From Aliirhizobium wenxiniae (GTDB lineage: Bacteria; Pseudomonadota; Alphaproteobacteria; Rhizobiales; Rhizobiaceae), in contig NZ_JACHEG010000005.1 in the NCBI RefSeq assembly GCF_014201355.1, positions 186,001-250,000 on the forward strand: DNA of 64,000 nt. The letters run 5' to 3'. Numbering within the stretch: the stretch's first letter is position 1; every line of letters begins with the position of its first letter. Shown piece by piece: positions 1-64,000 of this stretch. Below the pieces are notes generated by a model, which did not search any database, was not told where the DNA came from, and was given only the letters and a program-made list of their open reading frames with translations. The translations under genes were made by a program, and so were the position numbers.

Positions 1-1086
1 GAGCTCGAGCCGGCGCGCAAGAAGGCCGAGATGCTGGGCATCAAGGAAATCTTCATCGAGGACGTCCGCGAAGAATTCGTCCGCGACTTCGTTTTCCCGA
101 TGTTCCGCGCCAATGCCGTTTATGAAGGCGTCTACCTGCTCGGCACGTCGATTGCCCGTCCGCTGATCTCCAAGCACCTGATCGAGATCGCCAAGAAGAC
201 CGGCGCAGACGCGATCGCTCACGGCGCGACCGGCAAGGGCAATGACCAGGTTCGTTTCGAAATGTCGGCCTATGCGCTGAACCCGGACATCAAGATCATC
301 GCCCCGTGGCGCGACTGGTCGTTCAAGAGCCGTACCGATCTTCTGAATTTTGCCGAACAGCACCAGATCCCGGTTGCCAAGGACAAGAAGGGCGAAGCGC
401 CGTTCTCCGTCGACGCCAACCTGCTGCACTCGTCGTCCGAGGGCAAGGTTCTGGAAGATCCGGCCGTCGAGGCTCCGGAATATGTGCATATGCGCACGAT
501 CTCGCCGGAAGCCGCTCCCGACCAGGCAACGACGATCAAGATCGGTTTCCGCAAGGGTGACGCCGTCTCGATCAACGGTGTCGAGATGTCGCCGGCAACC
601 CTGCTCGCACAGCTCAACAACTATGGCCGCGACAACGGCATCGGCCGTCTCGACCTCGTCGAAAACCGTTTTGTCGGCATGAAGTCGCGCGGCGTATACG
701 AGACCCCCGGCGGCACGATCCTGCTTACGGCTCACCGTGCAATCGAGAGCATCACGCTTGATCGCGGTGCGGCTCACCTCAAGGATGAGCTGATGCCGAA
801 ATATGCAGAGCTGATCTACTACGGCTTCTGGTTCTCGCCGGAACGCGAAATGCTGCAGGCCCTGATCGACAAGAGCCAGGAGCATGTCGAAGGCGAAGTG
901 ACGCTGAAGCTCTACAAGGGCAATGTCATGGTCACCGGCCGCGAAAGCGACAAGTCGCTTTACTCCGACGCGCTGGTCACTTTCGAAGACGATCACGGTG
1001 CCTACGACCAGAAGGATGCCGCCGGCTTCATCAAGCTCAACGCGCTGCGCCTGCGCACGCTCGCCAAGCGCAGCCAGATGAAGTAA
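1..1086 (+). CDS. argG: Argininosuccinate synthase, 3' part
   Basis: This is the C-terminal 361 codons of argininosuccinate synthase, which joins citrulline and aspartate with ATP hydrolysis in arginine synthesis in the cytoplasm. The reading frame is open from base 1 ([13 protein letters not shown]), so the gene begins upstream; about 45 residues are missing compared with the usual ~405. Recognisable family blocks are [27 protein letters not shown] and [17 protein letters not shown], the last two belonging to the citrulline/aspartate binding region. The stop is TAA at 1084-1086 and a clear terminator follows. No partner gene is visible downstream on the same strand, so it appears to end its transcription unit. 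Confidence 0.97.
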
Positions 1087-1112
1087 TTGGGTCAACCGAT
1101 TTGTCCATCAGA

Positions 1113-1140
1113 CCCCGCTGTCATCGCAGCGGGGTTTTTT
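1113..1140 (+). terminator. Rho-independent terminator of argG
   Basis: An 8-bp GC-rich stem (CCCCGCTG at 1113-1120 with CAGCGGGG at 1127-1134) and a 6-nt loop are followed directly by TTTTTT (1135-1140). The T-run touches the stop codon of the convergent MFS gene at 1139-1141. The complementary strand has no U-run after the stem, so this stops argG transcription only. Confidence 0.9.
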
Positions 1141-2350
1141 ATTGCCGGCGGCTGATGAAACGATGGGCGAGGTAGGCCGCGACCGCGGTGAATTCCATCA
1201 CGGGGATGATCGTGCCGAAGGAGGTGAGCGGGCTTGCGAAAGTTGCAGCCATCAGCCCGCCGACAAATCCGCCGCCCATCTGGATGAAGCCCATCAGCGC
1301 CGAAGCCGAACCCGCCACTTTGGGAAATGCAGCCAGGCCGGCCGTGACGACATGCGGCGACAGAAAGGCAATGCCGAAGGTGCAGATGCCAACCGGTGCC
1401 ATGATCGACAGGAATGTCGGATCGAGCAGATGCACGGACAGCAGCATCAGAAGGCCGCCTGTACCGCAGAAGCTGATACCTATCGAAACGGCTGCAGGCC
1501 CGGAAATGCGGCCGGATACCATCCGTAGGACGATTGATCCACCCAGATAGGAGCCGGTTTGCGCCAGCATGCCGAGGCCGAATTCGGTGGGGCTGAGGCC
1601 GACGACATCGATCAGGACAAAGGGCAACATGGTGCCCTGAGCATAAAGCGCGCCGATAGAGCCGCCGAGAATGAGCGAGGGAAAGAGAAAGCGCAGGTCG
1701 GTTATCAGGTCGGCATAGGTTTTCACCAGCGTGACGGGTTGCAGGCGCGAGCGATCCGGAACCGCGGTTTCCTTCAGCACGAAGATGCAGGTTAGCAATG
1801 CGCCGCCGCCGAAAGCGATCATCAGCAGGAAGATCGACTGCCATCCGAAAGCGGAAAGTGCAAGCCCGCCGATAGTGGGGCCGAGCGCCGGGCCGATCGC
1901 CAGAATGATGCCGATCATGTTCATGATCCGCGCGGCCTGTGCACCCACAAATTGGTCGCGGACGGCGGCGCGGGCAACGGTGACGCCCACCGAAGCGCCG
2001 ATGCCCTGGATCAACCGTCCTGCAAGGATCCAGTTGACGTCGACCGCCATGGCCGCGATCAGCGAGCCCAGGACATATATGGTCAGGAAGGCGATCGAGG
2101 CTTTCTTCCGGCCATAAGCGTCGGATACCGGGCCGGCGAGCAACTGCGCGAGGGCGAAACCGCCGAAATAAAGCGATAGCGAGAGCTTGATGGCCGCTTC
2201 CGTCGTGCCGAAAGCGCGAACGAGTTCCGGCATGGCGGGTGTATAGACCGCCATCGATACGGGGCCGATCGCGGTCAGGAGCGCGCCGATGACGGTCGTG
2301 CGCCGCTCCGTCATGATTGTCGGGCGGGCGGCGGTATCAGCTTCGCTCAT
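1139..2350 (-). CDS. MFS drug-efflux transporter, Bcr/CflA type
   Basis: This encodes a 403-residue inner-membrane protein of the major facilitator superfamily, resembling the Bcr/CflA 12-TM drug:H+ antiporters. The N-terminal half has the first helix (IGPVSMAVYTPAMPELVRAF), the loop 2-3 motif A as GPVSDAYGRKK and the motif GRLIQGIGASVGVTVARA typical of drug exporters. An ATG at 2350 (MSEADTAARP) is preferred over one nine codons upstream because it gives the usual short cytoplasmic tail. It overlaps the end of the upstream marR gene by 14 nt, so the two are probably co-transcribed and translationally coupled. The context suggests MarR-controlled efflux of a small toxic compound; the substrate cannot be read from sequence. 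Confidence 0.88.
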   Translation of the reverse strand: MSEADTAARPTIMTERRTTVIGALLTAIGPVSMAVYTPAMPELVRAFGTTEAAIKLSLSLYFGGFALAQLLAGPVSDAYGRKKASIAFLTIYVLGSLIAAMAVDVNWILAGRLIQGIGASVGVTVARAAVRDQFVGAQAARIMNMIGIILAIGPALGPTIGGLALSAFGWQSIFLLMIAFGGGALLTCIFVLKETAVPDRSRLQPVTLVKTYADLITDLRFLFPSLILGGSIGALYAQGTMLPFVLIDVVGLSPTEFGLGMLAQTGSYLGGSIVLRMVSGRISGPAAVSIGISFCGTGGLLMLLSVHLLDPTFLSIMAPVGICTFGIAFLSPHVVTAGLAAFPKVAGSASALMGFIQMGGGFVGGLMAATFASPLTSFGTIIPVMEFTAVAAYLAHRFISRRQ

Positions 2351-2858
2351 CGGCACTCGATGAAGTGATCGGGGCACCCGTTGGAGCGGCAGGAGAGGTC
2401 TCCTGGAGGTTCCTGTTCACCACCGCAAGCGATGTTTCGAGCTGGCTCTTTGCCTCCAGCGACAGGCCTGAAGTCGCGTGGTCGAGAATGACGTGGAGTT
2501 CCACACGGATCCTGCGGATCATGTCATCCGACGTTTTCGTCAGCGCAATCCGTTTGGCGCGTCGATCCGCCGAGCATTTCTGGCGTTCGATCAGGCCCAG
2601 CGTCTGCAGCTTGTCGAGATAGGTGCAGAGCGTCATCGGCTCGACGCTCATCTGCGAGGCGATGTCGAGCTGCCGGCTGCCTTCGTGATCGGCGATGTGG
2701 ATCAGCGCCCTTGCCTCGCCGGGGGTGAGGCCCAGCCCTGCCGCGTTGATGCGATTTTCAAATGCCGTTCGCAATGCGCGCGCGGTATCGACGATCAGCA
2801 GGCCCAGGAGATCGCCTTGCGGCGCATCATGGGAGATGATTTTGACTGGAAGGCTCAT
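2337..2858 (-). CDS. MarR-family transcriptional regulator
   Basis: This encodes a 173-residue winged-helix regulator of the MarR family. The central part shows the MarR pattern: LTPGEARALIHIADHEGSR, then the recognition-helix region QLDIASQMSVEPMTLCTYL, then the wing LGLIERQKCSADRRAKRIAL with the conserved D-x-R. MarR proteins act as dimers that usually repress their own operon until a small ligand binds. It is the first gene of a two-gene unit with the MFS exporter and is divergent from the M3 peptidase gene, separated by 159 bp. A short dyad overlaps its start codon and may be its operator. C-terminal residues beyond about 145 are low-complexity and overlap the MFS start. Confidence 0.9.
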   Translation of the reverse strand: MSLPVKIISHDAPQGDLLGLLIVDTARALRTAFENRINAAGLGLTPGEARALIHIADHEGSRQLDIASQMSVEPMTLCTYLDKLQTLGLIERQKCSADRRAKRIALTKTSDDMIRRIRVELHVILDHATSGLSLEAKSQLETSLAVVNRNLQETSPAAPTGAPITSSSADERS

Positions 2859-2870
2859 AAGGTTGACTTA
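2858..2870. promoter_or_regulatory. Possible MarR operator
   Basis: The dyad TAAG-N5-CTTA lies at 2858-2870, directly at the marR start codon, inside a wider AT-rich stretch (ATAAGGTTGACTTACTAT, 2857-2874). MarR proteins typically bind imperfect palindromes of this size close to their own start. The arms are only 4 bp, so this is suggestive rather than firm. Confidence 0.3.
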
Positions 2871-3017
2871 CTATCTTTCCGCGTGGCCGCAAACGGAAAA
2901 GCTTGAGGTTCCGTGGAACGACTGCGTGAAGCTTCGCTTTGTCGTACTTGATCCAGACTTTCGACAACCTATCCTGTAGACCAGAAACAATTTCAGAATC
3001 GCAGAAGGATTTCCCTT

Positions 3018-5105
3018 ATGGCCAACGCTTCCGTCAATCGTGCCCTTGTCGAGTGGAGCGGGCATGAAGGCCTGCCGCGGTTTGATCTCGTCAAGGACGA
3101 GGATTTTGCCCCCGCTTTCGAGGTGGCTCTGGCAAGTCACGAGGCTGAGATCGACGCCATTGCCAACAATCCGGAAGCGTCGAGCTTTGAAAACACTGTC
3201 GTAGCGCTGGAAATCGCGGGCGACGAGCTTTCCCGTGTCTCTTCCCTGTTCTGGGGCAAGGCTGGTGCGCATACGAACGAGACGATCCAGGCGCTGGAGC
3301 GGGAGATCGCGCCAAAAATGTCCCGGCATTATTCGAAGATCGGCACCAATGCCGCCCTTTTCGCCCGTATCGATGCCCTGTGGGAAAAGCGGGCGGAGCT
3401 TGGGTTGACGCTCGAGCAGGAGCGGGTTCTGGAGCGTCACTGGAAAGGTTTCGTCAAATCGGGCGCCAAGCTCGACAAGCCGGAGCAGGACCGGCTTTCG
3501 TCGATCGGCGAAAAGCTGGCCGGTCTCGGAGCGCAGTTCGGCCAGAATGTTCTCGGAGACGAGAAGGAATGGTCGCTGAAGCTGACCGAAGAGGCCGAGC
3601 TTGAAGGCCTGCCGGATTTTCTGCGCGATGCGATGGCCGCAGCCGCCAAGGATCGCGGTGAGGCAGGCGGTTACATGGTGACGCTGTCCCGTTCGATCAT
3701 CGAGCCGTTCCTTACATTTTCCGCTCGTCGTGACCTGCGCGAGCAGGCGTTCAAGGCCTGGGTGGCGCGCGGTGAAAACGGCGGTGCGCGGGACAATGTC
3801 GCGATCGTTCGCGAGACGCTGGCGCTGCGTGCGGAAAAAGCGAAGCTTCTCGGTTACGAGAATTTTGCGGCGCTGAAACTCGACAACACGATGGCGAAGA
3901 CCGCCGACAATGTGAACGACCTGCTGCACAAGGTCTGGGACAAGGCGCGCTCCAAGGCGCTTGAAGAAGAGGCAAGCCTTGGCAAGCTGGTGGCAGAAGA
4001 GGGCAAGAACCATCCGGTCATGCCGTGGGATTGGCGTTACTACGCCGAGAAGCTGCGCGAGCGGACTTTCTCCTTCTCCGAATCCGAGCTGAAGCCCTAT
4101 CTGCAGCTGGAAAAGGTCATCGAGGCCTGCTTCGATGTCGCCAAGCGGCTGTTCGGCGTTACGCTGACCGAGCTGAAGGGTATTGAGGCCTATCACCCGG
4201 ATGTGCGGGTTTTCGAACTGCGCGACGAGAGCGGTGCCTTGAAGGCGCTCTTCCTCGGCGATTATTTCGCCCGGTCTTCCAAGCGTTCCGGCGCATGGAT
4301 GAGCTCGTTCCAGTCGCAGCACAAGCTGACGCTGAAGAACGGGGCCGAGGGCGAGCTGCCGATCATCTACAATGTCTGCAATTTCGCCAAGCCCGCGGAA
4401 GGCAAGCCGGCGCTGCTTTCGCTCGATGATGCACGCACGCTGTTCCACGAATTCGGCCATGCGCTGCACGGCATGCTGTCGGATGTGACCTATCCGTCCG
4501 TTTCCGGAACCGGCGTGTCGCGCGATTTCGTCGAACTGCCCTCGCAGCTTTACGAACATTGGCTGACCGTGCCGGAAATCCTCGAAAAATACGCCGTGCA
4601 TTACGAGACCGGCAAGCCGATGCCGAAGCAGCTGCTCGACAAGGTTCTGGCGGCGCGCACCTTCAATGCCGGTTTTGCGACGGTCGAGTTTACCGCATCG
4701 GCGCTGGTCGACATGGCCTTCCACACCCGCGCCCCGGCGGATGATCCGATGGCGGTGCAGGGCGAAATTCTGTCGGAATTGAAAATGCCGGCGTCGCTCG
4801 TCATGCGCCACGCAACGCCGCATTTCCAGCACGTGTTTTCCGGCGAAGGTTATGCGGCCGGATATTACTCCTACATGTGGTCGGAAGTGCTGGATGCGGA
4901 TGCATTCTCGGCCTTCGAGGAGGTCGGCAATGCCTTCGATCCCGTCATGGCGCGCAAGCTCAAGAACAACATCTATTCGGTTGGCGGCTCGATCGATCCG
5001 GAGGTGACCTACAAGGCTTTCCGCGGCAAGCTGCCGGATCCGACGGCGATGTTGAAGAAGAAAGGTTTGGCCATGGTGGCCGAGCTTGCGGGCGGCGAGG
5101 CCTGA
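3018..5105 (+). CDS. dcp: M3-family peptidyl-dipeptidase
   Basis: This encodes a 695-residue zinc metallopeptidase of family M3, close to Dcp (peptidyl-dipeptidase, releasing C-terminal dipeptides from short peptides in the cytoplasm). The zinc site is HEFGH at residues 477-481, and a Glu at residue 506 in SRDFVELPSQLYEHW supplies the third ligand at the family spacing of 29 residues from the first His. FELRDESGALKALFLGDYFAR and the C-terminal block YYSYMWSEVLDADAFSAF are also typical of M3A enzymes. Length is normal. The Dcp versus oligopeptidase A choice is based on the RDFVELPSQ region and is moderately secure. It is divergent from marR and stands alone; the PHO box of the next operon starts 25 bp after its stop. 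Confidence 0.9.
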   Translation: MANASVNRALVEWSGHEGLPRFDLVKDEDFAPAFEVALASHEAEIDAIANNPEASSFENTVVALEIAGDELSRVSSLFWGKAGAHTNETIQALEREIAPKMSRHYSKIGTNAALFARIDALWEKRAELGLTLEQERVLERHWKGFVKSGAKLDKPEQDRLSSIGEKLAGLGAQFGQNVLGDEKEWSLKLTEEAELEGLPDFLRDAMAAAAKDRGEAGGYMVTLSRSIIEPFLTFSARRDLREQAFKAWVARGENGGARDNVAIVRETLALRAEKAKLLGYENFAALKLDNTMAKTADNVNDLLHKVWDKARSKALEEEASLGKLVAEEGKNHPVMPWDWRYYAEKLRERTFSFSESELKPYLQLEKVIEACFDVAKRLFGVTLTELKGIEAYHPDVRVFELRDESGALKALFLGDYFARSSKRSGAWMSSFQSQHKLTLKNGAEGELPIIYNVCNFAKPAEGKPALLSLDDARTLFHEFGHALHGMLSDVTYPSVSGTGVSRDFVELPSQLYEHWLTVPEILEKYAVHYETGKPMPKQLLDKVLAARTFNAGFATVEFTASALVDMAFHTRAPADDPMAVQGEILSELKMPASLVMRHATPHFQHVFSGEGYAAGYYSYMWSEVLDADAFSAFEEVGNAFDPVMARKLKNNIYSVGGSIDPEVTYKAFRGKLPDPTAMLKKKGLAMVAELAGGEA

Positions 5106-5129
5106 TCCGGCACCGGTCATCATCAGTAA

Positions 5130-5169
5130 CTGTCATCCTGCTGTCATGAAAGTGTAACTTTCCTGTCAT
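5130..5169 (+). promoter_or_regulatory. PHO box (PhoB site), four phased repeats
   Basis: CTGTCAT occurs at 5130-5136, 5141-5147 and 5163-5169, and a degenerate copy GTGTAAC at 5152-5158 fills the gap, so four 7-bp repeats lie on an exact 11-bp period with 4-bp spacers. The first pair is a perfect canonical PHO box (CTGTCAT-N4-CTGTCAT). PhoB binds such repeats and replaces the -35 contact. The array ends 48 bp before the ATP-binding protein start, so it most likely activates the ABC operon under phosphate limitation. Confidence 0.85.
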
Positions 5170-5217
5170 GTGGGCTGACTAAGGAACCGGCATCATCTTC
5201 TGCCGACGCCGGTTCCC

Positions 5218-6312
5218 ATGACAATTGACAGCCTTAAAAGCAACGTTGCCGTCTCTGCGGCCGGACTGGAGCTGCACTATGGTGCAACACCGGTGCTCAA
5301 GGGCATCGATGTAGCGCTGGGCCAAGGCAAGACGCTTGCACTTCTCGGTCCTTCGGGCTGTGGCAAGACCACGCTTCTGAGGCTGGTTGCCGGGCTTCTC
5401 GCACCCAGCAAAGGTTCCGTGTCGATCGCCGGTCAGGTGGTTGCCGATGCTGCGAACGGCACATTCGCGCCGCCGGAAAAGCGCAATCTCGGCATGGTTT
5501 TCCAGGACTACGCCCTCTGGCCGCATATGACGGTTGGTGGCAATGTTTCCTTTCCGCTCGAAATGCGCGGCATCGGTCGCACTGAGCGTGAGCAACGCAC
5601 GATGCATGCGCTGGAGCGGGTCGGGCTTTCCGCCTATGTGGGCCGCCGGCCGAGCGATCTTTCGGGCGGGCAACAGCAGCGCGTGGCGATCGCACGGGCA
5701 ATCGTCGCCGAGCCGCAGCTTATCCTGTTCGACGAGCCGCTTTCCAATCTCGACCGCGAATTGCGCGAAAACATGGTCGGCGAACTTGCCGAGCTGATCG
5801 CCTCTCTCGGTCTTACCGCCATTTATGTCACCCACGATCACTCGGAAGCGCTGACGCTTGCAGATCAGGTCGCCGTCATGCGCGGCGGGCTGATCGAACA
5901 GCTTGCCAGCCCGGACGAACTGGTGGCGAAGCCCGCGACGCCTGAAGTTGCCGATTTCCTGCGCCTGGGGGGTATCGCCGAGTTGCAAAACCGCGATGCC
6001 TGCTGGTTCTTCGGCAATAGCGACGTTGCCCTGATGCGCGCCGATCAAGGCCCGGCCGGTGCCCGCAGCATTCTCATCCCGGTTGCGGCGATCACGCCCG
6101 GCGAGATCCAGCCGGACCGGCTGGCGGCCAGCGTATTGCGCTCGCAGTTCCGCGGCGACGGGCATCTGGCAACCGTCTCGCTGATCGGCGCCGATCAGGT
6201 CGAGCTGCAGGTGTTGAGCCGCTACAAGCTCAAGCCCGGCGATGGCGTCGGTCTTTCCATCGATCTCGACCAGGTCCGCTGGTTCGAAAATTCAAATCAT
6301 CCGCATCCGTAA
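5218..6312 (+). CDS. ABC importer ATPase (PHO-controlled)
   Basis: This encodes the 364-residue ATP-binding subunit of a binding-protein-dependent importer of the FbpC/PotA-like class. All motifs are present: Walker A GPSGCGKT (residues 44-51), Q-loop VFQDYALWPH, signature LSGGQQQR, Walker B LILFDEPLSNLD, H-loop YVTHDHSEAL. The last ~120 residues form a TOBE-like regulatory domain. Homology alone would call this an iron(III) ATPase, but the PHO box upstream and the absence of a Tyr-Tyr iron site in the partner binding protein point to a phosphorus source such as 2-aminoethylphosphonate (known AepXVW/PhnSTUV-type importers have similar parts). The best Shine-Dalgarno, AAGGAA at 5181-5186, is 31 nt from the ATG; no better in-frame ATG exists between them. 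Confidence 0.9.
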   Translation: MTIDSLKSNVAVSAAGLELHYGATPVLKGIDVALGQGKTLALLGPSGCGKTTLLRLVAGLLAPSKGSVSIAGQVVADAANGTFAPPEKRNLGMVFQDYALWPHMTVGGNVSFPLEMRGIGRTEREQRTMHALERVGLSAYVGRRPSDLSGGQQQRVAIARAIVAEPQLILFDEPLSNLDRELRENMVGELAELIASLGLTAIYVTHDHSEALTLADQVAVMRGGLIEQLASPDELVAKPATPEVADFLRLGGIAELQNRDACWFFGNSDVALMRADQGPAGARSILIPVAAITPGEIQPDRLAASVLRSQFRGDGHLATVSLIGADQVELQVLSRYKLKPGDGVGLSIDLDQVRWFENSNHPHP

Positions 6313-6340
6313 GCATTCACCCCAACAGGAGTTTTGGGAC

Positions 6341-7300
6341 ATGTTCAAGTCGTTGAAGAGCATTACACTCGGTGCCGTTGCCGCCGTCCTGATGGCCGGT
6401 GTCGCGCATGCCGACATCACCGTCTACACCGCCGGCCCGCAGAGCCTGATCGACAAGATGTCGGAAGGTTTCACCAAAGAAACCGGCATCAAGGTCAATG
6501 TCTTCCAGGCAACGACCGGCAAGGTCATGGCCCGTATCGAAGCGGAAGCATCCAACCCGGTCGTCGACGTTCTGATCTCGGCTTCCTGGGATACCGCGAC
6601 CGATTTCGAAAAGCGCGGCTGGCTGGTCAAGTATTCCAGCCCCAACGCTGCCAAGGTTCCTGATTTCCTGAAGTCCGACTATGCTGTCGCACAGGGCATC
6701 TCGGCCCTCGGCATCGCCTGGAACACCAAGAGCGGCACGCCGAAGCCTTCCGAATGGGCTGACCTGACCAAGCCGGAATACAAGGACATGGTCAACATTC
6801 CGGACCCGGCACAGTCCGGCTCGTCCTTCGAACTGACGGCTGCTCTTGCCGGCCAGGACGATTTCAAGCTGTTCAAGGACCTGCAGGCCAATGGCGCGAT
6901 CATTGCCGGCGCCAATGCCGAAGCCCTGAACCCGGTTCTGCAGGGTGCCAAGGCCGCCGTCTTCGGTGCAGTCGACTACATCACGCTTGCCGCCGCAAAG
7001 AAGGGCGAAAGCGTCGAGGTCGTCTTCCCGGCTTCCGGCACGGTCATTGCACCGCGTCCGGCGATGATCCTCAACTGGTCCAAGAACCAGGACGAGGCCA
7101 AGAAGTTCATCGACTACATGCTGTCTGACGCCGGCCAGAAGATGGTTGCCGCCCAGATGCTGATGCCGGCCCGCTCCGACGTTGCTGCCGACCGTCCGCT
7201 GATCAGCGACCTGAAGCTCCTGAAGTTCGACAACGCTGCCGTCTACGGCAAGCGCAAGGAAACGCTCGGCGAGATCACCAAGATCTTCGGCGGCAAGTAA
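6341..7300 (+). CDS. ABC periplasmic substrate-binding protein
   Basis: This encodes a 319-residue periplasmic binding protein of the iron/aminoethylphosphonate-type fold. The start at 6341 is chosen because AGGAG at 6327-6331 sits 9 nt upstream and because it begins a clean signal peptide (MFKSLKSITLGAVAAVLMAG, cleavage probably after VAHA). The mature N-terminus DITVYTAGPQSLIDKMSEGF is typical of the family. The consecutive Tyr-Tyr that binds ferric iron in FbpA is not present in the corresponding C-terminal lobe (only FGAVDYITLAAAK), arguing against iron. It begins 28 bp after the ATPase gene and is followed by a strong hairpin that may raise its expression relative to the permease. Confidence 0.88.
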   Translation: MFKSLKSITLGAVAAVLMAGVAHADITVYTAGPQSLIDKMSEGFTKETGIKVNVFQATTGKVMARIEAEASNPVVDVLISASWDTATDFEKRGWLVKYSSPNAAKVPDFLKSDYAVAQGISALGIAWNTKSGTPKPSEWADLTKPEYKDMVNIPDPAQSGSSFELTAALAGQDDFKLFKDLQANGAIIAGANAEALNPVLQGAKAAVFGAVDYITLAAAKKGESVEVVFPASGTVIAPRPAMILNWSKNQDEAKKFIDYMLSDAGQKMVAAQMLMPARSDVAADRPLISDLKLLKFDNAAVYGKRKETLGEITKIFGGK

Positions 7301-7310
7301 TTCTCTTCGC

Positions 7311-7350
7311 AGCGCCGCCAGCCTTCGGGCAGGCGGCGCTGTTTTGTTTT
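7311..7350 (+). terminator. Intra-operon terminator with UUCG loop
   Basis: AGCGCCGCC (7311-7319) pairs with GGCGGCGCT (7332-7340); the stem continues past one A/A mismatch through GCC/GGC to a UUCG tetraloop (7324-7327). GTTTTGTTTT follows at 7341-7350. It lies between the binding protein and permease genes, where partial termination or 3'-end protection gives more binding protein than permease. Confidence 0.75.
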
Positions 7351-7428
7351 GGACGTCGCGCATCATTTTTAAGGCCACCGGATCGGGTGGTTTGAAGAAT
7401 GCTGCGACAGGACATGAAGGACTGAACC

Positions 7429-9108
7429 ATGTCGGCAAAAAGCGTTGGCGGACCGGCTCCTGCCGCATGGCTGGCAATTGCGGGACTGCTTTTGGTCGTC
7501 GCCGTCCCGTTTGCCGCAGTCGTCATGCAGGGCATTTTTCCCGAGCTCGGCCAAGGTTCGTTCGCGAAGCCGTTTTCCTCCTTCATCGCCACACTGAATG
7601 ACGGTGCCCTGATCGGCATGGCAGGCAATACGATCCTGCTCGGTTGCTGCGTCGTGCTGGCGTCTGCGGTCGTTGCGGTGCCGCTCGGCGTGTTTCGCGC
7701 GCTTTACCGCGTGCCGGGGGCGGCGCTGTTCGACGTGCTGCTGCTCGTGCCCTTCATGATCCCGCCCTATATCGCCACGCTCGGCTGGATCATGACGCTG
7801 CAGCCGCGCGGTTACCTGCAGCAACTGGTCGGCTTCAATCTTTCGCCATTCCTGTTTTCGCTCGCCGGCATGACGATGGTGATGGCGTTCAACACGTTTC
7901 CGGTCGTCTATTTTGCCGTGTCGCGCACGGTTGAAGCGGTCGGTGCGCGATATGCGGATGTCGGGCGCGTATTCGGTGCTACGCCTACGCGGGCTTTCTG
8001 GCGGATCACGCTGCCGCTTTCCGCTCCGGGCCTTGCCGCCAGCCTGATGCTGGTCTTTGCCGCGGCGATCGAGGAATACGGCACACCGGCAGCGCTTGGC
8101 CGCCGCGCCGGTTTCCAGGTTCTCGTCACCGGCATCGATCTTCGCATTTCCGACTGGCCGATCGATCTGCCGGGCGCTTCGATCATGTCGCTGCTGCTGG
8201 TCGGCCTGTCGCTGATCACCTTTCTCGGCCAGCGCTGGATCCTGTCGCGGCGTTCCTACCAGACGGTCAACGGCAAGCCGACCGCCAAGGACAAGCGGCC
8301 GCTCGGGGCGATGAAGTGGCCGGTGCTGGCGGCATTCATCATCGTGTCCTTCCTTGCGACCGGCGTGCCGCTGCTATCGATCCTTGCCACTGCCATGTCG
8401 CGGACGATTTCCGGCGGGCTGGCGCTCGACAATATGAGTTTCGACAATTTCCTCTCAGTTTTCCAGAACAGTGCAGGCGCACTCGGCGCGTTGGCCAACA
8501 GCTCTTCGCTCGGCATCGGTACGGCGCTGATTACCGGCCTGATCGGTGTCACGGCCGCTTACACGGTGGTAAAGACGAAAATTCGCGGGCGGCTGGCGAT
8601 CGACAGCCTGACGATCATTCCGAATGCGCTGCCGGGCATCGTCGTTGCCGTCGGCCTGATCCTCGCGTGGAACATGCCGTGGCTGCCGGCGACGCCTTAC
8701 AATACGCCGTTCATCCTGCTTCTCGCCTATTGCTGCATCCTGCTGCCGCAGACGATGCGGTATTCGACGGCCGCTTTCCAGCAGATCGGTGACAATCTCG
8801 AAGCGGCGGCTCGCGTCTTCGGCGCGTCCGGCATCACAGCCTTCCGCCGCATTCTCCTGCCGCTGGTTTTCCCGAGCCTTGCCTCGGCTATGCTGCTTGT
8901 CTTCGCGCTTGCCTCGCGCGAGCTTGTCGCCTCCGTCGTCATCGCGCCGGTCGGCATGCAGACGATTGCCACCTTTATCTGGCGGCAGTTCGAACAGGGG
9001 TCGATCGGGCTCGGCATGGCCATGGCCTTCATCGCCATTCTCATCACCACTCTTTTGCCGCTTCTCCTGCTTGCCCTCTTGAGAAGGAGCGGTCTCGTCG
9101 CTGAATAG
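7429..9108 (+). CDS. ABC importer permease, two fused domains
   Basis: This encodes a 559-residue inner-membrane permease made of two tandem BPD_transp_1 domains, as in FbpB-like proteins. Each half has its own cytoplasmic coupling (EAA) loop: GRVFGATPTRAFWRITLPLS in the first and ARVFGASGITAFRRILLPLV in the second. A charged linker around SYQTVNGKPTAKDKRPLG joins the halves. It completes the ATPase-binding protein-permease set on the plus strand and starts after an AGGAC Shine-Dalgarno. It is separated from the binding protein gene by 128 bp with a terminator-like hairpin. Translocated substrate is inferred, not seen: the PHO box suggests a phosphonate or other phosphorus compound. Confidence 0.9.
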   Translation: MSAKSVGGPAPAAWLAIAGLLLVVAVPFAAVVMQGIFPELGQGSFAKPFSSFIATLNDGALIGMAGNTILLGCCVVLASAVVAVPLGVFRALYRVPGAALFDVLLLVPFMIPPYIATLGWIMTLQPRGYLQQLVGFNLSPFLFSLAGMTMVMAFNTFPVVYFAVSRTVEAVGARYADVGRVFGATPTRAFWRITLPLSAPGLAASLMLVFAAAIEEYGTPAALGRRAGFQVLVTGIDLRISDWPIDLPGASIMSLLLVGLSLITFLGQRWILSRRSYQTVNGKPTAKDKRPLGAMKWPVLAAFIIVSFLATGVPLLSILATAMSRTISGGLALDNMSFDNFLSVFQNSAGALGALANSSSLGIGTALITGLIGVTAAYTVVKTKIRGRLAIDSLTIIPNALPGIVVAVGLILAWNMPWLPATPYNTPFILLLAYCCILLPQTMRYSTAAFQQIGDNLEAAARVFGASGITAFRRILLPLVFPSLASAMLLVFALASRELVASVVIAPVGMQTIATFIWRQFEQGSIGLGMAMAFIAILITTLLPLLLLALLRRSGLVAE

Positions 9109-9232
9109 ACCCATGGATTCAACCGTTGCGCTTGGCCCCCCTTTCGCATTTGCAAAAAACGGGGTATGAGCGCGCCAACGAAATTGGCGTGGCCAAAGAA
9201 TTGTTGCGCCCCAACTTCAGAGAACCCCTAAT

Positions 9233-11056
9233 ATGGCACTTCGCAACATCGCGATCATCGCGCACGTTGACCATGGCAAAACGACGCTCGTCGACGAGCT
9301 CCTGAAACAGTCGGGCTCGTTCCGCGAAAACCAGCGCGTTGCAGAACGCGTCATGGACTCGAACGACCTCGAAAAGGAACGCGGCATCACGATTCTCGCC
9401 AAGGCGACGTCGGTTGAGTGGAAGGGTGTTCGCGTCAACATCGTCGACACCCCCGGCCACGCCGACTTCGGCGGCGAAGTCGAACGTATTCTCTCGATGG
9501 TGGACGGCGCGATCGTTCTCGTCGACTCGTCTGAAGGCCCGATGCCGCAGACCAAGTTCGTTGTCGGCAAGGCACTGAAGGTCGGTCTTCGCCCGATCGT
9601 CGCGATCAACAAGATCGACCGTCCGGACGGCCGCCACGAAGAAGTCATCAATGAAGTTTTCGACCTGTTCGCGAACCTCGACGCCACCGATGAACAGCTC
9701 GACTTCCCGATCCTTTACGGTTCCGGTCGCGATGGCTGGATGAACTTCAACCCGGAAGGCCCGAAGGACGAAGGTCTGGCACCGCTGCTCGATCTCGTGC
9801 TCAAGCACGTTCCGGAGCCGAAGGTCGAAGAAGGCCCGTTCCGCATGATCGGTACGCTTCTCGAAGCCAACCCATTCCTCGGTCGTATCATCACCGGTCG
9901 CGTTGCTTCCGGCTCGATCAAGCCGAACCAGGCCGTCAAGGTTCTGTCTCAGGACGGCAAGACGGTTGAAACCGGCCGTATCTCCAAGATCCTTGCATTC
10001 CGTGGCATCGAGCGTCAGCCGATCGAAGAAGCCGTTGCAGGTGACATCGTCGCCATCGCCGGTCTCTCCAAGGGCACCGTTGCCGACACGTTCTGCGATC
10101 CGTCGATCACCGAAGCCATGCAGGCCCAGCCGATCGATCCGCCGACCGTTACCATGTCCTTCATCGTCAACGACAGCCCGCTTGCCGGCACCGAAGGCGA
10201 CAAGGTTACCAGCCGCGTCATCCGTGACCGTCTGTTCAAGGAAGCCGAAGGCAACGTCGCTCTGAAGATCGAAGAAGCCGAAGGCAAGGACTCGTTCTAC
10301 GTTTCCGGCCGTGGCGAACTTCAGCTCGCCGTTCTGATCGAAACCATGCGTCGCGAAGGTTTTGAGCTTGCCGTTTCGCGTCCGCGCGTCGTCATGCACA
10401 AGGATGAAACGACCGGCCAGACCATGGAGCCGATCGAAGAAGTCGTCATCGACGTTGATGAAGAACATTCCGGCGTCGTCGTTCAGAAGATGTCCGAGCG
10501 CAAGGCTGAGATGACCGAACTGCGTCCTTCGGGCGGCAGCCGCGTTCGCCTGAAGTTCCTGGCTCCGACCCGCGGCCTGATCGGCTACCAGTCGGAACTG
10601 CTGACCGATACGCGCGGCACGGCGATCATGAACCGCCTGTTCAACGACTACCAGCCTTACAAGGGCGAGATCACCGGCCGTACCAACGGCGTTCTCCTCT
10701 CCAACCAGTCTGGCGAAGCTGTTGCTTACGCCATGTTCAACCTGGAAGACCGCGGCCCGATGATCATCGAGCCGGGCGACAAGGTTTACATGGGCATGAT
10801 CATCGGCATCCATACCCGTGACAACGACCTCGAAGTCAACGTTCTGAAGGGCAAGCAGCTGACGAACATCCGTTCGGCCGGCAAGGACGAAGCCGTTCGC
10901 CTGACCCCGCCGATCCGCATGACGCTCGACCGCGCTCTTTCGTGGATCCAGGACGACGAGCTGATGGAAGTCACGCCGAAGTCGATCCGTCTTCGCAAGA
11001 TCTATCTCGACGCCAACGACCGCAAGCGCTTCGACAAGTCGAAGGCCGCTCTCTAA
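9233..11056 (+). CDS. typA: Ribosome-associated GTPase TypA/BipA
   Basis: This encodes a 607-residue translational GTPase of the TypA/BipA family, which binds 70S ribosomes and helps ribosome assembly and stress adaptation. GTPase motifs are G1 HVDHGKTT near the N-terminus, G2 in the ERGITI block, G3 DTPGHADFGGEVERI and G4 NKIDRP. The EF-G-like domains follow, and the family-specific C-terminal domain is seen in APTRGLIGYQSELLTDTRGT and LTNIRSAGKDEAVRLTPP. Length is as expected. It is a single-gene unit with 124 bp upstream and its own terminator downstream. Codon use is strongly biased, as in highly expressed genes. Confidence 0.97.
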   Translation: MALRNIAIIAHVDHGKTTLVDELLKQSGSFRENQRVAERVMDSNDLEKERGITILAKATSVEWKGVRVNIVDTPGHADFGGEVERILSMVDGAIVLVDSSEGPMPQTKFVVGKALKVGLRPIVAINKIDRPDGRHEEVINEVFDLFANLDATDEQLDFPILYGSGRDGWMNFNPEGPKDEGLAPLLDLVLKHVPEPKVEEGPFRMIGTLLEANPFLGRIITGRVASGSIKPNQAVKVLSQDGKTVETGRISKILAFRGIERQPIEEAVAGDIVAIAGLSKGTVADTFCDPSITEAMQAQPIDPPTVTMSFIVNDSPLAGTEGDKVTSRVIRDRLFKEAEGNVALKIEEAEGKDSFYVSGRGELQLAVLIETMRREGFELAVSRPRVVMHKDETTGQTMEPIEEVVIDVDEEHSGVVVQKMSERKAEMTELRPSGGSRVRLKFLAPTRGLIGYQSELLTDTRGTAIMNRLFNDYQPYKGEITGRTNGVLLSNQSGEAVAYAMFNLEDRGPMIIEPGDKVYMGMIIGIHTRDNDLEVNVLKGKQLTNIRSAGKDEAVRLTPPIRMTLDRALSWIQDDELMEVTPKSIRLRKIYLDANDRKRFDKSKAAL

Positions 11057-11080
11057 GCCGTCCTGAAATCTAGTTGTGAA

Positions 11081-11107
11081 AAGCCCGGCCGCAAGCCGGG
11101 CTTTTTT
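11081..11107 (+). terminator. Rho-independent terminator of typA
   Basis: AAGCCCGGC (11081-11089) pairs perfectly with GCCGGGCTT (11095-11103) around a 5-nt loop; the T-run continues to 11107. It lies 24 nt after the typA stop. Confidence 0.9.
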
Positions 11108-11141
11108 GTGTTCCTACAAATCGCACAGCTTGTAACCGAGG

Positions 11142-11157
11142 TTAAAAAAGCGTTAAC
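11142..11157. promoter_or_regulatory. CtrA-type box TTAA-N7-TTAAC
   Basis: TTAA at 11142-11145 and TTAAC at 11153-11157 are separated by exactly 7 nt, matching the full consensus of the alphaproteobacterial cell-cycle regulator CtrA. It lies 97 bp upstream of the GNAT gene in the 198-bp gap after typA. Confidence 0.5.
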
Positions 11158-11254
11158 TCAATACGCATTGTCCCCATCAGAACTCTGTGGGCAATCCGTC
11201 TGGTTAATGAATGACCGATGGCGGAGCCCGCATAGCAGGACCTAAAGTCGCGTT

Positions 11255-11764
11255 ATGAAGACGTTGTCTATCGATGTTCGGCGGGCAGATCCGCAGGATG
11301 CCCGAGCCATCTCGGATGTACACCGGCAGAGCTGGGTGCAGGCCTATGCCGGTCTCATTCCGCACAAGCCGCTGATCCAGATGCTGGAACGTCGTGGCGA
11401 GAAATGGTGGCGCAAGGCAACGGACGGACCGGCAACGCTTCTCGTAGTTGACGTCGCCGGCGAGATTGCCGGTTATGCGACGGTTGGTCTTAACCGGGCC
11501 CGGGCGCTGCCCTATGACGGTGAAATCTACGAGATTTATCTGCGGCCGGAATTCCAGGGCATCGGGCTCGGACGGCGGCTCTTCAGCGAAAGCCGCAAGC
11601 TTTTGACCTCGCTCGGCTGCCGCGGTCTGGTCGTCTGGTGCCTCGAAGACAGCGAGCATGCAATCCGCTTCTTCCGCCGTCACGGTGGCAACGATGCCGT
11701 TGAGGGGATGGAGGATTTCGGTGGTTCGCAGCTGAAGAAAGTCGGCTTCGTCTGGCAGAATTGA
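11255..11764 (+). CDS. GNAT-family N-acetyltransferase
   Basis: This encodes a 169-residue GCN5-related N-acetyltransferase, which moves an acetyl group from acetyl-CoA to an amine. The acetyl-CoA pyrophosphate loop is visible as YLRPEFQGIGLGRRLFSES (Q-x-x-G-x-G), preceded by the beta4 strand GEIYEIYLRP. The N-terminus IDVRRADPQDARAISDVHRQ and the motif QAYAGLIP are typical of a common group of small GNATs. The substrate cannot be predicted. The ATG at 11255 has only a weak Shine-Dalgarno. The gene stands alone between typA and ppa, and a CtrA-type box lies 97 bp upstream. Confidence 0.88.
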   Translation: MKTLSIDVRRADPQDARAISDVHRQSWVQAYAGLIPHKPLIQMLERRGEKWWRKATDGPATLLVVDVAGEIAGYATVGLNRARALPYDGEIYEIYLRPEFQGIGLGRRLFSESRKLLTSLGCRGLVVWCLEDSEHAIRFFRRHGGNDAVEGMEDFGGSQLKKVGFVWQN

Positions 11765-11897
11765 TGCGCCCTCAAGGTGTGTCGAGGAATAACTTTCCTC
11801 TCCTTGCGTGGCCGCCCCGTCAATTCAATGGCTTATTGCCTTGGAGCCGGATTTTCGCTATCGACGCTTGGTGAATTGAACCTAATTGAGGATCACG

Positions 11898-12431
11898 ATG
11901 CGTATCGATGCAATTTCCATCGGCAAGAACCCGCCTGAAGACGTCAACGTCATCGTCGAGGTGCCGGTTGGCGGTCAGCCGATCAAGTACGAGATGGACA
12001 AGGAAGCCGGTGCTCTGATCGTCGACCGTTTCCTCTACACGCCGATGACCTATCCGGGTAACTACGGCTTCATCCCGCACACGCTTTCTGAAGATGGCGA
12101 TCCGTGCGACGTTCTGATCTGCAACACCCGTCCGCTGGTTCCGGGCTGCGTCATCAACGTTCGTCCGATCGGCGTGATGATTATGGAAGACGATGGCGGC
12201 AAGGACGAGAAGATCCTGGCCGTTCCGGTTCCGAAGCTGACCCAGCGTTACGACAAGATCAAGAACTACACCGATCTGCCGGAAATCACGCTGAAGCAGA
12301 TCGAGCACTTCTTCGAGCACTACAAGGATCTGGAGCCCGGCAAGTGGGTCAAGATCGGCGGCTGGCAGGATGTCGACGTTGCCAAGCGCCTGATCGTTGA
12401 GGCGATCGACCGCTACAAGGCCCAGAAGTAA
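11898..12431 (+). CDS. ppa: Inorganic pyrophosphatase
   Basis: This encodes a 177-residue family I soluble inorganic pyrophosphatase, which hydrolyses pyrophosphate to phosphate and drives biosynthetic reactions in the cytoplasm. The metal-binding signature D-x-D-P-x-D is present as [10 protein letters not shown], and [18 protein letters not shown] and [11 protein letters not shown] are conserved blocks. The ATG at 11898 ([16 protein letters not shown]) is chosen over an in-frame TTG four codons upstream, because the GAGG Shine-Dalgarno at 11888-11891 is then 6 nt away. The gene is monocistronic and its TAA directly abuts the stop codon of the convergent DUF167 gene. Confidence 0.97.
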
Positions 12432-12767
12432 TCAGGCTATCAGGCCCTCTAGCTTCGCTTTCAAATCCTCCGGGTCGCCATCGATCCGGAGGATTTTTTT
12501 ACGCGCCGTTTCGCCGGAGACGAACGATACCGAGCTTTTCGGCACGCGCAGCTTCTTTGAGAGAAGCCCGATCAGCGCCTTGTTGGCCTTGCCGTCTTCC
12601 GGCACCGCAGAGACACGCGCTTTCAGAAACGCGTTGCCTTCCGCATCCGTCCCTATGCCGTCGATCGCGTCGCGGCCGCCATTTGGCGTGAGCTTGATGC
12701 TCAGCCTTATGTGGTCGGCGTGAGCGCTGAAGGCGCTCAAGCGAAGATCGGGTAGAGCGTCGTCCAC
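12432..12767 (-). CDS. DUF167 (YggU-type) small protein
   Basis: This encodes a 111-residue protein of the DUF167/YggU family, whose biochemical role is unknown. The family core is clear: [18 protein letters not shown] followed by [20 protein letters not shown] and the [17 protein letters not shown] strand-helix. The start used is GTG at 12767, inside the 3' end of the YggT gene (31-nt overlap), so the two are probably co-translated; this YggT-YggU pairing is widespread in proteobacteria. Its stop abuts that of ppa on the other strand with no bases between them. Confidence 0.85.
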
Positions 12768-13027
12768 ATGAAGGAACGCAGGAAGAAGATCAGCAGCAGA
12801 ACAATGATCGGGGAAATATCGATGCCGCCGAGATTGGGCATGATGCGGCGGATCGGGCGCAGGACCGGCTCGGTGACGTTATAGAGAAAACGGCCGATAG
12901 CATCGACGAACTGGTTGCTCGAATTGATGACGTTGAAGGCGTAAAGCCAGGAGAAAATGGCGCTGGCGATCAATATCCAGGTGTAGAGGTTCAAGGCCAG
13001 ATCAATGGTCTGAAACAGGGCGAGCAT
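12737..13027 (-). CDS. YggT-family membrane protein
   Basis: This encodes a 96-residue inner-membrane protein of the YggT family. Two hydrophobic segments are seen, [20 protein letters not shown] near the N-terminus and [18 protein letters not shown] near the C-terminus, with the family motif [18 protein letters not shown] between them. YggT proteins have been linked to osmotic tolerance and, by position, to cell-division and membrane loci, but the molecular role is not settled. It is the first gene of a two-gene unit with DUF167, which it overlaps by 31 nt. Confidence 0.88.
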
Positions 13028-13216
13028 TCAGGTCTCCAATCTTGTTGCCAGGCCCCATCCTTTAAGGATCGCGGTGGTCGGCCCACAAATTCCAAGTTGA
13101 CAGACATGTAGACATTGGGGAACTAACGGGCAAGTGTCGCACCCGCCGCAGTTTCAGCATGTTTAACGGTGGCACTCTACGAATTCATCCTGACGGTCCA
13201 CCGAAAGTCTTTTGCG

Positions 13217-14455
13217 ATGTCCATTCCCGCCTCCGGCGATCGTTTTGCAGCCTTTCGCCATTCGTCCTACACAAAGTTCTTCCTGTCGCGGTTCTTCGCC
13301 GCCTTCGCCATCCAGATCATCAGTGTCTCGGTCGGCTGGCAGATGTATGACGAGACCCGCAACCCGCTTTATCTGGGTCTGATCGGGCTGTTCCAGTTCC
13401 TGCCTTCGCTGCTGCTGATTCTGGTCACGGGCACGGTTGCCGATCGGTACAACCGTCGCATGATCATGGCGATCTGCATGGTCGTCGGTGCCGGCTGTGC
13501 TGCGGCGCTTCTGGGGCTGACGGTTGCCGGCGCATTTTCTCCCTGGCTGGTTTTCGCCATTCTCGTCGTATTCGGTATCGAGCGTGCCTTCATGGGGCCG
13601 GCGGTTCAGTCGCTCGGACCGAACCTGGTGCCGGAGAAGGATCTTGCCAATGCGATTGCCTGGAATTCGTCTTCCTGGCAGACGGCCTCCATTCTCGGCC
13701 CGGTCTTCGGCGGCCTGCTTTATGGTGTGAATGCGACGGCTGCCTATATCGTGGCGTTCGTATTGCTGACGCTTGCCGCATTTCTCGTCTTCATGATCCC
13801 GAAGCCGGCGCAGCGGACATCGGCTGCCAAGGTCGATGTCGCGCATCTGCTTGCCGGCTTCCGTTTCATCTTCAGCGAAAAGGTGGTCCTCGGCGCGATC
13901 TCGCTCGATCTCTTCGCCGTTCTTCTCGGCGGCGCTGTGGCGCTCATGCCGATCTTTGCCCGCGATGTGCTCGAGCTTGGGCCATGGGGTCTCGGTCTGT
14001 TGCGCGCTGCGCCGGGCATTGGTGCGATCGTTGTCGCCGTGTGGCTTGCATTTCATCCGATTCGGCATCATGCCGGGACCGCGATGTTCGTCGGCGTCGG
14101 CTTTTTCGGTCTCGGCACGCTGATTTTCGGCCTGTCCGCAACGCCGTGGCTGTCCATCGTTGCTCTGATGATCATGGGCGCGGCCGACATGATCTCCGTC
14201 TATGTCCGTGAAACGCTGATCGCGCTCTGGACGCCTGACGAAGTGCGTGGGCGGGTGAATGCCGTCAACATGGTGTTTGTCGGGGCTTCCAACGAACTGG
14301 GCGAGTTCCGCGCCGGTACGATGGCGCATTTCATCGGCGCAGTGCCCGCTGTCGTCATCGGCGGCGTCGGCACGCTTGCCGTCACCGTCATCTGGGCGCT
14401 CGGCTTCTCGAAGCTCAGGAAAATCGACACGCTGGAAGCGCCCGAGCGCAACTAA
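13217..14455 (+). CDS. MFS transporter, EntS-like (MFS_3)
   Basis: This encodes a 412-residue major facilitator protein with 10-12 predicted membrane segments, of the group that includes the enterobactin exporter EntS. Typical features are the N-terminal NPLYLGLIGLFQFLPSL, motif A as GTVADRYNRR after the second helix, and the second-half ETLIALWTPDEVRGRVNAVN, which is characteristic of MFS_3 proteins. The ATG at 13217 (MSIPASGDRF) is preferred; an in-frame GTG at 13169 would add 16 hydrophilic residues, and neither has a strong Shine-Dalgarno. The gene is monocistronic and convergent with the GATase-like gene, 31 bp apart. No siderophore genes are near, so the substrate is open. Confidence 0.87.
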   Translation: MSIPASGDRFAAFRHSSYTKFFLSRFFAAFAIQIISVSVGWQMYDETRNPLYLGLIGLFQFLPSLLLILVTGTVADRYNRRMIMAICMVVGAGCAAALLGLTVAGAFSPWLVFAILVVFGIERAFMGPAVQSLGPNLVPEKDLANAIAWNSSSWQTASILGPVFGGLLYGVNATAAYIVAFVLLTLAAFLVFMIPKPAQRTSAAKVDVAHLLAGFRFIFSEKVVLGAISLDLFAVLLGGAVALMPIFARDVLELGPWGLGLLRAAPGIGAIVVAVWLAFHPIRHHAGTAMFVGVGFFGLGTLIFGLSATPWLSIVALMIMGAADMISVYVRETLIALWTPDEVRGRVNAVNMVFVGASNELGEFRAGTMAHFIGAVPAVVIGGVGTLAVTVIWALGFSKLRKIDTLEAPERN

Positions 14456-14486
14456 GTCCCTGTGTCCCAGCGGAGCCTTTGCGGGC

Positions 14487-15272
14487 TCAGCTTTGCGCCA
14501 CTTCCGTTGCCGGCATCGATGCGCCATATCGGAGCGGTGAGGCTGCCGTTGCGGCCTGTTTCTTCAGGAAAACCATGTCGAGGAATTCCGACAGCCAGGC
14601 TTTCAGCGGCGCGTCGAACATCATGCGGCCTTCGAGATGCTCGCTGCCCTGCTGGGCGTTGGGCATGGTGAAGCGCTCGGCGCCGTGGACGACCCAGCGC
14701 TGCATCATCGCGCGGGTCAGTTCCGCGTGGAACTGCACGCCCCAGGCATTGTCGCCGTAACGGATTGCCTGGTTGGGATAGGCGTCGCCTTCCGCCAGAA
14801 GTTTTACGCCGCGCGGGACATCGAAACCTTCGCGGTGAAAATGATAGACCATTTTCGGCCATTGCATCAGCAGGCGGCCGTGTTCGGTCGGACGAAGCGG
14901 ATACCAGCCGATTTCGGTGATCTCGCCCTGTTTCGCACCTACCTTGCCGCCGAGGTGGCGCACCATCATCTGGGCGCCGAGGCAGATGCCGAGATAGGGC
15001 TTGTTCTCCTTCAAGGGCACACCGATCCAGTCGGTCTCCTGCTTGACGAACGGGTCGGGATCGTTGGCGCTCATCGGGCCGCCGAAAATGACGGCGCCGG
15101 AATGTCCCGCGAGTGTTTGCGGCAATGCTTCGCCCAGAACCGGCCGGCGGATATCGAGCGGAAAGCCCTTTTCAAGAAGCATCTGGCCAACGCGGCCGGA
15201 CGACGAGCGCTCCTGATGGAGAACGACGAGAACGGGAAAGAAATCTGTCTTTCGCGGAGGCATTACGAGCAT
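14487..15272 (-). CDS. Class I glutamine amidotransferase-like protein
   Basis: This encodes a 261-residue stand-alone class I glutamine amidotransferase domain, like the GuaA N-terminal domain. The nucleophile elbow is GICLGAQMM (Cys97), and the remaining triad His182-x-Glu184 is seen in WGVQFHAEL. An oxyanion block AVIFGGPMSANDPDPF precedes it. Such proteins often hydrolyse gamma-glutamyl bonds or serve unknown amidotransferases; the acceptor is not known. AAGGA in the 3' end of the TerB-like gene provides the Shine-Dalgarno and only 3 bp separate the two genes, so it is probably the last gene of the hem operon. Confidence 0.87.
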   Translation of the reverse strand: MLVMPPRKTDFFPVLVVLHQERSSSGRVGQMLLEKGFPLDIRRPVLGEALPQTLAGHSGAVIFGGPMSANDPDPFVKQETDWIGVPLKENKPYLGICLGAQMMVRHLGGKVGAKQGEITEIGWYPLRPTEHGRLLMQWPKMVYHFHREGFDVPRGVKLLAEGDAYPNQAIRYGDNAWGVQFHAELTRAMMQRWVVHGAERFTMPNAQQGSEHLEGRMMFDAPLKAWLSEFLDMVFLKKQAATAASPLRYGASMPATEVAQS

Positions 15273-15275
15273 CAG

Positions 15276-15758
15276 TTAGTCCTTACTCTCCTCCGTATTT
15301 TCTTCGGCGCGGCGCACAGCGGCCTCTTGGCGCTGCAGCACACGATCCCGCGAAGAAATTCCGAGAAGGTCAGCGATCCTCCAAATCACATGATCCTCGA
15401 TCTCGCTTCTCTGGCCATCGGCATAAACGATGTCCCAGAGAATGCCGAGAAGTTCGACGCGGTCGTCTTCATTGACGAGATGACGTCTTAGATCGGAAGT
15501 GAAACGGTAATAGTCAACCGCTTCATGGCCCGCTTCGTGGCCGGCCTCGATCAACGCCTTCAGCCTGTCCTCGCTGAGATCATACCGCTGGCGGATCAGT
15601 TCGCGGAACTTTTGCTGTTCCTTTTTGGAGATGGCACCATCCGCCTCCATGACTTGGAAACAGAGTGCAACGAAAGCAACCCGCGGGTCGTCCGGCGCGA
15701 ATTCCTTGTCTTCATGAGATGTCAGAGTATGGAGAAAGGCCTGTATGCGGTCCAACAT
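15276..15758 (-). CDS. TerB-like protein
   Basis: This encodes a 160-residue all-helical protein of the TerB/COG4103-like group. Two repeated acidic helix pairs are seen, FVALCFQVMEADGAISKKE and LLGILWDIVYADGQRSEIE, each with the A-D-G turn typical of TerB metal-binding sites. There is a short internal duplication, EAGHEAGHEA, near the middle. TerB domains are associated with tellurite resistance and membrane stress complexes, but members found alone, as here, have no settled role and no other ter genes are present. It lies 21 bp after hemY and 3 bp before the GATase-like gene on the same strand. Confidence 0.8.
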   Translation of the reverse strand: MLDRIQAFLHTLTSHEDKEFAPDDPRVAFVALCFQVMEADGAISKKEQQKFRELIRQRYDLSEDRLKALIEAGHEAGHEAVDYYRFTSDLRRHLVNEDDRVELLGILWDIVYADGQRSEIEDHVIWRIADLLGISSRDRVLQRQEAAVRRAEENTEESKD

Positions 15759-15779
15759 CGATAGGCCTTCTCCATCTTC

Positions 15780-17399
15780 CTAAAATAGCCGTAACCGCGT
15801 TTTGGTCGGGTCGGCGTTTTGATCCTTCACACCCGGATCATCCGGTGGTCGCCCGAAAAATGGAACCGGTTCGGCTTCACTTTCTTGCGTTTTAGCAGGC
15901 GCTGGTATGACTTTCTCCGGCTCTGTTGTCTTTGCTGCAACAGCAGGCTCGGCTGCCGGCTTTACCGGTTTCCTTTCGATGACGATTGTCGGCTCGGCGG
16001 GTTCGTCGCGTCTTGTCGTTTCTGCCGGTTGCCGGTCGGTGATAACGACTGGTGGAAGTGCGGCAATTGCTTCGTCCGCGGCACCCCTGCCTTCTACGAT
16101 CGGGCCTTCCAGCTGGCTGAACGGCACTTTCCATTCGAAGGCGTCGAGCTTGCCGGTGACCGGTGAAACAGCGAGCCAGTTCTCCGAGACGAAGCCGTCA
16201 GCCACCCAGGCTGCATTGCGCGGTGCGCGAAGTGCCTGTTGCATCCAGTGGCGGATGCGGCCCTGATCTCCCGTTTCGGCTTCCTCGATATCGGCCAGCA
16301 GTAGGTAGACCCGCTCGCCCGGTTCAACACGGGCCGCAGCTTCCGCCCTTGCCCGGGCCTTGGCAAAATCCTGAGCATCAAGCGCTGCCTGCGAAACGGC
16401 GAGAAGCGACTCGATATTGTTCGGACGCATGGCCTCCAGTTTTTCGGCACGTTTCAACCGGTCAAGCGTACTGTCGCCACTGCGGGCGCGGATATAGGTG
16501 CGGGCGATATCCGGATGCGGCGAAAGCTTCCACACGCCTTCCAGCACCGATGCGGCCTTTTTGACGTTTTCCTGCCGCAGCAGCGCCTTGGCACAGATGA
16601 TGGCGGCGGGGACGAGATCCTTGGCCAGTTTCAGCGCATCGGTGGAATCTTCGCGGGCGCCGCTCGGGTCGCTTTCCAGCCGCTCGCCGGCGCGGGCCGT
16701 CAGCAGAACTGCTCTCAGGCGGTCGGCTTCGTACCTGCTGATGATATTGGCGGCACGCTGCTGCGCCAGTGTTTCCAAAGCCTCGTCCCAGCGGCCGGAT
16801 TGGCTCTGGGATTCCAGCGTCGCCTGGGATGCCCAGGGCAGGTAGGGTGCGTGTTCTACGGCCTTTTCGGCATATTGCCGGGCCGCTTCGTTGGCACCGA
16901 GGCGGCGCGCTTCCATGTAGAGTCCGCGCAGGCCGAGTTCGCGTGTCTCGGGATCATTCGACATGCTCTCGAACTTGGCGCGGGCGTCGTCGTATTTGCC
17001 TTCGATGAGGGCGGCCTGCGCATCGAGAAGGTGGATCAGGGGTTCCTGATCGGCACTGAGCAGGCTGCGGGTACGGATGCTCATCTTGCGGGCAAGAAGC
17101 GCGTTGCCCGCGCCGGCCGCGATCAGGCCGGTCGACAGTGCCTGATAACCACGGTCACGCTTGCGAGCGCGAAAATAACGGCGGACCGAATAGGGCGAGG
17201 TCCAAATGATGCCGATGATCCACCAGAGAAGCATGACGGCGCCGATCAGCGCGACCACCAGCGTGGCTGCAACCATAAGGCTCGTTTCGATCAGGTGGTC
17301 CTGCCAGGTGATGGAGAGCAGGCCGGGACGATCGGCAAGCCAGGCGAAGCTCCAGCCGAGACCGAGAACGACGAGAAGGAAAATGAAAAGTCTGACCAT
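15780..17399 (-). CDS. hemY: HemY-type TPR membrane protein
   Basis: This encodes a 539-residue inner-membrane protein of the proteobacterial HemY family (not the protoporphyrinogen oxidase of the same name). Two N-terminal membrane segments, FIFLLVVLGLGWSFAWLAD and VAATLVVALIGAVMLLWWII, are followed by the family motif SPYSVRRYFRARKRDRGYQA and a long stretch of tetratricopeptide-like helices to about residue 420. The last ~110 residues are low-complexity, rich in Pro, Glu and Ala. Its role in haem synthesis is inferred from its constant position with hemC and hemD; it may act as a scaffold. It starts 14 bp after the COG4223 gene. Confidence 0.9.
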   Translation of the reverse strand: MVRLFIFLLVVLGLGWSFAWLADRPGLLSITWQDHLIETSLMVAATLVVALIGAVMLLWWIIGIIWTSPYSVRRYFRARKRDRGYQALSTGLIAAGAGNALLARKMSIRTRSLLSADQEPLIHLLDAQAALIEGKYDDARAKFESMSNDPETRELGLRGLYMEARRLGANEAARQYAEKAVEHAPYLPWASQATLESQSQSGRWDEALETLAQQRAANIISRYEADRLRAVLLTARAGERLESDPSGAREDSTDALKLAKDLVPAAIICAKALLRQENVKKAASVLEGVWKLSPHPDIARTYIRARSGDSTLDRLKRAEKLEAMRPNNIESLLAVSQAALDAQDFAKARARAEAAARVEPGERVYLLLADIEEAETGDQGRIRHWMQQALRAPRNAAWVADGFVSENWLAVSPVTGKLDAFEWKVPFSQLEGPIVEGRGAADEAIAALPPVVITDRQPAETTRRDEPAEPTIVIERKPVKPAAEPAVAAKTTEPEKVIPAPAKTQESEAEPVPFFGRPPDDPGVKDQNADPTKTRLRLF

Positions 17400-17413
17400 T
17401 CCGTTTTTCGTCC

Positions 17414-18748
17414 TCAGCCTTGAGTGCCGGTAATCGCACGGGTCAACGCACCGCCAACGAGATTTTCAACCTCTATGCGGGCATCGAGTTCCTGCTTGAA
17501 CGACTGGGATGCCGTCTTGGCAGCGTCGGGAAGCGTGTCCCATTCGCGGGCGGCAGCGGCAAAATCGCCGGAGCGAAGCCGGTCCTCGAAACGCGCGACG
17601 ATATCTTCGGGCGTGTTGCCGGTGACGTCGCCGACCTTGCGGACCTTCACGACCGACAGGGCAGATGAATAGAGCCGCGCGGCCAAGCCCTGATCAGGAT
17701 CAGGCTGGGCGACCGCTTCGACCATGCTGTCCGCGACGCCCGAGACCTGGCGTTGAAGCTCAATGCGCGACAGGACGCCCTTGGCGGCAAACGGCTGGAG
17801 GTTTGCAATTGCAGGATCGTCGCTGGCGACGGTCTGGTAGGTCTGCAGTTCGGCCTCGAACGAGCCGCCGCGATCGACCGCGCTCTTCAGGGCTGCTGCG
17901 GCCACGGCGCGCGCTGCCTGCTGCTCGGGGCCCTTGTCGGCGATCTGGGCTTCCGCCTGCTGCAGGCGACCGGCCAGTTGGGTCGACGTTGCTGCAGCCG
18001 CTGCGTTTGCCGATTTCAGGCTGGTGAGCTCTGCTTCGAGGGCTGCGATTTTCTGATCCGTATCGGCCGATCCGCTACCACCCGTCGAGGCGCTGCTTTC
18101 GAGCGCTGCTAGACGGCTTGTAATATCGGCCGATGGTTCCGTCGGCCGGTTGGCCAGAGTGGCGATTTCCTGGCGAAGCGAGGCGATCTCTGCGGAAACG
18201 TCACTGTCGCTCGTTGAAGACGAGGATGCGCCACCCGGCAGCAGACCGGCATATTGCATGCTGCCAGCCAGAAGCAGGGCGACGATGCCGCCGAAAATGC
18301 CGGATGCAACGAGCGTCGAGGTTGCGGGTTTGGATGTCACCGGGGCTGTATTCCTGGTCGAATAGTCTTCAGTTCTGGGCGTTGGTCGGAAGGGGGCCGG
18401 TTCTTCTTCCTTGGTTTTTTCTTCCGCAGGCTCGGCAGATGCCGTGACCGGCTCGGGATCCGGTTCGTCGAAGCGTGGCGTTTCCGGCGTTACAGCTTCC
18501 GGCTCGGCCTTTGTTTCGGTCACTACCGCTTCCGTTTCCGGCACTTCTTTCTCCGATATTGGCGTGGCGTCCGGAATATCCGAGGTTACCGGTGTCTCGG
18601 TCGGATCGTTCTCACGCGCATCGATGACATCATCGCTATCATTGGCGCGGACGGGCTCAGCCACTGCGGCGGTTTCCTCCGCCGTCAGGTCGATCGTGAC
18701 CGGTTCCTTGTTCGGTTTGGACCGGCGCGGTGGTTTTTCGGATACCAT
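17414..18748 (-). CDS. COG4223 mitofilin-like membrane protein
   Basis: This encodes a 444-residue single-pass inner-membrane protein of the COG4223 family, the alphaproteobacterial relative of mitofilin/Mic60. The first ~140 residues are acidic and rich in Pro, Thr, Val and Glu. One membrane segment lies at about 145-168 (VASGIFGGIVALLLAGSMQY), then a predicted coiled coil with heptad-like Ala/Leu/Glu from about 180 to 280, then a C-terminal helical domain ending AAREWDTLPDAAKTAS. The start at 18748 is supported by AGAGG 5 nt upstream; an in-frame ATG nine codons earlier lacks one. It sits between hemD and hemY, the position seen across alphaproteobacteria, and probably shapes or organises the membrane. 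Confidence 0.85.
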   Translation of the reverse strand: MVSEKPPRRSKPNKEPVTIDLTAEETAAVAEPVRANDSDDVIDARENDPTETPVTSDIPDATPISEKEVPETEAVVTETKAEPEAVTPETPRFDEPDPEPVTASAEPAEEKTKEEEPAPFRPTPRTEDYSTRNTAPVTSKPATSTLVASGIFGGIVALLLAGSMQYAGLLPGGASSSSTSDSDVSAEIASLRQEIATLANRPTEPSADITSRLAALESSASTGGSGSADTDQKIAALEAELTSLKSANAAAAATSTQLAGRLQQAEAQIADKGPEQQAARAVAAAALKSAVDRGGSFEAELQTYQTVASDDPAIANLQPFAAKGVLSRIELQRQVSGVADSMVEAVAQPDPDQGLAARLYSSALSVVKVRKVGDVTGNTPEDIVARFEDRLRSGDFAAAAREWDTLPDAAKTASQSFKQELDARIEVENLVGGALTRAITGTQG

Positions 18749-18839
18749 CTCGACCTCTTTTCTGCATGCGTTCACTAAAACCTAGTCGGTGCCCCCGGTT
18801 AAGGAAAGGGGCGTTGCCGGAATTTGGATCAGGCGCAGG

Positions 18840-19550
18840 TTAAAGAAGCGCGAACAGGGCGTTTTCGTCCGGGCTTTCGGCGACCCTGACACGGGGACGA
18901 AATGCCGCGGGCACGGCATCGGCGGTGCGGGTGCTGATACAGAGGAAAGCGGTTTCGGGAAGAGAGACTGCGTGTTGCTCTGCGATCTCGAAAAATCGGA
19001 GGGTGTTTTCCCGCGAGTAGAGTAGCACGGCATGAGGTGGGTGGGCGCGCAGCCGTTCGTCAATTTCCTCCGGTCGATAATCGACCGGGATCATTTCGTA
19101 GATTTCCGCCACCCGGACTGGCAGGCCCAGTTCTTCGAGCCGGAGTTCAAGCGATCCGGCACGTGGTTTGCCGGCGAGATAGAGGAGCGGCAAATCCGGC
19201 TGATCGAATTTCGAAGCGATGAGATCGGCCAATCCTGCTCCATCGCCTGAGCCGATATGAATGTTGCGGAAACCTGCCGACCTTGCTGCCGCCGCGGTTT
19301 TCTCGCCGACGGCGAAGAGCGTCGTTCTGTCGTCGATCCCGGCATCGGAGCCGATCTCGGCCAGTGCCCGCAATGTTTCGGCGCTGGTGACGATCAGCGC
19401 CGAATGGGGGGAGGCCAGAGCGTCCGCCGCAAGCTGATGGTGATGCATCGCGTTGCTGAGCGGCAGAAGCACCGGGTCATGCTCCATGCGCTTCAGCCGC
19501 TCGGCCGTTTTTGCGGCCGAAATTTCCGGTCGGGTGACGACGACCCGCAA
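18840..19550 (-). CDS. hemD: Uroporphyrinogen-III synthase
   Basis: This encodes a 236-residue HemD, which closes and inverts ring D of hydroxymethylbilane to give uroporphyrinogen III for haem, sirohaem and cobalamin. The family is weakly conserved; the recognisable parts are the N-terminal VVVTRPEISAAKTAERL, the first-domain LIVTSAETLRAL, the linker LLYLAGKPR and VLLYSRENTLRFF in the second domain. The start codon is TTG at 19550, backed by a GGAG 7 nt upstream that lies in the end of hemC. Only 3 bp separate it from the hemC stop, so the two are co-translated. Confidence 0.9.
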   Translation of the reverse strand: MRVVVTRPEISAAKTAERLKRMEHDPVLLPLSNAMHHHQLAADALASPHSALIVTSAETLRALAEIGSDAGIDDRTTLFAVGEKTAAAARSAGFRNIHIGSGDGAGLADLIASKFDQPDLPLLYLAGKPRAGSLELRLEELGLPVRVAEIYEMIPVDYRPEEIDERLRAHPPHAVLLYSRENTLRFFEIAEQHAVSLPETAFLCISTRTADAVPAAFRPRVRVAESPDENALFALL

Positions 19551-19553
19551 GGG

Positions 19554-20483
19554 TCAGCTCCAGCTTTCGAAGAAGCCGGGGCCGGCTGCGGCACGGACGG
19601 CTTCGCCGGCGCGCAGGCCGAGTGCCTCGGCATCCGAGCGCTTGCCCTCGACTTCGATTGAGTGCTCGCGCCGACCGTCGGGTGTCAGGATCAGGCCGGA
19701 GAATTTCAGGTGATCTCCGTCACAGATCGCGAAACCGCCGATCGGCGTACGACAGGAACCATCGAGCGCGGCCAGGAAGGCGCGTTCACAGGTTACGGCG
19801 TCATAGGTCGGGTGATCGTTGATCGGGGCGATGAGAGCGTCCGTGCGCGGATCACCGATACGGCTTTCCACGCAGATCGCGCCCTGAGCGGGAGCGGGCG
19901 GAAAATCGGTCGGGTCGAGAAGTTCGGTCACGACCTCTTCCATGGACAGCCGTTTCAGGCCGGCAAAGGCGAGCAGGGTCGCATCGACCGTGCCTTCATC
20001 CAGCTTGCGCAGGCGCGTGCCGACCGAGCCGCGGAAGATCGTCACCTGGATATCCGGGCGAAGACGGCGGATGAGCGCCTGACGCCTGAGCGAGGCGGTG
20101 CCGACGATCGCGCCATCCGGCAGGGCCTTCAGGGTCGATGCGGTGCGGCCGATGAAGGCGTCGCGAAAATCCTCGCGCGGCAGGTAGGCCGCGATATGCA
20201 GGCCTTCCGGCAATTTCGTCGGCATGTCCTTCGACGAATGCACGGCGATATCCAGCTCGCCGGAGGACAGCTGTTCCTCGAGTTCCTGGGTGAACAGGCC
20301 CTTGCCGCCGATCTCGGAGAGCGAGCGGTCGGTGATGCGGTCGCCGGTGGTCGACAGCACGACGATCTCGAACATCTCTTCCGGCAAGCCATGGGCCGCC
20401 ATCAGCCGTGACCGCGTTTCGTGGGCCTGGGCCAACGCCAGCGGGCTGCCGCGCGTGCCGATCCGGAAAGGTTTTGTTTGCAT
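19554..20483 (-). CDS. hemC: Porphobilinogen deaminase (hydroxymethylbilane synthase)
   Basis: This encodes a 309-residue HemC, which polymerises four porphobilinogen units into hydroxymethylbilane in the cytoplasm. Conserved blocks are [15 protein letters not shown] at the N-terminus, [30 protein letters not shown] and [11 protein letters not shown], in which Cys244 carries the dipyrromethane cofactor. The start at 20483 (MQTKPFRIG) fits the family; another ATG three codons upstream is possible. It is the first gene of the hem unit and is divergent from tsaD, with 70 bp between the start codons that must contain both promoters. Confidence 0.96.
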
Positions 20484-20553
20484 CCGTCTCATTCCGTTGT
20501 TACCGGAAGCTCTCGTAAACCGGATCATCCGGCATCGCAATGAACAAGGGCCA

Positions 20554-21651
20554 ATGACCTCATATCTGCGCATCCTCGGCATTGAAACAAGCTGCGACGA
20601 GACCGCCGCTGCGGTCGTCGCACGCCACGAGGACGGGCGCGGCGAGATTTTGTCCGACGTGGTCCTGTCGCAGCTCGACGAACACTCGGCCTATGGCGGT
20701 GTCGTGCCGGAAATCGCGGCGCGTGCGCATGTCGAGGCTCTGGACGAACTGGTCGAGGAAGCGCTGCGCCGTGCAAACGTGACGCTCGATGATGTCGATG
20801 CGATTGCCGCGACTTCCGGCCCCGGCCTGATCGGCGGATTGCTGGTCGGCCTGATGACGGCGAAGGCGATCGCCCGCGTCTCGGGCAAGCCGCTTCTGGC
20901 GATCAATCATCTCGAAGGCCATGCGCTGACGGCGCGGATGACGGACGGGCTTTCCTTTCCCTATCTGATGCTGCTCGTCTCCGGCGGCCACACGCAGCTG
21001 ATCCTGATCCGCGGCGTTGGCCAATATGAGCGCTGGGGCACGACGATCGACGATGCGCTGGGCGAGGCTTTCGACAAGACGGCCAAGTTGCTCGGCCTGC
21101 CTTATCCGGGTGGGCCGGCTGTCGAGAAGGCCGCGCTTTCCGGCAATCCGGACCGGTTCTCGCTGCCGCGTCCGCTGGTGGGTGAAGCGCGGCTCGATTT
21201 TTCCTTCTCCGGTCTGAAGACCGCCGTGCGGCAGGCTGCGACCGAGATTGCGCCGCTGAGCGAGCAGGATGTCGCCGATATCTGCGCCTCGTTCCAGAAG
21301 GCGGTGTCGCGCACGCTTCGTGATCGCATCGGCCGTGGGCTTGCCCGTTTCCGCGAGGAATTTGCCGGTCTTGAAACCGAACCGGCGCTGGTCGTTGCCG
21401 GTGGCGTTGCCGCCAATCAGGAAATCCGCCGTACCCTGCAGGCGCTTTGCCTCGAACACGGGTTCCGCTTCATCGCGCCACCGCTGCGCCTCTGCACGGA
21501 CAACGCCGCGATGATCGCCTGGGCGGGGCTGGAGCGGATGGCGGAAGAGTTTCCGGCCGATGATCTCAATGTGGCGCCGCGTTCGCGCTGGCCGCTGGAC
21601 AAGGATGCCAAGACTTTGTTGGGATCCGGCAAACGGGGGGCGAAGGCATGA
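20554..21651 (+). CDS. tsaD: tRNA N6-threonylcarbamoyladenosine transferase TsaD
   Basis: This encodes a 365-residue TsaD (Kae1/Gcp family), which transfers threonylcarbamoyl to A37 of tRNAs that read ANN codons, with TsaB, TsaC and TsaE encoded elsewhere. The ATPase-fold motifs are present: [15 protein letters not shown], the iron-binding HLEGH (in [12 protein letters not shown]), VSGGHTQLI and the C-terminal [12 protein letters not shown] with the metal Asp. An ATG at 20554 (MTSYLRILG) is the natural start. The frame extends far upstream, antisense to hemC, but that part is not coding. The stop overlaps the gpsA start (ATGA), implying translational coupling. Confidence 0.96.
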
Positions 21652-22631
21652 GCCAAGAACGGATCGCTGTGATCGGCGCCGGTGCATTCGGGACGGCGCT
21701 TGCTACGGTTTTTGCGCTTGAAGGGCGTCATCCGGTGACCCTTGTCGGACGTCAGCCGAACCTGATGGCCGATCTGCGCGACGACCGCATGCATGATACG
21801 GCGCTGCCCGGCGTGCCCTTGCCGGATGCACTGCAGTTTTCTGCCGAGCCGGATGCGGTGGCAGAAGCGAATGTCGTGCTTTTCGCCATGCCGTCTCGGG
21901 CGCAGCTCGATGCGGCGCGTCATTATGGGCCTTATCTTTCGGACGGTGCTTCCGTCGTCATCTGCGCCAAGGGGCTTGACCGGGCCGAACGGTTGCTGAC
22001 CGATGTTATCTCGGCGGAATTACCGAAGACGCCTTTGGCGGTGCTTTCGGGGCCGGGCTTTGCCTCCGATATCGCGCGCGGCCTGCCGACGGCGATGTCG
22101 CTCGGCGCGCAGGACCCGGTGCTGGCGGAACGGCTTGCGCAGGTTCTCTCCAGTCGCAGTTTCCGGCTTTACGCCTCGTCAGATGTGATCGGCGTGCAGC
22201 TTGGCGGGGCGCTCAAGAACGTGCTGGCGATTGCCTGCGGCATCGTCGAGGGCGCGGGGCTTGGCGAATCTGCCCGTGCGGCGCTGATTTCGCGGGGCCT
22301 GGCCGAGATGTCGCGACTGGTCGAGGCGATGGGCGGCAACGCGGATACGGTGCGGGGCCTGTCCGGCCTCGGCGACCTCGTGCTGACCGGTACCAGCCAT
22401 CAGTCACGCAATCTGAGTTTCGGCATTTCGATCGGGAAGGGTGAGCCGGCGCAGACCGTCGGTGGGCCACTGGTCGAAGGGGCGTTTGCGGCCTCGGTCG
22501 CGGCCCGGCTCGGTCGGAAATTTTCGGTCGATCTGCCGATTACGGATGCAGTCGCAGCCATTATCGACGGACGTCTCGATGTGATGACCGCGATGGAACA
22601 GCTCATGACCCGGCCGATCAAGGCCGAGTAG
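21648..22631 (+). CDS. gpsA: Glycerol-3-phosphate dehydrogenase [NAD(P)+]
   Basis: This encodes a 327-residue GpsA, which reduces dihydroxyacetone phosphate to sn-glycerol 3-phosphate for phospholipid synthesis. The nucleotide site is [15 protein letters not shown], the catalytic Lys lies in [14 protein letters not shown], and [19 protein letters not shown] is the substrate-domain signature. Length is normal. It overlaps tsaD by 4 nt and is followed 25 bp later by a YciI-like gene with its own AGGAG site, so the tsaD-gpsA-yciI-EVE-methyltransferase series is probably one operon. Confidence 0.96.
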
Positions 22632-22656
22632 TCCATTTAAAACTCAGGAGACCCCA

Positions 22657-22959
22657 ATGCTGTTTGCCTTTCTCTGCACCGACAAGCCCGGCCACCTGCA
22701 GGTTCGCATGGACACCCGTCCGGCGCATGTGGAACATCTGAACAAGCTCAATGCCGAAGGCACGCTGAAGTTTGCCGGCCCGTTTCTCGATGACGACAGC
22801 AAGCCGAATGGCAGCCTTGTCGTGGTCGAGGCTGCCGATATCGCGGCAGCCCGGACGATTGCGGAAGCAGACCCCTATTACCTTGCCGGCCTGTTCGAGA
22901 AGGTCGACGTGAAGCCGTGGAACTGGGTGTTCAACAACCCGGCCAACGAGCAGAAGTGA
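22657..22959 (+). CDS. YciI-like protein
   Basis: This encodes a 100-residue YciI-family protein with a ferredoxin-like fold. It shows the family pattern: FAFLCTDKPGHLQVRMDTRP, a His in PAHVEHLNKLN, GPFLDD and the late motif ADPYYLAGLFEKVDVKPWNW. Some YciI proteins have dehalogenase-like or muconolactone-isomerase-like activity, but most, including this one, have no assigned substrate. AGGAG lies 6 nt before the ATG. It is 8 bp upstream of the EVE-domain gene, a pair that recurs in alphaproteobacteria. Confidence 0.88.
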   Translation: MLFAFLCTDKPGHLQVRMDTRPAHVEHLNKLNAEGTLKFAGPFLDDDSKPNGSLVVVEAADIAAARTIAEADPYYLAGLFEKVDVKPWNWVFNNPANEQK

Positions 22960-22967
22960 GGCAATAG

Positions 22968-23408
22968 ATGGCCTATTGGCTTTACAAGTCCGAGCCGAAT
23001 GTCTGGTCCTGGGAGCAGCAGAAAGCCAAGGGCGAGGTCGGCGAGGAATGGACCGGCGTGCGCAACTATCTGGCGCGCAACAACATGCGGGCTATGAAGA
23101 TCGGCGACAAGGGCTTCTTCTACCACTCGAACGAGGGGCTGGAGATTGTCGGGATCGTCGAGGTCTGCGCGCTGTCGCATCCGGACAGTTCTGCCAAGGG
23201 CGATCCGAAATGGGATTGCGTCGATATTCGCGCCGTCACGGACATGCCGAAGCCGGTTACGCTGAAGGACGTCAAGGCCAACCCGAAATTCGAGAAGATG
23301 GCGCTCGTCACGTCCATGCGGCTTTCGGTGCAGCCGGTGACGGAAGAGGAATATTTCGAGATTTGCCGTCTCGGCGGTCTCGACAATCCTCCCAAATCGC
23401 CTGCCTGA
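22968..23408 (+). CDS. EVE-domain protein
   Basis: This encodes a 146-residue EVE-domain protein (relative of thymocyte nuclear protein 1 and of the PUA/YTH folds), expected to bind modified nucleobases in DNA or RNA. Typical blocks are YWLYKSEPNVWSWEQQ, WTGVRNYLARNNMRAMKIGD, GFFYHSN and CVDIRAV. EVE domains are found both in restriction-type defence modules and as lone housekeeping genes; the surroundings here (tsaD, gpsA, YciI) fit the housekeeping version. It starts 8 bp after YciI and ends 9 bp before the methyltransferase. Confidence 0.9.
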   Translation: MAYWLYKSEPNVWSWEQQKAKGEVGEEWTGVRNYLARNNMRAMKIGDKGFFYHSNEGLEIVGIVEVCALSHPDSSAKGDPKWDCVDIRAVTDMPKPVTLKDVKANPKFEKMALVTSMRLSVQPVTEEEYFEICRLGGLDNPPKSPA

Positions 23409-23417
23409 GTTTGCAAT

Positions 23418-24062
23418 GTGAAGACCGATCCGAAGGCCTTCATCCTCGGAAATACCGATCTCATGCGGCCGCCGCATGTGCCGGAGATCCAGCTTCATCT
23501 GGCAACCGAGGCGCATGATCTCTGGCTGAAGACCGAAGAGGATCTGGAGGCGATCGGCCTGCCGCCGCCGTTCTGGGCCTTTGCCTGGGCGGGAGGGCAG
23601 GGGCTTGCGCGCTATGTTCTCGACAATCCCGAAACGGTAGCCGGCAAACGGGTTCTGGATTTCGCCAGCGGCTCCGGACTGGTGGCGATCGCGGCGAAAT
23701 TGGCCGGGGCTGCGGATGTGCTGGCGGCTGATATCGATCCGTGGACGCAGACGGCGGTGAAGCTGAATGCTGCCGAGAACCGGGTAGAGATCGGTTTTAC
23801 TGCCGAGAACCAGATCGGCCGGGAGGTCGATGTCGAGGTCGTGCTGGCCGGGGATGTCTTCTACGACCGGGATTTCGCGGCGGCGTTGGTGCCGTGGTTC
23901 ACGCAGCTTGCGGATCAAGGCAAGGTGGTTCTGGTCGGCGATCCGGGCAGAAGTTATCTGCCGAAGGAGCGGCTGGAGAAGCTTGCTGTCTACGAGGTGC
24001 CGGTGACGCGGGCGCTGGAGGATAGCGAGGTCAAGAAGACGACGGTCTGGCGGTTCGGGTAG
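23418..24062 (+). CDS. SAM-dependent methyltransferase (COG3897-like)
   Basis: This encodes a 214-residue class I S-adenosylmethionine-dependent methyltransferase resembling the COG3897/ETFB-lysine methyltransferase group. Motif I is VLDFASGSGLVAIAAK, motif II contains the acidic ADIDPW, and the post-I motif GDVFYDRDFA resembles the DxxY of protein-lysine methyltransferases. PPPFWAFAWAGGQGLARYVL ahead of motif I is also typical. The start is GTG at 23418; the only nearby ATG, at 23416, is followed at once by a stop. It is the last gene of the tsaD operon; the target is unknown, possibly a protein lysine. Confidence 0.85.
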   Translation: MKTDPKAFILGNTDLMRPPHVPEIQLHLATEAHDLWLKTEEDLEAIGLPPPFWAFAWAGGQGLARYVLDNPETVAGKRVLDFASGSGLVAIAAKLAGAADVLAADIDPWTQTAVKLNAAENRVEIGFTAENQIGREVDVEVVLAGDVFYDRDFAAALVPWFTQLADQGKVVLVGDPGRSYLPKERLEKLAVYEVPVTRALEDSEVKKTTVWRFG

Positions 24063-24085
24063 GCGCGCGTTTTCCAACCGCTAGC

Positions 24086-24150
24086 CTTTCCCCTCACCCA
24101 GAGCGCAGCAAGCTGCGATCCACCTCTCCCTGCACGCGGGCAAGGGGACG
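24086..24150. repeat. Degenerate intergenic palindromic repeat
   Basis: The stretch CCCCTCACCCAGAGCG... contains CGCAGC/GCTGCG (24104-24117) and an imperfect hairpin around CCTCTCCCTGC/GGCAAGGGGA (24123-24148). Its composition resembles the small palindromic mosaic repeats (RIME/ABC type) common between genes in Rhizobiaceae, but mutated. Such elements often follow operon ends, as here after the methyltransferase gene. Confidence 0.45.
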
Positions 24151-24320
24151 TGCCTCACTCGATGTTTGATGAAAGCGGAAAGGTTGCGGTTTGCTTCCTT
24201 TTCCCTGTCATTACTCGGAAAAGTGCCGGCAGGCGGATGAGGGGCTTTTTCCCCGCACACATCAATCCCACCCCGCGCAACACCGTTGCCGTGGTTGTCA
24301 AAGATCATTCCGGAGAAGCG

Positions 24321-24374
24321 CACGCATATGCGGGACCTCTGGAAAAGTAAGTATTGTGGCTCCGCATATGCGTG
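24321..24374. repeat. 13-bp inverted repeat of CGCATATGCG units
   Basis: CACGCATATGCGG (24321-24333) is the exact reverse complement of CCGCATATGCGTG (24362-24374). Each arm itself contains the 10-bp palindrome CGCATATGCG, and the 28-bp loop has no coding potential. Flanks continue to pair imperfectly (GGAGAAGCG against GCGTTTTCTC). Function unknown. Confidence 0.6.
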
Positions 24375-24787
24375 GCCTTCGGCGTTTTCTCGGGACTTCC
24401 GGTCCCTACGGGTGATCTTCTCGCCTCGCTGCACATCGGCTTCCGCGGATGCTTGGACGGCTCAACCGAACCCGGCATGGCTGCCAGGGGGAGGCTTGAT
24501 AGGGAGAGAGTTGCCGCTCTCCCATGCGTTTCACCCCTTCCGCCCTTGCCGCACGTTACGGATCAGACGAAAGCGCCGGCTCCCGCCTGCCCGCGAACGT
24601 CTCGCGCAACACTCCGGCGACGGAAGCAGGCGGATTGTAGGCATGGTGCGTGAGGGTGGGGATGACAAAAGGTGTAAGTCATTGATCCGACGGGACCCAG
24701 CCTCGGTATTATCCCCACTTTCGGAACAGCCTGGCCGGTCGAGGCGTTTTTGCCACCTCAACGACGGAGCCGGAGGAATCGACAGGG

Positions 24788-25171
24788 ATGCAGGATCTCG
24801 AGCAGATTTACCGCAGTTACATTGACTGCCTGAACCGGCAGGACTGGTTGCGGCTCGAGGATTTCGTTGCGGCCGATGTCGTCCATAACGATCGAAGATT
24901 TGGACTGGACGGTTATCGCCGGATGCTGGAAAGCGATTTTCGCGCCATTCCCGATCTCTATTTCAAGATCGATCTTCTGGTCGTCGATACGCAGAAAGTG
25001 GCGAGCCGACTGGTCTTCGATTGCACGCCGGTCGGGCAGTTGTTCGGCCTGCCCGTTAATGGTCGGCGGGTGCGATTTTCCGAGAACGTCTTTTACCTGT
25101 TCTCCGAGGGGCGGATCGTGCAGGTCTGGTCGATCATCGATACAGGCGTGATCGAGGTGCAATTGGCCTGA
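24788..25171 (+). CDS. SnoaL/NTF2-like protein (ester cyclase type)
   Basis: This encodes a 127-residue protein with the NTF2-like alpha+beta cone fold, closest to the SnoaL-like ester cyclase group. Typical parts are IYRSYIDCLNRQDWLRLEDF, VVHNDRRFGLDGYRRM (where members have conserved Asp/His pocket residues), RLVFDCTPVGQLFGLPVNG and VFYLFSEGRIVQVWSIIDT. Real polyketide cyclases are not implied; most small bacterial members have no known substrate. The ATG is preceded by an AGGG. It is a single gene, convergent with the small secreted protein gene 23 bp away. Confidence 0.82.
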   Translation: MQDLEQIYRSYIDCLNRQDWLRLEDFVAADVVHNDRRFGLDGYRRMLESDFRAIPDLYFKIDLLVVDTQKVASRLVFDCTPVGQLFGLPVNGRRVRFSENVFYLFSEGRIVQVWSIIDTGVIEVQLA

Positions 25172-25194
25172 AGCGGTGCGGGGTTTGCGGGTGC

Positions 25195-25677
25195 TCAGCG
25201 GTCCCCGCGGATGACGCAGACGCCCATTTCGTAACTGCAGCCGTTGACCGGCCTGAAGCTGCCGTCGGCGAGTTCCTGCGTCACCGTGATGATCTTTGCC
25301 TTCGGTGCGGGATAGGAGAGGGTCGGGCGTGAGGGCTCCGATGCATATTGGCCCACATATATTTCCCGATATCCGTTGCTGTAGATGATCGATGTGCCGG
25401 AAACAGTGGCGTAGGAACCTAGCTGCTGTATGGACCCCGTGTCGAAGCGGCTGCTGCGTGTCGATGAAACGACCCGGCTGGCACCGCCGAGGCGCTGGTC
25501 GGAAAACAGCTTCAACTCGCCGCGTCGACCATGATGACCGTGACCGTAATGATGTCCCCGATAGCCGTTTTGGCTGCTGTTGAAATCCGGGGAAGGACCG
25601 CGCGCCGTGGCGATGGAAGCGGAGGCGCTGACAAGTGCAACCGCAAAAAGGACAGGTTTCATACGATCCGCTATCAT
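25195..25677 (-). CDS. Small secreted protein of unknown function
   Basis: I do not recognise this 160-residue protein. It begins with a clear Sec signal peptide (MKPVLFAVALVSASASIATA after five leading residues), so it is exported. The mature part opens with a His/Gly/Tyr-rich segment (GYRGHHYGHGHHGRRG) that could bind metal, and ends with two cysteines in NGCSYEMGVCVIRGDR that could form a disulfide. The ATG at 25677 is preferred since GGAG lies 6 nt upstream; an ATG five codons further in is the alternative. A perfect CtrA box lies 21-36 bp upstream, which suggests cell-cycle timed expression and perhaps an envelope role. Confidence 0.75.
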   Translation of the reverse strand: MIADRMKPVLFAVALVSASASIATARGPSPDFNSSQNGYRGHHYGHGHHGRRGELKLFSDQRLGGASRVVSSTRSSRFDTGSIQQLGSYATVSGTSIIYSNGYREIYVGQYASEPSRPTLSYPAPKAKIITVTQELADGSFRPVNGCSYEMGVCVIRGDR

Positions 25678-25697
25678 GGCGAACTCCGAGATCATGG

Positions 25698-25713
25698 TTA
25701 ACCAGATGTTAAC
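25698..25713 (-). promoter_or_regulatory. CtrA box TTAA-N7-TTAA
   Basis: TTAA (25698-25701), 7 nt, TTAA (25709-25712), both arms inside GTTAAC sequences, matches the full CtrA consensus. It is 21 bp upstream of the secreted-protein ATG, a promoter position. A second GGTTAACC lies at 25763-25770, 67 bp away and closer to sdhC. Confidence 0.6.
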
Positions 25714-25845
25714 ACGATCTCTTCGCAAGCGCACGGGTAGTGGTCAAATCTTTGGAATCGATGGTTAACCTGTTGCGGCGATTTGTCCGATGCTTTCCCC
25801 CTTGCAATTCCCAATCGATTAAATTCGCGCCACGTCGGAATTGGC

Positions 25846-25874
25846 CTTGTCGTCAGGGAATTCCAAGACTAAAC
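25846..25874 (+). promoter_or_regulatory. Probable sigma-70 promoter of sdhCDAB
   Basis: CTTGTC (25846-25851), a 17-nt spacer and CTAAAC (25869-25874) match the rhizobial consensus CTTGAC-N17-CTATAT at 5/6 and 4/6 positions. Transcription would start near 25881, about 76 nt before sdhC. Confidence 0.4.
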
Positions 25875-25886
25875 CACGCCGATGAT

Positions 25887-25918
25887 GCAATGCACATTTT
25901 CTCGGCATGGTGCATTGC
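25887..25918 (+). promoter_or_regulatory. Inverted repeat in sdhC 5' leader
   Basis: GCAATGCAC (25887-25895) and GTGCATTGC (25910-25918) are perfect 9-bp inverted repeats with a 14-nt centre, ending 38 nt before the sdhC start. They could form an RNA hairpin in the leader or be a protein-binding dyad near the transcription start. Confidence 0.5.
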
Positions 25919-25956
25919 CGGGCGCCCGGCCCGTTTGACGACGCCGCGAGGTAATG

Positions 25957-26346
25957 ATGGCGAATATAACGAATAATCGGCCTCTGTCGCCGCATCTGCA
26001 AATCTACAAGCCAATCCCCACAATGGTCATGTCGATCGTCCACCGCATCACCGGTGGCGCTCTGGCGGCCGGCACGATCCTGCTCGCCTGGTGGCTGATC
26101 GCCGCCGCATCCGGCAAGCCCTATTTCGACTGGGTCAGCTGGCTGTTCGGTACCTGGATCGGTCTGCTGGTCCTGTTCGGCTATACCTGGGCTCTGATCC
26201 ACCACATGCTCGGCGGTCTTCGCCATTTCGTGTGGGACATGGGGCATGGTTTTGAGAAACATTTCGCGACCAAGGTCGCGCTGATCATGCCTGTCGTTTC
26301 GATCTGTCTGACCGTGCTGGTCTGGATCATCGGCCTGGCCATCTGA
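25957..26346 (+). CDS. sdhC: Succinate dehydrogenase cytochrome b556 subunit
   Basis: This encodes a 129-residue membrane anchor of complex II, which helps bind haem b and quinone. The family N-terminus SPHLQIYKPIPTMVMSIVHR and the haem-ligand region HHMLGGLRHFVWDMGH are clear, with three membrane helices. Two ATGs are adjacent (25954 and 25957); the second gives the better 5-nt spacing from GAGG. It is the first gene of sdhCDAB, with a probable promoter about 85-110 bp upstream and a hairpin in the leader. Confidence 0.95.
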   Translation: MANITNNRPLSPHLQIYKPIPTMVMSIVHRITGGALAAGTILLAWWLIAAASGKPYFDWVSWLFGTWIGLLVLFGYTWALIHHMLGGLRHFVWDMGHGFEKHFATKVALIMPVVSICLTVLVWIIGLAI

Positions 26347-26358
26347 GGAGGAAACATC

Positions 26359-26739
26359 ATGGATATGCGTACTCCCCTCGGCAAGGTTCGTGGTCTCGGA
26401 TCAGCAAAGGACGGCACCGAACATTTCTGGATGCAGCGGATGTCGGCTGTGGCTCTGGTGCCGCTCGCCATCTTCTTCATCATTTTCCTGATCCGCTATG
26501 CTGGCGCTCCTTACGAGGATGTCGTCCGCGCGCTGTCGAACCCGATCATTGCCGTGCTGTTCGGCCTGATGATCATTGCCGGTCTCGTGCACATGCGCAT
26601 CGGCGTTCAGGAAATCATCGTCGACTACGTGCATCACGAAGGCATCAAGTTCCTGGCCGTGATGCTCAATACATTTTTTGCAATGCTGATCGGTGGCCTC
26701 TGTCTCTTCGCCGTTCTGAAAATTGCGTTCGTAGGATAA
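26359..26739 (+). CDS. sdhD: Succinate dehydrogenase membrane anchor subunit
   Basis: This encodes a 126-residue SdhD, the second membrane anchor of complex II. It has the N-terminal TPLGKVRGLGSAKDGTEHFW, which is typical for alphaproteobacterial SdhD, and three membrane helices. HMRIGVQEIIVDYVHHE carries the His and Asp-Tyr residues expected at the haem and quinone site. AGGAGG precedes the ATG and the gene is 12 bp after sdhC. Confidence 0.95.
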   Translation: MDMRTPLGKVRGLGSAKDGTEHFWMQRMSAVALVPLAIFFIIFLIRYAGAPYEDVVRALSNPIIAVLFGLMIIAGLVHMRIGVQEIIVDYVHHEGIKFLAVMLNTFFAMLIGGLCLFAVLKIAFVG

Positions 26740-26745
26740 TCCATC

Positions 26746-28590
26746 ATGGCATCCGTCACTCCTATAGCCCAGAACGGCAAAGCGTATAATTATGTCGACC
26801 ATTCCTACGACGTGATCGTCGTAGGTGCCGGTGGCGCCGGTCTCCGCGCCACGCTCGGCATGGCCGAGCAGGGTTTCAAGACCGCCTGCATCACCAAGGT
26901 TTTCCCAACCCGCTCGCACACCGTCGCGGCGCAGGGCGGCATTGCCGCCTCGCTGCAGAACATGACGCCGGACAGCTGGCAGTGGCACCTCTATGACACC
27001 GTCAAGGGTTCTGACTGGCTCGGCGATGTCGACGCCATGCAGTACATGGTCATGGAAGCGCCGAAGGCCGTTTACGAACTCGAGCACTATGGTGTTCCTT
27101 TCTCGCGTAACGAGGAAGGCAAGATCTACCAGCGCCCGTTCGGTGGCCACATGCAGAACTTTGGCGCCGGCCCGCCGGTACAGCGCACCTGCGCTGCCGC
27201 CGACCGTACCGGCCACGCCATCCTGCACACGCTTTACGGCCAGTCGCTGCGCAACAACGCGGAATTCTTCATCGAATATTTCGCCCTCGACCTGATCATG
27301 TCGGACGATGGCAGCCGTTGCGAAGGCGTCGTCGCCTGGAACCTCGATGACGGCACGATCCATCGCTTTGCCGCCAAGATGGTGGTTCTGGCGACCGGCG
27401 GTTACGGCCGCGCCTATTTCTCGGCAACCTCTGCCCATACCTGCACCGGCGACGGTGGCGGCATGGTGGCGCGCGCCGGTCTTCCGCTGCAGGACATGGA
27501 ATTCGTCCAGTTCCACCCGACCGGCATCTACGGCTCCGGCTGTCTGATCACCGAAGGCGCACGCGGCGAAGGTGGTTACCTGGTGAATTCCGAGGGCGAA
27601 CGCTTCATGGAGCGTTACGCACCTTCGGCCAAGGACCTTGCCTCGCGCGACGTCGTTTCGCGCTGCATGACGATGGAAATCCGTGAAGGCCGCGGCGTCG
27701 GCAAGAACAAGGACCACATCTTCCTGCATCTCGACCATCTGGATCCGGCCGTTCTGCATGAACGCCTCCCGGGCATTTCGGAATCGGCGAAGATCTTTGC
27801 CGGTGTCGACGTGACCCGCGAGCCGATCCCGGTTCTGCCGACGGTTCACTATAATATGGGCGGCATTCCGACCAACTATTGGGGTGAAGTGCTCAATGCC
27901 GATAGCAGCAATCCGGAGCGGATCATTCCGGGCCTGATGGCTGTGGGTGAAGCGGGCTGCGCCTCGGTTCACGGCGCAAACCGCCTCGGCTCCAACTCGC
28001 TGATCGACCTTGTGGTCTTCGGCCGTGCCGCCGCGATCCGCGCCGGTCAGGTCATCGACCGCGAAGGCGCCATCCCGGCGCTCAACGTTGCCGCCTGCGA
28101 CAAGATCATGGACCGTTTCGACGGTCTGCGTCATGCCAAGGGTGCGACGCCGACTGCCGTGCTGCGCGACAAGATGCAGCGCACAATGCAGGACGATGCC
28201 GCGGTGTTCCGTACGCAGGAATCGCTGGAATCGGGCTGCAAGCGCATGTCGGAAATCTGGAGCGAGCTGCCGGACGTCAAGGTCACCGACCGTTCGATGA
28301 TCTGGAACTCGGATCTGGTCGAGACGCTGGAACTGCATAACCTGATGGCCAATGCGATCACCACCGTCTATGGCGCCGAGGCCCGCAAGGAAAGCCGCGG
28401 TTCGCACGCCCGCGAAGACTTCACGGAAGGCGCATTCGCCGGCCGCGACGACGTCAACTGGCGCAAGCACACGCTTGCCTGGGTCAACGAGAAGGGCGAC
28501 GTCAAGCTCGATTACCGTCCGGTCCATACGGACCTGATCGCCGAAGGCATCGATCCCTACAAGATCGAGCCCAAGGCTCGCGTGTATTGA
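26746..28590 (+). CDS. sdhA: Succinate dehydrogenase flavoprotein subunit
   Basis: This encodes the 614-residue flavoprotein of complex II, which oxidises succinate to fumarate in the TCA cycle. The FAD dinucleotide site is [16 protein letters not shown], the His that bonds covalently to FAD is in [15 protein letters not shown], and active-site blocks [20 protein letters not shown] and [20 protein letters not shown] are intact. Length is normal. It begins 6 bp after sdhD and is followed by sdhB 18 bp later. Confidence 0.98.
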
Positions 28591-28608
28591 TCCGGAGGGA
28601 ATTGGACC

Positions 28609-29388
28609 ATGGTTGAACTCGCTCTCCCCAAAAACTCGCAGATGTCCGAAGGCAAGGTCTGGCCGAAGCCGGAAGGCGCCACGAACGTTCGCGAATACCG
28701 CATCTATCGCTGGAGCCCGGATGACGGCAAGAACCCGAGCATCGACACGTTTTATGTCGATCTCGACGATTGCGGCCCGATGGTGCTCGACGGTCTTCTC
28801 TATATCAAGAACAAGATCGACCCGACGCTGACACTGCGCCGCTCCTGTCGCGAAGGCATTTGCGGTTCCTGCGCGATGAATATCGACGGCACGAACACAC
28901 TGGCATGCACCAAGGGCATGGACGACATTTCCGGCACGGTTAAGGTCTATCCTCTGCCGCATATGCCGGTGGTGAAGGATCTCGTTCCGGACCTCAACAA
29001 CTTCTACGCCCAGCATCGCTCGATCGAGCCGTGGCTGAAGACGGTGTCGCCGACGCCGGCGAAGGAATGGAAGCAGAGCCATGAGGATCGCCTCAAGCTC
29101 GACGGTCTTTACGAGTGCATCCTGTGCGCCTGCTGCTCGACGTCCTGTCCGAGCTATTGGTGGAACGGCGACCGTTATCTCGGTCCGGCAGTTCTGCTGC
29201 AGGCCTATCGCTGGCTGATCGACAGCCGCGATGAAGCCAAGGGTGAACGCCTCGACAATCTCGAGGATCCCTTCCGGCTCTATCGCTGCCACACGATCAT
29301 GAACTGCGCCCAGGCTTGCCCGAAGGGTCTGAACCCGGCCAAGGCGATCGCCGAAATCAAGAAGATGATGGTCGAGCGCCGCGTCTAG
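28609..29388 (+). CDS. sdhB: Succinate dehydrogenase iron-sulfur subunit
   Basis: This encodes the 259-residue iron-sulfur protein that carries electrons from SdhA to quinone. Cys clusters are complete: [13 protein letters not shown] plus a later Cys for [2Fe-2S], [12 protein letters not shown] for [4Fe-4S] and [17 protein letters not shown] for [3Fe-4S]. A strong GGAGG lies before the ATG. It is the last gene of sdhCDAB; a GC hairpin without a U-run follows at 29404-29433. Confidence 0.98.
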
Positions 29389-29403
29389 TCGAAAAACATC
29401 AAC

Positions 29404-29433
29404 TGAGGCCGTGGCGTGATCGTCGCGGCCTCA
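29404..29433 (+). terminator. Hairpin after sdhB, weak terminator
   Basis: TGAGGCCG (29404-29411) pairs with CGGCCTCA (29426-29433), 15 nt after sdhB. No U-run follows, so it may protect the 3' end or act with Rho rather than be an intrinsic terminator. Confidence 0.4.
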
Positions 29434-29512
29434 GGCTTATCAGCGACTGCCCGGCAAGCACGCCGAATTGAACGTGCAGATGGTCGCGATTGTGCCGGAT
29501 TGGCCGGATACC

Positions 29513-29540
29513 CTTGATTAACCAAGTGCGTTTACGATAT
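29513..29540 (+). promoter_or_regulatory. Probable promoter of Omp19-like gene
   Basis: CTTGAT (29513-29518) and CGATAT (29535-29540), 16 nt apart, each match the rhizobial sigma-70 consensus (CTTGAC, CTATAT) at 5 of 6 positions. Transcription would begin near 29547, about 58 nt before the lipoprotein start. Confidence 0.6.
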
Positions 29541-29604
29541 TCCCGGCCAAACTGTCGTGCCCAAGTTGTAGGGCAGTGTGAAATAATCCGGACAGGAGTT
29601 TTTG

Positions 29605-30132
29605 ATGCAGTTCAAATATGTGGCAACAGGTCTGGTACTGACCATCGCGCTGGCCGGCTGCCAGCGGACATCCTACAGCCCTTATAGTGATCTGCCTTCG
29701 CAGCCCGCTCCACTTCAGGCCCAGCCCGTCCAGGGCGTTCAGGGCGGCCAGCTTCCGCCTCCGGGCGGCGCCTCGCAATATCCTTCCGCACCTCAGGGCG
29801 GTCAGAACATGGCCATGGCTAACCCGAACGCGGCCGCTCCTGCCAGCGCGCTCGACGTCACCAAGGAGCAGATGGTCGGCAACTGGCGCGTTTCCAACGG
29901 CGGTGCGTCCTGCGACATGTTCCTGACGCTGACCAATTTGGGCAGCGGTTCACGCGGCGGTACCCGCGGCTGCTCCGGCGAGCTGACGACCATGGGTTCC
30001 TGGGAAGTTTCCGGCAAGATGGTCCAGTTCAAGAACCGTGCAGGCGACGTGATCGGCCGTGTCTACAAGAGCGCCGACAACCGCTTCGACGGCACGACGA
30101 ATTCGGGCCAGCAGGTCAGCCTGAGCCGCTAA
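29605..30132 (+). CDS. Omp19-like lipoprotein (Inh/AprI inhibitor domain)
   Basis: This encodes a 175-residue lipoprotein resembling Brucella Omp19 and other rhizobial members of the protease-inhibitor Inh family. A signal peptide ends in the lipobox LAGC with lipidated Cys19. Residues ~20-85 are a Pro/Gln/Gly/Ala linker. The C-terminal ~95 residues form the Inh-type beta-barrel, with the core [20 protein letters not shown] and a second Cys in [14 protein letters not shown], likely disulfide-bonded. AGGAG lies 6 nt before the ATG. It probably sits in the outer membrane facing the periplasm or surface and may inhibit proteases. It has its own promoter between sdhB and zapE. Confidence 0.88.
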
Positions 30133-30156
30133 TACTGACATAAGGGGCGTCCCTCG

Positions 30157-31323
30157 GTGGAACCCATTCCAGAATATACGTCGAGCGTCTGCGAAGAGCT
30201 CAAGGCGCTGGCGGCGTCCGGTGTGCTGACACCGGATGCAGCCCAGATGGAGGTTGCAGCAAAGCTCGACCGTGTGCTCGTTGCGCTGCGTGAAGCAAAA
30301 CCTGCGAAAAAATCGAGTGCGCTTGGCTGGCTGTTTGCCCGGCGCGGCAATGGCCATGCTGAAAAGGTGCGTGGTCTTTACGTCTATGGCAGTGTCGGCC
30401 GCGGCAAGACCATGATCATGGACATGTTCTTCAAGAAAGCGCCCACGCAGAAAAAGCGTCGGGCGCATTTTCATGAGTTCATGGCCGACGTGCATAACCG
30501 CATCCACGAACAGCGGCAGAAGCTGAAGCGGGGCGAGACGAAGCAGGCCGACCCGGTGCCGCCGGTTGCTGCCGCGCTTTATGCGGAAGCCGAGCTTTTA
30601 TGCTTCGATGAATTCTCCGTGACCGACATCACCGATGCGATGATCCTGGCGCGGCTCTTTACCGAGTTGTTCGATCTCGGCTGCGTGCTGGTCGCGACCT
30701 CCAATGTTGCCCCGGAAAATCTCTACAAGGATGGGCTCAATCGCGGCCTGTTTACGCCGTTTATCGGGCTGCTCGGTCACCATGTCGATGTCGTGACGCT
30801 GGATAGCCCGACCGATTACCGAATGCAGAAGAATGCCAATCTGCCAGTCTATCTGACGCCGCTCGATGGGCGTGCGGATGCGGCGATGGAGGCTGCATGG
30901 CATCAGGTCACCGATGGCGACAAGGCCGAGCCGGTCGAATTGCCGATGAAGGGGCGCAGCATCCATGTGCCGGCGGCCGTCGGACGAGCTGCGCGTTTCT
31001 CCTTCTCTGATCTGTGCGAAAAGCCGCTCGGTGCATCCGACTATCTGGCAATCGCCGCGCGGTTCGACGTGGTCTTCGTTGATCACGTGCCGCAGCTTGG
31101 CGCGGAAAAGCGCAATGAAGTGAAGCGCTTCATCAATCTTGTCGATGCGCTCTACGATCATTCCGTCCGGCTGTTCATTTCGGCCGCAGCCACGCCCGAT
31201 GCGCTTCTGACGGAGCGGAGAGGGACGGAAGGTTTCGAATTCGACCGCACGGTTTCGCGACTTTTCGAGATGAGAAGTGCGGAATATCTGTTGCTCCATA
31301 ATGAGAAGCGGCAGCAAGTCTGA
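30157..31323 (+). CDS. zapE: Cell-division ATPase ZapE (AFG1-like)
   Basis: This encodes a 388-residue AFG1/ZapE-family P-loop ATPase, which in E. coli modulates Z-ring assembly and in mitochondria (Lace1/Afg1) helps degrade respiratory complex subunits. Walker A is GSVGRGKT (residues 78-85), Walker B LLCFDEFSVTDITDA, and FTELFDLGCVLVATSN and NLYKDGLNRGLFTPFI are family blocks. The start is GTG at 30157 with AAGGGG about 9 nt upstream. It lies between the Omp19-like gene and the mdh-suc operon, a neighbourhood common in Rhizobiales. Confidence 0.93.
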   Translation: MEPIPEYTSSVCEELKALAASGVLTPDAAQMEVAAKLDRVLVALREAKPAKKSSALGWLFARRGNGHAEKVRGLYVYGSVGRGKTMIMDMFFKKAPTQKKRRAHFHEFMADVHNRIHEQRQKLKRGETKQADPVPPVAAALYAEAELLCFDEFSVTDITDAMILARLFTELFDLGCVLVATSNVAPENLYKDGLNRGLFTPFIGLLGHHVDVVTLDSPTDYRMQKNANLPVYLTPLDGRADAAMEAAWHQVTDGDKAEPVELPMKGRSIHVPAAVGRAARFSFSDLCEKPLGASDYLAIAARFDVVFVDHVPQLGAEKRNEVKRFINLVDALYDHSVRLFISAAATPDALLTERRGTEGFEFDRTVSRLFEMRSAEYLLLHNEKRQQV

Positions 31324-31343
31324 CATATTTATGGCAGAAATTC

Positions 31344-31357
31344 TTACGTTTACGTAA
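31344..31357. promoter_or_regulatory. TTACGT-N2-ACGTAA dyad upstream of mdh
   Basis: TTACGT (31344-31349) and ACGTAA (31352-31357) are perfect 6-bp inverted repeats two bases apart, 142 bp before mdh in an AT-rich upstream region. The size and symmetry fit a dimeric regulator site for the mdh-suc operon. No known factor is assigned. Confidence 0.4.
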
Positions 31358-31483
31358 CTCAAATCATATCTAACCGATTGAAAAATATAGTCTCAAAATA
31401 ATCGTTTGCCATTTTTGGCAGATGAGGCTATCCGTGCTGCCGCAAGATGAGCCTGCGCTAACTTGCCGCAGGTCAGGATTTGA

Positions 31484-32461
<978 letters not shown>

Positions 32462-32480
32462 TCAGCTTCCAAAAAGTTCG

Positions 32481-32500
32481 GCGCTGGCTTTTGCCAGCGC
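32481..32500 (+). other. Perfect hairpin between mdh and sucC
   Basis: GCGCTGGC (32481-32488), loop TTTT, GCCAGCGC (32493-32500) form a perfect 8-bp stem in the 68-nt gap. No U-run follows, so it is better read as an mRNA processing or stability element that lets mdh and sucC levels differ. Confidence 0.6.
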
Positions 32501-32529
32501 TCACGTCATTCAAATAGGGATCAAGCCCC

Positions 32530-33723
32530 ATGAATATCCATGAATATCAGGCCAAGGCTCTCTTGAAGGGTTACGGCGCACCGGTTGCCGAAGGCGTCGC
32601 GATCCTCAAGGTCGAAGAAGCCGAAGCTGCTGCCAAGCAGCTCCCAGGCCCGCTCTACGTCGTCAAGAGCCAGATCCATGCCGGCGGTCGCGGCAAGGGC
32701 AAGTTCAAGGAACTTGGACCCGATGCCAAGGGCGGCGTTCGCCTGGCCAAGTCGATCGAGGAAGTCGTGGCTCACGCCAAGGACATGCTCGGCAACACGC
32801 TGGTAACCGCGCAGACCGGCGAAGCCGGCAAGCAGGTCAACCGCCTCTACATCGAAGACGGTGCAGACATCGACCGCGAACTTTACTGCTCGCTGCTGGT
32901 CGACCGTTCCGTTGGTCAGGTTGCTTTCGTCGTTTCGACCGAAGGCGGCATGGACATCGAAGCCGTTGCCCACGACACGCCTGAGAAGATCCACACGATC
33001 GCCATCGACCCGGAAACCGGTGTGACGGCTGACGACGTTGCCAAGATCTCCAAGGCTCTGGAACTCTCGGGCGCAGCTGCCGAAGACGCAAAGTCGCTGT
33101 TCCCGGCGCTCTATAAGGCGTTCGGCGAAAAGGACATGGCTCTTCTCGAAGTCAACCCGCTGATCGTCATGAAGGACGGCCATCTGCGCGTTCTCGACGC
33201 CAAGATGTCCTTCGACGGCAACGCGCTGTTCCGTCACGACGACGTCAAGGCGCTGCGCGACGAGACCGAGGAAGACTCCAAGGAAATCGAAGCTTCCAAG
33301 TGGGACCTCGCTTACGTTGCCCTCGACGGTAACATTGGCTGCATGGTCAACGGTGCCGGTCTCGCCATGGCGACGATGGACATCATCAAGCTGTACGGCA
33401 AAGAGCCGGCTAACTTCTGCGACGTCGGCGGTGGCGCCGGCAAGGAGAAGGTGGCTGCAGCCTTCAAGATCATCACTGCCGACCCGAAGGTCGAAGGTAT
33501 TCTGGTCAACATCTTCGGCGGCATCATGCGTTGTGACGTCATCGCCGAAGGCGTTGTCGCTGCCGTGCAGGAAGTTGGCCTGAAGGTTCCGCTCGTCGTT
33601 CGCCTCGAAGGCACCAATGTCGAGCTCGGCAAGAAGATCCTCAACGAATCCGGCCTTGCGATCACGGCTGCTGACGATCTGGACGATGCCGCCAAGAAGA
33701 TCGTTGCGGCGATCAAAGCCTAA
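32530..33723 (+). CDS. sucC: Succinyl-CoA synthetase beta subunit
   Basis: This encodes the 397-residue ADP-forming beta subunit of succinyl-CoA synthetase, which makes ATP from succinyl-CoA. The ATP-grasp start [37 protein letters not shown], the metal site EVNPLIV and the C-terminal ligase part with [19 protein letters not shown] and [15 protein letters not shown] are all intact. It follows mdh after a hairpin and precedes sucD by 17 bp. Confidence 0.98.
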
Positions 33724-33740
33724 TCTGAGGAACCTGATAC

Positions 33741-34646
33741 ATGTCTATTCTCGTCAATAAAGACACCAAGATCCTCGTTCAGGGCCTGACCGGCAAGACC
33801 GGCACGTTCCACACCGAACAGGCGCTTGCTTACTACGGCACCAAGATGGTCGGCGGTATCCACCCGAAGAAGGGTGGCGAAACCTGGTCGTCGGGCGTCG
33901 ACGGCACGGCGCTGCCGATCTTTGCTTCGGTTGCCGAAGCCAAGGAACGCACCGGTGCAGATGCGACCGTGATCTACGTTCCGCCGGCAGGTGCTGCCGA
34001 CGCAATCATCGAAGCGATCGAAGCCGAAGTCCCGTTCATCACCTGCATCACCGAGGGTATCCCGGTCATGGACATGGTGCGCGTCAAGGCCAAGCTCGAC
34101 AAGTCGAAGTCGCGTCTTCTCGGCCCGAACTGCCCGGGCGTTCTGACGCCGGAAGAATGCAAGATCGGCATCATGCCGGGCTCGATCTTCCGCAAGGGTT
34201 CGGTCGGTATCGTTTCGCGCTCCGGCACGCTGACCTACGAAGCCGTTTTCCAGACGTCCAACGAAGGCCTCGGCCAGACGACGGCTGTCGGCATCGGCGG
34301 CGACCCGGTCAAGGGCACCGAATTCATCGACATGCTGGAAATGTTCCTCGCGGACGAAGCCACCCAGTCGATCATCATGATCGGCGAAATCGGCGGTTCG
34401 GCTGAAGAAGATGCAGCCCAGTTCCTGATCGACGAAGCCAAGAAGGGCCGCAAGAAGCCGATGGCAGGCTTCATCGCCGGCCGTACGGCTCCGAAGGGCC
34501 GCACCATGGGTCACGCTGGCGCTGTCGTTTCCGGCGGCAAGGGCGATGCGGAATCCAAGATCGCAGCCATGGAAGCAGCAGGCATCAAGGTTTCGCCTTC
34601 GCCGGCACGCCTCGGCAAGACGCTGGTTGAAGTCCTCAAGGGCTAA
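33741..34646 (+). CDS. sucD: Succinyl-CoA synthetase alpha subunit
   Basis: This encodes the 301-residue alpha subunit, which binds CoA and carries the phospho-histidine. The CoA site is in [19 protein letters not shown], the active-site His is in [18 protein letters not shown], and [12 protein letters not shown] and [12 protein letters not shown] are conserved. TGAGGA lies before the ATG. It is separated from sucA by a 210-nt gap that is unusually rich in hairpins. Confidence 0.98.
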
Positions 34647-34856
34647 ACCACATTAAGGTCACTCGCCGCCGATAGACAGGCGGCGATGGACCTCTAGGTT
34701 TCAGACCCGCAGGCAGATGCTTTTTTGCCTGTGGGCGAACCGTCACAAGACGGCGCCGCAAAGCGGCAATACGAGACGACACACAGAGAATGCGGAACCG
34801 TCGAGGTCTTCGGTTCCGACCACGTGAGGAGGCGGGCGCGGCGCCCGCAATAGGCC
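34647..34856 (+). promoter_or_regulatory. Structured sucA leader, five hairpins
   Basis: Five stem-loops follow each other in 186 nt: TCGCCGCC/GGCGGCGA (34663-34686); a 10-bp stem CCCGCAGGCA/TGCCTGTGGG with one G-U (34706-34735); GCCGC/GCGGC (34755-34767); CGGAACCG/CGGTTCCG, perfect 8 bp (34793-34818); and GCGGGC/GCCCGC (34832-34848). None ends in a U-run. GACCTC (34689-34694) could also pair with GAGGTC (34803-34808), giving an alternative fold. No open frame with a good start is present. This looks like a cis-acting leader or processing region controlling sucA. Confidence 0.6.
34826..34856 (+). promoter_or_regulatory. sucA ribosome binding site interrupted by hairpin
   Basis: The only strong Shine-Dalgarno, GAGGAGG (34826-34832), is 24 nt from the ATG at 34857, too far for normal use. 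The hairpin GCGGGC/GCCCGC (34832-34848) fills the gap; folded, it leaves 8 nt between stem and ATG. An in-frame TAG at 34851-34853 rules out a nearer upstream start, so the start codon is fixed. Confidence 0.6.
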
Positions 34857-37856
34857 ATGTCCCGGCAAGAAGCCAACGAGCAGTTTCTGATCACTTCGTT
34901 CCTAGATGGCGCGAACGCCGTCTATATCGAACAACTTTATGCCAATTACGAAGCCGACCCGAATTCGGTTTCCGAAGAATGGCAGGCCTTTTTCAAGGCC
35001 CTGGCCGACAGCCCCGAAGACGTGAAGAAGGCAGCGCAGGGCGCTTCCTGGAAGCGTTCGAACTGGCCGATCGCAGCCGGTGGCGACCTTGTTTCCGCTC
35101 TCGACGGCAACTGGCCGGTAGTGGAAAAGGCAATCGAAACCAAGGTCAAGGCAAAGGCTGAAGCCGCTGCTGCTGCCAAGGGTGCTGTCGTCAACGAAGC
35201 CGACGTTCATCAGGCGAGCCGCGACAGCGTGCGCGCCATCATGATGATCCGCGCCTACCGCATGCGCGGCCACCTGCATGCCAAGCTCGATCCGCTCGGC
35301 ATCGCAAGCCCGGTCGAGGATTATAACGAACTGTCGCCGAAGTCCTATGGCTTCGAAGAGAGCGATTACGATCGCAAGATCTTCATCGACAACGTTCTGG
35401 GCATGGAATACGCGACCGTTCGCGAGATGATCGCGATCCTCGAGCGCACCTATTGCTCGACGATCGGCGTCGAATTCATGCATATGTCGAGCCCGGAAGA
35501 AAAGGCCTGGATCCAGGAACGGATCGAAGGTCCGGACAAGGGCGTAGCCTTCACCCCGGAAGGCAAGAAGGCCATCCTTTCCAAGCTGATTGAAGGCGAA
35601 GGCTACGAGCAGTTCCTCGACGTCAAGTTCAAGGGCACCAAGCGTTTCGGCCTCGATGGCGGCGAAGCACTGATCCCGGCGCTCGAACAGATCATCAAGC
35701 GCGGCGGCCAGCTGGGTCTTGAAGAAGTCATCGTCGGCATGGCTCACCGCGGCCGTCTGAACGTTCTGACCAACGTCATGGGCAAGCCGCACCGCGCCGT
35801 GTTCCACGAGTTCAAGGGCGGTTCGTTCAAGCCTGACGAAGTCGAAGGTTCGGGTGACGTGAAGTACCATCTCGGTGCCTCTTCCGACCGCGAATTCGAC
35901 GGCAACAAGGTTCACCTGTCGCTGACCGCCAACCCGTCCCACCTCGAGATCGTCAACCCGGTCGTCATGGGCAAGGCCCGCGCCAAGCAGGACATGCTGG
36001 CCAAGGTCTGGGAAAAGGACAACATCATCCCGCTCTCCGAGCGCTCCAAGGTTCTGCCGCTGCTCCTGCACGGCGATGCGGCCTTTGCGGGCCAGGGCGT
36101 GGTTGCCGAAATCCTCGGCCTTTCCGGTCTGCGCGGTCACCGCGTTGCCGGCACGATGCACGTCATCATCAACAACCAGATCGGCTTCACCACCAATCCT
36201 GGCTTCTCGCGTTCGTCGCCTTATCCGTCGGACGTTGCCAAGATGATCGAAGCGCCGATCTTCCACGTCAACGGCGACGATCCGGAAGCGGTTACCTATG
36301 CCGCCAAGGTTGCGACCGAATACCGGATGAAGTTCCACAAGCCGGTCGTGCTCGACATGTTCTGCTACCGTCGCTTCGGCCATAACGAAGGCGACGAGCC
36401 GGCGTTCACCCAGCCGAAGATGTACAAGGTCATCCGCGCCCACAAGGCCGTGGCCGAGATCTATGCCGAACGTCTGGTCGGCGAAGGCGTGATCACCGAC
36501 GCCGAATTCGACAAGATGAAGGCCGACTGGCGCGCGCATCTCGACGCCGAGTTCGAAGCCGGCCAGGCCTACAAGCCGAACAAGGCCGACTGGCTGGACG
36601 GCCAGTGGTCTGGTCTGCGTTCTGCCGACGATGCCGACGAGCAGCGTCGCGGCAAGACCTCGATGCCGATGAAGAGCCTCAAGGAAATCGGTCGCAAGCT
36701 GTCGACCATTCCGGAAGGTTTCAACGCGCACCGCACGATCAAGCGCTTCATGGAAAACCGTGCGCAGATGGTCGAGACCGGCGAAGGCCTCGACTGGGCA
36801 ATGGCGGAAGCATTCGCTTTCGGTTCGCTCTGCGTAGAAGGCACGAAGATCCGTCTTTCCGGCCAGGATTGCGAACGCGGCACCTTCTCGCAGCGTCACT
36901 CGGTTCTCTACGATCAGGACACCGAAGAGCGCTACATCCCGCTGTCGAACCTGCAGCCGGGCCAGGGCAAGTATGAAGTGATCAACTCCATGCTGTCGGA
37001 AGAAGCCGTTCTCGGTTTCGAATACGGCTACTCGCTGGCCCGTCCGAACGCGCTGACCCTCTGGGAAGCCCAGTTCGGCGACTTCGCCAACGGTGCGCAG
37101 GTCGTGTTCGACCAGTTCATCTCGTCGGGCGAACGCAAGTGGCTGCGCATGTCCGGTCTCGTCTGCCTTCTGCCGCATGGTTATGAAGGTCAGGGTCCGG
37201 AACATTCGTCGGCTCGCTTGGAACGCTTCCTGCAGCTCTGCGCGGAAGACAACATGCAGGTCGCTAACGTCACGACGCCGGCTAACTACTTCCACATCCT
37301 GCGCCGTCAGGTGAAGCGCGACTTCCGCAAGCCGCTGATCCTGATGACGCCGAAGTCCTTGCTGCGCCACAAGCGTGCAACGTCTTCGCTGGCCGAACTG
37401 GCGGGCGAAAGCTCGTTCCACCGCCTGCTGTGGGACGATGCCGAAGTCATCAAGGACGGCCCGATCAAGCTGCAGAAGGATGCCAAGATCCGTCGCGTCG
37501 TGATGTGCTCGGGCAAGGTCTATTACGACCTTCTCGAAGAGCGCGAAAAGCGCGGCATCGACGACGTCTACCTGCTGCGTATCGAGCAGCTCTACCCGTT
37601 CCCGGCCAAGGCTCTGATCAACGAGCTGTCGCGCTTCAAGAACGCGGAAATGGTCTGGTGCCAGGAAGAGCCGAAGAACATGGGCGCCTGGTCGTTCATC
37701 GACCCTTACCTGGAATGGGTCCTGGCGCATATCGATGCCAAGTATCAGCGCGTCCGCTACACGGGCCGCCCGGCAGCAGCATCGCCTGCAACGGGCCTGA
37801 TGTCGAAGCATCTGGCACAGCTGGAAGCCTTCCTCGAAGACGCTCTCGGCGGCTGA
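34857..37856 (+). CDS. sucA: 2-Oxoglutarate dehydrogenase E1
   Basis: This encodes the 999-residue thiamine-diphosphate-dependent E1 of the 2-oxoglutarate dehydrogenase complex. The N-terminal E2-contact segment FLDGANAVYIEQLYANYEAD, the HRGRLNVLTNVMGKPH block, the LTANPSHLEIVNPVVMG region, the GDEPAFTQPKMYKVI stretch and the second-half HGYEGQGPEHSSARLERFLQ are typical. Length is somewhat above the E. coli enzyme because of alphaproteobacterial insertions. The ATG at 34857 is the first possible start after an in-frame TAG. Its Shine-Dalgarno is separated by a hairpin and a long structured gap lies upstream, so translation may be regulated. Confidence 0.98.
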   Translation: MSRQEANEQFLITSFLDGANAVYIEQLYANYEADPNSVSEEWQAFFKALADSPEDVKKAAQGASWKRSNWPIAAGGDLVSALDGNWPVVEKAIETKVKAKAEAAAAAKGAVVNEADVHQASRDSVRAIMMIRAYRMRGHLHAKLDPLGIASPVEDYNELSPKSYGFEESDYDRKIFIDNVLGMEYATVREMIAILERTYCSTIGVEFMHMSSPEEKAWIQERIEGPDKGVAFTPEGKKAILSKLIEGEGYEQFLDVKFKGTKRFGLDGGEALIPALEQIIKRGGQLGLEEVIVGMAHRGRLNVLTNVMGKPHRAVFHEFKGGSFKPDEVEGSGDVKYHLGASSDREFDGNKVHLSLTANPSHLEIVNPVVMGKARAKQDMLAKVWEKDNIIPLSERSKVLPLLLHGDAAFAGQGVVAEILGLSGLRGHRVAGTMHVIINNQIGFTTNPGFSRSSPYPSDVAKMIEAPIFHVNGDDPEAVTYAAKVATEYRMKFHKPVVLDMFCYRRFGHNEGDEPAFTQPKMYKVIRAHKAVAEIYAERLVGEGVITDAEFDKMKADWRAHLDAEFEAGQAYKPNKADWLDGQWSGLRSADDADEQRRGKTSMPMKSLKEIGRKLSTIPEGFNAHRTIKRFMENRAQMVETGEGLDWAMAEAFAFGSLCVEGTKIRLSGQDCERGTFSQRHSVLYDQDTEERYIPLSNLQPGQGKYEVINSMLSEEAVLGFEYGYSLARPNALTLWEAQFGDFANGAQVVFDQFISSGERKWLRMSGLVCLLPHGYEGQGPEHSSARLERFLQLCAEDNMQVANVTTPANYFHILRRQVKRDFRKPLILMTPKSLLRHKRATSSLAELAGESSFHRLLWDDAEVIKDGPIKLQKDAKIRRVVMCSGKVYYDLLEEREKRGIDDVYLLRIEQLYPFPAKALINELSRFKNAEMVWCQEEPKNMGAWSFIDPYLEWVLAHIDAKYQRVRYTGRPAAASPATGLMSKHLAQLEAFLEDALGG

Positions 37857-37916
37857 TTTTTCAGCCGTCTACCCTCATTCATTCGAAACGAAATCTGACA
37901 AAAACGGAAACAGATC

Positions 37917-39149
<1,233 letters not shown>

Positions 39150-39179
39150 GCCTTACGTCCTGATCTAAGGGAGAGCAGC

Positions 39180-39593
39180 ATGGAACCCGCTTCGGCAAAT
39201 GCAACCCATCTCGTGGTCGTGCTTTGTCTGAGCGTGGTCCTGCTGCTCTTTCATATTCTGCTGCAGGGATTTCTGGCCACGCGTGAACTGGGTTCCAAAT
39301 GGAATGCCGGACCGCGCGACGAGGATATCGCGCCGAAGAATGCAGCGGCCGGGCGTGCTGCACGCGCCTCGAAGAATTATCAGGAAACCTATCCGGCCTT
39401 TATCGGCCTGCTTCTCGGGCTTGCCTTTATCGGCGACCCGACCGGGCTTGGCATCGGCGGCGCCTGGGTGTGGCTGATCGCGCGGATTGCCTATGTTCCG
39501 CTCTATCTGGCGGGCATTCCCTATGTCCGCTCGATGGTCTGGCTCCTGAGCCTTGCCGGACTGCTGATCATGATGGCCGCGCTGCTGCTCTGA
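39180..39593 (+). CDS. MAPEG-family membrane protein
   Basis: This encodes a 137-residue four-helix membrane protein of the MAPEG family (relatives of microsomal glutathione transferase). Features are a first helix LVVVLCLSVVLLLFHILLQG, the loop with GPRDEDIAPKNAAAGRAARA followed by NYQETYPAFIG, which holds the conserved Arg/Asn/Glu of the family, and YVPLYLAGIPYVRSMVW. The bacterial members are seldom characterised. It lies between sucB and the LysE-type gene, within the 2-oxoglutarate dehydrogenase series, with GGGAG upstream. Confidence 0.85.
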   Translation: MEPASANATHLVVVLCLSVVLLLFHILLQGFLATRELGSKWNAGPRDEDIAPKNAAAGRAARASKNYQETYPAFIGLLLGLAFIGDPTGLGIGGAWVWLIARIAYVPLYLAGIPYVRSMVWLLSLAGLLIMMAALLL

Positions 39594-39605
39594 GGGATAT
39601 TCAAC

Positions 39606-40247
39606 ATGCATGCCTATATGATCGAACTGATCTCGCTGATGGCGATCTTCTCCTTCGCGATCGTTTCGCCGGGTGCGGATCTCGCCATGGTGATGCGGCA
39701 GGCTTTGGTCCATGGCCGCCGACAGGCGATCATCACCAGCTTCGGGATCGGCACGGCCTTGATGTTCCATGTCAGCTATACCATCCTCGGCCTCGGGCTG
39801 ATCATCTCGCAGTCGGTCTATCTGTTCAACATCGTCAAATGGCTGGGCGTTGCTTATCTGATCTATATCGGCGTCAAGGCGCTGAAGGCTGGCCGGACCG
39901 AGATTACCGTTTCGGCGGAGGCGCAGGGCGAGACACCACGGAAGCAGTCTGCGGCGAAGGCATTCATGCTTGGTTTCGCGGCCAATGCGCTCAATCCGAA
40001 GGCCGTTTTCTTCTTCCTGTCGATCTTCTCGACCATCGTCAGCGCCCATACGCCGATGGCGATCAAGTTCGGCTACGGGACAGTGATGGCGACCTGCCTG
40101 ATCATCTGGTTCGTGGGCGTCAGCGCGTTCATGACGACGCCGCGCATGCGGGCGGCATTTTCGCGCGCCAGCAAGTGGATCGATCGGACCAGCGGCGTGG
40201 TATTCATCGCGCTCGGAATTAAACTCGCAACTGAAAAAGCGGCCTGA
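39606..40247 (+). CDS. LysE/RhtB-family exporter
   Basis: This encodes a 213-residue inner-membrane protein of the LysE/RhtB family, which export amino acids or related compounds. The family signature is IVSPGADLAMVMRQAL in the first helix region, followed by TSFGIGTALMFHVSYTILGL and the late ANALNPKAVFFFLSIFSTIV. Six hydrophobic segments are visible. It is 12 bp after the MAPEG gene and 62 bp before lpdA. Its substrate is unknown; a link to 2-oxoglutarate/glutamate balance is only a positional guess. Confidence 0.88.
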   Translation: MHAYMIELISLMAIFSFAIVSPGADLAMVMRQALVHGRRQAIITSFGIGTALMFHVSYTILGLGLIISQSVYLFNIVKWLGVAYLIYIGVKALKAGRTEITVSAEAQGETPRKQSAAKAFMLGFAANALNPKAVFFFLSIFSTIVSAHTPMAIKFGYGTVMATCLIIWFVGVSAFMTTPRMRAAFSRASKWIDRTSGVVFIALGIKLATEKAA

Positions 40248-40309
40248 GGGCCATTCTCGAAACGCTGGCGGGAATGAGCCTGCCAAAACCAGAAATCAGG
40301 AATTAGAAC

Positions 40310-41716
40310 ATGGCTTATGATGTCGTCGTTATCGGAAGCGGTCCCGGTGGTTATGTCTGCGCAATCAAGGCAGCGCAGCTCGGCCTCAAGGTCGCTGTCG
40401 TCGAAAAGCGCGCCACCTATGGCGGCACCTGCCTGAATGTCGGCTGCATTCCGTCCAAGGCTCTGCTGCACGCGTCGGAAATGTTCCATCAGGTCGCCCA
40501 CGGCGTCGATACGCTCGGCGTTGAAGTTGCCGCTCCGACGCTCAACCTTACCAAGATGATGGCGCACAAGGATGCGACCATCAAGTCGAACACCGATGGC
40601 GTTGCCTTCCTGTTCAAGAAGAACAAGATCGACGGCTTTATCGGCACTGGCAAGATCGTTGCCGCTGGCAAGGTTTCCGTCACCGGCGAAGACGGCAAGG
40701 TGCAGGAACTGGAGACGAAGAACATCGTCATCGCCACCGGTTCTGACGTTGCCGGCATTCCGGGCGTCAATGTCGAGATCGACGAGAAGGTCATCGTCTC
40801 CTCGACCGGTGCAATCTCGCTGGAAAAAGTTCCGCAGAACATGATCGTCGTGGGCGGCGGTGTCATCGGTCTGGAACTCGGCTCGGTCTGGATGCGCCTC
40901 GGCGCCAAGGTCACTGTCATCGAATATCTCGACAAGCTGCTCGGTGCGATGGATGCCGACGTGTCCAAGCAGTTCCAGCGGATGATCGCCAAGCAGGGCA
41001 TGGATATCCGCACCGAAGCCAAGGTCACCGCCGTCGAAAAGACCGCGACCGGCGCCAAGGTTACCTATGAGCCGGTCAAGGGTGGTGATGCCGTCACCGT
41101 CGAAGCCGACGTGGTGCTGATCTCCACCGGCCGCAAGCCCTATACCGAAGGTCTCGGGCTGGAAGCTGCAGGCGTCGCACTCGACAATCGCGGTCGCGTC
41201 GAAATCGACCATGGCTTCAAGACCAATGTTGCCGGCATCTATGCGATCGGCGACGTGGTGAAGGGCCCGATGCTGGCGCACAAGGCGGAAGACGAAGGCG
41301 TTGCTCTCGCCGAAATCCTTTCCGGCCAGCATGGTCACGTGAACTATGACGTCATTCCTGGCGTCGTCTACACCCAGCCGGAAGTCGCTTCGGTCGGCAA
41401 GACCGAAGAGGAACTGAAGGCTGCAGGCGTCGCCTACAAGGTCGGCAAGTTCCCGTTCACCGCCAACGGCCGCGCCCGCGCCATGCTGGCGACCGACGGT
41501 TTCGTCAAGATCCTCGCCGACAAGGAAACCGACCGGGTTCTCGGCGGTCACATCGTCGGCTTCGGCGCCGGCGAGATGATCCACGAGATCACGGTGCTGA
41601 TGGAATTCTCCGGTTCGTCGGAAGATCTCGGCCGTACCTGCCACGCGCATCCGACCATGTCGGAAGCCGTCAAGGAAGCAGCCCTGTCGACTTTCGCCAA
41701 GCCGATCCATATGTAA
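40310..41716 (+). CDS. lpdA: Dihydrolipoamide dehydrogenase E3
   Basis: This encodes a 468-residue flavoprotein that reoxidises the lipoyl groups of E2 with NAD+. The FAD site is VVVIGSGPGGYVCAIKAAQL, the redox-active pair is GGTCLNVGCIPSK, the NAD site is VVGGGVIGLELGSVW, and the dimer-interface His-Glu is in CHAHPTMSEAVKEAAL. Because it ends the mdh-sucCDAB series it is the E3 of the 2-oxoglutarate complex; other copies may exist elsewhere in the genome. AGGA precedes the ATG and a strong terminator follows. Confidence 0.97.
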   Translation: MAYDVVVIGSGPGGYVCAIKAAQLGLKVAVVEKRATYGGTCLNVGCIPSKALLHASEMFHQVAHGVDTLGVEVAAPTLNLTKMMAHKDATIKSNTDGVAFLFKKNKIDGFIGTGKIVAAGKVSVTGEDGKVQELETKNIVIATGSDVAGIPGVNVEIDEKVIVSSTGAISLEKVPQNMIVVGGGVIGLELGSVWMRLGAKVTVIEYLDKLLGAMDADVSKQFQRMIAKQGMDIRTEAKVTAVEKTATGAKVTYEPVKGGDAVTVEADVVLISTGRKPYTEGLGLEAAGVALDNRGRVEIDHGFKTNVAGIYAIGDVVKGPMLAHKAEDEGVALAEILSGQHGHVNYDVIPGVVYTQPEVASVGKTEEELKAAGVAYKVGKFPFTANGRARAMLATDGFVKILADKETDRVLGGHIVGFGAGEMIHEITVLMEFSGSSEDLGRTCHAHPTMSEAVKEAALSTFAKPIHM

Positions 41717-41740
41717 TCGGTCCGAATATCAGAGATGCGA

Positions 41741-41770
41741 AAGGCGGGATCATCATGGTCCCGCCTTTTT
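41741..41770 (+). terminator. Rho-independent terminator of lpdA
   Basis: AAGGCGGGA (41741-41749) pairs with TCCCGCCTT (41759-41767), and the T-run continues through 41770 with more pyrimidines after it (TTTTTCTTTT). It closes the mdh-suc-lpd series. Confidence 0.9.
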
Positions 41771-41827
41771 CTTTTGCGCATCCGTCCTAAACTTCATGTC
41801 TATTGCTCACTCAGGAAGGTGACGGAC

Positions 41828-42322
41828 ATGAAGACCGCATTCTCTCTGTCGCAGCGCATCCTGCATTGGCTGATGGCCGTGCTGATCCTGTTCAATCTTC
41901 TGTTTTCCGATGCGATGACGGTGTTCGGAGAACTGTATTTCGGTGACAAGCCGATTCCGCCCGACATCATGACCTCGGCGAATATCCATGCCTATGTCGG
42001 GATCGCGATCCTGGTGCTGGCGCTGACACGGCTCTGTCTTCGCATCGCGACGGGTGCTCCGCCGCATCCGCCGGAAGAGCCAGCCTTTTCGCGCATCGTT
42101 GCGACGATCACCCATTGGGCTCTCTACGCAATGTTCATCATCATGCCGCTTGCGGGGATCGGGGCCTTCTATTTCAAGAACAGCATGGCGGCATTTGCCC
42201 ATATCGGCTGGATGAAGACGGTCCTGTGGGTACTTATCTGCCTGCACATTCTCGGCGTGCTCGTGCATCAGTTTTATTGGAAGACCAATATCCTGCGCCG
42301 GATGACGAGCGGGCGGACGTGA
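41828..42322 (+). CDS. Cytochrome b561-type membrane protein
   Basis: This encodes a 164-residue four-helix inner-membrane di-haem cytochrome of the prokaryotic b561 family. Haem-ligand histidines are placed as expected: ILHWLMAVLI in helix 1, NIHAYVGIAI in helix 2, ITHWALYAMF in helix 3 and CLHILGVLVHQFYWK in helix 4. Such proteins move electrons from quinol, sometimes to superoxide or to periplasmic partners; the partner here is not visible. AAGGTG precedes the ATG at 41828. It is a single gene; 77 bp separate it from the convergent TraB/GumN gene. Confidence 0.88.
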   Translation: MKTAFSLSQRILHWLMAVLILFNLLFSDAMTVFGELYFGDKPIPPDIMTSANIHAYVGIAILVLALTRLCLRIATGAPPHPPEEPAFSRIVATITHWALYAMFIIMPLAGIGAFYFKNSMAAFAHIGWMKTVLWVLICLHILGVLVHQFYWKTNILRRMTSGRT

Positions 42323-42385
42323 TTTAGAATTTCGGCAGCCTCAAGTCTACAGACACTGTCTTCGATCTCATCGGAGGAGTTGGAC

Positions 42386-42472
42386 ATGATCGCAAATGGT
42401 CAGATCGCAGGCGTGACTTTGAAGCCCTGTTTTCTGAATAGCTCGACCAGGCCGTCGTCTCCTTGGACATGA
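42386..42472 (+). CDS. Possible 28-residue ORF with strong RBS
   Basis: An optimal Shine-Dalgarno GGAGGAG (42373-42379) lies 6 nt before an ATG that opens a 28-codon frame (MIANGQIAGVTLKPC...). Most of it is antisense to the 3' end of the downstream TraB/GumN gene. It may be a real microprotein, or the surviving start of a gene cut off when the TraB/GumN copies arrived. I cannot name a family. Confidence 0.2.
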   Translation: MIANGQIAGVTLKPCFLNSSTRPSSPWT

Positions 42473-43425
42473 AGCGCACCAACGGCGATGAAGGCGTTGC
42501 CGTCCTGCAGGAATGGCTTGGCTCTGTCCGCCATGGTGTGGTTTCGCCGGGTGATGACCTCGTCTTCGAATTCCGCGAAACTGTCAGCCGCCATCGTCGT
42601 GTCGTTTTGGGAAAACCATCTCAAAAGCGGTGCTAGTGGCCTGATATCACTGCTTAAATAGAGCCTGAGCATTGTCTCATCGATGTTCGCGAACTGCTCG
42701 GGATGGGCGATAGCAGAGATGAGGTTCTTTACCTGTGCCTCGAGCGACATCTTGTTCAGAGCGCCGTATTGCTCCTCCAGTGTCTCCAGACCTTTCAGGG
42801 GTATGTTGTTCTCGATGGCATCAAGTGCCAGCTGCTGATCCAGAACCGGTGTTCTGTCTTTGGCGCGTGATTGCTCACAGGCCGAGGCAACGATGCTGGT
42901 GACCATCCAGGGCCTCAGATAGTTTACCGCCGAAAGCGGTGCGCCCCTCGCCGTCAGGGCCGTATCGACGACGCCGCGCTGCTCTGGAGTCAGAAAATCT
43001 TCGATGCGCTTGCCAGCGGGCATCATCATCATATCCGGCTTGGTGAAGGCCAGAAGGCGGGCCTTGCCGAGTTCCAGCAGCTGGTCGGATTCCAGGACAA
43101 TGACCTTGGCCTTGAGATGCGCCTTCTTGACGGTGTGGGGTAGTTTGATCACCCGCGGATCCGACACATGCATCGTGCCAAACAGGTAGGACGGTTTGAC
43201 GCCGCGTTTCTCGATCTTCCAGAAGAGGCCTCGCGCATTCGGTATCTTGCGGCCTTCGGCAAGAATCTGGTCGTAGGTCTTGCGGTCCTCGCGTTTCATT
43301 TTCGCGAGGAGATCGATCCCGCCGCATGATACCGGCTCGGCGTTGGCAATAGTGGACAGGCCAAGAAGAAGGCAGAGACTGGCGGCCAGGAAAACAAGGT
43401 TACGATGCAATATATGTGCGAACAT
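42400..43425 (-). CDS. TraB/GumN-family secreted protein, copy 1
   Basis: This encodes a 341-residue exported protein of the TraB/GumN family, relatives of the Tiki/TraB metalloprotease-like fold. Signature parts are SYLFGTMHVSDPRV (the GxxH motif), VIVLESDQ, EVITRRNHTMADRA and the C-terminal GALHVQGDDGLVELFRKQGF, which together hold the conserved His, Glu and Arg residues. The ATG at 43425 begins a good signal peptide (HRNLVFLAASLCLLLGLSTI); upstream ATG 43473 and TTG 43497 are less likely. It is the second gene of a tandem pair, 113 bp from its paralogue. Activity in bacteria is not established. Confidence 0.85.
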   Translation of the reverse strand: MFAHILHRNLVFLAASLCLLLGLSTIANAEPVSCGGIDLLAKMKREDRKTYDQILAEGRKIPNARGLFWKIEKRGVKPSYLFGTMHVSDPRVIKLPHTVKKAHLKAKVIVLESDQLLELGKARLLAFTKPDMMMMPAGKRIEDFLTPEQRGVVDTALTARGAPLSAVNYLRPWMVTSIVASACEQSRAKDRTPVLDQQLALDAIENNIPLKGLETLEEQYGALNKMSLEAQVKNLISAIAHPEQFANIDETMLRLYLSSDIRPLAPLLRWFSQNDTTMAADSFAEFEDEVITRRNHTMADRAKPFLQDGNAFIAVGALHVQGDDGLVELFRKQGFKVTPAI

Positions 43426-43538
43426 GGGAACCGTCGAAAGAGCTGCTAATATAGCTTTCAGGCTCCGAACCATCGTAGAGTTTTCCAGCCGGTGCAATGA
43501 CCAAATCTCACTGCTCCGGGCCGAGCGTCAAAAAGTAT

Positions 43539-44606
43539 CTAGTCGGCTTTCGATAGGGTGAAACCCTGTTTGCGCAGCAGTTCCACCAGGCCGTCCTTGC
43601 CCGGCAGGTGAAGGGCGCCGACGGCCATGAAGACGTTGCCTTCGCCGAGGATAGGTGCTGCGCGTTCGGCCATGAGGTGGTTGCGCTTCGTCACGATCAG
43701 TTCCTCAAACTCGGCATAACCGGCATTGTCGCCGCCGTCAGGCGCAACCTGCTTCAGGAAAGGCATGGTGAAGCCGATCTCGCCAGTGAGATAGAGCTGC
43801 GTCATCGTCTCAAAAACGTCATCCATTTTCGGGCCGAGCTTGATCGTTTCGACAAGCGACTTCAAATGCATCTCGGTCGGGATAGAAGCCATGGCGGTGA
43901 GCTGTTCGGCGAGCGTTTCCAGGCCTTTGACCGGTTTTCCCTCGGCTGCGGCATCGAGCGCGATGCGCTTGTCGAGAAAGGCAGTGTTTCCCTTGCGGGC
44001 GAGTTCGCAGGCCGGCAGCGACACGAGCGACATCAGCATCCAGGGCTGCATGCGCGAGACGGTCGCCAGCGGAACGCCGCGCTTCTTCAATCCTTCTTCG
44101 AGCACGGCAAGATCATCCGGCTTCATCAGCTTTTCGATCGTGTTGCCGTTGGTCAGCATGGTCAGTTCCGGCTTGGCGAGAATGCCGGCCATGGCCTTTT
44201 TGTCATCAAGGATCTCGTTGGATTCGATGATAATAGTCTTCGCATCGGCAAGCGCCTTGTCGGCTCCGGGCGGCATCTTGAGGACGCGTGGATCGGTGAC
44301 ATGCATGGTGCCGAGCAGATATGAGGTGGCGACGCCCGGCTTTTCTATTCTCCAGAAAATTCCCTTGGCGTTCGGGACCGTTTCGGCTTCCGCAAGCGCC
44401 TTGGCATAAGCATCCGGATTTTCTGATCTCATCTCGTCGACGAGATTAACGCCATTGCAGGCTTCTTCCTGTGCATCGGCGGATGACAACATGCCGAGGA
44501 TGAGGATCAGCGAAGCGAGGGCCGCGACATGCAGCAATGCGAGCAGCCAGAGAGCAAAACCCTGCAGGCGTTCGAAAAGGGGGCTCTCGAGGAATGAAGA
44601 ATTCAT
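43539..44606 (-). CDS. TraB/GumN-family secreted protein, copy 2
   Basis: This encodes a 355-residue paralogue of the neighbouring TraB/GumN protein. The same motifs occur in the same order: SYLLGTMHVTDPRVLKMP, TIIIESNEI, VKGLETLAEQL, ELIVTKRNHLMAERA and GALHLPGKDGLVELLRKQGF. The N-terminus carries an uncleaved anchor or signal sequence (GFALWLLALLHVAALASLIL). The ATG at 44606 (MNSSFLESPLF) is taken over an upstream TTG. It is upstream of copy 1 on the minus strand, and the pair probably arose by tandem duplication followed by strong divergence. Confidence 0.85.
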   Translation of the reverse strand: MNSSFLESPLFERLQGFALWLLALLHVAALASLILILGMLSSADAQEEACNGVNLVDEMRSENPDAYAKALAEAETVPNAKGIFWRIEKPGVATSYLLGTMHVTDPRVLKMPPGADKALADAKTIIIESNEILDDKKAMAGILAKPELTMLTNGNTIEKLMKPDDLAVLEEGLKKRGVPLATVSRMQPWMLMSLVSLPACELARKGNTAFLDKRIALDAAAEGKPVKGLETLAEQLTAMASIPTEMHLKSLVETIKLGPKMDDVFETMTQLYLTGEIGFTMPFLKQVAPDGGDNAGYAEFEELIVTKRNHLMAERAAPILGEGNVFMAVGALHLPGKDGLVELLRKQGFTLSKAD

Positions 44607-44701
44607 GTCATGGATCCGGATTAATCGGCCCAAAATGTATCACTGCCGCTTCGATAGGTACTTAACGAGGCTGGTTAATGTTCGGTTCACAAGCCTCTGC
44701 C

Positions 44702-45637
44702 TTACGCGCGTGGGTGTGCGCGGTCGTAGACTTCCAGCAGGCGCGAGGTATCGACGCCGGTATAGACCTGTGTCGTTGACAGGCTGGCATGGCCGAGCAG
44801 TTCCTGGATGGTGCGCAGGTCGCCGCCGCCGGCCAGCAGATGGGTGGCGAAAGAGTGGCGCAGCGCATGGGGCGTTGCCGTATCCGGCAGGCCGAAGGCG
44901 CTTCTCAATTTCTGCATTTGCCGCTGGATGATCGCCGGCTGCAACGGGCCTCCACGTGCGCCTCGAAAGAGAGGCTTTTCGTCGGTGAGATGGTAAGGGC
45001 AGATATCGCGATAACGGGTCACGGCTTCGGCGACGACGGGCAGGAGCGGCACGATGCGGGTCTTGCCTCCCTTACCCTTGATCCGCAGCGTTTTGGTGCC
45101 AGGCTCGATCTCACCGGGGAGAAGCCCGAGCGCTTCGGAGATACGCAGGCCGCAGCCATAAAGCAGCGCCAGCACGGCGGCGTCGCGTGCTGCGATCCAG
45201 GGCTCATCCTGAAGCTGGGTTTCGGTCGTGGTCAGGCTGGTCGCCTGCCGGTCGCTGAGCGGCTTGGGAAGCGATTTCGGCTGTTTTGGCGCACGCACCG
45301 CGCCGGCTGCTGCGGCATTCACCAGGCCCTGGCGTTCCATGTAGCTCAGGAAGGAACGGAGGCCTGCAAGGTAGCGGCCGAGCGACCGGGAGCCTGAACC
45401 GTCACGACGGCGGGCAGCGAGGAATGAGCGCAGATCTGCCGGGCGAAGCGTGCGGATGTCGGAAATCTTCGGCGGGCCGGCGAGATGGCCGGTCAGGAAG
45501 GTGAGGAATTGCCTCGTGTCGCGCTCATAGGCATCGAGCGTGTTGGGCGACAGCCGGCGCTCGCTTTTCAGGCTTTCCAGCCATTCATGGCGCTTGGCGG
45601 CAAGATCGGGCGCGGCGATGATCAGCAGTTCGTTCAA
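44702..45637 (-). CDS. xerC: Tyrosine recombinase XerC
   Basis: This encodes a 311-residue tyrosine recombinase that, with XerD, resolves chromosome dimers at dif during division. The catalytic set is present: Arg165 in GCGLRISEAL, Lys in IKGKGGKTR, His257 and Arg260 in HALRHSFATHLL, His283 in LGHASLS, and nucleophile Tyr292 in TQVYTGVD. The N-terminal SAM-like core-binding domain starts at LSPNTLDAYERDTRQFL. Position close to priA is the usual one for XerC in alphaproteobacteria. The apparent start is TTG at 45637. It is divergent from the acyltransferase gene, with 137 bp between. Confidence 0.92.
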   Translation of the reverse strand: MNELLIIAAPDLAAKRHEWLESLKSERRLSPNTLDAYERDTRQFLTFLTGHLAGPPKISDIRTLRPADLRSFLAARRRDGSGSRSLGRYLAGLRSFLSYMERQGLVNAAAAGAVRAPKQPKSLPKPLSDRQATSLTTTETQLQDEPWIAARDAAVLALLYGCGLRISEALGLLPGEIEPGTKTLRIKGKGGKTRIVPLLPVVAEAVTRYRDICPYHLTDEKPLFRGARGGPLQPAIIQRQMQKLRSAFGLPDTATPHALRHSFATHLLAGGGDLRTIQELLGHASLSTTQVYTGVDTSRLLEVYDRAHPRA

Positions 45638-45774
45638 ACGTCTCGACCGTTGATTTTGGTGGAAAGGAGCACCAGATTGCTACCGACAGCGTTACGGAAA
45701 TACTAAGCCGGCGCCATCTGACAAAGTTATATCATACAGGGCTGCCACAAAGTTGCCCTGCGCAAGGAGTTTGT

Positions 45775-46704
45775 ATGGCCCGCCGTGACAATTCGACGAC
45801 CTTCAGTCAATTCGCGGAGACCATTACCCTCAACTCTCGCGGCCGGCCGGGCCATATCGTCGACACGCTGATCGGCGAGCGCGGCCAGCGCATCGTCGGC
45901 AGCCCGTTCTGGCCGGTCATCCGGCCGTTTCTCTACACTCTGTTGCGCTATGGAAAAGCGATCGAATTCGCCGATGACGTGGCACCGAAAAGCGGGTTCC
46001 AGTGCTTCGAATATATGAGCGATCTGCTGAAACTTGAGATCGAGGCGCGGAATGTCGAGCGCATTCCGGAAAAGGGCGGGTTTATTCTGGTCAGCAACCA
46101 TCCGACAGGCATTGCCGACGGGGTTGCGGTCTTCGATCTGTTGAAGGCGAAGCGGCCGGACCTGATGGTGTTTGCCAATCGCGATGCGGTGCGCGTCAAT
46201 CCGCGCTTTGCCGAGATGATCATTCCGGTGGAATGGCGCGAGGAATACAAGAGCAAGCTGAAGACCCGCGAGACGCTGGTTCTGACGAACAAGGCGGTCG
46301 AGGACGGCAAGGTGATGGTGCTGTTTCCGTCCGGCCGCATCGCCTATTGGGAAGGCGGCAAGCTCAACGAGCGGCCGTGGAAGACATCAGCCGTCAGTCT
46401 GGCGCGCAAATACAATCTACCGATCCTGCCGATCCATATCACGGCGCGCAATTCCGGCCTGTTCTACTGGTTCGCCAAGTGGTCGACCGAGTTGCGCGAC
46501 ATGACTGTGTTCTACGAGCTGCTCAACAAAAAGGGCAACCGGTTCGATTTCACCGTGGGTCACATGATCCAGCCGGAGGAGCTGGAGGGCGATCCGGCGG
46601 AAGTGACCAAGGCACTGGAGAATCATACGGTTTTCGACCTGGCCAGGGATGGCGATGCTCGTTTCGAGTTCCAGACCGTGCCGCCTCTTGCCGCCACGGC
46701 CTGA
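45775..46704 (+). CDS. PlsC-like acyltransferase
   Basis: This encodes a 309-residue member of the lysophospholipid/glycerol-phosphate acyltransferase superfamily. The four motifs can be traced: NHPTGIADG (catalytic His and Asp, NHX4D), VFANRDAVRVNPRF, FPSGRIAYWEGG (a divergent FPEG box) and LPILPIHITARNSG. The family version with a ~95-residue N-terminal extension is found in Rhizobiales next to priA. The acyl acceptor is uncertain: lysophosphatidate, lyso-ornithine lipid or another lyso-lipid. AAGGAG lies 6 nt before the ATG, and priA begins 54 bp downstream on the same strand. Confidence 0.85.
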   Translation: MARRDNSTTFSQFAETITLNSRGRPGHIVDTLIGERGQRIVGSPFWPVIRPFLYTLLRYGKAIEFADDVAPKSGFQCFEYMSDLLKLEIEARNVERIPEKGGFILVSNHPTGIADGVAVFDLLKAKRPDLMVFANRDAVRVNPRFAEMIIPVEWREEYKSKLKTRETLVLTNKAVEDGKVMVLFPSGRIAYWEGGKLNERPWKTSAVSLARKYNLPILPIHITARNSGLFYWFAKWSTELRDMTVFYELLNKKGNRFDFTVGHMIQPEELEGDPAEVTKALENHTVFDLARDGDARFEFQTVPPLAATA

Positions 46705-46758
46705 TTTTCTTCATCTGACTGTTCACTTTTGTTCCGTCTTTCGGCATGGTCGCCGCGC

Positions 46759-48996
46759 ATGGGCAAGGATTCTTCTGACATGATGGCTTCGCTGTTCGGT
46801 GACGCGCTTTTGCCGTCGCCGAAACCGGTTCGCGTCGTGCCGGTTCTGGTGCCGCTGCCGGTTCCAGTTGCCTATAGTTATGCAGTGCCTGAGGGCATGC
46901 ATGTCGAGCCGGGTTCCGTCGTACAGGTACCGGTCGGGCCGCGGCAGGTGATCGGCGTCGTCTGGGACGGCGAAAACGACGAACGTCTCGATCCCAAAAA
47001 GCTTAGGCCGATCACGCTCGTGTTCGATTGCCCGCCTTTGTCGAAGGACATGCGCGATTTCGTCGACTGGGTGTCTGCCTATACATTGTCTCCGCCCGGC
47101 CTTGTCGCCCGCATGGCGATCCGCGCACCGGCTGCACTCGATCCCGAGCCGATGGTGGAGGGCCTGCGTTACCTTGGCGGCGAGCCGGATCGGTTGACGC
47201 CGGCAAGAACGCGTGTGCTCGATCTGGCGAAGGAACAGGACGTTCCCTGGACGCGCAGCGGCATGGCAAATGCCGCCGGCGTGTCGCTGAGCGTCATCGA
47301 CGGGCTTATCAAGCAGGGGATGTTCGACACTGTCTTTCTGCCTCCGCCGCCCGTGGTGGCGCGGCCGGAGCCGGATTACATCGCGCCGCGCATTGAGGGG
47401 CCGCAGAAATATGCGGCCGAAGAGATCGTCAGTTCCATCAAGGCGGGCGGGTTTGCCGCCTCGCTGATCGATGGCGTTACGGGTTCGGGCAAGACGGAGG
47501 TCTATTTCGAAGCGGTGGCCGAAACTTTGCGGCGCGGCAAGCAGGTGATGATCCTGTTGCCGGAAATCGCGCTGACGCCGGCTTTTCTCGAACGGTTCGA
47601 GCAGCGGTTCGGGGCAAAGCCAGCCGAATGGCATTCGGATCTTTCCCCGCGCATGCGCGAAAAGGTCTGGCGCGGGGTGGTGACGGGTGAGGTGAGGGTG
47701 GTTGCCGGTGCCCGCTCCGCGCTGTTTTTGCCATTCGAAGAGCTTGGCCTCATCATCGTCGATGAAGAGCATGACCCTGCCTACAAGCAGGAAGATCGTG
47801 TTTTCTACAATGCCCGCGACATGGCGGTGGTGAGGGCCAGAATCGGCGATTTTCCGGTCGTGCTGGTGTCCGCCACGCCATCGGTGGAAAGCCAGGTCAA
47901 CGGATTGTCGGGACGTTACAATCTGGTGCAGCTGCCGACCCGTTTCGGCGATGCGGCATTGCCCGACCTGCATCTGATCGACATGCGTCGGCATCCGCCC
48001 GAGCGCGGCGGGTTTCTGTCGCCGCTGCTTTTGAGGGCGATGGCGCGGACGCTGGAGAAAAAGGAGCAGTCGCTGCTGTTCCTCAATCGTCGCGGTTATG
48101 CGCCGCTGACGCTCTGCCGGGTGTGCGGCCACCGGTTCCAGTGTCCGCAATGTTCGAGCTGGCTGGTCGAGCACCGGTTCAGAAACCAGATCCAGTGCCA
48201 TCAATGCGGTTATCACCAGCCAACGCCGGAAGCCTGCCCGGAATGCGGCACGCTCGATCATCTGGTTGCCTGCGGGCCAGGCGTGGAACGTATCGCCGAA
48301 GAGGTCGAGAAGCATTTTCCCGATGCGCGCACGATCGTCATGTCTTCCGACATTCTCGGCGGCGTGAAGCGCATGCGGCTGGAGCTTGAAGCGATCGCCA
48401 AGGGGGATGTCGATATCGTCATCGGCACCCAGCTTGTCGCCAAGGGGCACAACTTTCCGCTGATGACGCTGGTCGGCATCGTCGATGCGGATCTCGGCCT
48501 GTCGAACGGTGACCCGCGGGCGGCCGAGCGGACATTCCAGCTGCTCAGCCAGGTGACAGGGCGCGCCGGGCGTACGGGCCTGAAAAGCCATGGCCTGATC
48601 CAGACATTCCAGCCGATGCATCCGGTGATGCAGGCGATCGTCTCCGGTGATTCCACCGCGTTTTACGAGCGCGAGATCAATGAGCGCGAGAAGGCGCTTT
48701 TGCCGCCGTTCGGGCGGCTGGCATCGCTGATCGTTTCTGCCGACACGCGGGCCGACGCGGAAAACCATGCCCGCGGGTTGCGCGCCGCCGCCCCACATGT
48801 TTCCGGCATTGCTGTGCTCGGGCCGGCCGAAGCGCCGATCGCGCTCGTTCGTGGTCGTTATCGCTTCCGCCTGCTGGTTCATGGGCGGCGGAATTCCGAC
48901 ATGCAGGCATTTTTGAAATCGATGCTTAGCAACGGCCCCAAGGCACGCGGAACCGTGCAGGTCCAGCTTGACGTCGACCCGCAGAGTTTTCTCTAG
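46759..48996 (+). CDS. priA: Primosomal protein N' (replication restart helicase)
   Basis: This encodes a 745-residue PriA, a 3'-5' helicase that reloads replication at stalled forks. The N-terminal DNA-binding part has VPLPVPVAYSYAVPEG; the helicase core has Walker A DGVTGSGKTEVYFE, DEEH box IVDEEHDPAYKQ and SATPSVES; and the zinc region has paired CxxC motifs (CRVCGHRFQCPQCSSW, CHQCGYHQPTPEACPECG). ATG 46759 (MGKDSSDMMAS) is given; an ATG at 46780, with AAGGA 10 nt upstream, is an equally possible start. It follows the acyltransferase gene and precedes a small membrane protein gene and the atp operon. Confidence 0.95.
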   Translation: MGKDSSDMMASLFGDALLPSPKPVRVVPVLVPLPVPVAYSYAVPEGMHVEPGSVVQVPVGPRQVIGVVWDGENDERLDPKKLRPITLVFDCPPLSKDMRDFVDWVSAYTLSPPGLVARMAIRAPAALDPEPMVEGLRYLGGEPDRLTPARTRVLDLAKEQDVPWTRSGMANAAGVSLSVIDGLIKQGMFDTVFLPPPPVVARPEPDYIAPRIEGPQKYAAEEIVSSIKAGGFAASLIDGVTGSGKTEVYFEAVAETLRRGKQVMILLPEIALTPAFLERFEQRFGAKPAEWHSDLSPRMREKVWRGVVTGEVRVVAGARSALFLPFEELGLIIVDEEHDPAYKQEDRVFYNARDMAVVRARIGDFPVVLVSATPSVESQVNGLSGRYNLVQLPTRFGDAALPDLHLIDMRRHPPERGGFLSPLLLRAMARTLEKKEQSLLFLNRRGYAPLTLCRVCGHRFQCPQCSSWLVEHRFRNQIQCHQCGYHQPTPEACPECGTLDHLVACGPGVERIAEEVEKHFPDARTIVMSSDILGGVKRMRLELEAIAKGDVDIVIGTQLVAKGHNFPLMTLVGIVDADLGLSNGDPRAAERTFQLLSQVTGRAGRTGLKSHGLIQTFQPMHPVMQAIVSGDSTAFYEREINEREKALLPPFGRLASLIVSADTRADAENHARGLRAAAPHVSGIAVLGPAEAPIALVRGRYRFRLLVHGRRNSDMQAFLKSMLSNGPKARGTVQVQLDVDPQSFL

Positions 48997-49118
48997 CCTG
49001 CCGGTTTTGACGCTTCTCGCATCTTTCATAAAATGCGATGCATGCGTTATTAGGACCAATCTTTGCGACTTGTTTACCCTGTTGGCTAGAATCAGTGCGA
49101 TTCGAGGGGTGCGACGGC

Positions 49119-49502
49119 ATGGAATTCTACTTCCCAACTGAACTGAACGAACAGATCGCTTTTCTCGGCTGTGCCGTAACGGCGTTGCTTGGCCTATTCA
49201 TCTTTCTGCTTCCCGGCTCCTGCCTGCGTCTCTCCGCCTTTCAGATCGGAGAGATCAGGCCGGAGGGGTATGGCTCGGTCAGGGCCGCGGGCGCTCGCTA
49301 CATCGGTCTTGGCGTTTTGCCGATCCTGCTTGCACAGGAATGGTTCTATATGGCGACCGGGGTGGTGCTTGCGCTTGGCGCGCTGGGCCGACTGGTTTCG
49401 ATCTTCGTGGATCGCGGCGTAACGCCGCAGAATATTGCGTTTTTTCTACTTGAGGGTGTACTGTCTCTCGCGCCGCTCGCCTACGTGTTTGGCTACATCT
49501 AA
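49119..49502 (+). CDS. Small four-helix membrane protein (DUF4345-like)
   Basis: This encodes a 127-residue integral membrane protein that I only loosely recognise. Four hydrophobic segments are present, the first around LGCAVTALLGLFIFLLPGS and the last around FFLLEGVLSLAPLAYVFGY. The block SVRAAGARYIGLGVLPILLA followed by LALGALGRLVSIFVDRG is like DUF4345 proteins. An ATG at 49119 preceded by GAGGGG is chosen; the frame extends upstream without a ribosome site. It lies between priA and atpH and is followed by a terminator. Confidence 0.7.
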   Translation: MEFYFPTELNEQIAFLGCAVTALLGLFIFLLPGSCLRLSAFQIGEIRPEGYGSVRAAGARYIGLGVLPILLAQEWFYMATGVVLALGALGRLVSIFVDRGVTPQNIAFFLLEGVLSLAPLAYVFGYI

Positions 49503-49550
49503 TGTCGCATATCGCCGCGCCCGAATGCCGATGGCCCGGATTTGCTGGCG

Positions 49551-49595
49551 AAAGCCGCAAATAATCTCTGCATCGCCTTGTGGGTGCGGCTTTTT
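49551..49595 (+). terminator. Terminator-like hairpin before atp operon
   Basis: AAAGCCGCA (49551-49559) pairs perfectly with TGCGGCTTT (49585-49593) and the T-run reaches 49595. The 25-nt loop is longer than usual. It would stop transcription from the small membrane protein gene. The remaining ~170 bp before atpH must contain the atp promoter; a GTCCGA/TCGGAC hairpin (49713-49733) is there. Confidence 0.6.
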
Positions 49596-49763
49596 CGGCG
49601 TCTCGGCGTGTTGCGAGTCCCTACATCCTATGCTAGACGAACCGCGAACGTCGGAAACGGCGAGCGGAGGCTCTGCGGGTTCTGATGGAAATTCAATAAA
49701 TTTCAAGGTCTTGTCCGATCGTCATTTTCGGACTTGGTGCTTGGGGTGTAATTCAGGGAAACT

Positions 49764-50330
49764 ATGCCTGTGGCCGAGACATCCCCGCTTATTTCCGGTG
49801 TCGCGGAGCGTTACGCTCTGTCGCTATTCGAGCTTGCATCGGAGACCGGTTCGATTGATGCCGTCGGTGCCGATCTTGATCGGTTCCAAGCGCTGATGGA
49901 CGAAAGTGAAGACTTGCGGCGCCTCGTGGCGAGCCCGGTCTTTTCTGCAGATGAGCAGCAGAAGGCGGTCAGCGCCATTGCTGCAAAGGCCGGTCTTTCT
50001 GTGACCGTTTTGAATTTCCTCAAAGTTGTGGCTGGCAATCGCCGCCTCTTCGCTCTGCCGGGCATGATCCGCGCCTACCGCGCGATCGCTGCTGAGCATC
50101 GCGGTGAAATTTCCGCCGAAGTCACTTCGGCTCATGCGTTGACTGCAACGCAGGAAAAAGAACTTAAGTCGGCGCTGAAGGGCGTAACCGGCAAGGACGT
50201 AACCATCGCCGTTACGATCGATCCGTCGATCCTCGGCGGCCTCATCGTCAAGGTCGGTTCGCGTCAAATCGATACGTCCCTTCGCACCAAACTTTCCACC
50301 CTTAAGCTTGCATTGAAAGAGGTCGGCTGA
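49764..50330 (+). CDS. atpH: ATP synthase F1 delta subunit
   Basis: This encodes the 188-residue delta (OSCP-like) subunit, which links F1 to the peripheral stalk. Recognisable parts are [17 protein letters not shown] at the N-terminus and the C-terminal [28 protein letters not shown]. It leads the F1 gene cluster; F0 genes are not in this window, which is the normal split arrangement in alphaproteobacteria. Its stop shares one base with the atpA start (TGATGG), so the two are coupled. Confidence 0.96.
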
Positions 50331-51859
50331 TGGATATCCGTGCAGCGGAAATTTCCGCAATTCTCAAGGACCAGATCAAGAATTTCGGCCAGGATGCCGA
50401 AGTTTCGGAAGTCGGCCAGGTTCTTTCCGTTGGTGACGGCATCGCCCGCGTCTACGGTCTCGACAACGTGCAGGCTGGTGAAATGGTCGAGTTTCCGGGC
50501 GGGATCCGGGGCATGGCTCTGAACCTCGAATCCGACAATGTCGGCGTGGTTATCTTCGGTTCCGACCGTTCGATCAAAGAAGGCGACACCGTCAAGCGGA
50601 CCGGCGCCATCGTTGACGTTCCGGTTGGTCCGGAACTGCTCGGCCGCGTCGTTGACGCGCTCGGCAACCCGATCGACGGCAAGGGCCCGATCAACGCGAC
50701 CCGTCGTTCGCGTGTCGACGTCAAGGCTCCCGGCATCATTCCGCGCAAGTCGGTTCATGAGCCGATGTCGACCGGCCTCAAGGCCATCGACGCCCTGATC
50801 CCGGTTGGCCGTGGCCAGCGCGAACTCGTCATCGGCGACCGCCAGACCGGCAAGACCGCCATCATTCTCGACGCGTTCCTGAACCAGAAGCCGATCCACG
50901 ACAACGGTCCGGAAAACGACAAGCTGTTCTGCGTGTACGTTGCTATCGGCCAGAAGCGTTCGACCGTTGCCCAGTTCGTCAAGGTTCTCGAAGAGCGCGG
51001 CGCACTTCAGTACTCGATCGTTATCGCTGCTACCGCTTCGGACCCGGCTCCGATGCAGTATCTTGCACCGTTCGCCGGTGCAGCCATGGGCGAATATTTC
51101 CGCGACAACAGCCAGCACGCGCTGATCGCGTATGACGACCTTTCCAAGCAGGCCGTCGCATACCGTCAGATGTCTCTGCTTCTGCGTCGTCCTCCGGGCC
51201 GCGAAGCTTATCCGGGCGACGTCTTCTATCTGCACTCGCGTCTTCTCGAGCGCGCTGCCAAGCTCTCCGACGAGCGCGGCGCCGGTTCGCTGACGGCTCT
51301 GCCGGTCATCGAAACCCAGGGTAACGACGTTTCGGCCTTCATTCCGACCAACGTGATCTCGATCACCGACGGCCAGATCTTCCTCGAAACCGACCTGTTC
51401 TACCAGGGTATCCGTCCGGCCGTTAACGTCGGTCTGTCGGTTTCCCGTGTTGGCTCGGCCGCTCAGGTCAAGGCGATGAAGCAGGTTGCCGGTTCGATCA
51501 AGGGCGAGCTTGCCCAGTATCGCGAAATGGCCGCGTTCGCACAGTTCGGTTCCGACCTCGACGCCTCGACGCAGCGCCTCTTGAACCGCGGTGCACGTCT
51601 GACGGAACTCCTGAAGCAGCCGCAGTTCTCGCCGCTCAAGACGGAAGAACAGGTTGCGGTGATCTTCGCAGGCGTCAACGGTTACCTCGACAAGATCGCG
51701 GTTTCCGATGTCGGCAAGTTCGAACAGGGTCTGCTCTCCTACCTCCGTTCGGAAGGCAAGGCAGTTCTCGACACGATCCGCACCGAGAAGCAGATCTCGG
51801 ACGACACGAAGGCGAAGCTCAAGTCGGCGCTCGACGCCTATTCGAAGTCTTTCGCCTAA
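50330..51859 (+). CDS. atpA: ATP synthase F1 alpha subunit
   Basis: This encodes the 509-residue non-catalytic nucleotide-binding subunit of F1. N-terminal [16 protein letters not shown], Walker [16 protein letters not shown], and [20 protein letters not shown] are typical. Codon use is strongly biased to C/T-ending preferred codons, consistent with high expression. It overlaps atpH by one base and precedes atpG by 32 bp. Confidence 0.98.
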
Positions 51860-51891
51860 AAGTACGGATCTAGCTTAAGGACCGATAACGG

Positions 51892-54224
<2,333 letters not shown>

Positions 54225-54240
54225 TTAGAAATTGTAACGG

Positions 54241-54261
54241 CGCGCCGGATATTTCGGCGCG
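54241..54261 (+). other. Hairpin between atpD and atpC
   Basis: CGCGCCG (54241-54247) pairs with CGGCGCG (54255-54261) around a 7-nt loop, 17 nt after the atpD stop. No U-run follows. It may mark a processing or attenuation point that lowers epsilon relative to beta. Confidence 0.5.
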
Positions 54262-54334
54262 TCATTCCTGCATAAGACACGCAAGCCCACGTTAAGATAT
54301 TCATCCACGTGGGAATTAGGGGAAGTGGACCTTC

Positions 54335-54742
54335 ATGGCCGACGCTTTCAATTTTGAACTGGTTTCGCCCGAGCGCCTGCTCGTTTCGGAAAAAGTATCC
54401 GAAGTGGTGATCCCGGCGACGCTTGGCGAAATGACGGTGCTTGCAAGCCACGCGCCGACGATGACGACCATCAAGCCGGGCGTCGTTTCGGTGAAACTTG
54501 TTTCGGGACAGGTCAAAAAATACGTGGTGTTTGGCGGTTTTGCCGACATCCTGCCGGATAGCTGCACGCTGCTGGCGGATGCCGCCATCCCGGCTGCCGA
54601 ACTGACGGTCGACACGCTGCAGAGCCGCATCGATACGACAAAGGCTGAGCTCGACAGGGCCAGCGGCGACGAACACAAGACCCGTGTTGAGCAATTCCTG
54701 ACGGACCTGACTCAGCTGAACGGCATCGTCGTTCCGGCCTGA
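54335..54742 (+). CDS. atpC: ATP synthase F1 epsilon subunit
   Basis: This encodes the 135-residue epsilon subunit, which binds gamma and can inhibit ATP hydrolysis. The N-terminal beta-sandwich is recognisable in FELVSPERLLVSEKVSEVVI and GEMTVLASHAPTMTTIKPG. The C-terminal helical part (ELTVDTLQSRIDTTKAEL) is present. It ends the atpHAGDC unit and is followed by a terminator. Confidence 0.97.
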   Translation: MADAFNFELVSPERLLVSEKVSEVVIPATLGEMTVLASHAPTMTTIKPGVVSVKLVSGQVKKYVVFGGFADILPDSCTLLADAAIPAAELTVDTLQSRIDTTKAELDRASGDEHKTRVEQFLTDLTQLNGIVVPA

Positions 54743-54766
54743 TCGGCTACGCGATATTCCTGTTTG

Positions 54767-54793
54767 AAAAGCGGTCCTTGCGGGCCGCTTTTT
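54767..54793 (+). terminator. Rho-independent terminator of atp operon
   Basis: AAAAGCGGTCC (54767-54777) pairs with GGGCCGCTTTT (54782-54792) around a 4-nt loop with one G-U; the T-run ends at 54793. It starts 24 nt after the atpC stop. Confidence 0.85.
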
Positions 54794-54819
54794 GCGTTTC
54801 AGGCTGCGGCGTCACCTGC

Positions 54820-55716
54820 TCAGGGTTCCGATAGCAGGTGCTGGTGCAGGCGTAATCCTACCGCCGTCAGCGAACGGTAACGTGGCATGCCGAGGTGATA
54901 GCCGTAGCCGGTGTCGAGACGTTGCAATCCAAGCTCAACGAGGGCACCCGAGGCCAGTTTATCGGCGATGAGGCCGATGCTGCCGAGCGTGACCCCTTCG
55001 CCGCGCAGCGCGGCATCGACCGCCAGTGAATAGGTGGAGAATGAGAGGCGAGGCGCAACGCGCGCCTTGGGCGGATCGGGCAGCCGCGCGAACCATTGGC
55101 GGAAAGAAATCCAGTGGGCGTTGAAACGCTCATAGTCGATCAAGTCGAGACGGGTGATTTCGTCGGGCCGGATCGTGGTGGGGTCGAGACCGTTTCTTTC
55201 GATGAAGTCCGGTGAGGCGACCGGCACCAGCACTTCCTTCATCAGCGGCGTCAGGTTCCAGCGCGGGTGCTCGCCGGTGGAATAGAGAATGACGAGATCG
55301 TTGGCCTCCGAGGCAAGTTCGGATGGGGCGTCTGTGGTCAGCAGCCTTATGGAAACGGACGGATTGCCGTTGTCGAAATCCTTGAGACGCTTGGCGAGCC
55401 AAAGATGCGAGACCGAGCCGCTGGCGGCAATCGAGATGGTCTCAAAGCCACCGCCGCGAAAAGGCTCAAGGCTTTCTTCCAGATATTCAAGCGTGGCGCG
55501 AACCCGCTGGGCCAACCGTTCTCCCTCAGACGTCAGGGCAAGGTTGCGGCCGCGGCGGGTGAAGAGCTTTGCTCCGAGCTGTTCCTCAAGGCCCTGAATA
55601 CGGCGGCTGACCGCAGCCTGGGTTATGTGCAGTTCACGGCCGGCTCGGGAAAAGTTCATGAACCGACATGCGGCGTCATAAACCCGGAAAGCCTCCAGCG
55701 GTATGCGGTCCAGCAT
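54820..55716 (-). CDS. LysR-family regulator (GcvA-like)
   Basis: This encodes a 298-residue LysR-type regulator. The N-terminal winged helix has IPLEAFRVYDAACRFMNFSR, ELHITQAAVSRRIQGLEEQL and LFTRRGRNLALTSEGERLAQ, typical of the GcvA branch. The C-terminal effector domain begins around residue 90. It is divergent from the Fe-alcohol dehydrogenase gene, with 109 bp between the start codons; a 15-bp dyad with the T-N11-A motif lies there. By context it controls the dehydrogenase/dehydratase cluster in response to an unknown acid or alcohol. Confidence 0.92.
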   Translation of the reverse strand: MLDRIPLEAFRVYDAACRFMNFSRAGRELHITQAAVSRRIQGLEEQLGAKLFTRRGRNLALTSEGERLAQRVRATLEYLEESLEPFRGGGFETISIAASGSVSHLWLAKRLKDFDNGNPSVSIRLLTTDAPSELASEANDLVILYSTGEHPRWNLTPLMKEVLVPVASPDFIERNGLDPTTIRPDEITRLDLIDYERFNAHWISFRQWFARLPDPPKARVAPRLSFSTYSLAVDAALRGEGVTLGSIGLIADKLASGALVELGLQRLDTGYGYHLGMPRYRSLTAVGLRLHQHLLSEP

Positions 55717-55726
55717 CTATTCCTCC

Positions 55727-55741
55727 ATGATCCCAGATCAT
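55727..55741. promoter_or_regulatory. LysR-type operator (T-N11-A dyad)
   Basis: ATGATC-CCA-GATCAT is a perfect 15-bp dyad and contains T-N11-A (T55728, A55740), the hallmark of LysR regulator sites. It lies 10 bp outside the LysR start codon and 84 bp before the alcohol dehydrogenase start, as expected for an autoregulating and activating site. Confidence 0.6.
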
Positions 55742-55825
55742 CAAATATGCCGAGATTTCGACGGATTTGAAGAGCTGAGATTGTGATGCAGAGTATGGAC
55801 GTTCGTTTCACCACCGCGGGCCGCC

Positions 55826-56983
55826 ATGCAGTTCTCCACCTCCTTCATTCCCGATATCCGTTTCGGGGCCGGCATTTTCGGCAGCCTGGCGGATATGGTC
55901 AAAAACTTCGAGGGCACACGTGCTGCCCTTATCGTCATGGACGGCTTTCTCGCTGCGAGAGGTCTGGCGAAGGACCTTGCAGGGGAACTGATGGAGGCCG
56001 GATTCGAGCCGCGGCTTTATTCCGATTTTTCCGGTGAACCGAAGCTTCAGCATCTCAGAGCCGCCAGCGAGATGGCGCGGGGAGCCGACATGGTGATCGG
56101 TGTCGGTGGTGGTTCGGCGCTCGATATTGCCAAGGTAGCGGCCTGTTGTGCCGCCTCGGGCGAGGACCCGATGTTTTATGCGCTGGCTGCCAATCCCTTG
56201 CCGAAGAAGCCGCTGAAGAAGATCATGGTGCCGACGACGGCCGGGACGGGGTCGGAGACATCCGCCACCAATATCTTTGCCGGGCCGGAGGGGAGAAAAC
56301 TCTGGATCTGGGGGCCGGAAACCAAGCCGGATCTGGTGCTGCTCGATCCTGAACTGACGATCTCGCTGCCGCCGAACCTGACTGCATGGTGCGGCATGGA
56401 TTCCTTCATTCACGCTTTCGAGGCAGCGACCAACCGCAACTCTCCTGCATGGGTCCATGCAGGAGCAAAGCTCTATGCGCACGAGGCGTTGCGGTTGGTC
56501 GCAGGCTCGCTGGAAGCAGCGGTCAAAGCGCCGGGCAATCTGAAGGCGCGGGGCAAGGTGCTGCTCGGGTCCTGTTATGCCGGCATTGCCATCGACAATT
56601 GCGGCACGGCGATCGCTCACAACATCAGCCATGCGCTTGCAGGGCTCGCCCCCGTGCATCACGGGCTTGCCACGGCGCTGGGTTTCGAGGCGACGCTTCC
56701 GTGGCTGGTCGAGAAAGATACGACCGATCTCAACGAGGCAGCGCGGGCCATCGGGCTATCCGGTGCTACCCAACTGCCTGCTTTCGTGTCCAAGATGATG
56801 GATCGCTGCGGTGTCGAGCGGGCTTTGCCGAAGGTGTTCGGCGGGTTCTCTGCGCAGGATCTGGCTGCGGAGATGCGAGCGCCCGAAAACCAGCCGATGC
56901 GGCGCTCGACCATTCGAGAGGTCACGGATGCGGATATCGACGTCTTTGCCGCGGAGATCATGACGCTGCCGAAAACGCTTTGA
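55826..56983 (+). CDS. Iron-containing alcohol dehydrogenase
   Basis: This encodes a 385-residue group III (Fe-dependent) alcohol dehydrogenase, NAD(P)-linked. The nucleotide part has ADMVIGVGGGSALDIAKVAA and VPTTAGTGSETSATNIF. Metal ligands are present: Asp192 and His196 in GMDSFIHAFE, then His residues in SHALAGL and APVHHGLATAL. The substrate alcohol is unknown. There is no clear Shine-Dalgarno at 55826 and no better in-frame start. It is the first gene of a same-strand series with aldehyde dehydrogenase 12 bp downstream, so alcohol to aldehyde to acid is a likely sequence. Confidence 0.9.
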   Translation: MQFSTSFIPDIRFGAGIFGSLADMVKNFEGTRAALIVMDGFLAARGLAKDLAGELMEAGFEPRLYSDFSGEPKLQHLRAASEMARGADMVIGVGGGSALDIAKVAACCAASGEDPMFYALAANPLPKKPLKKIMVPTTAGTGSETSATNIFAGPEGRKLWIWGPETKPDLVLLDPELTISLPPNLTAWCGMDSFIHAFEAATNRNSPAWVHAGAKLYAHEALRLVAGSLEAAVKAPGNLKARGKVLLGSCYAGIAIDNCGTAIAHNISHALAGLAPVHHGLATALGFEATLPWLVEKDTTDLNEAARAIGLSGATQLPAFVSKMMDRCGVERALPKVFGGFSAQDLAAEMRAPENQPMRRSTIREVTDADIDVFAAEIMTLPKTL

Positions 56984-56995
56984 CGAGGTGCTGCG

Positions 56996-58495
56996 ATGAC
57001 AAAGACCTACAGCCGTGACTACTGGGAAAACGCTCTTTCCGATCTCAAGCTTGAAGGCCGGCATTTCATCGACGGTGAGTATCGCGATGCGCTGTCTGGT
57101 GAAACATTCATCCGCTGGCAGCCGATGGACGGCAAACCAGGTGCGGTTTTGGCACGCGGTGGCGTGGGTGATATCGATCTTGCGGTGGCTTCCGCGCGAG
57201 CTGCCTTTGAAAGTGGTGTCTGGCGGAGGCAGGAGCCGCTGGAAAAGAAGCGGATCATGCTGAAATGGGCGGAGTTGATCCGCGCTGATGCGCAAGAACT
57301 GGCGATGCTGGAAACGCTGGATGTCGGCAAGCCGGTTCTGGCGTCGTTGAATGTCGACGTCCGGCTTTGCGCTGACGGTATCCAGTTCTATGCGGAAATG
57401 ATCGACAAGCTTTATGACGAGATCGCGCCGACCGGACCAAATGCGAGGGCTTTGGTGCGCAAGGTGCCGCTCGGTGTAATCGGGGCGATTACGCCATGGA
57501 ACTATCCGATGATCATCGATGCGTGGAAGCTCGGGCCGGCGATTGCTGCCGGCAATTCGGTGGTACTGAAGCCGGCAGAGCAATCGTCGCTCACAGCCAT
57601 CCGGCTGGCGGCGCTGGCGCTTGAAGCGGGGCTTCCGGCCGGTGTCTTCAATGTCGTGACCGGTTACGGCGAAGAGGCGGGCAAGCCGCTGGCGCTGCAT
57701 ATGGATGTCGACATGATCGCCTTTACCGGCTCGACCGAGGTGGGCAAACTGATCATGGGCTATGCGGCGCAATCCAACGTCAAGCGAGTGGCGCTGGAAC
57801 TTGGCGGCAAGTCGCCGCTCGTCGTGTTTGAAGATGCCGATCTCGATGCGGCGGCCTCGGCCGTTGCTTGGGGCTGTTTCTACAATTCCGGCGAGACCTG
57901 CCATGCTTCGACAAGGCTTCTCGTTCAGCGCTCGGTGCAGGAGAGACTGATCGACAAGATCGAAGTTGTGACGAAGAGCGATATTACACTCGCGCATCCG
58001 TTCGAGCCGTTGGCGCAGATCGGCGCGCTGATCGAGGAAGCCCATATGCGGAAAGTGCTCGGCATGATTGCCGATGGCGAGAAGGGTGGTGCACGGCGTG
58101 CCTTCGGAGCCGAGCAGGTGATGTCGGAAACCGGCGGCTATTACATCTCGCCCGGCGTGTTCGTCGACATGACCAACGACATGAGACTTGCGAGGCAGGA
58201 GATTTTTGGTCCGGTTCTGGCGGCGATCCCGTTCGACACGGAGGAGGAAGCCTTGCTGCTCGCCAATGACACGATCTACGGGCTTGCCGGTGCAGTGTTC
58301 ACGAAAGATATGGACCGGGCGCATCGCTTTTCCGAAGCGCTGCATGCTGGCACCGTGTGGATCAATACCTACGACATGTCGAATTTCTCGACGCCGTTCG
58401 GCGGCTTCAAGCAGTCTGGTTTCGGGCGAGATCGCTCGGTGCATGCGATCGACAAGTACTGCGACTACAAGACGATCTGGCAGCAGTTCGGGTGA
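56996..58495 (+). CDS. NAD(P)-dependent aldehyde dehydrogenase
   Basis: This encodes a 499-residue aldehyde dehydrogenase superfamily enzyme, similar in layout to PuuC and betaine-aldehyde dehydrogenases. The catalytic residues fall at the canonical numbers: Glu268 in VALELGGKSP and Cys302 in NSGETCHASTR. The N-motif GAITPWNYPMII and the cofactor loop AFTGSTEVGKLIM are intact, and FGGFKQSGFGRD is near the C-terminus. GAGGT lies 7 nt before the ATG. It probably oxidises the aldehyde made by the preceding alcohol dehydrogenase. Confidence 0.94.
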   Translation: MTKTYSRDYWENALSDLKLEGRHFIDGEYRDALSGETFIRWQPMDGKPGAVLARGGVGDIDLAVASARAAFESGVWRRQEPLEKKRIMLKWAELIRADAQELAMLETLDVGKPVLASLNVDVRLCADGIQFYAEMIDKLYDEIAPTGPNARALVRKVPLGVIGAITPWNYPMIIDAWKLGPAIAAGNSVVLKPAEQSSLTAIRLAALALEAGLPAGVFNVVTGYGEEAGKPLALHMDVDMIAFTGSTEVGKLIMGYAAQSNVKRVALELGGKSPLVVFEDADLDAAASAVAWGCFYNSGETCHASTRLLVQRSVQERLIDKIEVVTKSDITLAHPFEPLAQIGALIEEAHMRKVLGMIADGEKGGARRAFGAEQVMSETGGYYISPGVFVDMTNDMRLARQEIFGPVLAAIPFDTEEEALLLANDTIYGLAGAVFTKDMDRAHRFSEALHAGTVWINTYDMSNFSTPFGGFKQSGFGRDRSVHAIDKYCDYKTIWQQFG

Positions 58496-58553
58496 GGGGC
58501 GACGCAGGCCGTGGTTTGTGACGCGAGCAGAAGACAAGCAGGGAAGAGAAACC

Positions 58554-59678
58554 ATGACCCGCATCGCAGCTATAGAGATCACCCATCACCGTCTCCCTCT
58601 CGATCCGCCATTCAAGGCGAGCTGGGATGGGCGCGCGCGGGGCCACTTCGATGCGACGATCGTCAGGGTGAGGGATGATGAGGGCCGTGAGGGGATCGGC
58701 TCGGGCGACCTGATGAAAGGGTTCGAGGGGCATGAAGACCTTTTTATCGGTGAGGATCCGCGGCATCTGGAGCGGCATTACGAGGTGCTGTCGCATATCA
58801 ATTTCCACTATGGCCGCTGCTGGCCGCTGGATCTGGCGCTGTGGGATCTTTCCGGCAAGATTACCGGCGAGCCGGTATGGAGGATGCTTGGCGGGCGATC
58901 GGACGGGGTGAGGCTCTATGCGTCTTCCGGCGTGTTGCGTGAGCCTTCGGCGATGGCTGATCAGGCGGAGCGCTATATCGACGAAGGTTTTCCGGCAATG
59001 AAGGTGCGCTTCTCGTCTTCGGCGGGCGGGCGGACCAGTTGGCGTGATGACGTGAGGGCGGTGGAGGCGATCAGGGCACGCGTGGGCGGCAGGATGGAAT
59101 TGATGGTCGACTGTAACCAGGGCTGGCGCATGCCCTGGGATACGACATTGCCCTGGACCTTCAAGGATGCGCTCGCCGTGGCCAAGGAGCTGGAAAGGCT
59201 CGGCGTCTACTGGATGGAGGAGCCGCTATTCCGTTCCGACAGAAAGGGGATGCAGGCTTTGAAGGAGGCGACGTCTGTCAGGATCGCAGGCGGCGAGATG
59301 ACTCGTGAGCTTTACGAGTTTCGCGACATCATCGAGGAACGCGCCTTCGATGTGATCCAACCGGATGTGGCGCTTGTTGGCGGCATTACCGGTTGCCGCC
59401 GGCTGGTCTATCAGGCGCGGGAGGCGGGCGTGATGTTCACGCCCCATAGCTGGACGAACGGGATCGGGGTTCTCGCCAATGCGCATCTGACGGCAGGTGC
59501 GGGCGATGCGCCCTTCCTCGAATATCCCTATGACAATCCCGAATGGAGCGAGACGCGGCGGGATTATCCGATGGCCTCGTCACTCAGACACAGCCAGGGT
59601 TGGCTGGAATTGGGCGATGCGCCGGGGCTCGGTGTGGTGCTGGATGAGGAGCGTCTTTGCGCCACACAGATCGGCTGA
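58554..59678 (+). CDS. Enolase-superfamily (MR/MLE) enzyme
   Basis: This encodes a 374-residue enzyme of the mandelate racemase/muconate lactonising group, which abstract a proton alpha to a carboxylate; most relatives dehydrate sugar acids. A capping domain occupies the first ~120 residues. Barrel residues visible are a KxR base motif in GFPAMKVRFSS, metal ligands Asp in ELMVDCNQGW, Glu in VYWMEEPLF and Glu in RIAGGEMTREL, DVIQPDVALVGGITG, and a possible His base in TPHSWTNGIGV. The start ATG at 58554 follows GGAAGAG. It is 58 bp after the aldehyde dehydrogenase; an acid sugar or related hydroxy acid is the likely substrate. Confidence 0.88.
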   Translation: MTRIAAIEITHHRLPLDPPFKASWDGRARGHFDATIVRVRDDEGREGIGSGDLMKGFEGHEDLFIGEDPRHLERHYEVLSHINFHYGRCWPLDLALWDLSGKITGEPVWRMLGGRSDGVRLYASSGVLREPSAMADQAERYIDEGFPAMKVRFSSSAGGRTSWRDDVRAVEAIRARVGGRMELMVDCNQGWRMPWDTTLPWTFKDALAVAKELERLGVYWMEEPLFRSDRKGMQALKEATSVRIAGGEMTRELYEFRDIIEERAFDVIQPDVALVGGITGCRRLVYQAREAGVMFTPHSWTNGIGVLANAHLTAGAGDAPFLEYPYDNPEWSETRRDYPMASSLRHSQGWLELGDAPGLGVVLDEERLCATQIG

Positions 59679-59739
59679 TTTCGCCATGGCGCCGTGATGC
59701 CGACCTGCTATGGTTGAGGCATTTCATGGAGTGATTGCG

Positions 59740-60672
59740 ATGAAGATTGGCATTGTCGGTGCGGGCATGGTGGGCAGTTCGGCGGGTTTCGCGCTTGCGA
59801 TTGCCGGTTATGCCAATGAGATCGTGTTCGTGGACAAGAACGAGGCGCTGGCGGTGGCTCAGGCGGAAGATATTTCGCATGCCGTGCCGTTCATGTCCGC
59901 CACGCGGGTGCGGGCTGGCGGTTATGCGGATCTCGCCGGTGCCGGGATCGTGGTGCTTTCCGCTGGTGTCGGGCAGCGGCCCGGAGAGGGGCGGCTTGAA
60001 CTTCTGGAACGCAATGCCGTCGTCATTCGCAGTATCGTCAGCGAGATCCTGGCTGTCGTGCCTGATCCAATCCTGCTGGTCGCGGCCAATCCCGTCGACA
60101 TCATCACCCATATCGCGGCAAAGATTTCCGGCCTGCCGCCTCACCGGGTGATCGGGTCGGGGACTATCCTCGATACGGCGCGGTTCCGCAGCCTGCTTGC
60201 CCGTCATATCGAGATCTCGCCGCAGTCCATTCCGGCATTCGTTATCGGCGAGCATGGCGACAGCGAAGTGCTCGCATGGTCCGGTGCGGTTGCAGGTTCT
60301 GCCGATCTCATCTCGTTTGCCGCGCAGCTCGGCAAGCCGATCACCGAGGATGTCCGCAAGGCGATCGATCACGACGTTCGCAACGCCGCCTACAAGATCA
60401 TCGAGGGCAAGGGGGCGACCTATTACGGCATCGGTGCCGGCATTGCCCGGATTGTGAGGGCAATCACGCGGGACGAAGGCTCGGTGCTTTCTGTCGCAAT
60501 CCATACGGACCATGTCGCTGGCGTCGACAATGTGACGCTCTCCCTGCCGCGTGTCGTTGGCGCCCGTGGCGTCACGGCTGATTTGTTGCCGGATCTCGAA
60601 CCGTCCGAGCAGCAGGCGCTGACCCGCAGCGCCCAGATGCTCAAGGAGCTTTCCGACTCCCTGCATATCTGA
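59740..60672 (+). CDS. ldh: L-lactate dehydrogenase-like enzyme
   Basis: This encodes a 310-residue NAD-dependent 2-hydroxyacid dehydrogenase of the LDH/MDH superfamily. The NAD site is IGIVGAGMVGSSAGFAL. The specificity residue is Gln79 in GVGQRPGEGRLELLERN, the lactate-type choice (malate enzymes have Arg), with catalytic Arg85 in the same loop and the catalytic His in GEHGDSEVLAW. ATG 59740 is chosen since GGAG lies 8 nt upstream; an in-frame ATG ten codons earlier lacks a site. It follows the enolase-superfamily gene by 61 bp and may act on a lactate-like product of the pathway rather than serve fermentation. Confidence 0.9.
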   Translation: MKIGIVGAGMVGSSAGFALAIAGYANEIVFVDKNEALAVAQAEDISHAVPFMSATRVRAGGYADLAGAGIVVLSAGVGQRPGEGRLELLERNAVVIRSIVSEILAVVPDPILLVAANPVDIITHIAAKISGLPPHRVIGSGTILDTARFRSLLARHIEISPQSIPAFVIGEHGDSEVLAWSGAVAGSADLISFAAQLGKPITEDVRKAIDHDVRNAAYKIIEGKGATYYGIGAGIARIVRAITRDEGSVLSVAIHTDHVAGVDNVTLSLPRVVGARGVTADLLPDLEPSEQQALTRSAQMLKELSDSLHI

Positions 60673-60775
60673 GGCATCGTCGAAACAGGTGTGGCCTGCG
60701 GGTACTGGCGGATTTGCCTGTTGGCAGGTTCGAGCAGGAAGAGATAGAACTTGTCCTGACGATGTCGAGGACGAG

Positions 60776-61582
60776 ATGCTCGCAGGCCTACCCATGTATG
60801 ACTGGCCGGAAATTTCGGCGGCCACGGACGAATTCTGGACCATGCTCAGGGGCTGTCTGCTGCGCCGGGGCATTGATGCGCCCGAGGCGTTGACGCGGCA
60901 GGATGATCTGGCTGGGATGTGGCATTCTCCCGATCTTGTCTTCGGGCAGACATGTGCGCTTCCCTTTGCCATGGATCTTAACCGCCATGTCCGGCTGATC
61001 GGATCTCCCGCCTATGATATCGGCTGCGCGCCCGGCTGTTATTACAGCCTGCTGATCGTGCCGAAGGGCAGGTCCACGGAGCTTGAGAGGTTTCGCGGGC
61101 CTGTCGTGATCAACGAATTCAGTTCCCAGTCCGGCTTTGCAACGCTGATGCTGTCGCTCGTAGCGGCCGGCGTGGATATGAACGAGGTGAGTGTCCGCGC
61201 ATCCGGTGCGCATCGCGCCTCGATCCAGGCCGTGGCGAACGGCGAGGCGGAGCTTGCGGCAATCGATGTCGTCTCCTTCACCCTGGCAGAGCGGTACATG
61301 CCGGAGGTCTCTGCGGTCGAAGTGATAGGCTGCACGCGTCCGACGCCGGGAATGGCGTTGATCAGCGCGTTGCCGGAGGTGGCGACCGACGGTCTTGCCA
61401 GTGCGTTCGAAGAGGCTGTTGAAATGCTTGCCCCTTCGCTTCGCCGCGAACTTCTGCTCATCGGTTTCCTGCGCCGAAATGCAGAAGATTACGTCGGCGT
61501 TGCCGAAGCGTGGCGTTCCATCGAGAGCCGGCTGCCATCAGATGCCGCCTATTCCCTCAAATCTTTTGCGGTGCCGCGATGA
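60776..61582 (+). CDS. PhnD-like binding protein without signal peptide
   Basis: This encodes a 268-residue protein with the periplasmic-binding fold of the PhnD (phosphate/phosphite/phosphonate) type. It starts straight in the fold (LPMYDWPEISAATDEFWTML), with no signal peptide, so it should stay in the cytoplasm. Later parts are FGQTCALPFA, VVINEFSSQSGFATLM and GAHRASIQAVANGEAELAAI, where members bind their ligand. No ABC permease or ATPase is near. GAGG lies 5 nt before ATG 60776. Its stop overlaps the start of the next LysR gene (ATGA), so the two proteins are made together; it may be a ligand sensor or carrier. Relatives often sit near formate dehydrogenase genes. Confidence 0.8.
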   Translation: MLAGLPMYDWPEISAATDEFWTMLRGCLLRRGIDAPEALTRQDDLAGMWHSPDLVFGQTCALPFAMDLNRHVRLIGSPAYDIGCAPGCYYSLLIVPKGRSTELERFRGPVVINEFSSQSGFATLMLSLVAAGVDMNEVSVRASGAHRASIQAVANGEAELAAIDVVSFTLAERYMPEVSAVEVIGCTRPTPGMALISALPEVATDGLASAFEEAVEMLAPSLRRELLLIGFLRRNAEDYVGVAEAWRSIESRLPSDAAYSLKSFAVPR

Positions 61583-62475
61583 TCGACAAGCTGGAATTCT
61601 TCATCGTTCTGGCGCGTGAAGGGCATTTTGGGCGTGCGGCCGAAGAATGCGGCATTGCCCAGCCATCACTTTCGGCCGCCATTCGTCAACTGGAGGAGCA
61701 GCTCGGCGTTCAGCTGGTGGTGCGCGGTTCGCGTTATCAGGGGCTGACGCCGGAAGGGCAGCGCGTGCTGGAATGGGCCAAACGTATCGTCGGCGATGCC
61801 CGGACGATGCGCGAGGAAATGCGGGCGGCGAAGAAGGGGCTGGCGGGACACATCCGGCTTGCCGTCATTCCGACCGCGCTTGCCATGGTGCCGCGGCTGA
61901 CGGAGCCTTTTCAGGAAAAGCACCCGAAGGTGACCTTCTCGATCGTCTCGCGCAATTCGTTGCAGGTGCTCTCACAGCTCGACGATTTCGAGATCGATGC
62001 GGGCATCACCTATCTGGATAATGAGCCGCTTGGGCGTGTGACCAGCGTTCCGCTTTATTCGGAAAACTATACGCTTGTTACGGCTGAAGGGACGCCTCTC
62101 GCTGACCGGGAGAGTGTGAAGTGGGCCGAGATGGCGGATCTGCGGCTGTGCCTCCTGACGCCGGACATGCAGAACCGGCGGATCATCAACCAGCATCTTT
62201 CCAGTGCAGGCGTGTCGATCACGCCGATGCTGGAATCGAATTCGATGGTCGTGCTGCTATCGCATGTGGCGACAGGCCGATGGGCCAGTATCATGCCGCG
62301 CAATGTTGCAAGATCCTTCGGCTTCACGCAGAGCCTCCGCATGATCCCGATTGTAGAGCCGGAAGCGAAACACATGGTGGGGCTGGTCGCGCCGTATCGG
62401 GAGCCGTTTACTCCCCTGGTTTCTGCCCTGCTGCATGAGGCGAGGGGCCTCGGCAGGGACATGGCAGAGATATAG
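61579..62475 (+). CDS. LysR-family regulator, coupled to PhnD-like gene
   Basis: This encodes a 298-residue LysR-type regulator. The DNA-binding part is MIDKLEFFIVLAREGHFGRA, ECGIAQPSLSAAIRQLEEQL and QLVVRGSRYQGLTPEGQRVL. The effector domain (GHIRLAVIPTALAMVPRL onward) spans residues ~90-298. The ATG at 61579 overlaps the preceding stop by 4 nt, so translation is coupled. With fdhD 108 bp downstream, it may regulate formate dehydrogenase functions. It shares its strand with its likely targets instead of being divergent, which is less usual for LysR genes. Confidence 0.9.
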   Translation: MIDKLEFFIVLAREGHFGRAAEECGIAQPSLSAAIRQLEEQLGVQLVVRGSRYQGLTPEGQRVLEWAKRIVGDARTMREEMRAAKKGLAGHIRLAVIPTALAMVPRLTEPFQEKHPKVTFSIVSRNSLQVLSQLDDFEIDAGITYLDNEPLGRVTSVPLYSENYTLVTAEGTPLADRESVKWAEMADLRLCLLTPDMQNRRIINQHLSSAGVSITPMLESNSMVVLLSHVATGRWASIMPRNVARSFGFTQSLRMIPIVEPEAKHMVGLVAPYREPFTPLVSALLHEARGLGRDMAEI

Positions 62476-62516
62476 TTTTCAAGGGTCCACGATCGGCGGT
62501 ATGCGACTGGCGATCG

Positions 62517-62541
62517 ATCACGGAAGCACTACGTGATAGTG
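62517..62541. promoter_or_regulatory. Overlapping dyads before fdhD
   Basis: ATCACG-N9-CGTGAT (62517-62537) and CACTA-N5-TAGTG (62527-62541) overlap in the 108-bp gap between the LysR gene and fdhD, 42 bp before the fdhD start. They could be operators for the LysR or another regulator. Neither has the T-N11-A spacing. Confidence 0.35.
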
Positions 62542-62583
62542 GTGGCACCGAACGTAAATAGATAAGGCAATCGAGGAGAGGTC

Positions 62584-63411
62584 ATGACCGGCTTCGGGAC
62601 GACGATCGTGGCGCAAGAGATCATTCGCCGGAATGGCGTGGTCCGCGCAGGCTCGCGTGCGGTGCCTGCAGAAGTGCCAATCGCCTTTTCTTATGGTGGC
62701 TCCACCCATGCCGTCATGATGGGCACACCGGCGGATCTGGAAGACTTCGCCATCGGTTTCAGTCTGACGGAAGGCATCATCGCCTCAATGGCCGAGATTG
62801 AGGAGGTCACGGTTCTGGACGAGGGGCAGGGCCTCGACGTGCAGGTGCGGCTTGCGGAAAACAAGGAGGATGCCTTGCGCGCCCGGCGGCGGCATATGGC
62901 CGGGCCTGTTGGCTGCGGGCTCTGCGGCATCGAGTCGATCGAGCAGGCCATGCGGGTCGTTCCGGATGTCCGTGATGTTGGGGTGGTACTGACGCCTGAA
63001 GACATTACGGCAGCGATGGCGGCTTTGAACGGCGCGCAGCCTTTGCATGCAGAGACACATGCGGTTCACGGAGCAGGTTTTTTCATTCCCGGTGAGGGAT
63101 TGATCGCGGTGCGTGAGGATGTCGGCCGGCATAATGCGCTCGACAAGCTTGCCGGAGCGGTGATCCGCGCTGGGCGAGAGGGTGGTCAGGGCATCGTCGT
63201 CGTCACCAGCCGCATCTCGGTGGAGATGGTGCAAAAGACGGCAATCCTTGGAAGCTCGACACTCGTGGCGATCTCGGCACCGACAGCGCTTGCCATTCGT
63301 ACCGCAGAAGAGGCCGGGATGACGCTCGTGGCTTTGACGCGTGGTGAGGATTTCGAGATATTTGCCGGTGCGGAGCGCATCGACACGGGATCTGTCGCCG
63401 ACGTCGCGTGA
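62584..63411 (+). CDS. fdhD: Formate dehydrogenase sulfurtransferase FdhD
   Basis: This encodes a 275-residue FdhD, which moves sulfur from the cysteine desulfurase IscS to the molybdenum/tungsten bis-MGD cofactor of formate dehydrogenases. The reactive Cys111-x-x-Cys114 is in GPVGCGLCGIES, close to positions 121 and 124 of the E. coli protein. AIGFSLTEGIIAS, VGRHNALDKLAGAVI and TSRISVEMVQKTA are also conserved. A strong GAGGAGAGG precedes the ATG. Formate dehydrogenase subunit genes are not in the window, so its client enzyme is encoded elsewhere or upstream of other loci. Confidence 0.95.
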   Translation: MTGFGTTIVAQEIIRRNGVVRAGSRAVPAEVPIAFSYGGSTHAVMMGTPADLEDFAIGFSLTEGIIASMAEIEEVTVLDEGQGLDVQVRLAENKEDALRARRRHMAGPVGCGLCGIESIEQAMRVVPDVRDVGVVLTPEDITAAMAALNGAQPLHAETHAVHGAGFFIPGEGLIAVREDVGRHNALDKLAGAVIRAGREGGQGIVVVTSRISVEMVQKTAILGSSTLVAISAPTALAIRTAEEAGMTLVALTRGEDFEIFAGAERIDTGSVADVA

Positions 63412-63587
63412 TGATTTCGACCTGAGTTCGGATTCAGGTCCATTTTTATAAGCGGAGCTGCCTCCGTTTATATTGCCAAACCGGCCAAGGTCGGTTATTG
63501 ATGCACCGTGCCTTTCGCGGATTGTGCAATCCTGCGGCCGGGGCATCTTCTCATTTCACATACCATATCTCCCAGATGGAGCCGTTC

Positions 63588-64000
63588 ATGCGATACAATC
63601 AATTGGGCAATACAGGGCTGTTCGTGTCCGAACTGTGCCTCGGCACGATGACCTTCGGCGAGGCCGACAACGCCGCCTTGTGGGGCAAGATCGCCGGCGT
63701 CGATCAGGATGCAGCCGACCAGATCCTCGACCGTTCGATCAAGGCCGGGGTCAATTTCGTCGACACGGCCGATGTCTATTCCTTCGGTACTTCGGAACGG
63801 ATTCTCGGTCAGGCCATCCGCAATGTCGGCGTCGCCCGCAAGGATATCGTGATCGCCACCAAGTTTTTGGGTCAGATGGGCGACAAGCCCAACGACCGTG
63901 GCGCCTCGCGTGGGCATATCATGGATTCGGTCGAGAAAAGCCTTGAGCGACTGCAGGTCGATCATATCGATCTCTACCAGATCCATGGCACCGACACCGT
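63588..64000 (+). CDS. Aldo/keto reductase, 5' part
   Basis: This is the first 137 codons of an aldo/keto reductase that runs off the window end. The family start MRYNQLGNTGLFVSELCLGT, the catalytic Asp and Tyr in FVDTADVYSFGTSE, the Lys in VIATKFLG and the His in LYQIHGTDT are visible. The start at 63588 is chosen since GGAG lies 6 nt upstream; an ATG four codons earlier is possible. Substrates are probably small aldehydes or sugars, with NADPH as reductant. A 176-bp gap separates it from fdhD, so it probably has its own promoter. Confidence 0.92.
   Translation, partial: MRYNQLGNTGLFVSELCLGTMTFGEADNAALWGKIAGVDQDAADQILDRSIKAGVNFVDTADVYSFGTSERILGQAIRNVGVARKDIVIATKFLGQMGDKPNDRGASRGHIMDSVEKSLERLQVDHIDLYQIHGTDT

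Follow-up and report, generated by a model that had tools for sequence, protein, structure and literature searches.

The 3′ end of the gap between sucD and sucA is very likely an accommodated, or split, ribosome-binding site: a strong Shine-Dalgarno (SD) sequence lies far from the sucA start codon, and a conserved hairpin, which we infer to form in the cell and to be required for translation, stands between the two. Such a site, bridged by a hairpin and shared across the family before a bacterial TCA-cycle gene, best explains the sequences compared here; it appears to be new, while the kind itself is known from phage T4. The gap (positions 34647–34856, 210 nt) lies in a window of 64,000 nt, by which we mean the whole stretch of DNA analysed. 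The part that is conserved across family leaders is its last 30 nt, comprising, on the forward strand, the SD sequence AGGAGG (34827–34832), a 7-bp hairpin GCGGGCG-CGG-CGCCCGC (34832–34848) and an unpaired 8-nt spacer (34849–34856) that leads directly to the sucA ATG. The SD core GGAG (34828–34831) ends 25 nt before the ATG, and the last G of AGGAGG is also the first pair of the hairpin, whose predicted pairing probability in this genome is 0.97. The general pattern in the family is AGGAG(G/A), a hairpin directly after it, mostly 7–11 nt, and then ATG, with the GGAG columns 97–99% conserved in 139 leaders. Core forms include GCGGGCGCGGCGCCCGC, GCGGACGATCAAGTCCGC and GCGGGTTTAGAACCCGC; those of Mesorhizobium, Bartonella and Phyllobacterium contain CGGAGC or CGGAAC with GCTCCG, CTCCG or GTTCCG.

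The flanking genes were read from the list of open reading frames. We take them to be mdh (31499–32461), sucC (32530–33723), the upstream gene sucD (33741–34646, forward strand), sucA (34857–37856, forward strand), sucB (37917–39149) and lpd (40310–41716), the names being assigned by eye from the sequence and the usual operon order. The element serves sucA, which encodes the 999-residue E1 component of 2-oxoglutarate dehydrogenase and resembles the SucA of Rhizobium wenxiniae (L092 in our locus numbering; 99% identity in the best segment). The text available for one study names an mdh-sucCDAB operon in Rhizobiales (PMC4052901). Simple scans of positions 34400–35000 revealed no terminator-like or sigma-70-like site.

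An in-frame TAG lies 6 nt before the sucA ATG, so no in-frame upstream start is possible in this genome. A leader peptide controlling sucA could be read from an ATG at 34790, within an AATGCGG common to part of the genus, and 37 of 55 genus leaders do have an ATGCG in their final 110 nt. However, its frame relative to sucA is evenly spread (11, 14 and 12 leaders) and the other 18 leaders lack it; with the frame not conserved, we consider a leader peptide extremely improbable and rejected it.

To compare relatives, gaps were collected by protein search in the genus and the family and cut at the sucD stop and the sucA ATG. Fifteen loci were set aside as repeats of the same genome or because they contained N, and 31 of the remaining 170 were dropped because their last 38 nt were identical to another row, giving an alignment of 139 distinct leaders (A1). 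Two named Rhizobiaceae-like loci (L095 and L143) are outside this alignment and are included in the family distribution count below. The original prediction had proposed covariation in relatives as a check, and the core hairpin does covary. Its cells are paired in 88.5% of cases, compared to 71.0 ± 1.0% in shuffled alignments, with 161 two-sided cells (61 ± 15 shuffled) and a covariation score of 0.362 (0.139 shuffled); controls with slid partners pair in 31–50%.

Such cell counts tally relatives repeatedly, and we therefore also reconstructed pair states by parsimony, using a tree of 131 leaders based on pieces of SucD and SucA. About 33 two-sided pair-to-pair changes were found over the seven pairs, compared to 0–6 when partners were slid by 2 or 3 columns. 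Seventeen of these fall at a single pair, at which pairing is retained in 32 of 35 changes. Pairs were also lost along the tree, in 41 pair-to-broken changes over the seven pairs (slid controls, 17–48), with the innermost pair accounting for 18. Stems of at least 6 bp occur in the spacer of 113 out of 132 leaders, where 7.2 would be expected from mononucleotide shuffles.

The geometry was analyzed in the 132 of the 139 leaders that have both GGAG and a stem. The end of GGAG is 23–34 nt from the AUG in all of them and 24–27 nt in 113, the hairpin is 14–18 nt long in 125, and the unpaired remainder between GGAG and ATG, with the hairpin looped out, is 8–10 nt in 118. For comparison, mdh and sucD in the same operon carry GAGG 10 nt from their ATG, near the folded sucA spacing. 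Because the total distance (standard deviation 1.72) varies little more than the unpaired remainder (1.60), it is the average values and the presence of the stem that carry the spacing argument, rather than strict compensation; the means and the correlation of 0.51 between hairpin length and total distance suggest some length compensation, which the variance does not.

The SD itself is strong. Assuming the usual 16S tail sequence, the predicted anti-SD duplex of the distal SD has a median energy of −10.3 kcal/mol in the 132 leaders, compared to −3.0 for the best AUG-proximal site. In outgroup sucA leaders (n = 28) the tendency is reversed, with −2.6 at the distal and −4.3 at the proximal site. 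Of the 132 hairpin leaders, 15 also carry an SD-like site near the AUG with an energy of −5 kcal/mol or lower.

A conserved core that consists of a hairpin between SD and AUG points to a role in ribosome positioning. With a strong SD at such a distance, placement of the AUG in the P site would be impossible on a straight spacer. A stable hairpin starting 0–1 nt past the SD core would take up mostly 14–18 nt, and since 8–10 nt would remain after folding, the 30S subunit could bind the SD by base pairing and still find the AUG at normal spacing. The features of a split ribosome-binding site thus occur together, namely a distant strong SD, an intervening hairpin that is predicted and covarying, and an unpaired remainder in the functional range. 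The predicted hairpin probability is at least 0.8 in 103 of the 132 leaders. Predicted accessibility in a −100 to +60 context speaks against the simplest view, as it is only moderate, both for the SD (median unpaired 0.38; at least 0.5 in 43 of the 132) and for the AUG (median 0.41), and the SD value ranges from 0.79 in this genome to 0.015 in the Mesorhizobium leader L098. Seven Mesorhizobium-like leaders (L098, L217, L221, L222, L225, L227 and L259) have, by eye, CTC or CTCC a few nucleotides upstream of the SD, which could possibly pair with GGAG as a second, SD-hiding layer.

The sucA hairpin may position the AUG in the same way as the RNA structures of T4 genes 38 and 25. The accessible text describes these as shortening the SD–AUG distance from 22 to 5 nt and from 27 to 11 nt, respectively, and translation is lowered when they are destabilised; the gene 25 structure, at the gene 26–25 intercistronic site, is also found in close T-even phages (PMC3014915). 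The likeness concerns the mechanism only, a distant SD and an intervening structure that cuts the distance, and homology in sequence is not expected. By this analogy, the hairpin is probably needed for sucA translation. The phage cases are, in the text available, proven by mutation and probing, whereas the sucA case is a predicted one in a chromosomal TCA-cycle gene across a bacterial family. In Escherichia coli thrS the hairpin lies upstream of the SD and is part of the threonyl-tRNA synthetase operator, whereas the sucA hairpin sits between SD and AUG and its loops are unconserved. The split ribosome-binding site of thrS resembles that of sucA in that the ribosome accommodates a hairpin within its binding site (PMC3936740).

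The distribution of the element was examined by requiring a stem of 5 bp or more after an SD. This combination is present in 149 of 161 family leaders, representing 76 of 83 genera, and in none of 33 outgroup sucA leaders (28 and a further 5) from other families and orders. The outgroup leaders were aligned from SucA residue 1, with uncertain starts left aside, and 80 loci were assigned to family or outgroup by names and SucA identity before counting. The 83 genera are drawn from 109; many of the other 26 had the weakest SucA matches and one had no SucA match, and one genome of the genus gave no sucA match. Applied to 758 ordinary ORF starts, this loose test is also passed by 32, which means that chance may account for a few of the 149 positives; L368 is a doubtful one. 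Several of the 12 leaders that fail (such as L089, L198, L220 and L361) have an SD and a visible imperfect or short stem. From the named loci (Rhizobium, Shinella, Ensifer, Phyllobacterium, Mesorhizobium and Bartonella), the family, labelled f1 in our data, would correspond to Rhizobiaceae in the wide sense.

A model of the core (R1) scores sucA at 41.3 bits in its own genome, with the next site at 21.1 bits among the 150 of 1509 first-look candidates that were scored. In held-out loci it located the start of sucA in 14 of 20 new family members (E up to 0.72; 13 at E ≤ 0.058), with no match at L095 or L143 and none at nine outgroup sucA starts. An order-wide search at E up to 0.1 matched 15 of 121 genomes; its strict filters and limit of 50 scored candidates per genome result in low recall. 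Four of the matched genomes bear the family label. The other 11 matches in this low-recall search are in other families, and none of the eight frames read there is SucA-like, those of L283, L284 and L286 being unread. One of these matches (L285, genome G491, another family of the order) is an AGGAGG-hairpin preceding an ORF that starts MKITGIEITHHRLPL and looks enolase-superfamily-like by eye; this match may be chance.

Within 793 kb of its own genome, sucA is the only site with GGAG, a stem of at least 6 bp, 6–11 nt, ATG and an ORF of at least 150 residues. Four other sites pass with GAGG as the core; they are no commoner than with non-SD control words (1–6 sites each) and so look like chance. 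A degenerate pattern search gave 25 matches, compared to 15 for the reversed control. General use of SD-hairpin-AUG arrangements in this genome is unsupported, since only sucA stands out in the 793 kb. Together, the own-genome scan, the absence from the outgroup and the order-wide matches without SucA-like frames indicate that, as far as tested, the element is specific to sucA and to the family.

A few lineages depart from the general arrangement. Four leaders (L240, L243, L269 and L095) keep the hairpin and have a second SD, AAGGTGA, between hairpin and ATG; the distal GGAG is lost in L243, L269 and L095 and still present in L240. Four others (L219, L252, L268 and L356) have neither the hairpin nor the distal GGAG. 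In these few lineages, distal SD and hairpin tend to go together.

The gap as a whole is strongly folded. Its minimum free energy (MFE) of −98.7 kcal/mol compares with −71.9 ± 4.6 for dinucleotide shuffles (z = −5.83), none of 200 shuffles folding as well. The MFE structure contains hairpins at 34656–34693 (stem 1), 34706–34735 (stem 2, 12 bp), 34740–34753 and 34755–34767 (stems 3 and 4), 34793–34818 (stem 5) and 34832–34848 (the core hairpin, stem 6), all on the forward strand. The strong structure with five stem-loops that the original prediction had proposed is thus borne out, as the MFE fold shows at least those five. The cis-acting structure is real; however, the conserved core is the SD–AUG hairpin rather than a five-stem leader, and the original prediction was silent on the last stem parting SD from AUG.

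The upstream stems were compared in a MAFFT alignment of 53 genus sequences (A2), made without L007, L010 and L176, which contain N. Stem 1, the hairpin after the sucD stop, covaries where present (90.0% of cells paired, 78.1% shuffled) and is missing in part of the genus, each pair being gapped in 15–18 of the 53 rows. Stem 2 is a covarying hairpin at the genus level, with 80.4% of cells paired (70.1% shuffled) and 85 two-sided cells (32.7 shuffled). The small stems 3 and 4 (34740–34767) are seen in the MFE fold and are absent from the RNAalifold consensus of the genus, which predicts stems 2 and 6 alone. Hairpins similar in appearance to stem 5, directly upstream of the SD, recur in relatives, but no covariation is detected for it in the MAFFT alignment (69.2% paired, 68.1% shuffled; score 0.155, 0.154 shuffled). 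The upstream part of the leader has a median z of −3.90 in 33 genus members and −3.81 in 92 other leaders; for 71 control gaps from the genome analysed here, the median is −1.21. From one genus to another the upstream sequence changes, and stems 1 and 2 are supported within the genus only. It appears that the upstream stems are secondary, an insulation, standby or mRNA-processing region rather than a conserved control element.

One way to account for these stems is that they are mRNA-processing or stability hairpins, marking the 3′ end of sucCD and a new 5′ end of sucAB and so setting the levels of the two halves of the operon. The covarying hairpin that follows sucD in most genus rows, the covariation of stem 2 and folding stronger than that of control gaps in the sampled genera are consistent with it, but stem 1 is gapped in about a third of the genus rows and the SD-hairpin-AUG core is left unexplained. 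We consider a processing role possible, though short of probable; it is compatible with a split ribosome-binding site and could operate alongside it.

Comparison with Rfam gave no match in the window at gathering thresholds, including the sucA, sucA-II and sucC motifs; at E values up to 5, the sole match was a miRNA family (E = 4.1), far under its own threshold. The leader thus reaches no Rfam family, and since it contains a conserved, covarying cis-acting structure, its earlier description as a candidate cis-acting RNA that may be new still holds. The gap is also single-copy in its genome (G000, 6.43 Mb), where the other four matches are 19–23 nt long with E ≥ 0.0968, which rules out a plain repeat. 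A related suggestion is that the leader was built from intergenic repeat elements, with the folds as by-products. Some relatives have extra stretches in mid-leader (L007, L010, L011, L035 and L187); in L098, from Mesorhizobium, part of the leader is repetitive and palindrome-like. However, the absence of a second copy and of an Rfam match argues against such an origin, which we regard as very improbable; for the core hairpin, it is refuted by the covariation and by its standing out before sucA only. The SD-hairpin-AUG core is untouched by the extra stretches, and that of L007 and L010 is a CCCTCACCCTAACCCTC...GGGGAGAGGGG hairpin.

The hairpin, alone or with upstream stems, might instead be the operator of a regulated switch, bound by a protein, sRNA or metabolite, such that unfolding or capping it lowers sucA translation; its spacing role would then be the output stage of a control device. 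The base of the stem, CGG/CCG (34833–34835 and 34845–34847; columns 44–46 and 65–67 of A1), is more than 90% conserved at each position in the 139 leaders, with the upper stem varying. This invariance exceeds the needs of a mere spacer and is in line with an operator, as is the strong folding of the upstream leader in the sampled family. In contrast, the loop sequences are not conserved among leaders, and variable loops fit a spacer better than a sequence-specific operator. An alternative pairing proposed earlier, between 34689–34694 and 34803–34808, is perfect in this genome (GACCTC/GAGGTC), yet all six pairs occur in only 5 of 53 genus leaders. A pairing of TGACG at the sucD stop with CGTCA before the SD, seen in some MFE folds, was rejected because it lacks covariation. 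Thus, neither of the two candidate pairings tested is conserved with covariation, and by eye (aligned 48-nt windows and printed leaders), no sequence upstream of the SD is shared outside the genus that would resemble an aptamer core. A metabolite switch is unsupported here: the loops are not conserved, and none of the alternative folds tested covaries.

Precedents for control at this gene exist in other proteobacteria. The sucA (RF01070), sucA-II (RF01758) and sucC (RF01759) motifs are structured leaders of this gene or its neighbours and are listed in Burkholderiales, Pseudomonadales and Gammaproteobacteria (PMC4603805, PMC2864571); one of these accounts refers to the sucA motif as a probable riboswitch (PMC4603805). 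The rhizobial leader differs in matching none of these families. In Enterobacteriaceae, the sRNA GlnZ controls sucA post-transcriptionally through a long sucA leader, a point of likeness (PMC9731577). However, GlnZ pairs in trans far upstream of the start region, and the accessible part of that report describes no SD–AUG hairpin. On balance, a regulated switch seems doubtful. The split ribosome-binding site could itself act as a fold-to-activate element, where SD and AUG cooperate only with the hairpin closed and its opening by a protein, helicase, sRNA or temperature stops translation. We consider this extension unlikely; if true, it would invert the familiar logic of thermometers and riboswitches that hide the SD, and throughout the family it might set flux where carbon and nitrogen metabolism branch, the long leader serving as sensor or standby region.

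To our knowledge, two phage genes are the known cases of hairpin-bridged SD–AUG spacing. A selectively maintained version before one central metabolic gene in some 75 genera would offer natural material on the tolerance of the 30S subunit for a helix in the mRNA path. It also raises the questions of why evolution retains a hairpin rather than deleting 17 nt, and of control at the 2-oxoglutarate branch point, which is important in nitrogen-fixing symbiosis. Predictors of ribosome-binding sites that scan only 5–15 nt upstream may miscall sucA as SD-less here. No rhizobial sucA SD–AUG hairpin was found in the accessible portions of the literature, which is weak evidence of absence as most subscription papers fall outside that scope.

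Two further observations were made in this region of the genome. A 6-bp stem of about 30 nt lies upstream of the probable argG start MALPKDVKKVVLAYSGGLDT (named by eye; contig C5, ∼185862), just outside the start of the window, and may be due to chance. The sequence CCACATAA (34647–34660) immediately follows the sucD stop. Most of the 53 genus leaders conserve it, among them many that have no stem 1, and it is possibly a processing site or a promoter element.
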